Virus record (IMG/VR): IMGVR_UViG_3300046714_000279
Span: 1-48,499 of that record
Length of the DNA: 48,499 bases
Reading direction: 5' to 3' (one strand)
Source of the DNA: a virus
In this document: positions 1-48,499 of the stretch, piece after piece
How positions within the stretch are numbered: the stretch's first letter is position 1
How the letters are laid out: each line of letters opens with the position of its first letter
Translations under genes and position numbers: made by a program
Notes under the pieces: generated by a model
Told to the model about the DNA's origin: nothing
Database searches by the model: none
The model's input: the letters and a program-made list of their open reading frames with translations, nothing else

Positions 1-138
1 GTTTCGGCCATGGTCTTTTCGTCTTCATGGTTTCTTTCCCTCGGTGGCGACAGCAGCCTCGCGCGCTTCCTTCAAGTGCTGCGCGAACTGGTGACACTCA
101 CGAACGAGAGAGTCGTTGTCGGTTTTCAACTTCGCGAT
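1..138. repeat. Terminal direct repeat, left copy
   Basis: Bases 1-126 are identical to 48362-48487, and 127-138 match 48488-48499 except at three positions (127, 130, 133), where C here is A in the right copy. The repeat shows that the sequence closes into a circle or has redundant ends. It lets the HNH gene at 47937-48389 be read intact across the junction. It may be an assembly overlap or a true short terminal repeat; sequence alone cannot tell. Confidence 0.95.
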
Positions 139-372
139 CTCTTCGTTGGCATCCTCTAACCTGAATCGCAGCAAATCGGCCGGCTCCTCGCCCGGCTTGA
201 TGATCTTGCCGTGCATCTTCTGCACCTTGTCGGCCCTGGCTTGCGCCTCGGCAGCCTCGCGCGCAGCGATCAACTCGTCGAGGGCGGCGGCATACTCAGT
301 TCGCAACTGCTTCTCGATGTCGAGTGCAGGAATGAATCGGCGCAGTTCGCGCAGGCGGTCGGTGGTCATCAT
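25..372 (-). CDS. Hypothetical coiled-coil protein, 115 aa
   Basis: Function not recognised. The protein is charged and helical (Ala/Glu/Lys/Arg rich), with a probable coiled coil over most of its length. I start it at the ATG at 372 (MMTTDRL), because AAGGAAACC lies just upstream and this ATG overlaps the TGA of the upstream gene as ATGA. Its C-terminal segment NDSLVRECHQFAQHLKEAR is nearly repeated in the protein at 46988-47458. Its own TGA overlaps the ATG of the HNH gene once the circle is closed, so it belongs to the leftward operon that runs through the junction. Confidence 0.85.
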   Translation of the reverse strand: MMTTDRLRELRRFIPALDIEKQLRTEYAAALDELIAAREAAEAQARADKVQKMHGKIIKPGEEPADLLRFRLEDANEEIAKLKTDNDSLVRECHQFAQHLKEAREAAVATEGKKP

Positions 373-2144
373 GTGGTTTCCTTGAGCATCCAGCTCGCAG
401 TTTGGTAGGTCGTCGCTTCGCGCTCCCACTGCGCCCGCAACTCACGGGCGGTCGGGTTGGCTGGCTCGTGCCGCAGCACCACGTCGAAGCAGCGCATGCC
501 GAAGAAGTCGTAGCTGCCAGCCGGCAGGACTTCTGGCGTAGGCACCTGGTCGATCACGTCGAGCACGGTCCAGCGGCCGTTCCGCTTCACGTAGGCGCGC
601 TCGATGATCCGCTGCGCCATGTGGAACGCCATCTTGCGGGCGGGATCGTGCCCACAGACTGCGCCTGCCATGTCCATGCCGCCAGCCATCACCTCGGCCT
701 GCCACGGCATGGCTCTCGGATAGCCTGGCTTGCCACCGATGCTGGTGGCCTCGGTCCAGCTCCACCAGGCGTCGTTCGGCAGCATCTGCGGGATGATGAG
801 CTGATCGCACAGGTCACGGAACCGATTGGCCACCGCCGCTGCCAGCTTGCGGTCGGTGAGATTGCGCACCAGCTCGGCAACCAGGAAGCCCATCCAGCCC
901 TCGGCCCGGTTCGGGAAGGTCCACGGCGGGTCCAGGTTCCAGGTCTTCAGGAACAGCCGCGCGTGGTTGGCCAGGATCCACTCCGAGGCGGGATCGCCAG
1001 TCAGGCGCTTCGCCGCCCAGGCCGGGAAGTCGAACCAGTGCTCGCTGTCTGGCCCGCTGTAGCCATGGCGCTCTGACGCATCCGGCTCGTTGTCCTTGCC
1101 GAGCGTGTCGGTCGAGATCCGCCGGTTGACGCGACCGTCCCACAGCTTCAGCTCCCGGTGCGCCAGCGCCGAGTAGTCGAGCGGGTCGCCGTTGGCTTCG
1201 AGGTGGCAGCATGGCCAGGACACGTCGAGCCCAGCAATCTCCACCACCGCCAGCGCCGTCGGGTCGACCATGGCCGGGCCGCAACAGAAGCTCTGCCCGC
1301 CCTGCGCGCCAGTGGAGTCCGAGATCGGTGCCGGATCCATCGGCGACTTCTCCCAGGTGTGGGAGACTCGAAGCACCTCGGGCAGCAGGCTGTTGGTCCA
1401 GCCGACCGCATCGAAGCCCTGCGGCATCAGCGGATTGCCGAAGGCGTGGAGCGTCTTGAGGCCGACCACCTGCACCTGCAGGTTTCCCATCGCCATCAGC
1501 ATCGGCCAGATGTCGGCCGGCGCATAGCGCAGCCAGGTGAACATCAGCGGCAACACGCGGGGCTGCCCATCGGCCAACCAGTCGCCGAAGTTCATCAGCG
1601 GGGAGCCAGGCTGCTTGCCCGGCGTGCTGACGATCGCATCGCCGAAGCGGAGCGTGAAGTCGGGCGGAATCCAGCCGACCACGTCCTGCACCAGCGGGTT
1701 GCTGGCACAGATCGCGATGCTGCCACGGCACCACGCTGGCTGGTCCGGGTACCAGCGCAGCCACAGGTCCACGTTGAGCATCGGCCCCACCTTGGCGCGG
1801 GCATGCACGTCGTAGGCGGCCCCGTTCAGCTCGAAGGTGAGGACGTGCATGCGCTGCCCGGCAATGGTGAGCCGCCAGAGCTGTTGCACGAAGTCGAGCG
1901 ATGGTGCTGGCATGCCGTAGCCGCTCTGCCGAGCGTCGCTCAGGTCGAGCTTGAGCCGTTCACCGGCAGCCAGCGAGACGCGCAGGTCGAGATGGCGCGT
2001 GTCGAGCCCGGTCGCGCGGCCCAGCACGTAGCTGCAGCGATCGGTACGCCCCGCCTCGTACGACGGCATCCTGTCGACGTTGGTGCGGAGCCAGCCGGTG
2101 AAGGGGACGGTGGCGTGATTGACGAGGTTGATGACGGTGGTCAT
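369..2144 (-). CDS. Large unknown protein, beta domain plus helical C-terminal half, 591 aa
   Basis: Not recognised with confidence. The ATG at 2144 (MTTVINLVNH) overlaps the TGA of the VWA gene as ATGA, so the two are probably translationally coupled. Residues about 1-180 look like beta-sandwich sequence (alternating hydrophobic residues, many Trp and Tyr). Residues about 400-530 look like paired helices with conserved aromatics (HWFDFPAWAAKRLTGDP, NRAEGWMGFLVAELVRNL), reminiscent of six-hairpin (alpha/alpha) carbohydrate-active enzymes. That resemblance is inference only; no catalytic residues can be assigned. It is unusually large for this early-type operon of small genes. It could be a polysaccharide-acting enzyme or a partner of the VWA protein. 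Confidence 0.85.
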   Translation of the reverse strand: MTTVINLVNHATVPFTGWLRTNVDRMPSYEAGRTDRCSYVLGRATGLDTRHLDLRVSLAAGERLKLDLSDARQSGYGMPAPSLDFVQQLWRLTIAGQRMHVLTFELNGAAYDVHARAKVGPMLNVDLWLRWYPDQPAWCRGSIAICASNPLVQDVVGWIPPDFTLRFGDAIVSTPGKQPGSPLMNFGDWLADGQPRVLPLMFTWLRYAPADIWPMLMAMGNLQVQVVGLKTLHAFGNPLMPQGFDAVGWTNSLLPEVLRVSHTWEKSPMDPAPISDSTGAQGGQSFCCGPAMVDPTALAVVEIAGLDVSWPCCHLEANGDPLDYSALAHRELKLWDGRVNRRISTDTLGKDNEPDASERHGYSGPDSEHWFDFPAWAAKRLTGDPASEWILANHARLFLKTWNLDPPWTFPNRAEGWMGFLVAELVRNLTDRKLAAAVANRFRDLCDQLIIPQMLPNDAWWSWTEATSIGGKPGYPRAMPWQAEVMAGGMDMAGAVCGHDPARKMAFHMAQRIIERAYVKRNGRWTVLDVIDQVPTPEVLPAGSYDFFGMRCFDVVLRHEPANPTARELRAQWEREATTYQTASWMLKETT

Positions 2145-2842
2145 GGTGCTGGCTGTTGCTCCGGCAGGTTGCCGTCCTGGTCCGTTGGCAGCGCCGCGCC
2201 GCCGCCCGATCTGGTCATGTTCGTGGAGCAGACCGCTGCGGCATACATGCCTCGAATGCCGCCAGAGGTTTTCTGGTAGTTGCCGACGTTGGCAAGGTTG
2301 ATCCCGATGGCTCCGGCCTGGGCGAAGCTGTCCTGGTTGGCGCCCAGGTAGATGAAGTCCCACTTGTAGATCCCGGTCTGGTGCTCGATCTTGGCCCGCA
2401 GTTGGAAGGTGGTGGTGAACACCGAGCTATTCTCCTCGCCGTCGGTGATGGTGATGAACAGCACCTTGGCCGGGCGCTGTGGCTCGGGCATGGCGCGCAG
2501 CCGCTCGCCGGTCAGGTCGATGGCGCGGCTCATGGCGTCGAGCAGCGCGGTGCCGCCGCGCGGGTGCAGCGTGAGCGCTGGGGCTGCAGCCAGCGGGCAG
2601 GCCGTGTAGCAGACCTGGAACCAGTCGTCCTGGCTCTGCGGGAAGGGGCTGAGATGGCCCACGGTGTAGAGACTGTTGCCCAGGTTCGGAGCATCGAACT
2701 GCATCAGGGTCACAGTCGCCTCGCCCGGCTGGGCGCGCAGCCCTTCGAGGTAGGTCTTGTAGCCGCCCTCCATGTCGGTCTTGACGGTGGCCATGGAGCC
2801 GGAGCGGTCGAGTAGCACGATGATGTCGGTAGCGTTTCTCAT
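2141..2842 (-). CDS. von Willebrand factor A domain protein
   Basis: A stand-alone VWA domain of 233 aa with an intact metal-ion-dependent adhesion site: DRSGS at residues 12-16, Thr98 in GGTAL, and Asp134 in TITDGEEN. Such domains bind partners through a divalent metal, and in bacteria and phages they often work with AAA+ ATPases; one AAA+ gene lies at 10639-11991 in the same arm. The start is the ATG at 2842 with AAGGAAACCG upstream. There is no signal peptide or membrane segment, so it is probably cytoplasmic. Its last codons overlap the 591-aa gene, which suggests a functional pair. Confidence 0.9.
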   Translation of the reverse strand: MRNATDIIVLLDRSGSMATVKTDMEGGYKTYLEGLRAQPGEATVTLMQFDAPNLGNSLYTVGHLSPFPQSQDDWFQVCYTACPLAAAPALTLHPRGGTALLDAMSRAIDLTGERLRAMPEPQRPAKVLFITITDGEENSSVFTTTFQLRAKIEHQTGIYKWDFIYLGANQDSFAQAGAIGINLANVGNYQKTSGGIRGMYAAAVCSTNMTRSGGGAALPTDQDGNLPEQQPAP

Positions 2843-2860
2843 TCGGTTTCCTTATGGGGG

Positions 2861-2962
2861 TCAGAGGGCAATGGCAAGGGCGAGAAGGGCCAGAGCGATG
2901 AGCAGCAAGAATAGGTTAGGGGCCGGCCCCTCGTCAGTGAAGTCGGGGCGATGGTTGCGCAT
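2861..2962 (-). CDS. Tiny single-pass membrane protein, 33 aa
   Basis: Reads MRNHRPDFTDEGPAPN followed by a hydrophobic stretch of about 17 residues (LFLLLIALALLALAIAL) to the stop. The start ATG lies 5 nt after the TGA of the preceding gene and has no strong Shine-Dalgarno sequence, so coupling to the upstream gene is likely. One C-terminal membrane helix with a soluble, acidic N terminus is clear; function is unknown. It could be a small lysis or membrane-targeting peptide. Confidence 0.6.
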   Translation of the reverse strand: MRNHRPDFTDEGPAPNLFLLLIALALLALAIAL

Positions 2963-2967
2963 GTGGG

Positions 2968-3186
2968 TCACTGCGCAACGGCCAGCAGATACGCGCTGGT
3001 GCCGTTTGGCAAGTTGGTCTTGACGATGAGGCCCTTCTGCAAGAGGGCGCGCACGGTCCGCTCGTTGACGCGCGAGCTGTCGGCAATGAAGTAGGCGCCG
3101 CCGAAGACACTGCTCAGCAGCTTCCGGCCGCGCCGCATCCGGTATAGCACGGAGCGTTGCTCCGGGGTCAGGGCTGGGGCTCTCAC
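2968..3186 (-). CDS. Small winged-helix-like protein
   Basis: A 72-aa protein starting at GTG (3186) that overlaps the preceding TGA as GTGA. The middle reads FIADSSRVNERTVRALLQKG, a helix-turn-helix-like pattern, followed by a short beta hairpin (LIVKTNLPNGTSAYLLA) as in winged-helix DNA-binding domains. It is a possible small regulator. Family assignment is inference from the pattern. Confidence 0.75.
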   Translation of the reverse strand: MRAPALTPEQRSVLYRMRRGRKLLSSVFGGAYFIADSSRVNERTVRALLQKGLIVKTNLPNGTSAYLLAVAQ

Positions 3187-3524
3187 TTCGGCGGCTCCGC
3201 TCGGTCAGGCACGCCGTACTGCTCGTTCTCGGCCTCGACTTCCTTGACCCGCTTCAAGCAGTAGTCGCCGACGGTGCGGTAGAGCATGGCGCAGTCCGCC
3301 CGGTGAACGTCAGGGTGGGAGAAGCGGACGAACAGCACATCGCAGATGGCGGCGGCCAGCTCCGGCATGCCACCGACGATGACGCCGAACTTCGACTCCT
3401 TGGCCGTACACTCGAACCACTTGAGGTTGGTCCAAGCCTCCGGCCCGGTCGACCGACGCTTGCTGATCTCGACGGCCTTCTTGTAATCCCGCTCGGCGGG
3501 CCTCTCGGTCTTGTTGGTTGTCAT
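3183..3524 (-). CDS. Hypothetical protein, 113 aa
   Basis: Function not recognised. The ATG at 3524 opens with MTTN and has GAGGTAG upstream, the SD overlapping the stop of the HTH gene. The C terminus (EVEAENEQYGVPDR) resembles part of the protein at 18757-19167 (RLDAENERIGTPDR), suggesting a shared short domain. It is soluble, with three Cys and no membrane segment. Confidence 0.8.
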   Translation of the reverse strand: MTTNKTERPAERDYKKAVEISKRRSTGPEAWTNLKWFECTAKESKFGVIVGGMPELAAAICDVLFVRFSHPDVHRADCAMLYRTVGDYCLKRVKEVEAENEQYGVPDRAEPPK

Positions 3525-3530
3525 AGCTAT

Positions 3531-4196
3531 CTACCTCGGTACATCTTCCAGCACCGCCTTCAGCTTCGCGGCACGCCCGCGAAGATAGGGCGGCAAAGTC
3601 TCTTCCTCGACCACGGCGTCCAGGTACTCCGCGAACAGCCCCTGGCGTCTGGCTTGTTCGAGATCGGTGTCGCGAGGGCGCGAGCCGCCACCAGCAGCAC
3701 GCCGTCGGCGCCGCTCCTCCCAGCGTTCCGGGGTCATGCCCACGGTGAAGCAGATCCCGGCCTTGGCCGTGCGCTTGGTCAGCGTGCCGTAGGCAACGCC
3801 CATCTCGGCGCCGATCTGCCGCAGCGTCTTGCCCTGGTCGCGCAGCGCCTTCACCCGCTCCAGGTCGATCTTGATGTACACGCCGTGGTGGTGGCGCCCC
3901 AGGGAGTCGATGCGCATGGGCTCACCCGTCTCGTTCCTGCGCTTGCGGGCATGCTCCCGCTTGCAGGCCAGACACTGCCCGTTGATCGACTTGGCGCCCT
4001 TCTGGGTCAGGTCGTGGATCCCGGCCCGGCAGACCTTCAGCGGGTTCCGCTTGCGGCTCAGCTTGTGCTCGCGCATCCGGGCGCGCACTATGTCGAAGCT
4101 GCAGCCGAGCTGCTTCGCGATCTCGGTCACGGTCAGATCGGTGGCCATCAGCTCCTTGAGCTTCGGTATGTCGACCGCTACGCGAGGGCGGCCCAT
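3531..4196 (-). CDS. DNA-binding protein with two HTH-like segments and a Cys/His knuckle
   Basis: 221 aa, started at the ATG at 4196 (MGRPRV) because of the strong GGAGGAG 5 nt upstream and because it overlaps the RusA TGA (TGATG). A helix-turn-helix occurs near residues 15-45 (LTVTEIAKQLGCSFDIVRAR) and a second near 105-135 (KTLRQIGAEMGVAYGTLTKR). Between them, CRAGIHDL through CLACKREH forms a likely treble-clef or zinc knuckle. The same Cys/His style appears at the end of the HNH protein. The likely role is transcriptional regulation or DNA recognition. The target is unknown. Confidence 0.85.
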   Translation of the reverse strand: MGRPRVAVDIPKLKELMATDLTVTEIAKQLGCSFDIVRARMREHKLSRKRNPLKVCRAGIHDLTQKGAKSINGQCLACKREHARKRRNETGEPMRIDSLGRHHHGVYIKIDLERVKALRDQGKTLRQIGAEMGVAYGTLTKRTAKAGICFTVGMTPERWEERRRRRAAGGGSRPRDTDLEQARRQGLFAEYLDAVVEEETLPPYLRGRAAKLKAVLEDVPR

Positions 4197-4630
4197 CACA
4201 GCTCCTCCACCACGATGGACGCGCCGGCCCAGTTGTGGCGCAGCGATGGCCAACTCTTTCGGACATGCAACTCGCTCACCTGCGCATCATCAAGCCACCA
4301 GCCATCTTGCGTCATGCAATCCAGCACCGCCTTGGCCAAGTTGTCGACATCGGGCTTGCTGGTGCAAGGTAGTGCATCCTGGGTGTCCTTCTTGCGACAG
4401 AGCCGCTTCGGGCGAGGCAGGTAGAAGTTGATCGAGACCCGGAGCGGGCAAGTGAGCGGCTGGGCAGGGCGGTGCGGCCGAGCCGCCGCCACCACCATCC
4501 CCTTCCACTCGCCGGCAGTGCCTGGGTCGTAGACGCCAGCGTGCCCTCCGCGCGTGAACGCCTTGGGGCGAGGCTGGCCCTTGGGGATGCCGCGCAGCTC
4601 GAAGCCAGCCCAGAAACGTTCGCCCTTCAT
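4196..4630 (-). CDS. RusA-family Holliday junction resolvase
   Basis: 144 aa, the usual length for RusA. It carries the family signature KPDVDNLAKAVLDCMTQDGWWLDD (residues 92-115) with the acidic metal-binding residues Asp94, Asp96 and Asp114/115. RusA enzymes cleave four-way DNA junctions. It lies in one overlapping operon with an annealing-like protein and a YqaJ exonuclease, so it probably resolves recombination intermediates and branched concatemers before packaging. The start ATG overlaps the preceding TGA as ATGA. Confidence 0.93.
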   Translation of the reverse strand: MKGERFWAGFELRGIPKGQPRPKAFTRGGHAGVYDPGTAGEWKGMVVAAARPHRPAQPLTCPLRVSINFYLPRPKRLCRKKDTQDALPCTSKPDVDNLAKAVLDCMTQDGWWLDDAQVSELHVRKSWPSLRHNWAGASIVVEEL

Positions 4631-4968
4631 CGCCGGCCTCGCTCGGCCACCGCCTTGGCGATTTCGGCTGTAGCCACCCCAGCTCCGAGGCTGGCAGCTT
4701 GCGCGATCCGCCTGGTGGCCAGCGCCATCAGCTCGCGCTGCACCTCATCGAACAGCTCGGTCTTCTCACCAGCAGGAACAGTGCCGTCACGCTCGCACAG
4801 GTGTTTGCCAGTGGCCAGGATGGCGCCAAGCGCAGCGCCGCACAGATCGGCCAGCACGACCGAGACCGCGACTTGCTGCGGTGCCGTCTTGGGTCGGTGC
4901 GTCTCCAGCACTTTGCCGATCTCGTCCATCAGCAGGCAGGTGTAGGCTCTATCGACGAGATGGATCAC
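4627..4968 (-). CDS. Hypothetical protein, 113 aa
   Basis: Function not recognised. I choose the GTG at 4968 because GGAGGTGG is 4-5 nt upstream and GTGA overlaps the preceding stop; a longer reading from an ATG further up lacks this. The protein is helical and Ala-rich, with a basic end (AVAERGRR). It sits between the annealing-like protein and RusA, so an accessory role in recombination is possible but unproven. Confidence 0.8.
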   Translation of the reverse strand: MIHLVDRAYTCLLMDEIGKVLETHRPKTAPQQVAVSVVLADLCGAALGAILATGKHLCERDGTVPAGEKTELFDEVQRELMALATRRIAQAASLGAGVATAEIAKAVAERGRR

Positions 4969-5951
4969 AGTGCCACCTCCGGCTCCGGCTTGTTGCCGAG
5001 CCACAGCGCGATCTGCTCCAGTTGGTCGGTCTCCAGCGTCGGCAGCTCGGCGCGCTTCTGCAGGATGACCCCCAGCCGGCCACCGCAGAAGTCGATCAGC
5101 GCCTGGAACCTGGCATCGCTGGTGACCGAACGGGTGATGTTGCTGAGCAGCGCATCACGGCGCTTCAGCTCGGCCAACCGCACTTGGTACGCCTTCTTGG
5201 CCGCAGCCTTGTCCTTCTCGGGCAACTGTCTGGCGAAGCCTCCGGCCGTCACCAGCTCCTGCTCGCTGTAGGCGCCCTGGAACGCCTTGAGCACGTCGAT
5301 CAGGGTGACCGGCGTGACCGCCTGTGGAGCCGCTGGAGGCTGGCTCTCGGCAGGGGCTGTCTTGGTAGCCTTCTTCGGCTTCGTCGCAGCAGCGGTCTCA
5401 GGCGGCTGCGGAGGGCCCCCGTTGGCGGGTGGTTCGTCGGGATGTAGGTCGCCCTTGTGCCACAGCTCCAGGCCGGCGCCGAACCGCATGCCGCCGTTGC
5501 GCAGCATGTCGCCGATCACTTCCTTGATCCGGTCGCCAGGGCTTTGGTACGACTTGACTTCGGCATGGCCGTAGCAGAGCCGGGTCACGCCGCAGATCGT
5601 CAGCTCGGCCCACATGCCGCCGTGGTCGTCGAAGCGTGGCAGGCCATGCTCGTCGTAGGCCAGCGGCTTCCACTCCCAGACAGGGTCGGCATCGAGCAGC
5701 CGGTCGGTCAGGGCGGCATGGCCGATGTAGTCCAGGTGGACCGCGTCCCGGTGGTGCCAGCCGTCGCACTCCTTGCACCTGATGCCGGCGCTCCGGTTCG
5801 CCTTGCGCTCGTCGGCCTGCTGCTTGGTCTCCTTCGGCAGCTTGCTGATCTGGTTGGTAGGGAACGCTTCGCGCATCCGGCGCAGGCCAGCGAGGCGTTG
5901 ACGCGCAGCGGCGTCCAGGTCTTGTTCTTGCATTTCTCGGTCGGTAGCCAT
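4965..5951 (-). CDS. Putative single-strand annealing protein (Rad52/Sak-type)
   Basis: 328 aa with AAAGGAGACC before the ATG. The central region (CKECDGWHHRDAVHLDYIGH, then LTDRLLDADPVWEW, then LTICGVTRLCYGHA, then GDRIKEVIGDMLRN) resembles phage Rad52-like annealing proteins, which typically show a HxDYVxHxxxTDRL core followed by a short beta strand and a helix rich in DAxKEA-type residues. A Pro/Ala-rich linker (about residues 175-215) separates a helical C-terminal domain. Such proteins pair complementary single strands made by an exonuclease such as the YqaJ protein next door. Family assignment is from motif memory, so moderate. Confidence 0.7.
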   Translation of the reverse strand: MATDREMQEQDLDAAARQRLAGLRRMREAFPTNQISKLPKETKQQADERKANRSAGIRCKECDGWHHRDAVHLDYIGHAALTDRLLDADPVWEWKPLAYDEHGLPRFDDHGGMWAELTICGVTRLCYGHAEVKSYQSPGDRIKEVIGDMLRNGGMRFGAGLELWHKGDLHPDEPPANGGPPQPPETAAATKPKKATKTAPAESQPPAAPQAVTPVTLIDVLKAFQGAYSEQELVTAGGFARQLPEKDKAAAKKAYQVRLAELKRRDALLSNITRSVTSDARFQALIDFCGGRLGVILQKRAELPTLETDQLEQIALWLGNKPEPEVAL

Positions 5952-5975
5952 GTCGGTCTCCTTTACAGATTGGGG

Positions 5976-6194
5976 TCAGGTCTTCAACTTCTTTCTCGAC
6001 TTCTCGAACTCGCGTTTGGCGCGCTCGATGCGCTCGGCCACGATCCGCTGCAGCAGCGCCACCCAGTGCTTCTTGCGGTCGTGGCCGCCGACCGTTCCTC
6101 GGTCGATCACCTTGCCGTTGACATCGACGGTATAGGTGTAGTTCGAGGCGTGGTCAGGGCCAGTGGCGTCGTTCAGGATCTTGATGGTGAGCAT
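5976..6194 (-). CDS. Hypothetical protein, 72 aa
   Basis: Starts at the ATG at 6194 (MLTIKILNDA) with AAGGACTAG upstream, the SD overlapping the stop of the tiny membrane protein before it. The N-terminal half has beta-strand character with a VDVNGKVIDRG hairpin; the C-terminal half is a basic amphipathic helix (RIERAKREFEKSRKKLK). Function not recognised. Confidence 0.8.
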   Translation of the reverse strand: MLTIKILNDATGPDHASNYTYTVDVNGKVIDRGTVGGHDRKKHWVALLQRIVAERIERAKREFEKSRKKLKT

Positions 6195-6196
6195 GG

Positions 6197-6283
6197 CTAG
6201 TCCTTGTCCTGGAGCCACGCCATGAAGGCAAGGAAGCAGAGGAGGCCCAGCAGCACCAGCACGTTGGCCACGGTATCGCTCAT
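6197..6283 (-). CDS. Tiny membrane protein, 28 aa
   Basis: Reads MSDTVANVLVLLGLLCFLAFMAWLQDKD, written here only to show one membrane helix over about residues 7-23 flanked by a short N terminus and a charged C terminus (given as two parts: MSDTVANVLVLLG and LLCFLAFMAWLQDKD). The ATG overlaps the TGA of the YqaJ gene as ATGA. Function unknown. Confidence 0.65.
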   Translation of the reverse strand: MSDTVANVLVLLGLLCFLAFMAWLQDKD

Positions 6284-7173
6284 GGCCGATCCTCGTCGTC
6301 GAGCTTGATGCCCAGCGCCTTGGCGATCGATGGGTAGCGGGCGAACTGGAAGCGGGTGCCAGCCGATGCCGGCACGGTGTACGCCTTGCGCTCGTACTGC
6401 TTCCACTCGGCAATCACCTTGCCGTCCACGGTCAGGGTCACGTCCCGGCCCCACTCTCGAAGCTGGGTCAGCAGGGTCTCTTCCTGCTCGGCGTGGCTCT
6501 TGCCCTGCGCCCGCAGCAGGCACAGGTCGGTCAGCGCTTGGCGCTCGCTCTTGGTCACCTCGCGGGTGCCGAACAGGTGGCCGGCATGCTCGACCGAGGC
6601 GCCAGGAGGCGGCTGGTCCTTCAGCACGTAGCTGTGCCAGAAGTCCTTGGCGCAGGTCTGGATCTCATGCTGCACGATGGGGTCGGCTTCGAGGTGGAAG
6701 TCGAGCAGCTTCTGGCCACCGAACAGCACCGGGAAGGTGCAGAGCGGCAGGCCCGTCAGCGCCAGGTAGTGCTGGGCCTGGTACTGGTAGTCGATCGGGA
6801 TGCCGGCGTTCCAGGTCGGCAGGAAGGCCAGCGCCGTGGTCTTGACTTCGAGCAGGCGCCGCTCCAGATCATCACCGACCCGCTTGGTGCCGATCGCATC
6901 GGGATGTCCGGCCCGCCACGGCTCCTTCGCATCCTCCTCGAAGCCGCCTGGATTCACCGCCATGCCGTTGCGCCGTGCCCACTCGGCCAGGATCGCCGGC
7001 TCCAGATGCAGCCCCCATTGCACCCGCTCGGGAAGCACCAGCGGCTGTGCCTTGCCGGTCTTTTCCAGCCATACGTCCATGGGCGTGCGCCATTCGGACT
7101 TGCCGCAGATCGCGGCAGCGTCACCCCCGCCCAGGTAGCTGGTGCGGGGTCGTTCGGTTGTCGTACTGCTCAT
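6280..7173 (-). CDS. YqaJ/lambda-exonuclease-family nuclease
   Basis: 297 aa, started at the ATG at 7173 (MSSTTTERPR) with GAGGAG 7 nt upstream. The PD-(D/E)xK core is visible: Glu58 in GLHLEPA, Asp92 in AGHPDAI, the ExK pair Glu109/Lys111 in LLEVKT, then QYQAQHYLAL near 130-139. These are the catalytic motifs of YqaJ viral recombinases, which resect double-stranded DNA ends 5' to 3'. Together with the annealing-like protein and RusA it forms a Red-like recombination module, probably needed for concatemer formation since no phage polymerase is seen. Confidence 0.93.
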   Translation of the reverse strand: MSSTTTERPRTSYLGGGDAAAICGKSEWRTPMDVWLEKTGKAQPLVLPERVQWGLHLEPAILAEWARRNGMAVNPGGFEEDAKEPWRAGHPDAIGTKRVGDDLERRLLEVKTTALAFLPTWNAGIPIDYQYQAQHYLALTGLPLCTFPVLFGGQKLLDFHLEADPIVQHEIQTCAKDFWHSYVLKDQPPPGASVEHAGHLFGTREVTKSERQALTDLCLLRAQGKSHAEQEETLLTQLREWGRDVTLTVDGKVIAEWKQYERKAYTVPASAGTRFQFARYPSIAKALGIKLDDEDRP

Positions 7174-7403
7174 GGCGTTGCTCCTCGTGGAGTATCGCAA
7201 GCGATGGCTGCGTTGGCCCGCATGCGCACGTCTTCGAGATGGGTGAGCGCCAGCGCCAGATTGCGCCCCTCGGGGCAGATGTCGCGCAAGACCTTGGCCA
7301 GCTCCAGCGTCAGGTTGGAGACCTGATGATGCAGAGCTGTGGCCTCCGGCGCGGCCTTGTGGTACTGGAAACGGTTGTCGAGTTCTGCGTTGGTTGGTTT
7401 CAC
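7170..7403 (-). CDS. Hypothetical helical protein, 77 aa
   Basis: Starts at GTG (7403) with a strong AAAGGAGG upstream; GTGA overlaps the preceding stop and its own TGA overlaps the YqaJ ATG. The middle is a long amphipathic helix (ALHHQVSNLTLELAKVLRD). Function not recognised. Tight coupling to the exonuclease gene is the only functional hint. Confidence 0.8.
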   Translation of the reverse strand: MKPTNAELDNRFQYHKAAPEATALHHQVSNLTLELAKVLRDICPEGRNLALALTHLEDVRMRANAAIACDTPRGATP

Positions 7404-7678
7404 TTCTTGCCTCCTTTGCGTTTGCGCTTCGAGCGCGGTTTCGGCTTCGTAAGTACGTCCGCCATCTTGATGATGGCCCTTGCTGCAGCGCGGGCGTTGC
7501 CGCATTCCATCACGTTCGCGATCCTACCGAGGTGAAACAAGATTCCCTCCATGCTGGCCGCCATGCGCAAGGCCGAGCCAAGCGTCACGTCCTCGTGAGT
7601 GAATGGCGGCTCGACTTGGCTGCGTCCCCAGGTGGCGTATTCGCGAGACATCTCGACGTAGGAATAGTGGCGCTTCAT
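7400..7678 (-). CDS. Hypothetical protein with basic tail, 92 aa
   Basis: Function not recognised. It ends in a very basic segment (KPKPRSKRKRKGGKK), suggesting nucleic-acid contact. The ATG at 7678 overlaps the preceding stop as ATGA. No membrane segment. Confidence 0.75.
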   Translation of the reverse strand: MKRHYSYVEMSREYATWGRSQVEPPFTHEDVTLGSALRMAASMEGILFHLGRIANVMECGNARAAARAIIKMADVLTKPKPRSKRKRKGGKK

Positions 7679-7917
7679 CTTCGCCTACGCTTCGGCTTCG
7701 GCAGCAGCCGGCGCAGCTTGGCTCGCACCTCCGCCAGAGTCTTCCGCATGTACGAGGATGGGAAACAAACCTCGTTCGTGGTGGGGATGGTGAGGCGGAA
7801 CAGCTCTCGCAGCTCAGTGAGCGCCCGGCTGAAGATGCGATGGCTGCGATCACTGGCCGGGAGCAGCACGGTTTCCCCGTCGCCATTGTCACCGCGCTTG
7901 AAGTTGCAGCCGCGCAC
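7675..7917 (-). CDS. Hypothetical basic protein, 80 aa
   Basis: Starts at GTG (7917), the only in-frame start that gives a full reading; the SD is weak. The C terminus (RKTLAEVRAKLRRLLPKPKRRRR) is strongly basic, like its downstream neighbour, so both may bind nucleic acid. Function not recognised. Confidence 0.65.
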   Translation of the reverse strand: MRGCNFKRGDNGDGETVLLPASDRSHRIFSRALTELRELFRLTIPTTNEVCFPSSYMRKTLAEVRAKLRRLLPKPKRRRR

Positions 7918-7938
7918 GGCGGCTACGGCAGCGGCAGG

Positions 7939-8037
7939 TCAGAACTGCCGCTTGCCTTTGACGATCCGGCCGATGTCGCCGGACGGTGGGATCTTGGCGG
8001 TCAGTGCCGCCCGGATCTCTCTTGTGGTGAGTGCCAT
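7939..8037 (-). CDS. Small ORF, 32 aa
   Basis: Reads MALTTREIRAALTAKIPPSG followed by DIGRIVKGKRQF. The ATG lies 6 nt after the stop of the ParB-like gene, and the short reading uses common codons of this genome. It fills an otherwise empty gap. Translation is probably coupled, as there is no clear SD. Function unknown. Confidence 0.45.
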   Translation of the reverse strand: MALTTREIRAALTAKIPPSGDIGRIVKGKRQF

Positions 8038-8043
8038 GGCTGG

Positions 8044-8922
8044 TCACTTGGTGAGCAGCTTCGGCAGCGGCGCCTCGTGGATCTTGTTGTAGAGACCCTG
8101 GGCGTGGCCACGCATCGGCTGGCCGGTGACGTAGGCATTCCATGCCCGCGCCGTGGCGACGTACATCGCCCGGCGCCAGATCGAGCCCTGGCGGTTGCCG
8201 GTGCGCACCTTCTCGGCCCAGCGCAGCAGCTTGAGTTGCGGCCCGTCTTCGGACAGGCCCACCATCTTGCTGATGCCGGTGAAGAACTCGGTGACCAGCT
8301 CGAACCCGGTGTCCGAGTCGCCGACTTGGTAGGCCACGATGCCGACCGTGGTGCCAGGGATGGGCCGTTGGTTGGCGGCACCAAGGGCACGGGCACGCTC
8401 GAAGCGGACGTGATCCATCGACTCGAAGAAGGTCATCTGCAGTTGGTTTGAGACCTTGCCGCTGCGGTTCCACGGATCCTCACCCTGCTCCAGCAGGAAC
8501 AGGCTGCGCACCATCGACCCGGCGATGGTCTTGGCGGCGATGCCACGGCCACCGATCAGGTCGTGGAAGCTGCGCGACCGGCCCTCGTCGACCCCGTCGG
8601 CAGTGGCGTCGGTCACGAACAGCGTCACGAACGAGACGCCGGCCTCGATGCAGGCGTGCAGCCGGTGCTGGCCATCGATCAGCCACCCCTCGGGGTTCAG
8701 CTTGATGGTCTCGCCGTTCAGCTTCCAGCGGCCTTCGGCCATCTCGCGGGCGTACTGCGTGACCAGTCCGGGCCGCAGCTCGCGGATGTTGGTGTTGCGT
8801 TCGAGCAACGCGGCAGCGTCACGCGGGGAGATGGTGACGACCTTGGCGCTCATGTTCACCACCGCATGGCGGGGCTGCTTCAGGGCGCCGGGGATGGCAG
8901 GACTCTCTTGGTTGGTGTGCAT
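8044..8922 (-). CDS. ParB-like (DGQHR) domain protein
   Basis: 292 aa. The N-terminal domain contains LIDGQHRLHACIEAGVSF (residues 81-98), the ParB/Srx-fold signature found in ParB-like nucleases and DGQHR proteins, preceded by RPGLVTQYAREMAEGRWKLNGETI. The C-terminal half is helical. I start at the ATG at 8922 because GGTAGGAAG lies 7-8 nt upstream; an in-frame ATG at 9057 would extend it by 45 residues into sequence that looks like a regulatory leader. Its role (DNA-binding, nucleotide-using switch or nuclease) cannot be fixed. No ParA partner is seen. Confidence 0.88.
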   Translation of the reverse strand: MHTNQESPAIPGALKQPRHAVVNMSAKVVTISPRDAAALLERNTNIRELRPGLVTQYAREMAEGRWKLNGETIKLNPEGWLIDGQHRLHACIEAGVSFVTLFVTDATADGVDEGRSRSFHDLIGGRGIAAKTIAGSMVRSLFLLEQGEDPWNRSGKVSNQLQMTFFESMDHVRFERARALGAANQRPIPGTTVGIVAYQVGDSDTGFELVTEFFTGISKMVGLSEDGPQLKLLRWAEKVRTGNRQGSIWRRAMYVATARAWNAYVTGQPMRGHAQGLYNKIHEAPLPKLLTK

Positions 8923-9226
8923 ACGGGTACTTCCTACCGAGGTTTGGATTGCCTGCTTGCGCTCCCGGTAGCAACGCGCAACAGGATCAGAGCCTGTGAA
9001 TGAAGAAGAGTCGTTGGCTCTAGCGCAACCCTTCTTAGCTCTACGTGGATGTACCATGACTCACTCGTAAGTGCTGTCTAGCATTACTGTACCGGATCCC
9101 ATCTGTTCTTCTCTGTACCAAGAACTAGAAGGGCAAGGAACGTTCCTGGTACCAGTACCGTTGTGGTACGTACCAGTACAGAACCCCCCTACCCCCCGTT
9201 GAGCCATGGGCCTGGATCATGGGGAG
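8923..9226. promoter_or_regulatory. Control region with GTAC operator cluster
   Basis: No convincing gene. GTAC occurs at 8927, 9051, 9089, 9115, 9149, 9155, 9166, 9170 and 9176. GTACCAGTAC is perfectly repeated at 9149-9158 and 9170-9179, 21 bp apart (two helical turns), with the palindrome GGTACGTACC at 9165-9174 bridging into the second copy and GGAACGTTCC at 9137-9146. This is typical of a multi-site operator for a regulator of the leftward ParB-like gene. No clear -35/-10 pair was found. Confidence 0.6.
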
Positions 9227-9415
9227 TCAGTCTGCTGGAAAGATGGCAGACTCGCCGGCCTCGACGAGCTTCTGCCACAGCAGCTCACGCTGCAGGTCGC
9301 GCTGTTGGTCGTCGGCGCAGGACTGGCACAGTCCATCACCTAGCGGGACCCCTCGGTCCAGCTCGACCAGGATCTTGGTGCCGCACTCGGCACAGGTCGA
9401 GACGTTGGTTGTCAT
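9227..9415 (-). CDS. Small zinc-ribbon protein, 62 aa
   Basis: Starts with MTTNVSTCAECG; two CxxC pairs (CAEC at about 8-11 and CQSC at about 30-33) form a zinc ribbon, followed by a helix with an acidic end. AAAGGTG lies upstream of the ATG. It may be a DnaK-suppressor- or TraR-like small regulator, but it is too short to assign. Confidence 0.8.
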   Translation of the reverse strand: MTTNVSTCAECGTKILVELDRGVPLGDGLCQSCADDQQRDLQRELLWQKLVEAGESAIFPAD

Positions 9416-9440
9416 GTTGGCGACACCTTTACAGGTGGGC

Positions 9441-9584
9441 TCAGCTCGAAGTCAAGCAGAATGTCTGTGGCTCGGGTGATTCATGCGCTACCAACCACAA
9501 CCGACCGAAGCCGGGAGCAAATTGCTTGAGCGTTCGCCGGATCTCCCGGCGCAACACAGCCCGCAGCCACTGACAGGCGAGCAT
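9441..9584 (-). CDS. Small basic ORF, 47 aa
   Basis: MLACQWLRAVLRREIRRTLK then a Pro/Ser-rich tail. A good GGGGAG lies 5 nt before the ATG, which supports it. However, the same bases can be read as the -10 of a leftward promoter (9583-9610), in which case the ATG would be upstream of the transcript start. Function unknown. Confidence 0.4.
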   Translation of the reverse strand: MLACQWLRAVLRREIRRTLKQFAPGFGRLWLVAHESPEPQTFCLTSS

Positions 9585-9610
9585 GATAGCTCCCCTACCG
9601 GATCCGTCAA
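9583..9610 (-). promoter_or_regulatory. Candidate leftward sigma70-type promoter
   Basis: On the minus strand TTGACG (9605-9610) and TATCAT (9583-9588) are separated by 16 nt. The spacer contains GATCCGGTA, a motif also present at 9089-9098 and, as ATCCGGTA, at about 20472-20480. It could drive the zinc-ribbon gene at 9415 and the following region. Confidence 0.4.
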
Positions 9611-9730
9611 CGCGGATAAACCCGCCACCCCCTGCGGGGAGATGCTTCCGCAGGAGGCAGCGAGAAACCATGGCGTGGTCTGCAGCCAGGCAGTGGTTGG
9701 ACACCAGTCTGGCACCACGGTTTGAAAACT
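9585..9730. other. Intergenic gap
   Basis: About 146 bases with no supported gene. It contains a possible hairpin (CTGCGG at 9632 region pairing with CCGCAG) and the -35 of the promoter above. No poly-T tract follows the hairpin, so I do not call a terminator. Confidence 0.4.
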
Positions 9731-10093
9731 CTAGCGGTCCAGCGGATCCTTGCCCAGACCCTCCAGCATCTCGGTCAGGGCGGCGTCGAGATCGCCATTG
9801 CCCTCATGGACGATGGTCTCGATGTTGGGGTTGAGAGCGTCCGCCGCCTGCCGCATCTTGGCCTGCTCCTCGACGAACTGTTCCAGGTGGTTGGCCACGT
9901 CGTTGGTGGCCAGCACCACGTACCAGCGGCGGCTCGTGTCTTGTGGGTTGTGCTCGCCGGCAGCCAGCAGCACGCCCAGCTCGTTGATGTCGGCGATCAG
10001 TCGGCCCGGCGTGCGGGCGGCGTTGGTGATGATCCGGGTCACGGCCACCGAGATCAGTGATGCCATCCTCTTGCTGTTGTTGCTGTTGTTCAT
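9731..10093 (-). CDS. Hypothetical protein, 120 aa
   Basis: Starts at the ATG at 10093 (MNNSNNSKRM) with AAGGAG 5 nt upstream. It is helical and acidic toward the C terminus (DLDAALTEMLEGLGKDPLDR). No motif recognised; no membrane segment. Confidence 0.82.
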   Translation of the reverse strand: MNNSNNSKRMASLISVAVTRIITNAARTPGRLIADINELGVLLAAGEHNPQDTSRRWYVVLATNDVANHLEQFVEEQAKMRQAADALNPNIETIVHEGNGDLDAALTEMLEGLGKDPLDR

Positions 10094-10112
10094 GTCATCT
10101 CCTTGGTTGGAG

Positions 10113-10376
10113 TCATTGGTTGGGTTTGCCGAAGGACGCAGTCCACGCGCGAACCAGCTCGGTCCCCTTCGGCACGGGCGAGCCGTCCATGGTGCCGCTA
10201 CGTTGCAGCTCCTTGGAGTAGTTGGAACACAGCCACCACGGGGCCTTGACGTGGCGGCCAAGTAGGAAGTGGTACAGGCCCTGGCGGGTGATCTCCATGG
10301 CGTTGGCAAGGGCGGTGCGGGTGCCAGGGTAGAGGCGGATCAACACGGGCCACGGTCTTGTCGTCTCGGTTGTCAT
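10113..10376 (-). CDS. Small putative HTH protein, 87 aa
   Basis: The segment RTALANAMEITRQGLYHFLLGRHVKAP fits a Cro-like helix-turn-helix, with the second helix as recognition helix. The start MTTETTR follows the tail of a small membrane protein gene. It is a candidate regulator for the operator clusters in this arm, but the family is not certain. Confidence 0.75.
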   Translation of the reverse strand: MTTETTRPWPVLIRLYPGTRTALANAMEITRQGLYHFLLGRHVKAPWWLCSNYSKELQRSGTMDGSPVPKGTELVRAWTASFGKPNQ

Positions 10377-10379
10377 CGG

Positions 10380-10553
10380 TCAGCTCGATAGGTAGAGGGC
10401 CACCAGCAGCAGGATGGCCACGATCAGGAAGAAGAAGAGGGAACCGTCCGGTCTGATCTCCGGCCCGCCCCCGCCACGCAGTAGCGGCGGACAGCGGTGG
10501 ATCGTGTGCGTGAACCGGGGGCAGCCACAGGACGGGCAGCGGGCATGGATCAT
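10380..10553 (-). CDS. Small zinc-knuckle membrane protein, 57 aa
   Basis: MIHARCPSCGCPRFTHTIHR begins the protein, with Cys6, Cys9 and Cys11 plus Cys21 as possible metal ligands; the C-terminal residues 39-55 (LFFFLIVAILLLVALYL) are one membrane helix. GTAGGAT precedes the ATG. It is tail-anchored with a cytoplasmic metal-binding head; function unknown. Confidence 0.65.
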   Translation of the reverse strand: MIHARCPSCGCPRFTHTIHRCPPLLRGGGGPEIRPDGSLFFFLIVAILLLVALYLSS

Positions 10554-10638
10554 GGCGCTATCCTACGGGAAGGGCACTGCCGCCACGGGCGCGGCAGCGC
10601 GGGGAATCAGGCGCGATCAGGCATGGATCAGGCAGGAA

Positions 10639-11991
10639 TCAGGCGATGGCCGGCAGCGTGACCTTCGGCTCGGTCTCGCCCAGCAGGTGGCGCTGTGCCC
10701 GGATGGTGCGCGCCGATTCCAACAGCGCCTCGGCGCTGATCTCGGTGATGAGCGTGCCTCTCGGCTGGCGGCGGATCTGCGCCAGCTTGGCGCGCTTCAC
10801 CACTTCCCGGATCACGGCGGGGATGGTGCCAGCCAGCTCGTCGCCGACTTCGGTCAGATCGGCATTGGGCGGGATCACGCCAGCGCCGTAGTTGCGCAGC
10901 AGCTTCTGCACTGCGATGGCATCTGGCGGCGGGATCTCGATGATGGCATCGAGCCGGCCGGGCCGGCGCATCGCCTCGGTGATCTGCTCGACGTAGTTCG
11001 TCGTGGCCAGGGTGATGAGGTTCAGCTCCTTGGTGTCGATCCCGTCCACCGTATTCAGGATCTCGTTCATCTCGTCGTCCCGCTCCCCACTGGTGGCCGA
11101 GTCCACGTCTTCACAGAAGACGACGACAGCCGGGCTGGAGTAGGGCACCGAGAAGCGGATTGCAGCGGCCAGCTCCATGGCTCGCTTGATGTAGATGTAG
11201 GTGATGCCGGCCTGCTGCGCCTTCTTGGCGGCCACCAAGGCGGTCAGCGTCTTGCCCGTGCCAAAGGTGCCGGCCAGCAGCACGCTGCGCCGGATCGGCT
11301 CACCGTTGGCCACGAGGTCGTCCAGCCGATCGATCGGCGTGAACAGGTTGGTGGCGATGGCCGCCTCGGTGTCGTGGTTGAACACCAGCAGGCTTTCGTC
11401 CACCGATTCCACGTCCATGAACTTCGGTTCCGGTACCGGGTACGGATCGCCGTCTTCGTCGCAGAATGACAGCGATACCGCCTTGCCACGGTAGATCGAG
11501 TCGGTCTGCAGGTAGCGAGCCACGTCTTCCAGCAGCTCTTGCACGAACCTCTCATGCAGCCTGCGGACCGTGATCGAGACACGGAACAACAGCCGCTTCT
11601 GGCTGTTCTTGGCCACGCTCGGCTCGACCACGCCACCGATCTGCGGGGGCAGTGCGAACTGGCCCCAGGGGACTTGAAGCGAGGTACGGAATCCGGTCTG
11701 GACCGTCACCATCGCTGGCAACTGCGGACCGAAGAAGCCCCACTGCGTGATGTTCTCGACGAACCCGAACTTCTGGCGCAACACCTGGAACAGTGCATGC
11801 GCCCCGTCGTACGGATGCACGTCGTAGTCGCGGTGAAACACCGCCGCTTCTTCTTCGTACTTGATGCGCCGCTGCAGCACGTCGACAGCGTCCTTGAGCT
11901 TCAAGGAGTCGGGAATCGTGATGCACTCACCGTGCCTGCGGATCTCGGCCACGTTGACGACGGCTACCTTCTGATCGAGTGTTTGTGACAT
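10639..11991 (-). CDS. AAA+ ATPase (Cdc48/FtsH-like clade)
   Basis: 450 aa from the ATG at 11991 (MSQTLDQ), supported by AAGGAT and by the constant distance to the upstream hairpin leader. One AAA module: Walker A GTFGTGKT (241-248), Walker B VVVFCEDVD (289-297), sensor-1 Asn332 in LATTN, and RRPGRLD (342-348), the arginine-finger segment typical of classical AAA proteins. Residues 1-230 form an unknown N domain, probably for substrate or partner binding. AAA unfoldases or remodelers often pair with VWA or adaptor proteins; a VWA gene lies in the same arm, though 8 kb away. The target is unknown. Confidence 0.92.
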   Translation of the reverse strand: MSQTLDQKVAVVNVAEIRRHGECITIPDSLKLKDAVDVLQRRIKYEEEAAVFHRDYDVHPYDGAHALFQVLRQKFGFVENITQWGFFGPQLPAMVTVQTGFRTSLQVPWGQFALPPQIGGVVEPSVAKNSQKRLLFRVSITVRRLHERFVQELLEDVARYLQTDSIYRGKAVSLSFCDEDGDPYPVPEPKFMDVESVDESLLVFNHDTEAAIATNLFTPIDRLDDLVANGEPIRRSVLLAGTFGTGKTLTALVAAKKAQQAGITYIYIKRAMELAAAIRFSVPYSSPAVVVFCEDVDSATSGERDDEMNEILNTVDGIDTKELNLITLATTNYVEQITEAMRRPGRLDAIIEIPPPDAIAVQKLLRNYGAGVIPPNADLTEVGDELAGTIPAVIREVVKRAKLAQIRRQPRGTLITEISAEALLESARTIRAQRHLLGETEPKVTLPAIA

Positions 11992-12024
11992 TGCTCTATC
12001 CTTGTTGGTTGTCATGGGTTGCAC

Positions 12025-12081
12025 CGTGGCGAAGTGCCACGCTGCGCCGGGGACCACCAGCCCGGCAGTGGTTGCCACGCC
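12025..12081 (-). promoter_or_regulatory. Two-hairpin leader element E1 (before the AAA+ gene)
   Basis: Hairpin nearest the gene: CGTGGC (12025-12030) pairs with GCCACG (12036-12041) around loop GAAGT. Second hairpin: GCCGGG (12046-12051) with CCCGGC (12061-12066). A conserved box follows at 12067-12081 (on the minus strand GGCGTGGCAACCACT). The first stem ends 33 nt before the AAA+ ATG. See E2 and E3, which keep the pairing with different bases. Confidence 0.65.
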
Positions 12082-12110
12082 TGAGACAAGGCCGGCGTGG
12101 CCTTCGCCAG

Positions 12111-12215
12111 TCAGCGCCGCTTGCGCAGCTCCGATACCCACACGATCAGGGCGAAGCCGACCGCAACGGACAGCAGCCCCAGGAACGCACCGACCAGAAA
12201 CCAGAGCATCATCAT
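12111..12215 (-). CDS. Tiny membrane protein, 34 aa
   Basis: MMMLWFLVGAFLGLLSVAVG continues as FALIVWVSELRKRR: one membrane helix and a basic cytoplasmic tail. The first ATG overlaps the preceding TGA as ATGA. It is the fourth such small membrane gene in this arm. Function unknown. Confidence 0.6.
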   Translation of the reverse strand: MMMLWFLVGAFLGLLSVAVGFALIVWVSELRKRR

Positions 12216-12472
12216 GGCTGCACCTGCTGCGGCTCGGCCGCAGGTAGGAAGCGGGCTTGCCAGATCCGCTTGCGTTCGGCCAGCGCTTCCTCGGCCCGCA
12301 TCCTGGCATTGCGGGTGTGGATCACAGCATTGCCGGCCCGCATCCTGGCCTGCTGTGCCTCGCGTTCCTTGTGCTTGCACAGGAACAGCTCCTTCAGTGC
12401 CTCGGCCACGTCGGGCGACGGGCAGGTGGCTAGCTGGCGCTTCTGCGCCTTGGTGCGGCGGTACCGCCTCAC
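12212..12472 (-). CDS. Hypothetical basic helical protein, 86 aa
   Basis: GTG start (12472) overlapping the preceding TGA as GTGA. Basic, Arg/Lys/Gln-rich with a long helix (EREAQQARMRAGNAVIHTRN) of coiled-coil character. Function not recognised. Confidence 0.75.
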   Translation of the reverse strand: MRRYRRTKAQKRQLATCPSPDVAEALKELFLCKHKEREAQQARMRAGNAVIHTRNARMRAEEALAERKRIWQARFLPAAEPQQVQP

Positions 12473-12669
12473 GTTCGGATCTCCTTGGCAATGGCGCGGG
12501 CCTGCTGGTACAGCTCCACTGCGTCGTCGAGCTTGCTGAGGCAGTCCCTCATGTCATCGAAGTCGTCGGTGTCGCAGTCGATGACGTTGCAGGCTGCTTC
12601 CCGCAATTTCTCCGTGGCATGCTGCGCAAGCAGGGTGTTCTGCAGTTGTTGGATCTCGGTCTTGTTCAT
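12469..12669 (-). CDS. Hypothetical acidic helical protein, 66 aa
   Basis: MNKTEIQQLQNTLLAQHATE starts a helical protein with an acidic centre (DCDTDDFDDMRDCLSKLDDA). TAGGAG lies 5 nt upstream of the ATG. Function not recognised. Confidence 0.8.
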   Translation of the reverse strand: MNKTEIQQLQNTLLAQHATEKLREAACNVIDCDTDDFDDMRDCLSKLDDAVELYQQARAIAKEIRT

Positions 12670-12798
12670 GGCGTCTCCTATTCGTTGGTTGTCAGGGGAA
12701 AGGGAAAGACCCGCAGGAAAACCACCCGTCGGAAGGGGAGGGTCGGGAATTACGTTTCACGCGCGGCCCGTCAAGATCGCGCAACCTGCGGTGGTGTA

Positions 12799-13911
12799 CT
12801 ACTTCGCGCCGGCAGCCAGCAGCTTGCCGGCCTGGGCTTCGAGCTTCACGCGCTCGTCGGTGTGGGTGATCGAGCGGGCGTGCGCCGTGACTCCTTGCAC
12901 GATTTGCCACAGCGTGCGGGCTTCGCCTTCTTCGGCCTTGGCTGCAGCGACACTGGCCTTGGCCAGCGCCGACGTGAAGCCTCGTGCCTTGAGCCAGTCG
13001 AGTACCGAATCGTCCTTCTTGGACTGGTCCCCGATCAGCGTCTCTTGCGCCTTGGTGATGGCGTTGACGATCTGCTTGGGCGATTCCTCGCTGTAGCGCC
13101 GCAGCATGCGCCCGCCCTCGCTGGCGAACCGATCGGGTGCGCCGCTGGTGTGGCGGATCGCCAGCTCTTGCACGTTGGTCAGGCCCCAGATCGTGCGGTT
13201 GTCGCACACGCGGTTGTACAGGAATCCGACCAACGTCATGGTGCGGGCGCCGACTTCAGAGTTCGAGGCGATGAAGCCACGGAACAGCGGTTCGCTGGCG
13301 CCAGGGATCTCGATGGGCCGGTCAGGGTCGCACAGGAACACGAACAGATCGCGGTCGCTGGCGTAGAGCGTGGTCGCCCGCTTCGGATTCTTGGTTGCGT
13401 AGGACGCAGCCGGCACCTTCCAGCGCCCGTCTGCATTCACCTTCTGCACTGCCCGGCACACGTCGAGATCGTAGATCCGGCCGTACGTTGTGCTGGTCCA
13501 GCAGCGCGCGACGTTGTCGCCGTTGCTCTGCGCGTAGAGTAGCGCCTCCTCGCGGACGGCCCGGTGTTCGAGGCCCCATTGCAGATTGATGGCCGCCAGT
13601 TCTGGCGGCATCGTTCGCAGGTAGCCAACGCCGCTCGATGCGCCGGCCATGGCTGCGAACTGGCCGAAGGACCAGTGAGTCGGCAGCAGGTCGACCGGAT
13701 CATCTCGGCTCGGATCCTCGACGCGGATCCGCAGTTGCGGCGCAGCACCGTTGTCTTCCCTCAGCACGGCGCGAACGTTCTTCGGCTCGGTTGCGAGGGT
13801 CCAGGATTCCCGCTTGCGCTGCTCGACGTGCCGTTGCAGATCGTCGAGGGTCAGGAAGCGTTGATCGTCGGGCCGGCTGGCCCACTCGTTATGCAGTGTC
13901 TTGGCGTTCAT
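12799..13911 (-). CDS. DUF932-family phage/plasmid protein
   Basis: 370 aa with GGAGATG before the ATG. Features fitting DUF932: an N-terminal TxxxLxxLTPTHWSFGQ-like region (LLPTHWSFGQFAAMAGAS), LLYAQSNGDNVARCWTSTTYGRIYD, GFIASNSEVGARTMTLVGFLYNRVCDNRTIWG, then a helical C terminus. DUF932 proteins are widespread on phages and plasmids and have no settled biochemical role; some are suspected to act with recombination or anti-host functions. The gene is preceded by leader E2 and a good promoter, so it starts its own transcript. Confidence 0.88.
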   Translation of the reverse strand: MNAKTLHNEWASRPDDQRFLTLDDLQRHVEQRKRESWTLATEPKNVRAVLREDNGAAPQLRIRVEDPSRDDPVDLLPTHWSFGQFAAMAGASSGVGYLRTMPPELAAINLQWGLEHRAVREEALLYAQSNGDNVARCWTSTTYGRIYDLDVCRAVQKVNADGRWKVPAASYATKNPKRATTLYASDRDLFVFLCDPDRPIEIPGASEPLFRGFIASNSEVGARTMTLVGFLYNRVCDNRTIWGLTNVQELAIRHTSGAPDRFASEGGRMLRRYSEESPKQIVNAITKAQETLIGDQSKKDDSVLDWLKARGFTSALAKASVAAAKAEEGEARTLWQIVQGVTAHARSITHTDERVKLEAQAGKLLAAGAK

Positions 13912-13941
13912 AGTAGCTCATCTCCTAGCTACGGTCGGAAT

Positions 13942-14001
13942 GCACGCTTGCGAAGTGCAGACGTGCGCCGGGGACCGTTTCCCGGCATTGGCTGCCGCGC
14001 C
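13942..14001 (-). promoter_or_regulatory. Two-hairpin leader element E2 (before DUF932)
   Basis: GCACG (13942-13946) pairs with CGTGC (13962-13966); inside, TGC (13949-13951) pairs with GCA (13957-13959) around the same GAAGT loop as E1. Next, GCCGGG (13967-13972 region) pairs with CCCGGC (13981-13986). The conserved box lies at 13987-14001. The outer stem ends 30 nt before the ATG. A 39-codon ORF (14044 to 13925, starting MNTNMETRRAA) overlies the element and could be a leader peptide. Confidence 0.65.
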
Positions 14002-14051
14002 CTTTCCCGATGGCGGCGCGGCGGGTTTCCATGTTGGTGTTCATGGGCGGA

Positions 14052-14080
14052 ATCGTAGCAAGCTGACTAGCTGGCGTCAA
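14052..14080 (-). promoter_or_regulatory. Candidate leftward promoter for DUF932
   Basis: Minus strand: TTGACG (14075-14080), 17-nt spacer, TACGAT (14052-14057). The predicted start falls near 14045, just before leader E2, giving an untranslated leader of about 130 nt. Confidence 0.5.
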
Positions 14081-14327
14081 GCTGCAGTTTCGCAGCAGCC
14101 AGCCAGCGGTCCCGCACGATGCCGAGCAGCTTGCGGGTGTGGTCGGCGTCCAGCGCGCTGATTGCTCGCGTCGGTGCCTTGGCCCACAGCCCGGCCTTTT
14201 CGTTGCTGTAGGACGGGTGAACGTCGGTGCCGAACATATCCTCGACGAACTGCGTACCGCCCGTGTTGTGGATGTAGAGCGCCATGGCGAAGGCGCCTAG
14301 CTCGACATCGAACAGGGTCGGCGTCAC
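14067..14327 (-). CDS. Hypothetical protein, 86 aa
   Basis: I start at GTG (14327; TPTLFDVELG follows) because AAGGAG lies 8 nt upstream and GTGA overlaps the preceding stop. The central part reads FVEDMFGTDVHPSYSNEKAG; the C terminus is a basic amphipathic helix. Function not recognised. Confidence 0.78.
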   Translation of the reverse strand: MTPTLFDVELGAFAMALYIHNTGGTQFVEDMFGTDVHPSYSNEKAGLWAKAPTRAISALDADHTRKLLGIVRDRWLAAAKLQLDAS

Positions 14328-14749
14328 GGCGTCGGCTCCTTGGCTGGCGCAGGCGCGGGGATCTTCCACCCGTCTTCGAGCGGGCACTCGACGCGGTCCT
14401 TGCTCATGCGGCGAATGGTGTTCGTGTTCACGTCGACCAGCACGACGCCAGCATCGCCGACGCTGTTGCCCTCGCGCAGCAGTTCATCGATCATCGCGGC
14501 CGTGTCCGATTGAGCATGCGCGCGCGAGACGGGGCCATTCCAGATTCCAAGCGACAAGTTGCCTTCGATGTGATCGTGGCACACGCCGACGAAACGTGCG
14601 GCGCCGTACTCCGGGTCGCCTTCTCGCCCTTGCATGCGCTCGCGCCATTTGGTCAGCAAGGCACCAAGCTGGCTCGCGTGCCAGTGCAGGTACACGAACG
14701 GCGAGTACTGCTGACCATCGGTAAAGACCACCAAGACACGGTTTCCCAT
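14324..14749 (-). CDS. Hypothetical protein, 141 aa
   Basis: Started at the ATG at 14749 (MGNRVLVVFTDGQQ) with AGAGAGATG upstream; an in-frame ATG 42 nt further up lies inside leader E3. Mixed alpha/beta; contains YSPFVYLHWHASQL, ARFVGVCHDHIEGNLSLGIW and VLVDVNTNTIRR. Function not recognised, though its arrangement suggests a soluble enzyme-like domain. Confidence 0.82.
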   Translation of the reverse strand: MGNRVLVVFTDGQQYSPFVYLHWHASQLGALLTKWRERMQGREGDPEYGAARFVGVCHDHIEGNLSLGIWNGPVSRAHAQSDTAAMIDELLREGNSVGDAGVVLVDVNTNTIRRMSKDRVECPLEDGWKIPAPAPAKEPTP

Positions 14750-14779
14750 TGCATCTCTCTCTAGTAGTGCGATCGGTTC

Positions 14780-14837
14780 ACACGCCAGCATCGTGCCGCC
14801 GTGTCCGGGGATCGCGGCCCGGAATGGTTGCCGCGCC
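14780..14837 (-). promoter_or_regulatory. Two-hairpin leader element E3
   Basis: ACACG (14780-14784) pairs with CGTGT (14800-14804), with inner GCA/TGC (14788-14790, 14794-14796). Then CCGGG (14805-14809) pairs with CCCGG (14818-14822), followed by the conserved box at 14823-14837. The outer stem ends 30 nt before the ATG at 14749, and the box begins just after the stop of the upstream gene. Confidence 0.6.
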
Positions 14838-14839
14838 TG

Positions 14840-15292
14840 TTACTTGGCCGGCGCGGCCGTGGCCTTGGTCCGCCTGCAGCGTGCAAGATCCATGTCGCCG
14901 GCATTGCGACCGGACCAGACGTGACCGTCGGGGCCAATGAATCGGAACGTGCGCACCGGATAGCGCCGTCCGAACCCGTAGCCGTACGATTCATGCACTC
15001 GGCCGAGAATGTTGAACTTGGCCGTGCCGGGCCAGTTACCGAGCCGGTAGACGTAGCGCTTCCAGCCGGTGGCCGTCCTGCGCTCGTGCGTGCCGCCGTC
15101 TGGCACGTCGACTGTCGTCAGGTAGAGGATTGCGTGCCCGTCCGAGACCATGGCAAGGCGCTCGTGTTCGGCTGCACAGACGTAGCAGATCCGGCGCCCA
15201 TCGGGGCAAGTGGCATAGCCGCTGGCGCCACCGCTGGCCGGTGGCTTCGGGAAGGTGGCGCCGCATTCGGCGCAGATCGGTTGCGATTCCAT
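14840..15292 (-). CDS. Zinc-ribbon protein, 150 aa
   Basis: Starts MESQPICAECGATFPKPPAS; Cys pairs CAEC (7-10) and CYVC near residue 40 form a zinc-binding head. The remainder is beta-rich with many Tyr/Arg/Gly (YRLGNWPGTAKFNILGRVHE). The basic C terminus is RCRRTKATAAPAK. The ATG lies 2 nt after the preceding TAA. Function unknown. Confidence 0.82.
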   Translation of the reverse strand: MESQPICAECGATFPKPPASGGASGYATCPDGRRICYVCAAEHERLAMVSDGHAILYLTTVDVPDGGTHERRTATGWKRYVYRLGNWPGTAKFNILGRVHESYGYGFGRRYPVRTFRFIGPDGHVWSGRNAGDMDLARCRRTKATAAPAK

Positions 15293-15294
15293 GG

Positions 15295-15759
15295 TTAGAA
15301 CCAGGAAGCGAGCATCGGCTCGCTGCCGTCGGTGTTGGCGCGCTGGACGATGGCCAGCGCACGGCGGTACTCGCTCATGTAGCCAGAATGCCGGGCACGA
15401 TTGCGGACCGCATCCTTGACGGCCTTTTCGGGTCGGCGGCGGTAACACGCGTCGATCCATTCGCACCAATTCTCCTGGCCGTTGTGCGCATCCTTGACGA
15501 TCATCGCGGCGACGCTCGGCGTTGCGTAGCCAAGTGACTCGCAAATCACGTGCGCGCAGAGGCGCGGGTACCGGCGCAGGAAGTAGTCACGATCCTGGGC
15601 GCGGCCGTGCCCGGTGCGCTTGATGTGCAGATCGGCCTCCCGTTGCGTCTTGTAGGTGGCCAGGACGTGCTTGTCCGGATCGAAGTGATGCGAGTGAAGT
15701 AGATCGGCGTCGACGATGCAGAATGCGTCCGAGCCATTCTGTGCTGTAGTGAGTCTCAT
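15295..15759 (-). CDS. Hypothetical protein, 154 aa
   Basis: TGGAGATG precedes the ATG (MRLTTAQNG). It is soluble with several His, Tyr and Trp (LLHSHHFDPDKH, GQENWCEWIDACYRRRPEKA). No family recognised. It is preceded by leader E4. Confidence 0.82.
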   Translation of the reverse strand: MRLTTAQNGSDAFCIVDADLLHSHHFDPDKHVLATYKTQREADLHIKRTGHGRAQDRDYFLRRYPRLCAHVICESLGYATPSVAAMIVKDAHNGQENWCEWIDACYRRRPEKAVKDAVRNRARHSGYMSEYRRALAIVQRANTDGSEPMLASWF

Positions 15760-15787
15760 AGCATCTCCAAAAGGGCGGGATTGCCCG

Positions 15788-15827
15788 GCACGGGACCCCG
15801 TAGGATGCCGTGCCCGGCAAGCCGGGC
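15788..15827 (-). promoter_or_regulatory. Leader hairpins E4
   Basis: GCACGG (15788-15793) pairs with CCGTGC (15808-15813), and GCCCGGC (15812-15818) with GCCGGGC (15821-15827). The architecture and the distance to the ATG (30 nt) match E1-E3, but the conserved box is not clear, so it is a related or convergent element. Confidence 0.5.
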
Positions 15828-15845
15828 CGTGCTTTGGTCAGGCTC

Positions 15846-16133
15846 TCATTTGTCCCCCTTCCATTCCCAAACGAACGGGTAGAAGCAACCATCGGCCCAT
15901 TGCAGACGGAACGTTCGACGGTGCCCGGCGATAAATGGGGAGCCGGAAAGGCCGTGCCTGTCACCCTCGAACACGTACCGATGCACTACCGGGCCAAGCG
16001 CGCTACGGCCGCGCTGGCCGTACTCGGCGGGAATGACGATGTAGCCAGCTCTTGCCAGCATGCGCAAGGTGCTCTTGTGCGTGACCGGGCGCCAGCCCGG
16101 CATCACGTTGTGGAATGCGCCAGCGCCTAGCAT
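15846..16133 (-). CDS. Hypothetical protein, 95 aa
   Basis: GAGGAGGAG lies 2-3 nt before the ATG, which overlaps the end of the upstream gene by 7 nt. An N-terminal helix-turn-helix-like stretch (THKSTLRMLARAGYIVIPAEYG) is followed by beta strands with aromatics (WADGCFYPFVWEWKGDK). It is a possible small winged-helix protein; unassigned. Confidence 0.8.
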   Translation of the reverse strand: MLGAGAFHNVMPGWRPVTHKSTLRMLARAGYIVIPAEYGQRGRSALGPVVHRYVFEGDRHGLSGSPFIAGHRRTFRLQWADGCFYPFVWEWKGDK

Positions 16134-16513
16134 GGCTCCTCCTCGATATCCTCGAATTCGCCGCGAGAATTCGGCTCGGACGGATCGTCCGCATACAAGT
16201 AGGCAAGCTGCTCGGCGTCGCCCTCTGCGAATGCCATTTGCGCCGCAGTGTAGTCGGCGAAGTACTCGGCGTCGGTGTCCCCTGGCCGTAGCGTCAGAAA
16301 GGCGAGCAGAGCGTAGAGGGTTTCGTCGGAATCATCGGCGTGCAACGGCGAGGGCCGAAACTGGTCGCCTTCGAACAGTACCGTGCCGTTCGGTGCGCGC
16401 ATTTCGTAGCCTAGGCGCGAGCGCTCAAGGCCGACGGTCGCAATCGACCAAACGGCGAGACTGTAGCCTAATTCGAGCCGCACGTGCCGCAGGATGTCGC
16501 GTGTCGTTTTCAT
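16127..16513 (-). CDS. Hypothetical acidic protein, 128 aa
   Basis: Starts MKTTRDILRHVRLELGYSLA with GGAGG upstream. The N-terminal half is beta-rich; the C-terminal half is strongly acidic (DDSDETLYALL, DIEEEPC). DNA-mimic-like acidity is notable, but no function is recognised. Confidence 0.82.
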   Translation of the reverse strand: MKTTRDILRHVRLELGYSLAVWSIATVGLERSRLGYEMRAPNGTVLFEGDQFRPSPLHADDSDETLYALLAFLTLRPGDTDAEYFADYTAAQMAFAEGDAEQLAYLYADDPSEPNSRGEFEDIEEEPC

Positions 16514-16516
16514 GGC

Positions 16517-16783
16517 TCAATCGCCTCCATACGCTGCGTAGGAGTCTGCCGCGCGGCGCAACAGCGTCGCGGCGAGGGCGAGCCGAGCCTTAGCCTTGGC
16601 GTGCAAATGCGCACGGCCGCCGGCAGTCTCGGTACGAGTCGCGACCGTGCAATAGGCACGTGCGCATTCGAGCAGGTCGCATGCCTCACGGGCATCGTTG
16701 AGCATCGCGCCGCATGCGAGCGGCACGACAGAGAAAGGGGCATCTGGCGCAGGAATCGCTGCGCGCGGAAACGGGGTTTGCAT
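16517..16783 (-). CDS. Hypothetical Ala-rich helical protein, 88 aa
   Basis: TGGAGATAG lies upstream of the ATG (MQTPFPRAAIP). The C-terminal 60 residues are helical and Ala/Leu/Arg-rich (KAKARLALAATLLRRAADSY). A hairpin CCGAGC/GCTCGG lies 24 nt upstream (16807-16823), like the other leaders. It is the first gene leftward of the control island. Confidence 0.75.
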   Translation of the reverse strand: MQTPFPRAAIPAPDAPFSVVPLACGAMLNDAREACDLLECARAYCTVATRTETAGGRAHLHAKAKARLALAATLLRRAADSYAAYGGD

Positions 16784-17388
16784 CTCGCTATCTCCAGACG
16801 GGAATACCGAGCATCCGGCTCGGCAACGGTCGGCCTCGTTCCAACACGATTCCGACGCAAGCGTCCTGTTGCCAAGGCGCTAGCGTCGGCGCACCATTCT
16901 CCTTTGGCACACCGTGTTCGAGTCAAGTCGATAGACTGTGCTTGTGCTTTGGTGACAGTCTCTACGCAATCTCGCACCATGCCATTGTTGATACCGGAGA
17001 ATGGGCACTATCTCCGCGCTGGGTCTCTATTCGGTATGCCCAGCGAACCACCATGCTCGCGCATGGGCCCCGCTGTTGGTTGGCCTCAATGCCGGTTGCT
17101 GCCGGCTCTGTTCGCGACCGTGCTTGGCATGCGCACGTCCACGTTGCGGGTGAGGCGATTGGATTGTCCCGTCCTTGCGGACGGTCGCGGCCGAGCCGGA
17201 CGGTCGATACTGACTGTTCTCGATGCGTCGCGGCGGATCCACCCGTTGTGCGGGGTCGGTTGCCATTCCGCCGGCCATGCCCCACAGCGTCACTGTTCAA
17301 ACCGGCAGACGCCGGTATAGCGTCTGTCCAGCGCTTGCCTAGCTAACAAGACCCTAATCTGTGCGATGGCACAACATTAGGACACGCC

Positions 17389-17405
17389 GTTAGGGTCACC
17401 CTAAC
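17389..17405. promoter_or_regulatory. Perfect operator-like palindrome GTTAGGGT-C-ACCCTAAC
   Basis: Eight-base arms around one central base. Half-sites recur nearby: ACCCTAA at 17351, TTAGG at 17377 and ACCCTAAC at 17640-17647. GCTAAC followed by ACCCTAA is repeated at 17342 and 17631. This is typical of a multi-site binding array. Confidence 0.6.
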
Positions 17406-17487
17406 TAGGCGATTCTAGCGCCTCACGTGCCAACCCCTCGAAAACGCATGCTGCCAATTTGCCGAGCCAGAATCGACGCCCAGGCCG

Positions 17488-17516
17488 TTTAAACCGCACG
17501 AACGAAACGCTAAAAT
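17488..17516 (+). promoter_or_regulatory. Candidate rightward sigma70-type promoter
   Basis: TTTAAA (17488-17493), 17-nt spacer, TAAAAT (17511-17516; five of six match TATAAT). This is among the best promoter matches seen in the window, and it points toward the ORF at 17628 with an inverted repeat at its start point. Confidence 0.55.
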
Positions 17517-17521
17517 GGCAA

Positions 17522-17541
17522 GGGCTCGACGTACCGAGCCC
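17522..17541. promoter_or_regulatory. Inverted repeat at promoter start (operator or leftward terminator)
   Basis: GGGCTCG (17522-17528) and CGAGCCC (17535-17541) flank ACGTAC. Its position just after the -10 of the rightward promoter suggests a repressor site. Read leftward, the hairpin is followed by TTGCCATTTT, so it could instead be a weak terminator for the 20.4-18.3 kb operon. Confidence 0.5.
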
Positions 17542-17627
17542 GACCCTAGTCCAGTAGCCCCCCTCGCGACAGGCGATTCTAGGGGCATCCTTGGCCCTGC
17601 AAACGGGCGAACGAACACCGAACACTG

Positions 17628-18119
17628 ATGGCTAACGAAACCCTAACGCGCCCAGCTCGGCCGGTCTCAATCTGGCGCACCGCAAAAGCTACGCTGGCCC
17701 CGCTCGTCAGCTTGTGGGCCGAGCTATCGACTTTGCACCGTAAAGCGACCGCGACCATGCTGGCCGATTTGCCATGGGAGAATGGAAAGGCGCCAGTCGC
17801 CGCTCGTCGTTCGTTCTGCCGCGCGCGCCATGCTGCCGCTCGTGACCATGGCCTGATCGTCCCGCCGCCTCGCATCCTGCGCCGGTTGCTGCGGACGCAC
17901 AGGAAGTACTGTATCCCCTGCTCGTGCCCTGTCGCTCCCATCGAGGCAGCGATCCAGGCCGTGCTGTCCATGCCCCCATCCCCAGGGGGAGCCGCGCGAC
18001 CCAGCCGAGGGACCCAACGGACGAGAGACTGCTCTCTCTCCCAAGGGAACATCGTTCCCCACTCCACTCCGGTGCGCCCGGATACCCCACCCCAGGGGGG
18101 AGCTGGGCTACCAGGCTGA
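17628..18119 (+). CDS. Possible rightward ORF, 163 aa
   Basis: Starts MANETLTRPARPVSIWRTAK. The first 115 codons use codons reasonably like real genes here, and the promoter at 17488 points to it; from about 17970 on, the sequence becomes repeat- and hairpin-rich and looks non-coding. There is no SD before the ATG. It could be a short regulator, or the transcript may be a regulatory RNA. An opposite ORF over the same bases looks no better. Confidence 0.25.
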   Translation: MANETLTRPARPVSIWRTAKATLAPLVSLWAELSTLHRKATATMLADLPWENGKAPVAARRSFCRARHAAARDHGLIVPPPRILRRLLRTHRKYCIPCSCPVAPIEAAIQAVLSMPPSPGGAARPSRGTQRTRDCSLSQGNIVPHSTPVRPDTPPQGGAGLPG

Positions 18120-18127
18120 GGGACCCA
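17973..18127. repeat. Imperfect 44-nt direct repeats
   Basis: 17973-18016 and 18084-18127 share CCCCA, CCCCAGGGGG, AGC and GAGGGACCCA in the same order. Between them lies GGGAAC-ATC-GTTCCC (18045-18059) and GAGAG/CTCTC (18024-18037). Confidence 0.55.
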
Positions 18128-18131
18128 TGCA

Positions 18132-18200
18132 GCAGGCTCAGCCTGCGGGCTGATGGCGCGCTATCCGCGCACCGGGCAGAGGGGTCAGGATTGTACCCCT
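18132..18200. other. Two perfect stem-loops
   Basis: GCAGGC-TCA-GCCTGC (18132-18146), and AGGGGT (18180-18185) with ACCCCT (18195-18200). They lie just past the end of the leftward gene at 18285 and may help end that transcript, although no T-run follows. Confidence 0.5.
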
Positions 18201-18284
18201 CCGGGGTCTGAACAGAATCGCTGTAGCCTGTGGAGCTGGCGATGTCAAGAAGCCAATTCTCGTACCGTTACACCGCGGGACAAC

Positions 18285-18560
18285 TCACTCGGCGAACACG
18301 CGGTGCCAGCGGTTCTCCCACCACTCGCACGCCCAGCGCTTGGCGCTGTCTTGGACCCGCTGGATGGTGTCGATCTCGTTCTGCAGCATGACCGTTGGCA
18401 GGCGCTGCTTGAGGTGGATCTGCAGGGCGGTGTTCGGCCGGTCGGCGAAGATCAAGTCGTGGTCGCTGGAGCCCTCGATGTCGGTGGCCGCCCAGCCACG
18501 GGTCGGCACGTAGCGCAAGATGCACCTCGGGGTCGACTCCATCACGCTGCGCAGACTCAT
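18285..18560 (-). CDS. Hypothetical protein, 91 aa
   Basis: Starts MSLRSVMESTPRCILRYVPT; the ATG overlaps the preceding TGA as ATGA. N-terminal beta, C-terminal helix with Trp (RWACEWWENRWHRVF). Soluble; function not recognised. Confidence 0.82.
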   Translation of the reverse strand: MSLRSVMESTPRCILRYVPTRGWAATDIEGSSDHDLIFADRPNTALQIHLKQRLPTVMLQNEIDTIQRVQDSAKRWACEWWENRWHRVFAE

Positions 18561-18760
18561 GGTCTTGGCCCCAATGAGTTGGCGAACAAGTCGCGCAGCC
18601 GCTGCTCGGCGTCCCGGACGCCCTGGCGCAGCCGCTCACGCTGGTCTTCCTCGCCGGGGATCATCGGCCAGAAGTAGTACTTCTCGCGGTGAGCCTCGCT
18701 GAGATCGTGGATCCCAGCCTCCAGCCACGCCATGGGACTGATCTCGATGTCGGTGTTCAT
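18557..18760 (-). CDS. Hypothetical acidic protein, 67 aa
   Basis: The start MNTDIEISPMAWLEAGIHDL at 18760 has AGGAACCC upstream and overlaps the previous stop as ATGA. Helical, acidic and soluble. Function not recognised. Confidence 0.78.
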   Translation of the reverse strand: MNTDIEISPMAWLEAGIHDLSEAHREKYYFWPMIPGEEDQRERLRQGVRDAEQRLRDLFANSLGPRP

Positions 18761-19167
18761 GGGTTCCTGTGCATCAACCACGGTGGTAGTCGATCGCCAT
18801 GGCCGCCCCAGGTCGACGAATGGGTTGGCCGCATCCAACCGTAGCACTTCGGGTTGATGTACTCGGTGCCTGTGGTGTAGACGGTGCCGTCGACCATCAC
18901 CGGGCCATACCCAACGGCAGCTCGAAGCTTGTCCCCGACGCTCGGCTCCTGGGGAGCGAACACCTCGCCGAGCGATCGGTACTCGGTCGGCCGATCAGGC
19001 GTGCCGATCCGCTCGTTCTCGGCGTCCAATCGCTTGGCCATGCCGTCCAGCAGGATGCTGCAACTGCGCATCAGCGCAAGCCCCTCCTCGGGGTGCATCG
19101 ATTCCATCAGGGTGAACAGCCGCCTGGCTACACCCTCCACTTCAGACGGACTCAGGTACTTCTTCAT
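18757..19167 (-). CDS. Hypothetical protein, 136 aa
   Basis: Starts MKKYLSPSEVEGVARRLFTL. A helical N-terminal half includes RLDAENERIGTPDRPTEY, similar to the end of the protein at 3183-3524. The C-terminal part reads VMVDGTVYTTGTEYINPKCYGWMRP. A leftward promoter lies at 19262-19291. Function not recognised. Confidence 0.82.
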   Translation of the reverse strand: MKKYLSPSEVEGVARRLFTLMESMHPEEGLALMRSCSILLDGMAKRLDAENERIGTPDRPTEYRSLGEVFAPQEPSVGDKLRAAVGYGPVMVDGTVYTTGTEYINPKCYGWMRPTHSSTWGGHGDRLPPWLMHRNP

Positions 19168-19199
19168 TGGTTCTCATCCGGAAGGTTGCCCAGCCGCAT
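19164..19199 (-). CDS. Possible 11-codon leader peptide
   Basis: MRLGNLPDENQ with a good GGAGG 8 nt upstream; its TGA overlaps the ATG of the next gene. It could couple translation of that gene. Length makes it uncertain. Confidence 0.25.
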   Translation of the reverse strand: MRLGNLPDENQ

Positions 19200-19261
19200 G
19201 GTTTCGACCTCCACGCGGCCGGGCACCGGCAAGGAAGGGGGCGCGACCAGCTTCGACGCGC

Positions 19262-19291
19262 AAGATAGCCACCTTTGCTCCGCAAAGTCAA
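19262..19291 (-). promoter_or_regulatory. Candidate leftward promoter
   Basis: Minus strand TTGACT (19286-19291), 18-nt spacer, TATCTT (19262-19267). It lies between tRNA-Pro and the gene at 19167 and could start the 19.2-18.3 kb unit. Confidence 0.5.
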
Positions 19292-19305
19292 GTGGTCGAC
19301 CTTGG

Positions 19306-19348
19306 CCCCCGGCCCGTAGGCCAGGGGCTACCGGAATTGCACCGGCAG
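19306..19348 (-). ncRNA. Stem-loop pair after tRNA-Pro
   Basis: CTACCGG (19328-19334) pairs with CCGGCAG (19342-19348, one G-U in RNA) around a 7-base loop resembling a tRNA T-arm. CCCC-GGCC pairs with GGCC-GGGG at 19307-19327 with one bulge. They are likely tRNA trailer structures or a degraded second tRNA. Confidence 0.4.
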
Positions 19349-19376
19349 TACGCCTAGGTGGCGCACCTCGGTTCAC

Positions 19377-19453
19377 TGGTCTCCGAGGCAGGATTTGAAC
19401 CTGCGGCCTTCTGGTCCCAAGCCAGACGCGCTGCCAGACTGCGCTACTCGAAG
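19377..19453 (-). tRNA. tRNA-Pro (UGG)
   Basis: Full cloverleaf on the minus strand: acceptor CTTCGAG/CTCGGAG, anticodon stem TCTGG/CCAGA around loop CTTGGGA (anticodon TGG), T-arm GCAGG-TTCAAAT-CCTGC, discriminator A and encoded CCA (19377-19379). All helices pair. It reads CCA and, by wobble, other proline codons; a phage-encoded copy may support late gene translation. Confidence 0.95.
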
Positions 19454-19555
19454 GTAAGTGTGCCGGCTACCAGCGGTCAGTCTGGCCCGGCACGGGGCTT
19501 CTATGAAAGAGCGCACGTCGTCGGATGGAGCCGCCGACGCGAATGTGCCAGCACT

Positions 19556-19837
19556 CTAGCGCTTGTGCTCGACGGGCGCAACCAGGGCCTTCTTGGCCTT
19601 TCTGGCTTTGACTGCCCGTATGGTGTGGCGACTGGCTTCCCAGGCCCCGATGGAGCCGCTACCCCAGATCAGGTCATGGACCCAGCCGCCGATCGCGTAG
19701 TCGACCGCCTTGGCCGCCTCCATCATGCCGCCATCGGCCGGGATGATTCCGGTCGCCCGCAACGCCTCGGTGACCAGGGTGCAGCCGACCAGCAGCAGGA
19801 AGGCCAGCAAGGCCCCGAAGGTGAGAGCGGTTCTCAT
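19556..19837 (-). CDS. Small predicted lipoprotein, 93 aa
   Basis: Starts MRTALTFGALLAFLLLVGC: a signal peptide with lipobox LVGC, acylated Cys19. The mature part is Gly/Ala-rich with a basic tail (RAVKARKAKKALVAPVEHKR). The ATG overlaps the preceding stop as ATGA. It could be an envelope-acting peptide such as an Rz1-like spanin subunit or a superinfection-exclusion lipoprotein, but no partner is visible. Between this gene and tRNA-Pro (19454-19555) I see nothing. Confidence 0.75.
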   Translation of the reverse strand: MRTALTFGALLAFLLLVGCTLVTEALRATGIIPADGGMMEAAKAVDYAIGGWVHDLIWGSGSIGAWEASRHTIRAVKARKAKKALVAPVEHKR

Positions 19838-19986
19838 CCGCCTCGGTGGAACTTGGCTGGCGGTCGGCCAGTCTTCTTCCGATTGGAGTTGGTGATCTTG
19901 GCAGCGGTGGTCTTGAGCTTCTTGTCCGACCACTCCGGATGCTGGTTGCGCAGGGCGTGCTTGATGGCCTCGTAGTCCTTCGGCAT
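19834..19986 (-). CDS. Small basic protein, 50 aa
   Basis: MPKDYEAIKHALRNQHPEWS begins the protein; strong AAGGAG upstream of the ATG at 19986. The Lys/Arg-rich tail (NSNRKKTGRPPAKFHRGG) resembles an AT-hook-like GRPP core. It probably binds nucleic acid. Confidence 0.78.
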   Translation of the reverse strand: MPKDYEAIKHALRNQHPEWSDKKLKTTAAKITNSNRKKTGRPPAKFHRGG

Positions 19987-19988
19987 TG

Positions 19989-20210
19989 CTACTCCTTGAA
20001 GTCGTGGTCGCGCCAGAACTGGTCGCGGCACTTCTCCGAACAGAAGAAGGTGAACAGGTTGTTGTGCGGCATGGCCACGCGCTGGCACTGGCCGTTGGCG
20101 CAGTGCAGGAACTTGGCCTTGGGGTTCACGGCCTGGTAGGCCATGGTGTACAGGTTCAGGATGTCCGCGCAGCGCTCGCTCCGATCGCGACGTTCCCGCA
20201 TCACGGTCAT
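19989..20210 (-). CDS. Small zinc-finger protein, 73 aa
   Basis: Cys37, Cys42, Cys57 and Cys61 (HCANGQC and FFCSEKCRDQF) make a TRASH- or MYM-like zinc finger. AGGGG precedes the ATG, which overlaps the preceding TGA as ATGA. Early regulator-like; target unknown. Confidence 0.8.
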   Translation of the reverse strand: MTVMRERRDRSERCADILNLYTMAYQAVNPKAKFLHCANGQCQRVAMPHNNLFTFFCSEKCRDQFWRDHDFKE

Positions 20211-20434
20211 GGCCCCTGGCTGGTGCCCAGATCGACGTAGCGCTGCATCAGCTTCGACATCCGCTCGGTGGGCGGCGCCAGGGCGCCGGGCGGGTCCGGT
20301 GGCATCAGCTTGAGCAGCAGCTCCGCGTACTTCACGCAGATGGCGTGGTCCCTGACCGCCATCCCCTTGGCCTGGTCGAACAGCTCGGTTACCTCGGTCC
20401 GTAGCCAGGCGCGATCCTTCGGCGTGTCGTCCAT
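20207..20434 (-). CDS. First leftward gene, hypothetical, 75 aa
   Basis: Starts MDDTPKDRAWLRTEVTELFD (ATG at 20434, AAGAGAG upstream). Helical, with a Pro-rich loop (MPPDPPGALAPPTE). It is transcribed first from the divergent promoter region. Function not recognised. Confidence 0.8.
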   Translation of the reverse strand: MDDTPKDRAWLRTEVTELFDQAKGMAVRDHAICVKYAELLLKLMPPDPPGALAPPTERMSKLMQRYVDLGTSQGP

Positions 20435-20496
20435 CGTGGGTCTCTCTTGGAGTGGGAGCTGGCGCCCCACTGTACCGGATGTTAGCCTCCTTGGCC
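20435..20496. promoter_or_regulatory. Divergent intergenic region
   Basis: A 62-bp gap between the leftward and rightward arms. Contains ACTGTACCGGAT (about 20469-20480), which is also found at about 9086-9097 in the GTAC control region. No consensus -35/-10 pair is convincing. Confidence 0.5.
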
Positions 20497-21192
20497 ATGG
20501 CTCAAGACAACAAGTGGTTCGAGCGATTCTCGCGTTGCGTAGATCGCTGGTTCGACTCACTCAACGCCGGCAAGGAACATCGCCCCTACCGGATCACCAC
20601 CTATCCGCATGCCCGCAAGCTGCTGTTCGCGCTGGTGCAGAAGCCAGTCGATGGCTCAAGGCTGCACACCGACGGCACGCGCTGGCGGCACTTCATCGGC
20701 CCGACCATGGATCAGGCCGAGATGCTGTGCAAGACCTCGCCCACCGACCACGAGCTGATCCGTCGCCTCGAACTGCTCGTGCTGCAGGGCCAGGACACCA
20801 CCTCGGTCCCGTCAACGATGGCTCGCGCGGAACAGCCGCAGCTCACCGAGGCCCAGATCAACCAGCTCGTCGACCAGAAGGTCGAGGCCATCCTGCGCCA
20901 GAAGCTGGAGCAGATCGCGGCCAGCCAGGCCGAGAAGTTGGTGGTACGCCCGGTCGAGCCGCTGCCGCAAGGTCTGCAGGAGCGGCCTCCGCGCAAGGCG
21001 CCGAAGGAGTACGCCAGGATCCGCGACCAGAACCACGAGATGTGGGCCGACCGCGCCAAGCTGATGGGTGGGCCAGCGCCGATCTTCACGTCCACCGGCC
21101 AGCTTCACAAGAACTGGCTGCGCGCGGCCGAGCAGCGCTGGGAGCGCTACAACCAGCCGACGGCGACGAGCGGCCCTGAGACGCCAGCCTGA
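20497..21192 (+). CDS. Putative terminase small subunit
   Basis: 231 aa, started at the ATG at 20497 (MAQDNKWFERF). Central coiled-coil-like helix (LTEAQINQLVDQKVEAILRQKL). Called by position: it is the first late gene, and its TGA overlaps the large terminase ATG (TGATG). No clear DNA-binding motif is visible, so an alternative role is possible. Confidence 0.5.
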   Translation: MAQDNKWFERFSRCVDRWFDSLNAGKEHRPYRITTYPHARKLLFALVQKPVDGSRLHTDGTRWRHFIGPTMDQAEMLCKTSPTDHELIRRLELLVLQGQDTTSVPSTMARAEQPQLTEAQINQLVDQKVEAILRQKLEQIAASQAEKLVVRPVEPLPQGLQERPPRKAPKEYARIRDQNHEMWADRAKLMGGPAPIFTSTGQLHKNWLRAAEQRWERYNQPTATSGPETPA

Positions 21193-22889
21193 TGCAGCAA
21201 GTCGCGCCAGGCCGCATCGAGGAGCTGAAGCAGCGGCTCCTCGCCGATACCGGGTACCGCGCCCGCGAGTTGTTCGGCTACGACTACGACGAGGACGAGG
21301 GCGGCGCCCACGTCAACGTCGGCAAGGGCGGCATCGTCGATCACGGCATGACCAAGGAGATCGTCGATCTGCTCGACGACCGCAGCAAGCGCTACAAGCT
21401 CATCATCGCCCCGCGCGAGTCGCGCAAGTCCACGATCGCCCAGGTCTACGTCGTTGGCCGCATCCTGGAGAACCCGAACATCCGGGTGCTCTACATCGGC
21501 CGCACCGACGACATCGTGCTCGGCAAGTCGATCGCGATTCGCGCCCAGCTCATGGCGCCGGAAGTGACCGAGCTGTTCGGTGAACAGGAAGGCGAGCCGT
21601 GGAGCGAGACCAAGTTCACGGTGAAGGGCCGCACCATGATCGGCCTGATGAACCCGACCCTCACCGCGTTCTCCCAGGACAGCATGGAGACCGGCGGTCG
21701 CTTCGACCTGATCGTCTGTGACGACTTCATCGACCACACCAACGTCACCACCCCGCTGCAGAACAACAAGAGCAAGGATCTGTTTGCCACGCTGCAGCCG
21801 TTCCTGGCCAGGGGCGCCGAGCTGGTGGTGTTCGGCACCATCTGGGCCGACGACGACCTCTACAGCGAGCTGATGAGCAACCAGCTCTACCGGCCACCGC
21901 TGGGCGGCCAGATCGTGTGCGGCGCAGGCGTGCGCGTCGTCTACCTCGACGACGGTGGTCTCGAACTCGAAGAACTGCCCGGCGGCATCACCTTCCCGCA
22001 CCTCACCGTCGACTACCTGCGGCAGAAGCTGTGGGGTATGGCGCGGCAGGGCAAGATCGACCACTTCTGCCGGCAGTACTTGAACGAGGCCACCTCTGCC
22101 TCGTCTGGCCACTTCCAGCGCCGCTTCTTCAAGAGCCTGCAGTGGGGCAGCGACATGCAGAAGCTGTCTGGCTACCTGCTGACCGACACCGCCTACGCCA
22201 CCGAATCGCTGGACGCCTGCTACTCGGTCTGCGCCTACGTCGGCCTCGACGCTTCCGACAACGTCTACGTGCTCGACCTGCGCGTTGGCCACTGGAGCCC
22301 GGCCGAGTTCTGCGACAACTTCTTCGCCATGCTCGAAGATTGGATGGGCAAGGTGAACCACTGCGGTGAGTGCTGGGAAGCGGCGGCGCTGGCCCATGCC
22401 TACCGCCACCAGATCGAGACCGATGGCCGCGCCAGGAAGATCCGGCTGCGCACGATCGAGATGAAGCGCCCGGCGACGAGCCACAAGCAGAGCCGCATCA
22501 ACAAGCTGCAGCCGACCATGCGCAACGGCTGGTTCTACGTCGTCTCGACCGTGCCCAGATCGTTCGTCGACCTCGACGGCCCCCGCCTGCTGTGGGACCC
22601 GGTCGGCCACTACGACCCGTCCACCAAGGGCTTCCTGCCGTCGGGCGAGCTGGTCGACGAGTTCATCCGCGCGGGCGGCAAGCGCGACATCGCCGACTGC
22701 CTGGCGATGATCCTGGAGTACGAGAAGGTGCGCAGCGGCTACCGCCGGCTCTGCAACTTCAGACCATGGAAACCACCGGAACGACCGTCGTCCTTGACGC
22801 AGGAGCGCAAGGAGCACTACCATCGAGAGCAATATGGATCAGCAGAAAGCTGGTGGGACCGTACCGTCCGAGACCAAGGCATGGGCTGA
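21192..22889 (+). CDS. Terminase large subunit
   Basis: 565 aa. The ATPase has a variant Walker A PRESRKST (74-81), Walker B LIVCDD (173-178) and a coupling motif FGTIW (214-218). The nuclease begins near LLTDTAYA (Asp332), with further acidic residues downstream (GLDASDNVYVLDL, GKRDIADCLAMI). It cuts concatemers and drives DNA into the prohead through the portal encoded 2.5 kb downstream. The ATG overlaps the preceding stop. Confidence 0.95.
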   Translation: MQQVAPGRIEELKQRLLADTGYRARELFGYDYDEDEGGAHVNVGKGGIVDHGMTKEIVDLLDDRSKRYKLIIAPRESRKSTIAQVYVVGRILENPNIRVLYIGRTDDIVLGKSIAIRAQLMAPEVTELFGEQEGEPWSETKFTVKGRTMIGLMNPTLTAFSQDSMETGGRFDLIVCDDFIDHTNVTTPLQNNKSKDLFATLQPFLARGAELVVFGTIWADDDLYSELMSNQLYRPPLGGQIVCGAGVRVVYLDDGGLELEELPGGITFPHLTVDYLRQKLWGMARQGKIDHFCRQYLNEATSASSGHFQRRFFKSLQWGSDMQKLSGYLLTDTAYATESLDACYSVCAYVGLDASDNVYVLDLRVGHWSPAEFCDNFFAMLEDWMGKVNHCGECWEAAALAHAYRHQIETDGRARKIRLRTIEMKRPATSHKQSRINKLQPTMRNGWFYVVSTVPRSFVDLDGPRLLWDPVGHYDPSTKGFLPSGELVDEFIRAGGKRDIADCLAMILEYEKVRSGYRRLCNFRPWKPPERPSSLTQERKEHYHREQYGSAESWWDRTVRDQGMG

Positions 22890-23085
22890 TGTTCGGGATC
22901 CGTTAGTACAGCTCAAGCTGTCCGAGATCCAGCGCATCCGCGATGCGTTGATGCGGTTGCGCGACTACTCGCCGATGATCCGAAATCTGTGGTCCCAAGT
23001 GGCGGGGCTGTACCAGCGACTGGGCAAAGACGCACAGCGCCGACCCGTCACCGCGACCACCAAGCCAGAGAGAGAAGCAGTATGA
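22834..23085 (+). CDS. Hypothetical protein, 83 aa
   Basis: Overlaps the terminase end by 56 nt. Starts MDQQKAGGTVPSETK; the middle is helical (KLSEIQRIRDALMRLRDY). GAGAG precedes the ATG, and its TGA overlaps the next ATG. Possibly a small virion or packaging factor. Confidence 0.75.
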   Translation: MDQQKAGGTVPSETKAWADVRDPLVQLKLSEIQRIRDALMRLRDYSPMIRNLWSQVAGLYQRLGKDAQRRPVTATTKPEREAV

Positions 23086-24677
23086 GCAGGCCAATGGTTC
23101 CGGGCAGGAACGTCAGCAAGTGGAGCGAGACGGATGTCGTTCACACCAACTGGGCAGTATCGCCACTGGCCGCGCTCGGCACGGGCGGCGCCATCACTGA
23201 TGCCAACGCAACGATCCGCTGCAATGGCAGTCAGGTGGCCCTGATCGATGAGATCGTGATGAACTGCAGGACCGCCGATGCGGCAGCGACCAACAATACC
23301 GTCTTCCTGCGCGTCAACGGCCGCACCAACGGCGTCAACGAGGCGACCTCGACCGCGACCCCGGTGTTGCTGCCGTTCAACTTCCCTAGCGATGTCAACC
23401 TGGTGCGCAACGAGACCATCACGCTGCGCCCTCGCGGCAAGTTGGTGATCCACCCATCTTCAACCTTCGCCATGTACGCCAGTGCGGTCGGTATCGCCAA
23501 CGCGCAGGTGCGCTACCGGCTGAAGAATCTGTCGGCCGCGATTCGCGATGGCGACATCTCGCCCAACGGCACGCTGCCGCAGTGCGCTGCGATCACTGGC
23601 GGTCTGGTCGACGCCACGGCCAAGCTGATGTCGACCGTCGGCGGCACCACGCTGGCGGCGACCGCCGGAGAGGCCATCGAGATTTCGGCGATCTACTGCA
23701 CCGGGCACAACTACAACGCGGCGGCAGACAATCTCCGCATTGGCTTCTGGGATGCCGCCGGCACCTTCGCGGCCAACGGCAAGACGATCTTCCGCACCCA
23801 CTTTCGCGGCGCCAACAGCAGGTTTGCTTCGCGCTTGCTGATCGACAACGTCGATCACTGCATCCAGGGACCGCTCGGCATGGGCCTGTACGTGCAATGC
23901 ACGACCCAGCTTGCCGGTACCCCACCCAAGGCCGACTACGTCGTCATCTACCGCAAGGTGTTCACGCAGGGCGTGTCTCACCCATATGGCGAGACGACGC
24001 AGACGCCTGGCACGCTGGTCGCTGCCGGCATCGCCGATGCTGGCGGTGACACGACCCACATGGTCGACTCGGCTAGAATCGAGGCGGACAACTGGTGGAA
24101 TGGCAAGCAGATCAGATTCACCAGCGGTGCCAATAGCGGCCAGGTGCGACTCATCACCGCCTTCGCTGCCGCCAGCGATACCGTGACGTTCTCGCCGGCC
24201 GTCACCGCCTCCGTTGGCGCAGCCGACACCTACGACATCCTCGACGCCCCATCGCGCAATAAGTGGTGGTGCTGCACCGAGACGGTAGGCGGCGGTGGCG
24301 TCGGCGACTTCCAGAAGTTCTTTGCACCAGCGTTCGCAACCACCGCTGGCACCGCCATCATCAAGCTCAAGGGGCATGCCATCAGTTGCAACATCACCGA
24401 GAACGCCAGCGATGGCATCCTCGGGCTCGGTCTTGGCAACGGCACTGTCACTCTCAGCGAGGTCTACGTCTTCAATGGCGGCGACCCCAACAGTGGCGGT
24501 GGCAACATCATGTCGTCGACCGTGGCGCACGACACCATGAACCAGACTGTGCAGCTTGCCTCCGAGCCAGGCTTCGCCGCTGTCCACGTTGGCGCTGGAA
24601 TCTCGACTCGCGTGCAGTTGGCATGGGGTACGTTCGGCACCTCCACCCAATCCAATCCGACGCCGCAGGCGCTGTAA
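23082..24677 (+). CDS. Beta-rich virion protein, 531 aa
   Basis: Started at the ATG at 23082 (MSRPMVPGRN), which overlaps the previous TGA. Thr/Ala/Asn-rich beta sequence. Around residues 306-390 is the module DNWWNGKQIRFTSGANSGQ then VRLITAF and PAVTASVGAADTYDI, a short beta unit found in many phage surface proteins and repeated in the next gene. Likely a head-fiber, decoration or tail-associated protein. Confidence 0.85.
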   Translation: MSRPMVPGRNVSKWSETDVVHTNWAVSPLAALGTGGAITDANATIRCNGSQVALIDEIVMNCRTADAAATNNTVFLRVNGRTNGVNEATSTATPVLLPFNFPSDVNLVRNETITLRPRGKLVIHPSSTFAMYASAVGIANAQVRYRLKNLSAAIRDGDISPNGTLPQCAAITGGLVDATAKLMSTVGGTTLAATAGEAIEISAIYCTGHNYNAAADNLRIGFWDAAGTFAANGKTIFRTHFRGANSRFASRLLIDNVDHCIQGPLGMGLYVQCTTQLAGTPPKADYVVIYRKVFTQGVSHPYGETTQTPGTLVAAGIADAGGDTTHMVDSARIEADNWWNGKQIRFTSGANSGQVRLITAFAAASDTVTFSPAVTASVGAADTYDILDAPSRNKWWCCTETVGGGGVGDFQKFFAPAFATTAGTAIIKLKGHAISCNITENASDGILGLGLGNGTVTLSEVYVFNGGDPNSGGGNIMSSTVAHDTMNQTVQLASEPGFAAVHVGAGISTRVQLAWGTFGTSTQSNPTPQAL

Positions 24678-24686
24678 GGATCACCC

Positions 24687-25361
24687 ATGGCGAACTCCTC
24701 GCAGGAACAATTCGGCGCCTCCAACTGGGCGGTCAGCTTCCGCGCCAACGCAGCCGCCGCAGCGGTCACGCAGACCCTCAAGTACTGCAAGCCGCCCACC
24801 GACACCATCCCCTTTGGCAACTCGCTGGCTGCTGGCCAGACCGCATCTGGCGGCACCACGACCACGATGATCGACGCTGGTGTGCGCACCGAGACCGATG
24901 AGTTCTGGCGCAACAAACTACTCAAGCTGACCAGCGGCACCAACAACGGCCAGGTGCGACTCGTCACGAACTCGGTGAGTGGCACCGCCACGCTCACGTT
25001 CGCGCCAGCGGTTCCTGCAGTCATCGCCAGTAGCGACACCTACGACCTCTACACCGCCACCTTCATCAACCGCCTGGTCGTCACCGGGGTGCAGATTTCA
25101 GGCTACAACACCAACGCCGCCGACGCCGAAATCAAGCTGCGCAACCACGCCACCACCTCGGCGGTGCTGTTGCAGTACATCTGCCCCAAGACCACTGGCG
25201 TGATCCAGATTTCCGAGGGCGGTCTGTGGCACCCACTGATCGCTGACGAGCACCTGTCGCTCAACATCTCCGTTCTGACTGGCACGATCGACGTGAACGT
25301 CTGGGGCCGCACGCTGACCTCAACCTTCAACGTGGCCGACAAGTACGACGGCACCGCATGA
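24687..25361 (+). CDS. Beta-rich virion protein, 224 aa
   Basis: AAGGATCACCC lies upstream of the ATG (MANSSQEQFG). Residues about 46-128 repeat the module of the previous protein (EFWRNKLLKLTSGTNNGQ, VRLVTN, APAVPAVIASSDTYDLY). The C-terminal half may be a jelly-roll-like fold. Probably assembles with its larger neighbour. Confidence 0.85.
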   Translation: MANSSQEQFGASNWAVSFRANAAAAAVTQTLKYCKPPTDTIPFGNSLAAGQTASGGTTTTMIDAGVRTETDEFWRNKLLKLTSGTNNGQVRLVTNSVSGTATLTFAPAVPAVIASSDTYDLYTATFINRLVVTGVQISGYNTNAADAEIKLRNHATTSAVLLQYICPKTTGVIQISEGGLWHPLIADEHLSLNISVLTGTIDVNVWGRTLTSTFNVADKYDGTA

Positions 25362-27625
25362 GCAGCGTCACCTCCATCCCGTCCGACGAGGGCGCCTACA
25401 GTCCGCGCGAGGCCAAGGCATGGACCGAGGCGCAGATCCTTGAGACGAACCGGGCCGGCGATAAGGAGGTGGCGGCGAAAGCGCTGGCGGTGGCGAAGTC
25501 GATCATCGCCGAGAACGACGAGAGCATGACGCCGCTGTGGCGGCGCTGGCGCGCGACGCAGTACATGCTGTCGGGCAACACGCTCGACAAGGGCGGCCCG
25601 GAAGACATCCATGTGCCGGAGGTGTACAAGTCGATCGAGACCATCGTGCCGCGCATCGAAGAAGCGATCGTGGAGCGCGACATCTGGTTCCGAGTGGTGC
25701 CACGCCACCTGGCGGACCGGCGCCAGGCCGAGACCATGGCGGCGTACTACGACTGGCAGTACGACCAGGCCAACGTCGCCGACACCGTGCAGCCAGCGAT
25801 CCGCGACATGCTGGTGGCCCAGGCCGGCGTCTGGTACGCCTGGTGGGACAACCGCGAGTCATGGCGCAACGTGCGCACCATCATCCGCGCGTTCAACCAG
25901 GAGGGGCGGCTGCTCAAGACGGTGAAGTCCGAGCGCAAGCAGGTGATCGACTACAGCGGCCCCAGGGTCAAGCTGGTCCACCCGGTCCACTTCATCATCC
26001 ATCCGACCGCGACCAATCCGCAGGACGCGATCTACGTCGGTCACCGCGCCATGATGACGGTCGACGAGATCCGCAAGCTCGGCGCGCAGATGGGCTGGAA
26101 GAACCTCGACCAGCTCGACGAGAAGCCAGCGCAGCAGTTCACCCAGCTCCCTGACTTCTACGCCTACGCCTGGGATCCGATCTCGCGCTACCGCTTCGGC
26201 GCCCAGAGCAACTACAAGTCGGACGGCCGCCCCGAGCAGATCGAGCTGGTGGTGATCTACACCTGGCTCAGCCTGGACAACGGCGCATCGTACCAGGACT
26301 ACCGCATCGTGATCGCTGCCGGGCGCGTGGTGCTGGATTGCATCATCAACCCGCACGACGGCTGGTACCGCCCGTACGCCACGGCCTGCAGCCAGAAGAC
26401 CGGCCACAGCTTCTACAGCACCGGCGTCTACGACAACGTCATCCGCATGAACCAGCACCTGGATCGGCTGCACCAGGTGATGATGCGCGGCGCCCACCTG
26501 GCCGGCCAGCCGATGGTGTTCGCCGAAGAGGACAGCGAGATGCCAGACTCGCTCTACAAGGTGCGCCCGTTCGAGGTGTTCAAGGGCGTTGGGCCGGTCC
26601 GATTCAGCTCGGTCCCAGACGGCTTCCTGCGCTCGATGCCCATGGCGATCCAGATGGTGAAGCGGGACATCGAGGAAGTCTGCGGCAGCTTCCGGCTCAA
26701 CATGGGCCAGGACACCAACGGCACCGCGACCGAGGCCACGCTGTCGCTGCAGGAAGGCAACCGCCGCACCCGTGGCCTGATCCGCGCCTTCGGCGGTGGG
26801 CTCGAACAACTGCTCACCCTGTTCCACAAGCTGTCGCTGCAGTTCAGCAGCGAGGACGTGGAGTTCCCAGTGCTCGGCAAGCGGGCGCTGGACCTGCGCC
26901 GCACGCACATCAACATGAGTCCAGCCGACCTGCTGGATGACGTGAAGTTCGAGCTGGTCGGACTGAACAGCCTGCGCACCCAGGGCCTCAAGGCGACCGG
27001 GCTGCAGGCGTTCACCAACGCCATGACGCCGTTCATCATGGCCAACCCGACCTCGGTCGATCAGGTCGCGCTGATGCACGACTTCGCCTCCGAGATGATC
27101 GGGCCGGAAGAGGCCGACCGCTACGTCAAGGTGCCGACCCCGCTCGACCAGTTGCGCAGCCAGGAGGAGGAGAACGAAGGGCTCATCACCGGCACCGAGA
27201 TCGAGGTCGACCCCGAGGACGATCACAAGGATCACAAGCGCAAGCTGGAGTTCCTGTACCAGCGCGCCATCAACCCTCACAGCGAGATGCAGTTCGACGT
27301 GCGTCGCGTGGTGATGAACCACTGGCTCGGCCACGACGCGCTCGAAAAGCAGCAGCAGGCCCAGCAGCAGGTGATGCAGAAGCGGCAGGCGATGCAGAGC
27401 CAGATGATGCCGCTGCAGGCCGGCGGCCAGCCCGGCGCTCCCGAAGCCGGCGGCGGCAGCGCACCGCAGCGTGGCGGCTTCAGCGATGCCATCGCACAGC
27501 TTGCCAACGAACCTGGTGGCCAGACCCCGATGGAGAATCCTGGGCCAGCCGACGTGAGAAAGTACCCACGTAGTGGCGGCGGCCGGCGCACCACCAACCA
27601 GACCAACAACAGCCTCGGCGCATGA
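25358..27625 (+). CDS. Portal protein, 755 aa
   Basis: Located after the terminase and before scaffold and capsid. Portal-like features: an N-terminal EDIHVPEVYKSIETIVPRIE helix, the stem and wing region with many aromatics (RDMLVAQAGVWYAWWDN), and the QMVKRDIEEVCGSFRLNMGQ then TATEATLSLQEG segment typical of podovirus-type portals. A Gln/Pro/Gly-rich C terminus may form the barrel or crown. It is the ring at the capsid vertex for DNA entry and exit. Confidence 0.9.
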   Translation: MSSVTSIPSDEGAYSPREAKAWTEAQILETNRAGDKEVAAKALAVAKSIIAENDESMTPLWRRWRATQYMLSGNTLDKGGPEDIHVPEVYKSIETIVPRIEEAIVERDIWFRVVPRHLADRRQAETMAAYYDWQYDQANVADTVQPAIRDMLVAQAGVWYAWWDNRESWRNVRTIIRAFNQEGRLLKTVKSERKQVIDYSGPRVKLVHPVHFIIHPTATNPQDAIYVGHRAMMTVDEIRKLGAQMGWKNLDQLDEKPAQQFTQLPDFYAYAWDPISRYRFGAQSNYKSDGRPEQIELVVIYTWLSLDNGASYQDYRIVIAAGRVVLDCIINPHDGWYRPYATACSQKTGHSFYSTGVYDNVIRMNQHLDRLHQVMMRGAHLAGQPMVFAEEDSEMPDSLYKVRPFEVFKGVGPVRFSSVPDGFLRSMPMAIQMVKRDIEEVCGSFRLNMGQDTNGTATEATLSLQEGNRRTRGLIRAFGGGLEQLLTLFHKLSLQFSSEDVEFPVLGKRALDLRRTHINMSPADLLDDVKFELVGLNSLRTQGLKATGLQAFTNAMTPFIMANPTSVDQVALMHDFASEMIGPEEADRYVKVPTPLDQLRSQEEENEGLITGTEIEVDPEDDHKDHKRKLEFLYQRAINPHSEMQFDVRRVVMNHWLGHDALEKQQQAQQQVMQKRQAMQSQMMPLQAGGQPGAPEAGGGSAPQRGGFSDAIAQLANEPGGQTPMENPGPADVRKYPRSGGGRRTTNQTNNSLGA

Positions 27626-28008
27626 TGGACAACCACGACGAACCAGGGCAATGGTCGAGAGAGACCGACCTCCCAGAATACCGGCTCGCGAAGCAGCAGA
27701 AGGAGCTGGAGCGTAGTGACCTGGCGCTGCAACTTGAGCTGAGCAGCGCTATTAGGGATCTTCGCACGCATCCTGGCTGGCTCCGCATCCACGCTAGGCT
27801 GAGTAGCATCGAGCACGAGGAGACGGTCAAGCTGCGCTTCCAGCGCATGGACAGCTACGAACTGGGCCGCCGTCAGGGCTTGCTCACAGCACTTCGGCAC
27901 ATGACCCAGACCGAACCGATGTCGGCTATGGAAGTTGACAATGCGGTGGCTCGGATTAGGCTTCTGACGCAGCAGATCGACGAGATCCAAGAGCGCGTGC
28001 TCTCGTAG
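27622..28008 (+). CDS. Hypothetical helical protein, 128 aa
   Basis: The ATG overlaps the portal stop (ATGA). Starts MMDNHDEPGQWSRETD; helical throughout, Gln/Glu/Arg-rich. Position suggests a head-assembly accessory or small scaffold partner. Confidence 0.8.
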   Translation: MMDNHDEPGQWSRETDLPEYRLAKQQKELERSDLALQLELSSAIRDLRTHPGWLRIHARLSSIEHEETVKLRFQRMDSYELGRRQGLLTALRHMTQTEPMSAMEVDNAVARIRLLTQQIDEIQERVLS

Positions 28009-28044
28009 CAGGATCTTTCTCAACTCAGCTTCCCAGGACACAAC

Positions 28045-28230
28045 ATGAGCGATTCTCCAAGCACGGCTACCGGCGATTCAGCCAAGAACCCCGAGGGCCA
28101 GAAGGCATCAATGGCAGGTTCCACCGGCTGTTTCAATCCGCCGAACCAGGACATGCATTCGAGCAAGAACATGCAGATCGACCCGACCGGCAGCTTGGGC
28201 TGCAAGGGCACCCAAGACGGCGGCGTCTAA
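28045..28230 (+). CDS. Small low-complexity protein, 61 aa
   Basis: AGGACACAAC precedes the ATG. Ser/Gly/Asn/Gln/Pro-rich with two Cys (TGCFNPPNQD, SLGCKGTQDG). May be a minor head protein. Function unknown. Confidence 0.65.
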   Translation: MSDSPSTATGDSAKNPEGQKASMAGSTGCFNPPNQDMHSSKNMQIDPTGSLGCKGTQDGGV

Positions 28231-28318
28231 CTGACACGTGAGATCAGGGCCTGGCCGTCCCTGAAGCTCTGACATGGGCCATCCCGCCGCCGGGTGTACG
28301 GGCGCAACCAGGACAGAC

Positions 28319-28942
28319 ATGACAACGGAATCGTCCACCGAGAAGAAAGACACGAAGACTGCAACCGACCCACAGGATGGGAAGGGCGCAGACGACAAGA
28401 CCGTTCCGGTTGCAGCTCTTGCAGACCAGCGCGCCAAAACGAGGGCGGCGAAGTCTGACCTGGAAGCAGCGCAAGCGGAACTTGCCAAGGCGAGAGAACA
28501 GCAGTTCCCCATCGATATGGATTCGCTTGTGCAGACACTGGCAGCCGAGACGCGGAAGACCGTGGAAGCGGAGCTGGCACCCCTGCGCCAAGAGGCGACC
28601 AAGTACAAGATGGCGGCGACCATGGGGCTGAACGAGTCCCAGGCCGAGAAGGTGATGGAGCTTCGCAGCAAGAACCCTGGGCTGAGCGAACAGCAGGCCC
28701 TGCTCTTGGCGAAGACCGAGCACCCTGACGTGTTCCCGACGCCGTCGCAACCACCGTGGAGCCGGGCTGTACACGGGGGTCTGCCGGTGAGTGGTGATGC
28801 TCCTGTGGCGCCTCAAAGTGAGGACTACGTGGCCAAGATGAAACAGGCCCGTGAGAAAGACGACTGGGCTGGTGCCCAGCACTTCGCCGAGCAGGAGGCA
28901 TTGCGCCGGTTCCGCAACGCCTTCAACAACCGCCCTCGATAG
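28319..28942 (+). CDS. Scaffold-like protein, 207 aa
   Basis: Started at the ATG at 28319 (MTTESSTEKK; AGGACAGAC upstream). Acidic, charged coiled coil (AKSDLEAAQAELAKAREQQF; AETRKTVEAELAPLRQEATK) with a helical basic end (EALRRFRNAFNNRPR). This composition and its place just before the capsid gene fit a capsid scaffold. An in-frame ATG upstream at 28274 lacks an SD. Confidence 0.75.
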   Translation: MTTESSTEKKDTKTATDPQDGKGADDKTVPVAALADQRAKTRAAKSDLEAAQAELAKAREQQFPIDMDSLVQTLAAETRKTVEAELAPLRQEATKYKMAATMGLNESQAEKVMELRSKNPGLSEQQALLLAKTEHPDVFPTPSQPPWSRAVHGGLPVSGDAPVAPQSEDYVAKMKQAREKDDWAGAQHFAEQEALRRFRNAFNNRPR

Positions 28943-28952
28943 CTCAGGCTCT

Positions 28953-30158
28953 TTGGCAAACTATCTGGTCTGGAACAACAACACGGCCACCACGGCCGCG
29001 AACGAGGCGCTGCTGCAGGAAAACGTCGGCGACCTCATCGTCAACCTGTTCCCCCTCGACACTCCGCTGCACCAAGTGCTCGGCGTGCAAGACATGGGCG
29101 GCAGCGTTTTCTACGAGCAGCCGATCGACACCTTCTCGACGGCCCTCATCAACCGCGCCAGCGCCGTGTTCGGCACTTCGGGTGTGCCGATCGCGCCTTC
29201 GGCCAGCAACGCGAAGCCGGAAGGCTACACCTTCACCTCGTACACGCCGCAGTACCAGGTCCGCATGAAGGCATGCGTGGCCGAGATCCAAGGCCAGCAG
29301 TTCGGCGTCTCGGACACCAACCGGGCGCTGCAGTACTACGGCATGGCCGACCGCTTCGCCTACGAAGCCCTCAAGGCAACGCAGGGCGTCGTCAACCAGT
29401 ACGAGCTGTCGTTCTGGTGGAGCCCAGGTACGCCTCCACAGGGCGTCCAGACGCTGACCGGCGGTGACCCAGACGTGACCCGCCAGACCCAGGGGCTGGT
29501 CTACTGGATCGGCAAGTCCGGCCTGCAGCGCAGCAAGATCGGCCTCACCGGCTTCGACAACCACACCGACGGCCACGGCAACAACTTCGGTGACCAGGGT
29601 GGCTCGACCGCCAGCACGCTCGGCGCAGGCGCCTCGTCCTGGTTCTACGACGCGGCCGGCATGCCGTTGGACCAGTCCATGTTCAAGGACAACCTGATGG
29701 CCCAGTGGTACGCCATCAGTGGCCGCCAGGCGGGTGCGGTTGGCTTCGCCGGCTCCAAGATCAAGAGCCTGTTCAGCCAGTTCGCCCTCACCGCGAACGG
29801 CGCCATCAACGAGCGCACGCTCGAAGCAGCGGCCAAGCGAGTGGTCGACGCGGTCGACTACTACGAGACCGACTTCGGCGTGGTCTCGCTGAACCTGTGC
29901 CGCTACCTCAACCTGGCCCAGACCAGCACCATCACCACGTCGGTCTCGGCCGACGGCGACACCAGCAACACCATCCCCTGGGATGAGACGCTGATCTTCA
30001 TTCAGCCACGCTACTTCAAGCGTGCGGTGGTGCGCCCAGTCTACATGAGCCCGATCGGCAAGACCGGCGACTTCGAGCAGGGTCTCGTGCGCGGCGAGCA
30101 AGGCTTGCTCTGCATGAACCCGCAAGCCGGCGCCGGCCTGTTCAACTGCATCCCGTAA
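28953..30158 (+). CDS. Major capsid protein (DUF5309/SU10-type)
   Basis: About 401 aa read from TTG (28953; ANYLVWNNNTATTAANEALL follows) with AGG a few bases upstream. The open frame has an ATG only at 28851, deep inside the scaffold gene. ANEALLQENVGDLIVNLFPL then DTPLHQVLGVQD is like the N terminus of the DUF5309/SU10 capsid family (HK97 fold); then INRASAVFGTSG, YTFTSYTPQYQV and a C-terminal EQGLVRGEQGLLCMNPQAG. It is in the +1 frame relative to the scaffold, so a frameshift product is another possibility. Confidence 0.85.
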   Translation: MANYLVWNNNTATTAANEALLQENVGDLIVNLFPLDTPLHQVLGVQDMGGSVFYEQPIDTFSTALINRASAVFGTSGVPIAPSASNAKPEGYTFTSYTPQYQVRMKACVAEIQGQQFGVSDTNRALQYYGMADRFAYEALKATQGVVNQYELSFWWSPGTPPQGVQTLTGGDPDVTRQTQGLVYWIGKSGLQRSKIGLTGFDNHTDGHGNNFGDQGGSTASTLGAGASSWFYDAAGMPLDQSMFKDNLMAQWYAISGRQAGAVGFAGSKIKSLFSQFALTANGAINERTLEAAAKRVVDAVDYYETDFGVVSLNLCRYLNLAQTSTITTSVSADGDTSNTIPWDETLIFIQPRYFKRAVVRPVYMSPIGKTGDFEQGLVRGEQGLLCMNPQAGAGLFNCIP

Positions 30159-30163
30159 CACGG

Positions 30164-30610
30164 ATGCCGACCTACACCTACGAGTGCGACACCTGCGGCT
30201 GCGTCTACGAGCACCGCAGGTCGATCCTGGAGCACGAGCCCACGGTCGCCTGTGGGTGTGGGTCCGAGGCACGCCAGGTCTTCAACTGGCAGGGCGAGAC
30301 GGTCGTCAAGGGCAACATGCCAGCCTACAAGCTGGACCACACCTGCATGCCGATCGGCTGGGAGCGTGGCAACACTGGCGAGCAGCAGGAGCAGCGCTAC
30401 TCGCGGATGGTGAACGACACGCGCAAGCGGGCGCGGGCGGTGGACAAGCAGGCGATCAAGGGCGGCATCAGGCACATTGCCAAGGTGCCGCGCGAGATCG
30501 TGCGCATGCGCAGCAATCAGTTCGGCAAGGACTACCTCGACCCGTCGGAGCAGAGCACCAGCGAGATCAAGGCGAAGCTCAGGGCGGACGGCATGTTGTT
30601 CAAGGACTAG
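30164..30610 (+). CDS. FmdB-type zinc-ribbon protein, 148 aa
   Basis: Starts MPTYTYECDTCGCVYEHRRS, the FmdB/CxxC zinc-ribbon signature with CDTC and a second pair CGCG near residues 30-33. Basic helical C terminus (RKRARAVDKQAIKGGIRHIA). Similar small proteins sit between capsid and connector genes in other podovirus-type phages. Weak SD. Confidence 0.82.
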   Translation: MPTYTYECDTCGCVYEHRRSILEHEPTVACGCGSEARQVFNWQGETVVKGNMPAYKLDHTCMPIGWERGNTGEQQEQRYSRMVNDTRKRARAVDKQAIKGGIRHIAKVPREIVRMRSNQFGKDYLDPSEQSTSEIKAKLRADGMLFKD

Positions 30611-30613
30611 GTC

Positions 30614-32776
30614 ATGGTCCAAGTCATCCAGAAAGTCGACATGGCGATCGGGTCGAGCATCATGGCAGGCTTCCTGTCGTTGCTCAAAGACGTGCCAGTC
30701 GATGAGATGACGCGGTACGTCGGCGCTGCCGCCGTCCAGCCGCCACCACCGCCCATGACCAGCGTGCAGCGCCCCTACGAGCTGCGCGTCCCCGGCGCGC
30801 GGATCTTCACACCACGGCGGCCCTACAGCACCAACATCTCGCGCACGATCACCGCTACTGGGGCAGCTACCGTCACCTACAGCGCTCCCACTGCAGCCCC
30901 GACGGGATTCAGTTGGGTCTACATCAGGATCAACAGCACGGGCCAGGGCGGTCTGCGCAAGGTGACGGACCATGCCGCCGCCGGGCCGGACTTCATCGTC
31001 ACCGTTGGCTCCGCCTGGTCCCCAGCCATTGCCGCAGACGGCACCGTCCACTTCCTGCAGGACAGCCACACGATCGCGGGTATCGACACTCCTCGAACCA
31101 AGATCACCAGAGTCACTGGCGCCTCGGGCGGGGCCGGTGACGCGCCAGACTTCACCTCGGCAGTGGTCGGCCGCTTCGTCAACTTCTTCGACGACGACTC
31201 GGTGCGCCTGATTACTGGGTTCACTGCCGACTCCATCACGGTCGACTCCCCGCTCGGCGGCACGCCTGCGGTTGGCGGTGGCTTCTGCATCCTGACCGGC
31301 GCCAACTCTGTCGAGACCATCGCCGACATCGCCAACCCGGCCAAGTGCGTGTTGCAAGACCTGACCATCTACCTGGACCCGAATGCCCCTGTCCTGCTGA
31401 CGGGGCTCGACTACTGCAACTACGACGCGACTCCGTTCCAAAGCCCCAAGGTCGCCTACGCCGCTGGACCAACGGTCAACTCCATCCTGGAGCTGCAGTT
31501 CCAGTTGCGCACGCGCCGAGCTGGGCCGGTGGTGCTGATCCAGTGGGGCGTCTCGGCCTCGATGGTATCGCCGTTCCTGAACGGCGCCGTCTACAGCCCG
31601 GCTCCCACCTACGCCTTCGCCACCTACTTCAGTTGGCTCCATGACAGCCTGAGCCTCGACTTCAATCCGGGCAGTCCAAGGGCACTCTACCAGTGCGTGA
31701 CCAATGCGATCACCTGCACCACCGCGCTGCTCGTCACCGAGGGCCTGACTGCCCAGTACGAGTCGTGCTTCATCAACCTGGCCGACAATGATTCGGGTGA
31801 CGACGACCGGATCCTGCTGATCGGCAGCAACTTCACGCTGCTACGCAACTCGCTGCGCACCTTCACCGGCTGCCCTGGCATGCTGTTCATCATGTCCGGT
31901 CCGGCCCGCTACGCCGGCACCGACGCGACGCGGCAACTCGTCTACGACCAGTTGGGCCAGATCCAAGAAGACGATCTCGACTCCCAGTTGTTCGACACCA
32001 GGGTTTTCGTCTACCCGGCAGACTTCGCAGGTGATGGCCTGCACCTGTCGGCGCTGGGCGAGATCAAGCTCGGCAAGGGCTACGGGACGAGCTGGCAGAC
32101 CGTGCGCGCCCGCTCCAACGCGGCGGCCAGAGTGCTCGCCGAGCTGCCCACGCTGGCCGGCATCCGGACCAAGGTCCGCCGTCGCTACGAGCGCACCGAC
32201 TCCGGCAGCAACTCGCTTGCTGGCCAGATGGACATGTTCATCAACGACTCACTGCGCGAAATCTACACCACGCTCGGTGACTCGGCGTGGTTCCTGCGCG
32301 TGGTGGAGACCGTCTCGCTGTCGACCACGTTCCCCGGCACGATCGAGCTACCGCGCAAGGTGCGCCGCTTCCTTGGCGTCGAGCGCGTCTCGTGCCCAGG
32401 CGCGAGGCTGGTGGTGAAGGGCCTGGCCTACAACGAGCAGGGCAGGGTGCAGGTCACGCTGCACGACTACGGCGGTGGCCCGTTCGTCTGCCACTTCATC
32501 CAGAACCCGAAGGAGCTGGTGGCCGAGTCGGACGCGGCCCCGGTGCCGGTGGAGTACGTCGAGCTGGTGGTGATGCTGACCTGCAAGCGGCTGGCCGAGA
32601 ACACCGGCAACATGGGGCTGGCCACCTACTACGCTGCCGAGACCGAGCGGCTGTGGCGGCTGTTGAAGCGCGAGGCGCAACGCTACGACCGCATGCGTCA
32701 AGGCCAGCTCGAAGGGCTCGGCGTCTACGACTCGTGGCGCAACGGTAGCTATCCGACCTGGATGGAGGCGCTGTAG
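30614..32776 (+). CDS. SGNH/sialate-esterase-like domain fused to a connector-like domain, 720 aa
   Basis: Residues about 158-228 carry a beta module like that in the 23-25 kb virion proteins. Residues about 300-490 look like an SGNH (SASA-type) esterase: VVLIQWGVSASM (candidate Ser314, compare GQSNM), NLADNDSGDDD near 389-398, and DGLHLSALGEIKLG with Asp474 and His477. Residues about 515-720 (VRRRYERTDSGSNSLAGQMD, MFINDSLREIYTTLG) resemble tail-tube A-type head-tail adaptors, which in T7-like phages form a separate gene of about 200 aa just before the tail-tube B gene, as here. An esterase deacetylating surface glycans at the tail base is inferred. Confidence 0.75.
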   Translation: MVQVIQKVDMAIGSSIMAGFLSLLKDVPVDEMTRYVGAAAVQPPPPPMTSVQRPYELRVPGARIFTPRRPYSTNISRTITATGAATVTYSAPTAAPTGFSWVYIRINSTGQGGLRKVTDHAAAGPDFIVTVGSAWSPAIAADGTVHFLQDSHTIAGIDTPRTKITRVTGASGGAGDAPDFTSAVVGRFVNFFDDDSVRLITGFTADSITVDSPLGGTPAVGGGFCILTGANSVETIADIANPAKCVLQDLTIYLDPNAPVLLTGLDYCNYDATPFQSPKVAYAAGPTVNSILELQFQLRTRRAGPVVLIQWGVSASMVSPFLNGAVYSPAPTYAFATYFSWLHDSLSLDFNPGSPRALYQCVTNAITCTTALLVTEGLTAQYESCFINLADNDSGDDDRILLIGSNFTLLRNSLRTFTGCPGMLFIMSGPARYAGTDATRQLVYDQLGQIQEDDLDSQLFDTRVFVYPADFAGDGLHLSALGEIKLGKGYGTSWQTVRARSNAAARVLAELPTLAGIRTKVRRRYERTDSGSNSLAGQMDMFINDSLREIYTTLGDSAWFLRVVETVSLSTTFPGTIELPRKVRRFLGVERVSCPGARLVVKGLAYNEQGRVQVTLHDYGGGPFVCHFIQNPKELVAESDAAPVPVEYVELVVMLTCKRLAENTGNMGLATYYAAETERLWRLLKREAQRYDRMRQGQLEGLGVYDSWRNGSYPTWMEAL

Positions 32777-35700
32777 TGGGCGCGCAGATCGCTGCCACGC
32801 GCCTGACCCTGCGCGGGGACGGGCCATGGCGCGGGCTGACCACGCTCAGCAAGACCTCGCCGTTCCAGTTCCTGGAGCTGGAGAACGGCTACGTCAACGC
32901 CGACGCCAGCGAGATCCGCACTTTCCCTGGCTACATCTGCGTGCTGAACCCAGCTCGAAACGCGAGAGCCTGGAGCACCACCCAGCCGTTCGGATTCATC
33001 GCCAACCACTACGCCGCCAGGCGGCCAGTGCTGGCTGCTGCAGTCAACAGCTACCAGATCGAGACCCTGGCCCCGACCGAGGTGCAGTACGTCTGGACCA
33101 GGCCGACCAACTTCCACTGCTTCGAGCAGTTGAATACGCGCTGGGTCTTCATCGGCGAGAGCGATCACGTCCGCGAGCCGATCTTCGATGCCGGTCGCGG
33201 CTTCTTCGTGAAGGTGGTTTCGTACGACGATGTTGGCGGCACCCAGGTCGCGCTCACGCTCGACGCCGCCCCAGACACCACGGTCAATGTCTTCAACGCG
33301 CTGCCGAACGTGGTGGACCGCGTCTACCTCGAAGGGCTGACCGGGGCGCAGGCTTCGCTCCTCAACTTCAAAGGACACAACGTCGTCTCGGTGGTCGGTG
33401 CGGTGGTGACGATCAACACCAATATCGGGTCCATCTCCAACCAGCTCAGCCAGACCGGTTACATCGATCGCGTCACCAACCCTGGGGTCGGGAGCGGGGC
33501 TGCGCCAGCGACCGACGACAAGGAATCGCTCACGATCTGGACCGTGCTGGATCGCGGCAGCGCCAGCATCGCGCTGGGCAACACCGTCACCTACCCGGCC
33601 CACGTTGCCAACCGCATGCGCGACTTCGGCGACACCGTCGGAGTCACCAAGCAGGGCAACAATGCCGCTGGCACGCCGGCTGGCGGCCGTAGCCGCCGAC
33701 GCCAGAAGCCATTGCCGTATCGGGTGGTTCCGCACCAGGCTGGCAACCGGCTGGTGCTGGCAGTGCCGGGCTACGGCTGCGTGTTCCAGGTTCCTGGCGT
33801 GATCCCGCCGAACTTCGATGAGGTGACCTCGACGCTCGGCATCAGTGCGCTCGGCAATGACATCTTCGACATGCCCCGTGCGCTCGGCGTGCCGAAGGGA
33901 TGTATGTGGGCCGACAACGACAAGGTGGCCGGTGTTGGCGCTGGCTCATCGGTCCACTTCTACGCTGGTGGCACCAACGAGTTCTCGTTCGGCGGCAGCA
34001 ACGTCGCCGTCTCTGCTCGCAATGGCGTCTACAAGTTCTGCGTCGCCTACCGGGACGAAGCCACCGGGGAGATCGGCCGGCTCAGCGAAGAACTCGCCCT
34101 GACCACCAACACCAGCCAGGACCGCATTGGCATCCAGTTGCCGATCTACTTCCCCGGCTACCTGATGCACGAGTCCTTGGCCTTGACGGTCAACATCTAC
34201 CGCACCGCCAAGGATGGCAGCATCTTCTTCTTCGACCAGACCGCCACGCTCAACGCCATGTCGGAGAACGTGGTGAGCCTGCCAGTCAGCAGCAAGTACG
34301 GCCTCGTGCCGCTCAGTGGCGTGACCGAGTACTTCTATCACGCCCTGGTGAAGCCGACGTACGTCAGCGATGCGACGCTGCAGGCCCGCACCGCCACGGT
34401 CCCAACCGAGCTGCAGCAGATGCCGATGGGCTGCAAGGCGGCGCGCACCGCGCGAGGCTTCACTGCCTTCGGCGGCGCGCTCGGCAACGCCGGCTCGCGC
34501 AAGGAGATGATGCGCGGCACGCTGTCGCTGTACTACGACGGCAATGCTGCTCCGCTCGATGGCATCGGGGCGCAGCAGAATCGCGTTGGCAGCGCCTTCA
34601 CCAACGACTGGATTGGCCCACCCTACGGGCCATCCTCGTTCGAGGGCTCCGAGACCGACTTCGGCTGCTCGGCCAAGCACATCCCCCCGGCCTATGAGGG
34701 CCAGACCGTCGTCAGCAGGACGCTGTTCCCGTACCCGCGCAAGGCGATCCAGTTGGATCTGATGCGGAACACGGACGTGGGCTACACCGGCACCGTCACC
34801 GACACCTCGGGACGGATCCCGGACGTGCGCTACACCATGGTCGAGTCGCCGTTGCGCACGGACCGCGACTACACCATCACCGGCTCCCAGCGCCAGGAGG
34901 CGTTCCTGATGCTGCCGCGCTCGCGGGTCCAGTTCAGCGAGCCGGACAACCCTGGCGTCGTGCCAGCGACCAACACCGCCATCCTGGCCAACGAGCAGGA
35001 CTTCGACATCGAAGGCATCGGCGACTCCGGCGGCCAGTTCGTGATCTGCACCCGTGATCGCTCCTACAGCATCTCGTTCTCGCAGACGCCGATCCAGGTG
35101 CCGCCAGACATCGTCAGCGACAAGTTCGGCTGCATCAGCGCCAACAGCATGGTCACGTTCGACGGTGGTTGCGCCTGGATCTCGGCTCGTGGCCCGGTGG
35201 TGATGGCGGAAGGTGTCCAGTTCATCGGCCAGCCGCTGGAGCGGTCGTTCGTTGGTGAGCCTGGCCGCTACCTGCGCTCGACCGACGGCATGCTGCGCCA
35301 CTCGTGGGCATGCCATGACGCCGAGCGCAACCTGCTCTACTTCGGCGTCTACGCCGGCCGTGCCGGGCTGACCGACAGCGACCCGTTGTCGTTCCGGGTC
35401 AACTTCCGCGGTACCAACTACAGTTGGGAGTCGGCTGGCGGCGCGGTCGAGAACGGTGTGCCGGTGGCCGACCAGGTCCGGTCCAGGTTCCCCTGCGACG
35501 AGGTGCTGATCTACAGCTACAAGGCCGATGCCTGGTCGGTGTGGCGCCCGCCGCTGACGCTGGGAGTCCAGTGGATGACGCGCGGCGTCGACAGCGATGG
35601 CAACTACCGCGTCTTCTTCATGGACCAGCGCGGTGCCATCTACCTGATGGACGACGCCTACGGCAACGGCAGCAAGGAGTCGAACCAGCAGACCCTGCTG

Positions 35701-36294
35701 CAATCGGGCGCGCTGACCACGCTGAACATCGTGCCGTCGACCGAGCCGACCTGGGTCGGGCTCAAGGTGGTGATCTACAAGGCTGCCACCGCCAGCGAGC
35801 CGTCGATCCTGCGCGGCGTCACCGAGGTTGCCTCGCAGACCACTTCGACCATCACCCTGGCCAATGCGGTGACGGCCCAGGCCGGCGACACGGTGCTCAT
35901 CGGCGCCCGCTCGATGACGCTCAACACGACCTTCTTCAACATCAAGGACTCGGCCGCGACGCGGATCAACAAGATCGGGACCCGCTTCCAGATGAGCAGC
36001 CGCAAGAGTCTCGGGGTCGCTGGCGCTCTGACCCAGGAGTGCTTCGCGTCGATCTCGGTACGGACCGAGGAGCTGCGGGATGGCGTGCCAACCACCTACG
36101 AGAACTCGCTCACCACGGAGGCAGCGGCGTCGCCGACTTCGTACCAGTGGATTGGTCGCGATCTCGCCAACGACGCGGTCCATGACGCAACCTTCGATCG
36201 CGGCTCCTTGTCAGGACCAAGCCACCAGGCGAAGATGACCATTGTCGGTGGTGCGCAAGTGCGCCTGCTCGACCTCTACGCGGAGGCGCAGTGA
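32776..36294 (+). CDS. Tail-tube B-like nozzle protein, 1172 aa
   Basis: GTG start at 32776, overlapping the stop of the previous gene (TAGTG). Beta-rich throughout with podovirus nozzle features (PFQFLELENGYVNADASEIR at residues about 30-50; YSISFSQTPIQVPPDIVSDK; FCISANSMV-like segments). It is larger than the typical 800 aa. A beta module near residues 998-1045 resembles those in other virion proteins. Likely the tubular tail and sugar-binding nozzle below the connector. Confidence 0.8.
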   Translation: MGAQIAATRLTLRGDGPWRGLTTLSKTSPFQFLELENGYVNADASEIRTFPGYICVLNPARNARAWSTTQPFGFIANHYAARRPVLAAAVNSYQIETLAPTEVQYVWTRPTNFHCFEQLNTRWVFIGESDHVREPIFDAGRGFFVKVVSYDDVGGTQVALTLDAAPDTTVNVFNALPNVVDRVYLEGLTGAQASLLNFKGHNVVSVVGAVVTINTNIGSISNQLSQTGYIDRVTNPGVGSGAAPATDDKESLTIWTVLDRGSASIALGNTVTYPAHVANRMRDFGDTVGVTKQGNNAAGTPAGGRSRRRQKPLPYRVVPHQAGNRLVLAVPGYGCVFQVPGVIPPNFDEVTSTLGISALGNDIFDMPRALGVPKGCMWADNDKVAGVGAGSSVHFYAGGTNEFSFGGSNVAVSARNGVYKFCVAYRDEATGEIGRLSEELALTTNTSQDRIGIQLPIYFPGYLMHESLALTVNIYRTAKDGSIFFFDQTATLNAMSENVVSLPVSSKYGLVPLSGVTEYFYHALVKPTYVSDATLQARTATVPTELQQMPMGCKAARTARGFTAFGGALGNAGSRKEMMRGTLSLYYDGNAAPLDGIGAQQNRVGSAFTNDWIGPPYGPSSFEGSETDFGCSAKHIPPAYEGQTVVSRTLFPYPRKAIQLDLMRNTDVGYTGTVTDTSGRIPDVRYTMVESPLRTDRDYTITGSQRQEAFLMLPRSRVQFSEPDNPGVVPATNTAILANEQDFDIEGIGDSGGQFVICTRDRSYSISFSQTPIQVPPDIVSDKFGCISANSMVTFDGGCAWISARGPVVMAEGVQFIGQPLERSFVGEPGRYLRSTDGMLRHSWACHDAERNLLYFGVYAGRAGLTDSDPLSFRVNFRGTNYSWESAGGAVENGVPVADQVRSRFPCDEVLIYSYKADAWSVWRPPLTLGVQWMTRGVDSDGNYRVFFMDQRGAIYLMDDAYGNGSKESNQQTLLQSGALTTLNIVPSTEPTWVGLKVVIYKAATASEPSILRGVTEVASQTTSTITLANAVTAQAGDTVLIGARSMTLNTTFFNIKDSAATRINKIGTRFQMSSRKSLGVAGALTQECFASISVRTEELRDGVPTTYENSLTTEAAASPTSYQWIGRDLANDAVHDATFDRGSLSGPSHQAKMTIVGGAQVRLLDLYAEAQ

Positions 36295-36422
36295 TGGCCG
36301 ATCCTGAAGTGGTGCCCGAACTGAACCTGATCCCAGACCCGAAGTTGGTGCAGATCGCCCAGAACATGGTGCGGCTCATCGAGTGGGCGAACGAGCACAG
36401 CCACGATGATGGGACGGTCTGA
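36294..36422 (+). CDS. Small protein, 42 aa
   Basis: MADPEVVPELNLIPDPKLVQ begins the protein; it ends WANEHSHDDGTV. The ATG overlaps the TGA of the tail-tube gene (TGATG), and the gap to the next gene is 3 nt. Codon use matches. Probably a virion accessory. Confidence 0.65.
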   Translation: MADPEVVPELNLIPDPKLVQIAQNMVRLIEWANEHSHDDGTV

Positions 36423-36425
36423 CCC

Positions 36426-36854
36426 ATGCCGATGCAACACCTACGCGGGACCGCAGCACGCTGGACCGCAGTCAACCCGGTGCTTGCCGACGGCCAGATC
36501 GGGGTCGAGCGCGACACCGGCCAGGCCAAGGTCGGTGACGGCACCAGTCGCTGGACCGCCCTCGACTACATCGGCAACCCGACCGGCGATGCCGAGTTCC
36601 CGCCGCACACCCACGTCATTGCCGACATCACTGATCTCGGCTACGCCACCACCGACACCCCTGGGCTGGTCGAACTCGCGGCGGACGGTGAGGATGGCGA
36701 GGGCTTGGCGCTGCAGGCCAGCGATCAGCGCCTGGTCACGGTGCAGGATCTGCAGCGCAAGTACCTGCTGCTGTTGAAGCACATTGTCGTGCTGGGGTTT
36801 GATCCACCACCAGGACTCGAAGATGATCTCGAACTCGCTCTTTCAACGGAATAG
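36426..36854 (+). CDS. Tail fiber-like protein with tropism-determinant-type N domain, 142 aa
   Basis: LRGTAARWTAVNPVLADGQI then GVERDTGQAKVGDGTSRWTA (residues 5-45) matches the short beta repeat at the N terminus of many phage tail and fiber proteins (Mtd_N type). HTHVIADITDLGYATTDTPG follows, a hinge motif seen in collagen-like or fiber shafts. No C-terminal receptor-binding domain, so it is more a connector than a full fiber. Confidence 0.8.
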   Translation: MPMQHLRGTAARWTAVNPVLADGQIGVERDTGQAKVGDGTSRWTALDYIGNPTGDAEFPPHTHVIADITDLGYATTDTPGLVELAADGEDGEGLALQASDQRLVTVQDLQRKYLLLLKHIVVLGFDPPPGLEDDLELALSTE

Positions 36855-36857
36855 ACC

Positions 36858-37520
36858 ATGACTCTCGAAACCAGACCGCAGGGAACTGTTCGCGGCACCA
36901 CCATTCCCAACCAGGCGGACGGCGCCGAGATCGACCTGCAGAGCAACCCTCGCGGCGATCTGCTGGTGTCGCAGGGCCTGCCGCCGCTGGCCGAGATCGT
37001 GCGGCAAGGCGCAAGCTGGCAAGTGCTCAGCGCTGCCACAGCGGCCCTGACGGCGGTTCCGACCAACACCTCGGGCCACAGCCTGTGGAACGGTGAGACC
37101 GGCCTTGCCTCCAAGGTCTACGTCATCGACAGCTTCGGCTGCGTGGAGATCGTGACCGATGCGACGCAGCAGAACTCGCTGGCACTGTTTGCCACGGTCG
37201 AGGCCGGTGTAGTCGCGGCGATCACCGATGCGGCCTTGGTCAAGGGCTCGCTGTCGGGGCGTGTGGCTGGCCAGACCAGTGCTCGCACGGCTGCAGCCCA
37301 GACCACGGCTGGCGTGTGGACGCCGCACGGGCCATCGGCGCCAGGAGCTACCGCCTTCGCTGGCGCGGTGTGGCGCGTCCACGAGTTCCAGGCCAACGGC
37401 CTCTACATGGTCCGGCCCGCTGGCATGTTCTCGGTTGCGGTGGCCAAGTCGGCCAACACCGCGAGCCAGATCCGCTACTTCATCCGGTGGCACGAGGTCT
37501 TGCTGCCCTACGTCGCGTGA
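36858..37520 (+). CDS. Virion protein, 220 aa
   Basis: MTLETRPQGTVRGTTIPNQA begins a beta-rich protein with Trp/Tyr near the end (GLYMVRPAGMFSVAVAKSAN). Located among fiber genes, so likely a minor tail or fiber-associated protein. Not recognised. Confidence 0.8.
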   Translation: MTLETRPQGTVRGTTIPNQADGAEIDLQSNPRGDLLVSQGLPPLAEIVRQGASWQVLSAATAALTAVPTNTSGHSLWNGETGLASKVYVIDSFGCVEIVTDATQQNSLALFATVEAGVVAAITDAALVKGSLSGRVAGQTSARTAAAQTTAGVWTPHGPSAPGATAFAGAVWRVHEFQANGLYMVRPAGMFSVAVAKSANTASQIRYFIRWHEVLLPYVA

Positions 37521-37528
37521 GGTGATCC

Positions 37529-38617
37529 ATGCCTAGTTTCTGGCGCAAGACCTTCGGCATCGGCCCCGACGCGGCTGGGCGTGAGCGCCGGCCGCAGGAG
37601 ATCGCCGACCGGCAGGCAGCCGAGGCGGCAACGCAGAATCCCTACGGCCCGAACGCGCCGCAGTGGGACGAAAGCGGATTCCCAGTCGGCCCGATGCCCA
37701 AGGGCAAGTACGCCCTCGACTACCAGTACGAGGCCAACCGTCGCGCCGAGCAGCGCCGCCAGACGCTGTGGGGCGATGCGCAGGGCGCCCAACGCCAGGC
37801 CGAGAGCCTGCTGTCGTCGTACCGCCCAGGCGGCAGCGCAGCCCTGGCGTCCAACATCTACGGCCAACGTGGCGGCATGTACGCCACCCAGGCACTCAAC
37901 ACGTCCGCCCCTGACCTGCTGATCGACTGGCGTGAGCAGATCCGAGCCAGAGCCGAACAGAAGGCGAACGAGCTGAACCGCAACGCCCAGCTCATCACTG
38001 GACTTTCCGCGTTCAACATCCTCGGCGGCACTGCAGCGCCGATGGCTGGCCCTGGCCCAGCGCAGCCAGGAGCGCAGAACACGCAGGGGACAGGCGGCAG
38101 CTACAACACCTCGACCGACAACTCGGCCGCCTTCAATGCCGCCAACGCTCCTTCCGGTGGCCCGCAAGGCGGTCCGGTGTCGCCGACTCCTGGCGGTGGG
38201 GCTGGCTATGGCGGCGGCGTCCTGCCCGGCATCCTGCCGGCTGGGCGCAGCATCGGTGGCGGTTCAGCGCTCGACGTGCTCGACGCTGGCGGCGGCTACG
38301 GGGGCGGTGGTGGCGGTGGCAGCGCCCCAGGGATGGTCAGCCCCAATGGTGGCCGTGGTCGCGGCGGCACTGGTGGTGGCCGTGGTGGCGGCGCCAGCGA
38401 GGGCGGCGGTGGCATGGCCGGTGCTGGCGTCTCCGGTGGCGGCGGCATGGGTGACTACTCCGGCCAGGCGGTCGCCGATCGCTCGATGGCCGAGGCTCCG
38501 ATGGGAGCCGACATCACGCTCTCGGTATGGTCCGAAGACCCGTACCGCGAGCAGAGTGTGGCGCTGATGGCATCCTCGGCGCGGCAGACCCTGATCGACG
38601 CCCTGACTCTCGGGTAA
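37529..38617 (+). CDS. Glycine-rich virion protein, 362 aa
   Basis: Strong GAGGTGATCC before the ATG (MPSFWRKTFG). Residues 1-165 are charged and helical; residues about 190-320 are a glycine-rich repeat (GGGYGGGGGGGS, GGRGRGGTGGGRGGG) suggesting a flexible linker. A short structured tail (MGADITLSVWSEDPYREQSV) follows. Likely an ejected or internal virion protein. Confidence 0.8.
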   Translation: MPSFWRKTFGIGPDAAGRERRPQEIADRQAAEAATQNPYGPNAPQWDESGFPVGPMPKGKYALDYQYEANRRAEQRRQTLWGDAQGAQRQAESLLSSYRPGGSAALASNIYGQRGGMYATQALNTSAPDLLIDWREQIRARAEQKANELNRNAQLITGLSAFNILGGTAAPMAGPGPAQPGAQNTQGTGGSYNTSTDNSAAFNAANAPSGGPQGGPVSPTPGGGAGYGGGVLPGILPAGRSIGGGSALDVLDAGGGYGGGGGGGSAPGMVSPNGGRGRGGTGGGRGGGASEGGGGMAGAGVSGGGGMGDYSGQAVADRSMAEAPMGADITLSVWSEDPYREQSVALMASSARQTLIDALTLG

Positions 38618-38620
38618 CCA

Positions 38621-39784
38621 ATGCCTCCTCCACAAGACGACGTTGCACTGCGCTCCCAGGAATACGCTCTACAGGCCGACCAGAGCGTAGAGCCATCGCG
38701 CCAGCGCCAGTTCCAGGCGGGCCAGGGCTTCGTCCAGTCGGCCGAGGCTGGTGCTGGGATCTACCAACAGCGCATGCAGGACCGGCGCCGCCAGATGCTG
38801 GCCGAGCGCGAGATGAGCCAGCGGCAGCAAGAGCTGGACATGCAGAAGTCGACCACTGCCAGCAACCTGGCGCTGCAGCAGACCCGCATCAAGCAGGCCG
38901 AGCAGGAGCTGATGTTCACGCAGCAGATCCACAACACCAAGGCGATCCAGGCGCAGCGTGAGATCGTCGAGTCTCAGGCCCGCATGTCCAAGCTGCAGGC
39001 CGACAAGCTCGAACGCGAGATGGCTGGCGAAATCCCGATCAGCCAGGTCAACCCAGAGACGATCTGGGGCGCGCGAGCATCCGGCCTCGCGGTCGAACCA
39101 GGACCGAACGGTCTGCCGCAAGTCTCGAAGACCCCGCTCTCCAAGGAGGACACGGCGGCTGCCTATCCGGTCTGGCGTCAGATCAAGTTGGACCAGGGCG
39201 CAGCCGGTATCGAACGCGCCCGCGTGACCGGCGAGCTGGCGAACCAGCGGCAGGACACCATCAACCTCGTCAACCAGAAGATCAGTGAAGCCAAGCTCAG
39301 CAACTCGGTGACCATGGCCGACAAGAAGGAGATCGCCGCCATGATGCTGGCCCAGTTCAACGCTGGCGCCGAGCAGAAGCGAGTCGAGACGCAGAACGAG
39401 GGCGCCCAGAAGCGAGTCGAGACCCAGACGGAGGCGCAGAAGCAGATCGCTGCCGGCCAACTTGATCTCGGCAAGGCCACCCTGGAGGAGCAGAAGCACA
39501 AGAACGCGCTCGACGCCGAGATCAAGAACCAGATCGCCGAGATGGGTGGTCGCAAGGAGAAGATCAGGGCCACGATCAAGCTGCTCGAAGACCAGGCGAA
39601 GGAGCTGCAGGCCGACCTGCGCCCAGAGGCGGCGAAGGAGCTGGCCGACGTGCGCTACCGCCAGCAGAAGCTGACGGACGAGCTGAATGGCACCCCGGCC
39701 GCCGCTGGCAACGACGCCAAGATGCTGGACGAGGCGCTGCAGCGACTCCAGCAGGGCATTGAGGCGGCGAGGCCAAAGAAGTGA
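38621..39784 (+). CDS. Coiled-coil internal virion protein, 387 aa
   Basis: Mostly Gln/Glu/Lys/Arg helices (RRQMLAEREMSQRQQELDMQ, KQAEQELMFTQQIHNTKAIQ). Resembles the small internal core proteins of podovirus-type heads that leave with the DNA. It ends by overlapping the GTG of the 2063-aa gene. Confidence 0.82.
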   Translation: MPPPQDDVALRSQEYALQADQSVEPSRQRQFQAGQGFVQSAEAGAGIYQQRMQDRRRQMLAEREMSQRQQELDMQKSTTASNLALQQTRIKQAEQELMFTQQIHNTKAIQAQREIVESQARMSKLQADKLEREMAGEIPISQVNPETIWGARASGLAVEPGPNGLPQVSKTPLSKEDTAAAYPVWRQIKLDQGAAGIERARVTGELANQRQDTINLVNQKISEAKLSNSVTMADKKEIAAMMLAQFNAGAEQKRVETQNEGAQKRVETQTEAQKQIAAGQLDLGKATLEEQKHKNALDAEIKNQIAEMGGRKEKIRATIKLLEDQAKELQADLRPEAAKELADVRYRQQKLTDELNGTPAAAGNDAKMLDEALQRLQQGIEAARPKK

Positions 39785-42700
39785 GCGGCACCGACATCGG
39801 CGTCGCTCCCCAGGAGCCACAGGGCCAGCCACAGGAACCTATCGGCTCGGCCTACCCGACCGTGCCGCAGCCAGAGACGCGCAAGGAGCGACTGATGAAG
39901 CTCCTCAAGCTGCACTCGGACGCCAGAGCACAGCCGATCGTCAACGACGAGGGCGCGGTGTTGCTGCCGGCGATCGAGCATCCTGTCGCCCGCACCATCG
40001 ATGCGATGGACGCTCTCAACGGCTACATCAACCAGAGCGAGAAGAACCGCGACGCCTTCTTTGCCTACTACGACGGCACCACCCGTCAGATCCCGCCTGG
40101 CTGGGAGGTCGACGAGAGCGTGCGGCCGAGCCCGCGCACGATGCAGGCCCAGGCCGAGTACGAGGGCTGGCGCAAGCAGAACCCTGGTGCCGCCACAGTG
40201 CAGGACGTGCTGTCGACTGTCGGAGCGTTTGCCCCGGCGGCGGCGCAGGTCACGGTCAATCAGCTCGCCGGCATCGGCAACCTGCTCGGCGGCCACTTCA
40301 CCCCTTGGGATGTGAAGTCCAAGATGCAGGCCGCCGCCATGGCGGTTGCGCACCCTGACTCGCGGACGTTCGCGCAGCGCGAGACCGAGGCCCGCGCACT
40401 GGAGCAGGAGCGAAGCAAGGCTTCAGGGCCTGTCGGTCGCGCCGCTACCGCCGTCTCAGAGGCGGCTGGCACCTTCGCCGGCTTCGGCGTTGGCACTGCC
40501 GGCAAGGCGATGGGCTCGACCCCATCCCTGCTCGGCAAGGTCGGCACCCTGCCCCAGACCTTGGTCATGGGCGCTGGCGGCAAGATCGGCCAGGGTGTTG
40601 GCTATCTCACTGGCAAGGTGCTCGGCAAGGCGCTGACCGGCGAGAAGGGGCTGCAGGAGGCCATGACGGCCTACGGCGAAGCAGCCGGCGGCTTCGGCGC
40701 CTACGAGTACACCACCGCCACCGACAAGGAAGGCAAGCCGATCTCAGGCAAGCCGCTCGACCCTGAACGGCTCAAGGCGTTGGGCATGGGTGCGCTCGCG
40801 GGCGCGGTGCTCAAGAAGACCACCGACTGGGCCAAGTCAGCGTTCGAGGGCATCCTCAACTCCGGCGCCAAGAGTCTGGGCGTGACCGAGCGGGAGGCGG
40901 TCGACGCCATGATGACCTGGATCAAGAAGAACGAGCCACCGCCAGTCGGCGAGGAGGCTGCTGCCAAGTGGTTGCTGCGTGGCAAGGACGCCTGGATCGA
41001 CAACGGCATGCAGGGCCTACCCAAGATGCAGGCTCGGCGGCTGCTGGCCTTCACCACCCGCGGACTGATCGAGGGCAGCGGCTTCACCACGCTCGACCAC
41101 CAGTTCCAAGAGGCACTGTTCGACAAGGTGCTGCAGGGTGACATGAGCGGCTTCCAGACCATGCTGGAGCGCTACCTGGTGAACGCTGGCTCGGCCGGGT
41201 TCATGGCGGCGATGCATCACCCGCTCAGCATGCTGCCGACGCTGGACCGGGCCAAGACCGGGCCGGAGATCATCAAGGAGCGACTGCCGCAGTTCGGACC
41301 AGCATCGCCGACGCCAGCGCAACGGCTCGACCTGAGCCACCAGCGCACCCAACAGCGGCTGCGCACCGACATCGAGAAGCGGGCTGCCGAAGGGCAGATG
41401 GGCGGCACGCTGCAGGCCGGCGTCACCAACGAGCTGCCAGGGGTCTACCAGAACAGGAACGCACCCGAAGCGTTCGACCCGCTCGAAAGCCTGTTCCGCA
41501 TGAACTGGCAGACGGTGCCGCCACCGGAGCAGAAGCCACAGGAGCCGGAGCCGGGCGTCCACTACAACAAGGACGACACGCGGCGCGAGTTCATGGCGCA
41601 GCAGGCGGACAAGTTCCCAGAGGGCGAGGCCACCGTCCAGGTCGGGGCCAACGTCGCCAACCTGGCCTTGCGCTTCTTCCCACAGAACAGTAGAGCATAC
41701 GCGGACTTGCGTGCCGCTGCCGAAGCGAACGGTGGAGCGGTCCGATTCACTGCGGACGAGGCACGCAAGTTCATCGACTACCACGCCCGCAGCGCGCCGC
41801 GTCGCCGCACCGCCAAGACCGGCAACCTCGAAGTCGAGCAGTCCAACATCCAGGCCCTCGACAGCCTGGGCGAGTCACTGGTCTCAGCCTTCGGGCTCGG
41901 CAAGGAGCCGCCACGCGGTGAGCAGCGCCAGGGGCCTCCTCCGGGGCCTGGGATGCCCGCTGGTGAGCTGTATCGCGGCGAGGTGACCAGGGCGCCGCAG
42001 CGCTGGGAAGGCGACACGCCTGGCGCCTACGAGATCCAGTTGCCAGGCACCGGCCACACCATCATGGTCGACCGTGATGGCGAGACCGCCAAGGCCGATC
42101 CTGCGCTCGAAGACCTGCTCGGCCTCGATGGTCCGATCCCGCTCAAGGAGATGGTCGACATGATCGGCCGTATCGGCCGCATCGACGCCATGCACGGTGG
42201 CTGGCGCCTGCCAGGCACCAAGGTCAGCGGCTACAACGCCTTCGCCGAGCCAGGCAAGGGCGGCAAGGCCCCGCTCGTGCGCGCCATCTTCATGGGCGAG
42301 CTGTACGAGGGCGAGCTGGGGCCGAACATGAAGTGGCGCAAGGCTACGGATGCGGTGGACAACGGTGGCTCCGACATCATCGACCCGCCGCAGCAGGCCG
42401 TGGTCGACGCGCTGCGCGAGATCCTGAACCAGCGGACTGATGTCTCGCCAGGCGCGAGGGCCGAGCTGTCCGAAGCCATCACCCTGCTCAGCAACCGTGC
42501 CGCTCGCAACGACGAGGCGATTGCGATGTCCATGGAAGTCATGCCAGACCTGCTGGCTGGGCTCAGTGGCGGTTCACCGCAACACGCCGACCGGCTGATC
42601 CGCACGCTCGGGGAGATCCTGACCACCAAGATCCCCGACATTGCGATCGACGATATGTTCGACGAGCAGGCGGCCAAGCAGCGGATGCAGGCCGAGGGCG

Positions 42701-45700
42701 GTAGCCAGCCGCAGGGTCAGGGGCCGCCTGAGCCAAAGGCTGAGCCGACACCAAAGTCGACCGAGACTCCAGCTAGGCTGCGGGATCGCATCAGCCAGCT
42801 CGACAAGATCATCCAGGGCCTCGATGACCAGCACGAAACGTCCAGGGTGCAGAAGGCGTCTGGCGCGGAACTCCTCGACATCAAGCGCTCGCGTAACCAA
42901 GCGGCCGAGCTGCGGGACCGGCTGCGTGAGGAGCTGAAGGGCCTGGAGCCGCCGCAGCCGAAGCCGCCAGAAGGCATGCCCATCGCCCCGCCTGGCTGGG
43001 AGTGGGAGAAGACCGGCGAGAAGGCGTACGCCCTGCGGCGGATCCAGCCAGAGGCCGCTCCGCAGCCTGACGAGGGCCTTGCCGTCGGCCGCGAGGCCAT
43101 GTTCGCGAGCGGGATCCGCGCCAAGGTGATCGATTTCCGCGACGGTGGGCGCGAGGTCATGGTGCAGCCGATGGAGGCGCCAGGCCGGCCGCAACTGAAC
43201 GCCAGCCCGATCTGGGTGGAGCGAACGAGTCTGCGGCCAGCTCCTGAGATGCGGCGCGATCCCTACACCGGGGAGATGGTGCCGGTCAGGCGCGACCCTG
43301 AGCAGGCTGGCTCGGTCCCCTACCTGAACATCTGGGACTGGGCGCAGGCCGCCGCCCGCGTCATCGGCCCGGTGTTCGACAACCCGATCACCAGGGCCGC
43401 AACGCAGCAGTTGCAGGACCGCGTTCGAGACCTGGTCCGCCGCCACTACAAGGAGGGCGACCCACGCCGCGAGTTCGCCGAGCGGATGTTCAATGTGGAG
43501 GCCAACACGCGGCGGCTCGAAGGAGCCTGGAATCCGATCCTGCAGGAGATGGTCAAGCTGGCCTCGACCCGGTTGCCAGCGCTGGAGCAGTTGACCAATG
43601 TCGAGCCGAACGCCGAGGGCAATGTGGCTGGCTACGAGGCTGGCCACATCGCGATGGAGGACGCGCTGACCGAACGGCTCGGCCCAGTTGGCAAGTCGTT
43701 CAGCGACAAGGTCCAGGCCGTGATCGACGCCTGGCACCGCGCCCACTACGCCACCCGCGAGAAGGCGGCCGAAGCCGGCATGCACACCCGCAACCAGGCC
43801 GGCGACTGGGTGCCGATCTCGCGCACGGCCCGCCGTGACGTGATGACGCGGCAGCCGACCGCCGAGGCTGCTGACGCCATCATGGTCGGCCGGGGCAAGC
43901 TCTACGAGGCGATCGTCTCGGTGCTGATGAGCGAGAACGGCATGACCCAGGAAGAGGTCAAGGCCCGCTTCGCCCACGACTTCCACGACGCCCAGGGCCT
44001 GCATCGTCTCGACCCGCTGGAGATCGCCCGCTCGTTCAGGTACTTCCCCGACCACGTCACCACGGCCGACGGTGAGACCACCAGGCTGCTGGAAACTCAC
44101 CCGCTGAGTCACGTCAAGTCGCTGTTCGGCATCGCCAGCAAGCGCATCGGCATGCACCAGGAGTTCGGCGAGGACAAGGGCGGGGTGCTGAAGGAGGGCG
44201 CGCTGGAGGGCGTGCGCGAACTTTCCCTGGCCCTGCCCTATCGCGATGTCGTCAGCACCTTCGACCCTGGCGACCGCAACGTGATCGCGATGGCGTTTCG
44301 GGCCATGGCCGGGATGACGGTCTCACGCCCGCCAGATTGGTACGAGCACCTGGCCCCAGGCGGCAGCGGCATGGACAAGGCACTGCGCGTGTTCGGCGCG
44401 CTCAACGACCTGGCTGCCGGCTCCAAGATGACCAAGGGCTCGTGGGTGCAGAACATCATCGAGCCATTCGCCACTGGCGCCGCCACGCTCGGCCAGCGCC
44501 GCATGGGCCAGGCATGGAACGAGGGCGTCAAGGCGCTGTTCGACGGCAACATCAAGCAGTGGATCCAAGACCGGGTCGACGCTGGTGGCTTCGCAGTCCA
44601 TGCCCCGGAGTGGCTGGCCGGCGGCGAGAAGAACCCATGGGATCAACTGATCTCCTACATGCGCACCGGCAAGAACGCCTTTCTGGTGCCGTTCGAGCTG
44701 ACCCAGATGTTCGCCGATGCGGTGCTGCACCGGGCCACCCACATGGCCATCGATGAGTGGAAGCAGGGCGGCTCTGATGCGCTCGATGTTGCCGGGTTGC
44801 GCAACCTGTGGCAGATGGAGCAGGGCCACGCCGAGCAGATCGTGAATGGCGATGCTCCACCCGAAGCCTACGAGAAGCTACTGCTGACGGCGCTGCCGCG
44901 ACTCAGCCGCCGAGGCGACCTGCCGCAGAACAAGTCGTCCTTCTCGCTGATGCCAGGCGCCCACTTCGTGAAGTTCGTTGGCTACTTCCAGCGCAACTTC
45001 AACACCTACCGCCAGGCGCTGGTCAACTTGAAGGAAGCCAAGACCGACGCCGAGAAGAAGCAGGCCACCCTGTCCTTCCTGGCCCTGAACGGCCGCAACC
45101 TCGCCGCCCAGTTCGCAGCCCAGAGCGCCGTTGCCGCACTCGGCGGACTCCAGGAGCTGTACCGCTTCTGGCGCGAGTCGTGGGAGGATGTGCAGACCCT
45201 TGGTGGCGCCAGCAAGCTCGGGCTCACTGCCTTCATGGGCAGCTTCCTCGGGGCCACCGGCAGCTTCCTCACTGGCAGCCTTCGCGCCCTGTTCACCGGC
45301 CGCAGCGCGGACAAGGCTTCGGCGTACGACACCGCGATGTCGATGGTGCCGGGCGCCAGGGCCATCGCCGATGGTGCCGAGTTCACGGCAGCCATGACCA
45401 ACCACGCGCTCGGCGAGCCGCCGGCTGCTGGCAGCGACTACTCCGGCAAGAGCGCGCTCCAGGGCCTCGGCCACTTCATCAGCAAGCAGGTGCCTGGGCT
45501 CAACTGGGAGACCAGCGGCCCGCTCGGTCTTGGCTTCAACTACGCCGGGACCGATCCCGACTTGGAGAACGACATCAAGGCGGCCTACCGCTGGGACCAC
45601 AAGAACGCCGGGATCATCCCAGAGCGCGCCGACACTGGCGATGCGGCCTTCCTTGACGTGATGCGCAAGGCCGCCAGCGACCTGCGGGCCGAGCACCCGG

Positions 45701-45972
45701 ACATGGTCCAAGTGGCCCAGGACATCCGCGACCACCTGCTGGCCCAGCCGCAGGATCCAGACAAGAAGCAGCAGACTCCACTGGAGCGCCGCGCCTCGGT
45801 TGCGGATAGTCTTCGCAACAGGCAGGTTCTCGGCGGTCAGTCCTGGCACCAGCTCAGCAAGGAGCAGCAGCAGCGCAAGCTGGGCGCTCTCGGTGAGGAC
45901 TCTGTCGCCCGTCTTCGCGCCTACGACGCCATCCTCGAACGGACGGCCAAGTTCTTTCAACCCCAACGGTAG
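39781..45972 (+). CDS. Giant internal virion/ejection protein, 2063 aa
   Basis: GTG start overlapping the previous stop (GTGA). Largest gene in the window. The N-terminal third has Gly/Ala helices (GAGGKIGQGVGYLTGKVLGK), the middle is Pro-rich with a coiled coil near 996-1060, and the last third is helical with hydrophobic stretches (LGLTAFMGSFLGATGSFLTG) that could insert in membranes. Size, place and composition fit podovirus ejection proteins such as T7 gp16-like ones; I see no transglycosylase motif. Confidence 0.85.
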   Translation: MSGTDIGVAPQEPQGQPQEPIGSAYPTVPQPETRKERLMKLLKLHSDARAQPIVNDEGAVLLPAIEHPVARTIDAMDALNGYINQSEKNRDAFFAYYDGTTRQIPPGWEVDESVRPSPRTMQAQAEYEGWRKQNPGAATVQDVLSTVGAFAPAAAQVTVNQLAGIGNLLGGHFTPWDVKSKMQAAAMAVAHPDSRTFAQRETEARALEQERSKASGPVGRAATAVSEAAGTFAGFGVGTAGKAMGSTPSLLGKVGTLPQTLVMGAGGKIGQGVGYLTGKVLGKALTGEKGLQEAMTAYGEAAGGFGAYEYTTATDKEGKPISGKPLDPERLKALGMGALAGAVLKKTTDWAKSAFEGILNSGAKSLGVTEREAVDAMMTWIKKNEPPPVGEEAAAKWLLRGKDAWIDNGMQGLPKMQARRLLAFTTRGLIEGSGFTTLDHQFQEALFDKVLQGDMSGFQTMLERYLVNAGSAGFMAAMHHPLSMLPTLDRAKTGPEIIKERLPQFGPASPTPAQRLDLSHQRTQQRLRTDIEKRAAEGQMGGTLQAGVTNELPGVYQNRNAPEAFDPLESLFRMNWQTVPPPEQKPQEPEPGVHYNKDDTRREFMAQQADKFPEGEATVQVGANVANLALRFFPQNSRAYADLRAAAEANGGAVRFTADEARKFIDYHARSAPRRRTAKTGNLEVEQSNIQALDSLGESLVSAFGLGKEPPRGEQRQGPPPGPGMPAGELYRGEVTRAPQRWEGDTPGAYEIQLPGTGHTIMVDRDGETAKADPALEDLLGLDGPIPLKEMVDMIGRIGRIDAMHGGWRLPGTKVSGYNAFAEPGKGGKAPLVRAIFMGELYEGELGPNMKWRKATDAVDNGGSDIIDPPQQAVVDALREILNQRTDVSPGARAELSEAITLLSNRAARNDEAIAMSMEVMPDLLAGLSGGSPQHADRLIRTLGEILTTKIPDIAIDDMFDEQAAKQRMQAEGGSQPQGQGPPEPKAEPTPKSTETPARLRDRISQLDKIIQGLDDQHETSRVQKASGAELLDIKRSRNQAAELRDRLREELKGLEPPQPKPPEGMPIAPPGWEWEKTGEKAYALRRIQPEAAPQPDEGLAVGREAMFASGIRAKVIDFRDGGREVMVQPMEAPGRPQLNASPIWVERTSLRPAPEMRRDPYTGEMVPVRRDPEQAGSVPYLNIWDWAQAAARVIGPVFDNPITRAATQQLQDRVRDLVRRHYKEGDPRREFAERMFNVEANTRRLEGAWNPILQEMVKLASTRLPALEQLTNVEPNAEGNVAGYEAGHIAMEDALTERLGPVGKSFSDKVQAVIDAWHRAHYATREKAAEAGMHTRNQAGDWVPISRTARRDVMTRQPTAEAADAIMVGRGKLYEAIVSVLMSENGMTQEEVKARFAHDFHDAQGLHRLDPLEIARSFRYFPDHVTTADGETTRLLETHPLSHVKSLFGIASKRIGMHQEFGEDKGGVLKEGALEGVRELSLALPYRDVVSTFDPGDRNVIAMAFRAMAGMTVSRPPDWYEHLAPGGSGMDKALRVFGALNDLAAGSKMTKGSWVQNIIEPFATGAATLGQRRMGQAWNEGVKALFDGNIKQWIQDRVDAGGFAVHAPEWLAGGEKNPWDQLISYMRTGKNAFLVPFELTQMFADAVLHRATHMAIDEWKQGGSDALDVAGLRNLWQMEQGHAEQIVNGDAPPEAYEKLLLTALPRLSRRGDLPQNKSSFSLMPGAHFVKFVGYFQRNFNTYRQALVNLKEAKTDAEKKQATLSFLALNGRNLAAQFAAQSAVAALGGLQELYRFWRESWEDVQTLGGASKLGLTAFMGSFLGATGSFLTGSLRALFTGRSADKASAYDTAMSMVPGARAIADGAEFTAAMTNHALGEPPAAGSDYSGKSALQGLGHFISKQVPGLNWETSGPLGLGFNYAGTDPDLENDIKAAYRWDHKNAGIIPERADTGDAAFLDVMRKAASDLRAEHPDMVQVAQDIRDHLLAQPQDPDKKQQTPLERRASVADSLRNRQVLGGQSWHQLSKEQQQRKLGALGEDSVARLRAYDAILERTAKFFQPQR

Positions 45973-45975
45973 CAA

Positions 45976-46323
45976 GTGAACTCAGCAGCAATCACCTCGG
46001 CCGTGGTTGGCATCCCTGCCGCCATGGCAACTCCGTTCCTGCTGCTGCAGGACATGCCAGTTGCCGAGCGCGTCACGGTGCTTGGCATCCTGCTGTTCGT
46101 GCTGATCTCGGCGGTCGCGCTGGTGAAGAGTCAGGGCAGCCAACTGGTGCAGGCGGTGAAGTCCAACACCAAGGCCCAGACCGAGAGCACCGCCACGTTG
46201 ATGGAGCTGGTGATGGAACTCAAGGATCTTGCCAAGATCAACCATCACTGGAAGAACCAGCTCCTCGATGCCATTGCGCGAGTCGAGGTGAGAATGGAAG
46301 CTCTAGGCAAGGGCGGCAAGTAG
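45976..46323 (+). CDS. Small membrane protein (holin- or ejection-like), 115 aa
   Basis: GTG start (NSAAITSAVV). Hydrophobic stretch near residues 33-52 (VTVLGILLFVLISAVALV) plus a weaker one before, then a soluble helix. As the last rightward gene it may be a holin, but no endolysin is next to it. Its last 21 bases overlap the opposite-strand gene at 46303. Confidence 0.65.
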   Translation: MNSAAITSAVVGIPAAMATPFLLLQDMPVAERVTVLGILLFVLISAVALVKSQGSQLVQAVKSNTKAQTESTATLMELVMELKDLAKINHHWKNQLLDAIARVEVRMEALGKGGK

Positions 46324-46740
46324 CCAGGCGTTGAGCCCCGACGCTTGCCCAGCGCTCCCGAAGCGCCGCACCAGATCGCCGAGCTTGACCTGGCAGACCT
46401 TGCCAGCATCCGACTTCGGCTCGGTCTTGCGGAAGGCCATGCCACGGATGTAGGCGTAGGCCAGCAGGCTGTAGCGCGCCTCGCGCCGCAGCTCACCGAC
46501 TCGGTGGTTGCGCAGGCTGCTGGCACTGGCTTCGAGCTGGAGCTTCTGCGCGGCGTACTCAGGCTTCACGGTGCGCGCGATGCTGGCCCGACAGCGACTC
46601 TCCTCGCTGCGGATGATCCTGGCCTCGTCGGCCAGGGATCTGATCTTGACCCGCAGCTCACGCCTGCGGTCGTAGATGACTGCTACGGCCGGCGCTGTAG
46701 CGGCCGGGACTGATGCGGTGATCGGGGTAGGTGGTTCCAT
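46303..46740 (-). CDS. Hypothetical basic helical protein, 145 aa
   Basis: MEPPTPITASVPAATAPAVA, then a helix with Arg and Glu (DRRRELRVKIRSLADEARII). It ends by overlapping the convergent late gene by 21 bp. Last gene of the leftward arm. Unassigned. Confidence 0.75.
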   Translation of the reverse strand: MEPPTPITASVPAATAPAVAVIYDRRRELRVKIRSLADEARIIRSEESRCRASIARTVKPEYAAQKLQLEASASSLRNHRVGELRREARYSLLAYAYIRGMAFRKTEPKSDAGKVCQVKLGDLVRRFGSAGQASGLNAWLLAALA

Positions 46741-46757
46741 GGTTGGTTCTCACTGGG

Positions 46758-46991
46758 TCACGTCGGAGGCGGTAGGTCATGGGCAATGGCGTGGCAGTCG
46801 CGGCAGGTGATGAGGTGTAGCTCTTGGGTGGTGCGGTTGCGGAACCCGGCCTCGTCGAGTGCCTGGCCACACGCAACCTCCTTGGTGCGGACCTTACCGT
46901 AGAGCTTGGTCTCGGTCTCGGTCCAGCGCAGCCAGTGGACCGCTGCGATCCGCTCTTTCGGCAACAACAGGATCAAAGCCTTCTGCTTCAT
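46758..46991 (-). CDS. Hypothetical protein, 77 aa
   Basis: Starts MKQKALILLLPKERIAAVHW; the ATG overlaps the preceding stop. Cys64 and Cys67 (CRDCHAIAHDLPPP) near the end form a half zinc-binding site. Function unknown. Confidence 0.75.
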   Translation of the reverse strand: MKQKALILLLPKERIAAVHWLRWTETETKLYGKVRTKEVACGQALDEAGFRNRTTQELHLITCRDCHAIAHDLPPPT

Positions 46992-47458
46992 GGGATGATC
47001 GTTGGCCGCAGCCCCGCATCGCTCTTGGGCTCGGGCTGGGAGGCGAGGAGCGAGTCGATCTTGGCGATGAACAGTCGTCGAGTCTCGGCGACCAGATGGT
47101 TCATCTCGTGAAGATCGCACGCCCACGCCCGCAACTCCCGCAGCAGCGCCCCGTCGCCACGCGAGCCGCGACGCATGAGGGCGGCTCCTGTCGCGATGTG
47201 CAGCCTGGTCACTGCGCGGTCGATGTCGTCGATCGGACGCGAGTGCGCTGCGTCTACCCACGCCGCGATCTCATCCTCACTCATCGCCGGCTGCGCGGCT
47301 GCGGCTTTCAGGCGCGCTTCCTCTAGGTGCTTGGCGAACTGGTGGCACTCCCGCACTAGCGAGTCATTGCTTACGCGTAGGTCGGCGGCTTCCTTTCGCG
47401 CGGCGTCTCGTTCCTGTTGCAAAGCGATGATATCCATGGTGTCGAACTCCTTGGTCAT
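46988..47458 (-). CDS. Hypothetical coiled-coil protein, 156 aa
   Basis: Charged helices throughout. Segment NDSLVRECHQFAKHLEEAR repeats almost exactly in the protein at 25-372. A start at the inner ATG (47437, MDIIALQQ) with AAGGAG upstream is also possible. The two copies flank the HNH and 47455 genes. Confidence 0.75.
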   Translation of the reverse strand: MTKEFDTMDIIALQQERDAARKEAADLRVSNDSLVRECHQFAKHLEEARLKAAAAQPAMSEDEIAAWVDAAHSRPIDDIDRAVTRLHIATGAALMRRGSRGDGALLRELRAWACDLHEMNHLVAETRRLFIAKIDSLLASQPEPKSDAGLRPTIIP

Positions 47459-47940
47459 GGCGATTCCGTCCTTGCGCGCTCGACGGCGGCGCGGAGTGCT
47501 CCGATGTAGTCCTGGTCGACTTCACATGGCGGCACAGCCATCGAACCTCTTCCCTTGCGGGAGTTGCGCACGACATCTTTAGCCGCCGCGAGCAGATCGG
47601 GCGCGGGCTGCTGCGGATCAGTCACAGTGATGGTCAACGACTCGCCGTATGCGTCGCCACAGTCGCGAAGAACGCCGCGATGCACGTTTTCGATGCGTAG
47701 ATGGCGGGGCACGGAATCGCGCATCAGCACCGCTTCGACCTTCAGGTGCCCGATTACGTTCGGTGATGGCGCGGGCTGCTGCCGAAACAGCGAGCGGAGC
47801 TTGGCGCGGGCGGCTTCGGCGGCCTTGTCGTAGTGCGAGAGCGGATTGGTCAGATGCGCTTCGGGGCTGTGCAATTCCCACAAGGCATTATCTAACGCCG
47901 CGATCGCCGCCTCCACCTCGGCATCACTCGGATGAGTCAC
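47455..47940 (-). CDS. Hypothetical protein, 161 aa
   Basis: GTG start (47940, MTHPSDAEVE), overlapping the HNH stop as GTGA. An Ala-rich helical N-terminal part is followed by a beta-rich section (LRIENVHRGVLRDCGDAYGE) and a helical end. Function not recognised. Confidence 0.78.
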   Translation of the reverse strand: MTHPSDAEVEAAIAALDNALWELHSPEAHLTNPLSHYDKAAEAARAKLRSLFRQQPAPSPNVIGHLKVEAVLMRDSVPRHLRIENVHRGVLRDCGDAYGESLTITVTDPQQPAPDLLAAAKDVVRNSRKGRGSMAVPPCEVDQDYIGALRAAVERARTESP

Positions 47941-48389
47941 AAAGCACCTTCCGCACTCTTGGCGACGTCATTACTTGGGCGGCAAATCGGGCAAGTGCGA
48001 TGATTTGGATTGGAGACCTTAGGCATATAGGCATGTCCTTTCTGGCACGTAGTCTTTCTTGCGTTGATGCCCGATGGCGACATGCCGCGAATGATGTTCT
48101 CCCTCTTGGTCACGGCTTCGATGTGGCTTGGATTGACGCACCACCGATGTCTGCATAGGTGATCTGATTCCATGCCATGCGGAATCGGACCGTTGAGAAA
48201 CTCGTAAAGCACGCGATGCACGACTTGAAGTCTGCCGTCGATCCACATTTGTCCATAGCCTGATGGACTGAGACTTCGCATCCACATCCAACATCCTGTG
48301 ATGGGGATGATGGAGACAAAGCGATCTCTGTTGGCGTAGAGATACTCGGGAGAGTTATGAGGTTTCGGCCATGGTCTTTTCGTCTTCAT
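47937..48389 (-). CDS. HNH homing-type endonuclease
   Basis: 150 aa from the ATG at 48389 (MKTKRPWPKP). HNH_3-like: VVHRVLYEFLNGPIPHGMES then DHLCRHRWCVNPSHIEAV, with His77, Asn86 and His89, and a C-terminal Cys/His knuckle (TCQKGHAYMP, TCPIC). Located between paralogous coiled-coil segments. Likely a mobile endonuclease; it may also serve DNA metabolism. Confidence 0.88.
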   Translation of the reverse strand: MKTKRPWPKPHNSPEYLYANRDRFVSIIPITGCWMWMRSLSPSGYGQMWIDGRLQVVHRVLYEFLNGPIPHGMESDHLCRHRWCVNPSHIEAVTKRENIIRGMSPSGINARKTTCQKGHAYMPKVSNPNHRTCPICRPSNDVAKSAEGAL

Positions 48390-48499
48390 GGTTTCTTTCC
48401 CTCGGTGGCGACAGCAGCCTCGCGCGCTTCCTTCAAGTGCTGCGCGAACTGGTGACACTCACGAACGAGAGAGTCGTTGTCGGTTTTAAAATTAGCGAT
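48362..48499. repeat. Terminal direct repeat, right copy
   Basis: Same as 1-138 except A instead of C at 48488, 48491 and 48494. It carries the last 37 codons and stop of the gene at 25-372 in the minus direction (48386-48499). Confidence 0.95.
48386..48499 (-). CDS. Partial second copy of the 25-372 gene
   Basis: Truncated by the window end; the same C terminus as in the left copy. The three C-to-A changes would alter Lys to Asn and Leu to Phe and leave Ala unchanged. It is an end artefact of the linear window, not an extra gene. Confidence 0.5.
   Translation of the reverse strand: MANFKTDNDSLVRECHQFAQHLKEAREAAVATEGKKP

Follow-up and report, generated by a model that had tools for sequence, protein, structure and literature searches.

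The sequence analysed here, hereafter the window, is the whole of IMG/VR virus record IMGVR_UViG_3300046714_000279 (48,499 bases), a phage with podovirus-type genes. Its terminase is ∼22–25% identical to those of SIO1/CW02-type phages, and searches of IMG/VR with exact peptide patterns of its AAA+ protein or terminase detected no close relatives. A leftward gene run extending from ∼16.8 kb to 10.6 kb carries three elements, designated E1, E2, and E3. Of the run's five larger intergenic gaps they occupy three, where they separate blocks of overlapping genes. The elements, the genes that follow them and an adjoining promoter-like site are arranged as follows:

10639–11991, minus strand: AAA+ ATPase gene, downstream of E1 (phrog_10440; ∼50% identity to Schitoviridae proteins)
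12017–12108, minus strand: E1, three-hairpin element before the AAA+ gene (model R1, 99.4 bits, E 5e-17); stem0 in the region 12101–12094/12081–12074, then the linker, stem1, and stem2 (end 12021)
12799–13911, minus strand: DUF932-like gene, downstream of E2 (phrog_1362; Pfam match slightly under the cut-off)
13938–14029, minus strand: E2, three-hairpin element before the DUF932 gene (model R1, 94.1 bits); first stem0 base 14022, stem2 end 13942
14052–14080, minus strand: sigma70-type promoter-like site adjoining E2 upstream (TTGACG-17-TACGAT, TG before the second hexamer; 9/12 matches)
14324–14749, minus strand: gene of unknown function (141 aa), downstream of E3
14776–14864, minus strand: E3, three-hairpin element before gene 14749 (model R1, 93.5 bits); first stem0 base 14857, within the end of the upstream gene, stem2 end 14780

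The three downstream genes are mutually unrelated, and all of the elements lie on their sense strand. The 141-aa product of gene 14749 has no match in Pfam, PHROG, or phages. The promoter-like site, which is a consensus match, is present before E2 only among the three elements. Upstream of the first leftward gene is an apparently non-coding stretch of 617 nt (16784–17400, minus strand) that folds far better than shuffled sequences (z -4.1; z -4.9 for the sub-stretch 16801–16920) and had no match in the phage records searched; it may represent a non-coding RNA or a leader that is long and structured.

When E1 was used as a BLAST query against the window it recovered E2 (E=1.2e-5), and the three elements, each of ∼90 nt, share 63–71% pairwise identity; as judged by sequence comparison, they are diverged, homologous copies of one minus-strand element. 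A covariance model trained on E1–E3 themselves (R1) returned the three at ∼1e-16 in a scan of the window, and nothing else plausible was detected up to E=10. The first-pass annotation had recognized the same order of two stem-loops and a shared box in E1–E3, and had proposed a duplicated family of cis-acting RNA elements that extended to E4 (15788–15827) and to a shorter hairpin before the 16783 gene. The family is supported for E1–E3 by compensatory change, common strand, spacing, unrelated downstream genes and the absence of a consistent reading frame, but R1 matched neither of the two further candidates in the window at E≤10. A match to the box in E4 needs three mismatches, and with ≤3 mismatches chance alone would give ∼130 sites in the window. 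E4 and the 16783 hairpin are best described as separate stable hairpins located in further gaps of the leftward run.

Each copy comprises, in order, stem0 (8 bp), an ARCCA linker, stem1 (6 bp, CCGGG type), and stem2 (10 positions with a 5-nt loop). Stem0 has the shared box, GGCGYGG, as its 3′ arm, and its 5′ arm (GCCRCGCC) is located 12–13 nt upstream; the leader had previously been described as two hairpins and a box, all of which are present, but this third, 5′ hairpin had been overlooked and the element starts earlier than was thought. Stem0 (GCCRCGCC...GGCGYGGC) forms 8 bp in all three copies, with one A-U/G-C compensatory pair. RNAalifold, unaided, produced the same three-hairpin fold with 24 pairs, in which 95.8% of the pair cells across the three sequences are standard pairs, compared with at most 48% in a control with slid pairing partners. 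Six of the 24 pairs are changed on both sides among these three sequences from one genome; the covariation check proposed earlier was run between the three copies, no homologue having been found outside this genome. The consensus energy is -47.2 kcal/mol as against -20.7 ± 3.1 in 1000 column shuffles (z -8.6; 0/1000 as good), which preserve conservation and gap classes and do not model the relatedness of the copies. In stem2, 27 of 30 cells are paired; permuting the 3′ arm 100,000 times reached this value twice. Folded singly, the copies are of unremarkable stability for G+C-rich DNA (z -0.95 to -1.84), and the case for structure therefore rests on the comparison between copies. Within that comparison the compensatory changes come from stem0 and stem2; stem1 is almost invariant, so covariation provides no test of it. 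A pseudoknot between the linker (columns 38–40) and the stem1 loop (columns 55–57), in which 8 of 9 cells pair, was set aside because three pairs are too few. Taken together, E1–E3 are very probably a real structured RNA element acting in cis.

The distance from the end of stem2 to the start codon is 29 nt for E1 (ATG at 11991) and 30 nt for both E2 (13911) and E3 (14749), so that the near-fixed spacing described earlier holds and its value, then given as 30–33 nt, is amended. The distance from the upstream stop codon to stem0 varies (+10 nt in E1, +44 nt in E2, and -18 nt in E3), and in E3 the 5′ arm of stem0 is located within the last codons of the upstream gene, with the stop codon in the stem0 loop. 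Fixed spacing to the ATG and variable spacing to the upstream stop indicate that the element goes with the downstream gene. Putative ribosome-binding sites fall outside the hairpins, and the 29–30 nt interval is unconserved among E1–E3, save for a weak likeness between E2 and E3. The sequence TGACAACCAAC is found in four exact copies in the window (3513, 9404, 12004, and 12684, minus strand), where 0.5 would be expected even if one mismatch were allowed; two of these are gene starts reading MTTN, the third follows E1, with an ATG at 12016 that is in the reading frame of the AAA+ gene, and the fourth precedes the 12669 gene. It was not counted as part of the element.

Searches beyond this genome detected no homologue of E1–E3 in IMG/VR (among the matches listed), GTDB genomes, INPHARED, or Rfam, although they used exact-match patterns or selected loci and a diverged homologue could be missed. 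Of the Rfam models, only tRNA reached the gathering threshold in the window and there was no relevant weak match, and blastn of the E1 and E2 leaders against INPHARED phages gave nothing relevant. A pattern of GGCARCCA plus stem1 matched at least 119 viral stretches, nine of which had a stem-like 5′ arm and looked like chance; a stricter pattern of box plus stem1 matched no viral and 18 genome stretches, judged to be chance by reading and by R1. Likewise, R1 detected no homologue in 115 loci (70 AAA+ loci and a set of 45, among them a 97-kb contig that encodes a DUF932 relative). Two R1 matches were rejected, one of 24.8 bits in Mesorhizobium phage Cp1R7A-A1 (L019) that falls on a terminator-like intergenic hairpin of that phage, and one in a phage with an AAA+ relative (L289) that is a single hairpin. 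Between positions 1354 and 8816 of L019, Cp1R7A-A1 has large intergenic regions that contain the terminator-like hairpin, repeats resembling GGTTAAGGTAAACG and, ahead of several genes, a recurring GTCCAGAATTGCTTTACA...GTCAACGCAAACGGAGTTT block. In locus L289 a G+C-rich hairpin precedes the ATG of a VWA-like gene by 25 nt and another precedes the AAA+ ATG by ∼32 nt (3164–3221 and 3881–3938), and a similar CAAC...CTGGAGAT ribosome-binding site follows each.

Leaders of DUF932 genes in other phages show an apparent tendency toward structure, which the three-hairpin leaders fit. Among 31 relatives the DUF932 leaders have a mean z of -1.65 compared with -0.51 for the other leaders of the same contigs (P 7e-4), a comparison that relies on rough gene calls. 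On the 97-kb contig, from a distant phage with a DUF932 protein ∼42–47% identical to that of the window, a stem-CAACC-stem arrangement is found at two sites only, before the DUF932 gene and before a small ORF ahead of it (0.1 expected, with a descriptor written after this case had been seen); the likeness to E1–E3 is suggestive only. In nine IMG/VR loci a different hairpin, modelled as R2, is located ∼30 nt before DUF932 genes:

L139, 2950–2980: R2 hairpin
L141, 2963–2993: R2 hairpin (recovered by model R2; absent from its training set)
L142, 1372–1402: R2 hairpin
L143, 2930–2960: R2 hairpin
L144, 2922–2952: R2 hairpin
L146, 2933–2963: R2 hairpin
L148, 2932–2962: R2 hairpin
L246, 3094–3124: R2 hairpin
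L249, 5331–5361: R2 hairpin

All four core pairs of this hairpin covary (28/28 cells paired, 12 double-change cells), its loop is mostly AGGGC(T/A)TTGTACG, and an exact pattern search returned seven loci, in every one of which it precedes DUF932. The R2 hairpin is absent from the window and has no sequence similarity to E1–E3.

The two parts of the element differ in what is conserved. Stem0 and stem1 have 24 invariant columns of 28, as against 9 of 20 in stem2 (P 0.004). Stem0, the linker and stem1 thus keep sequence plus shape, from which a recognition half may be inferred, while stem2 keeps mainly shape, which suggests a spacer or insulator; this division is our inference. E1–E3 probably serve as a common signal through which three messages from a single gene cluster are controlled or protected. 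The explanation that we tentatively prefer, and hold to be reasonably plausible, is a duplicated three-hairpin mRNA leader with recognition and insulator halves, acting in cis on its own downstream gene. According to this proposal, the three leader copies would have spread by duplication, and each, presumably transcribed as part of the message, would act on the gene that starts 29–30 nt downstream. Stem0, the ARCCA linker and stem1 would be recognized by a putative trans-acting RNA-binding factor of phage or host origin. Stem2, which ends just outside the expected 30S footprint, would serve as a shape-only insulator that keeps the G+C-rich RNA further upstream away from the ribosome-binding site and protects the 5′ side of the message. 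Translation or message stability of the AAA+, DUF932, and 14749 genes would in this way come under shared control. A more specific form of the proposal, which we regard as rather doubtful, is a post-transcriptional regulon in which the stem0-ARCCA-stem1 half is read by a single RNA-binding protein that the phage encodes for this purpose, perhaps the product of one of the three genes, and an ancestral form of the leader precedes the DUF932 genes of distant phages. Shared post-transcriptional control of several phage genes becomes directly testable here with small reporter constructs.

The main rival to a cis-acting leader of this kind, unlikely but to be taken seriously, is that the elements are sites for message processing or stabilization, at which a host RNase (RNase III or E) cuts the long transcript of the run, as at the intercistronic RNase III sites of phage T7, and the ends so formed are protected by the hairpins. 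Such a mechanism would require no dedicated factor. The location of the elements at three of the five larger gaps, between blocks of overlapping genes, would suit such a role, as would the conservation of stem shape in stem2. However, the stems are short (6–10 positions) and interrupted, whereas typical RNase III targets are longer, mostly paired stems, and neither the strong sequence conservation of stem0, the linker and stem1 nor a fixed distance to the ATG would be needed for processing that depends on shape only. The repeats might instead be pieces of small reading frames, a possibility that we consider extremely improbable. Beyond the first indel, E1 (VPGAAWHFATV) and E2 (VPGARLHFASV) do have a peptide frame in common that is conserved in part, and the E1 frame stays open into the AAA+ gene. 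Against this, AAA+ homologues align from the annotated start of that gene, the E2 frame is out of register with its gene and ends at a TAG, E3 differs in the shared frame, and the differences between copies follow pairing. Indels shift the frames between copies and no frame is consistently conserved, in agreement with the first-pass annotation, which had noted an overlapping peptide frame in E2 that shifts from copy to copy. A short frame of 39 codons (14042–13924, minus strand) passes through E2 to a TAG located 10 bases before the DUF932 ATG, and could possibly encode a leader peptide, unconserved in E1 or E3.

Roles at the level of DNA or of the elongating polymerase are less likely than RNase processing. 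The elements could be binding sites for a DNA-binding protein (operators or promoters), as proposed for the ESAS repeats discussed below, or boundaries that favour recombination between gene blocks. Their position at block boundaries, the promoter-like site just before E2 and the precedent of ESAS are consistent with this, but a protein that reads DNA sequence does not predict that pairing is kept while sequence changes, or that orientation and spacing follow the downstream start codon, and the reading is improbable. It is also quite improbable that the hairpins bind the elongating RNA polymerase in cis and suppress pausing or termination in the manner of HK022 putRNA, which the elements resemble in their adjacent hairpins and similar total size; against it are the presence of three copies within one gene run, their constant spacing from start codons and the absence of an Rfam match.

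Among known systems, intrinsic terminators are G+C-rich hairpins with a T run after them; no T run follows the hairpins of E1–E3, and no terminator-like site was found at any of the three. E1–E3 match the covariance model of no described Rfam family. The intercistronic RNase III sites of T7 are likewise hairpins between genes of one phage operon, whereas E1–E3 are arrays of three short hairpins with a conserved linker and sequence. The R2 hairpin resembles the present leaders in that it covaries and precedes a homologous DUF932 gene, with ∼30 nt between it and the gene start; it differs in being one hairpin with a conserved loop (AGGGCTTTGTACG), present at one site per locus and before DUF932 only. 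HK022 putRNA consists of two stem-loops in ∼70 nt, acts without a phage protein and suppresses pausing and termination via the zinc-binding domain of the RNA polymerase β′ subunit; each early operon has one, with putL located directly after an early promoter and putR ∼270 nt further down from such a promoter (PMC9378689). E1–E3 are similar to these ∼70-nt elements in representing cis-acting phage RNA with adjacent stem-loops, but have three hairpins, occur as three copies inside a gene run, and have a promoter-like site before E2 only.

The closest published kind known to us is the ESAS of cluster K mycobacteriophages. In those phages a subset of the non-structural genes carries the repeated SAS and ESAS sequences upstream, close to the start codon. 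ESAS contain imperfect 17-bp inverted repeats immediately before the start region; Pope et al. (2011) reported little evidence for hairpins at the RNA level and favoured DNA binding (PMC3203893), and later work placed SigA-like promoters in ESAS (PMC11373665). At E1–E3 no SAS-type repeat of 13 bp was found in the few nt next to the start codon, nor an ESAS-type pair of ∼17-bp inverted repeats with differences that do not support pairing; E1–E3 differ in keeping three shorter hairpins by compensatory change and in being represented by three copies only. Repeated start-associated leaders are thus an already known kind, and the conserved RNA fold is the new part.
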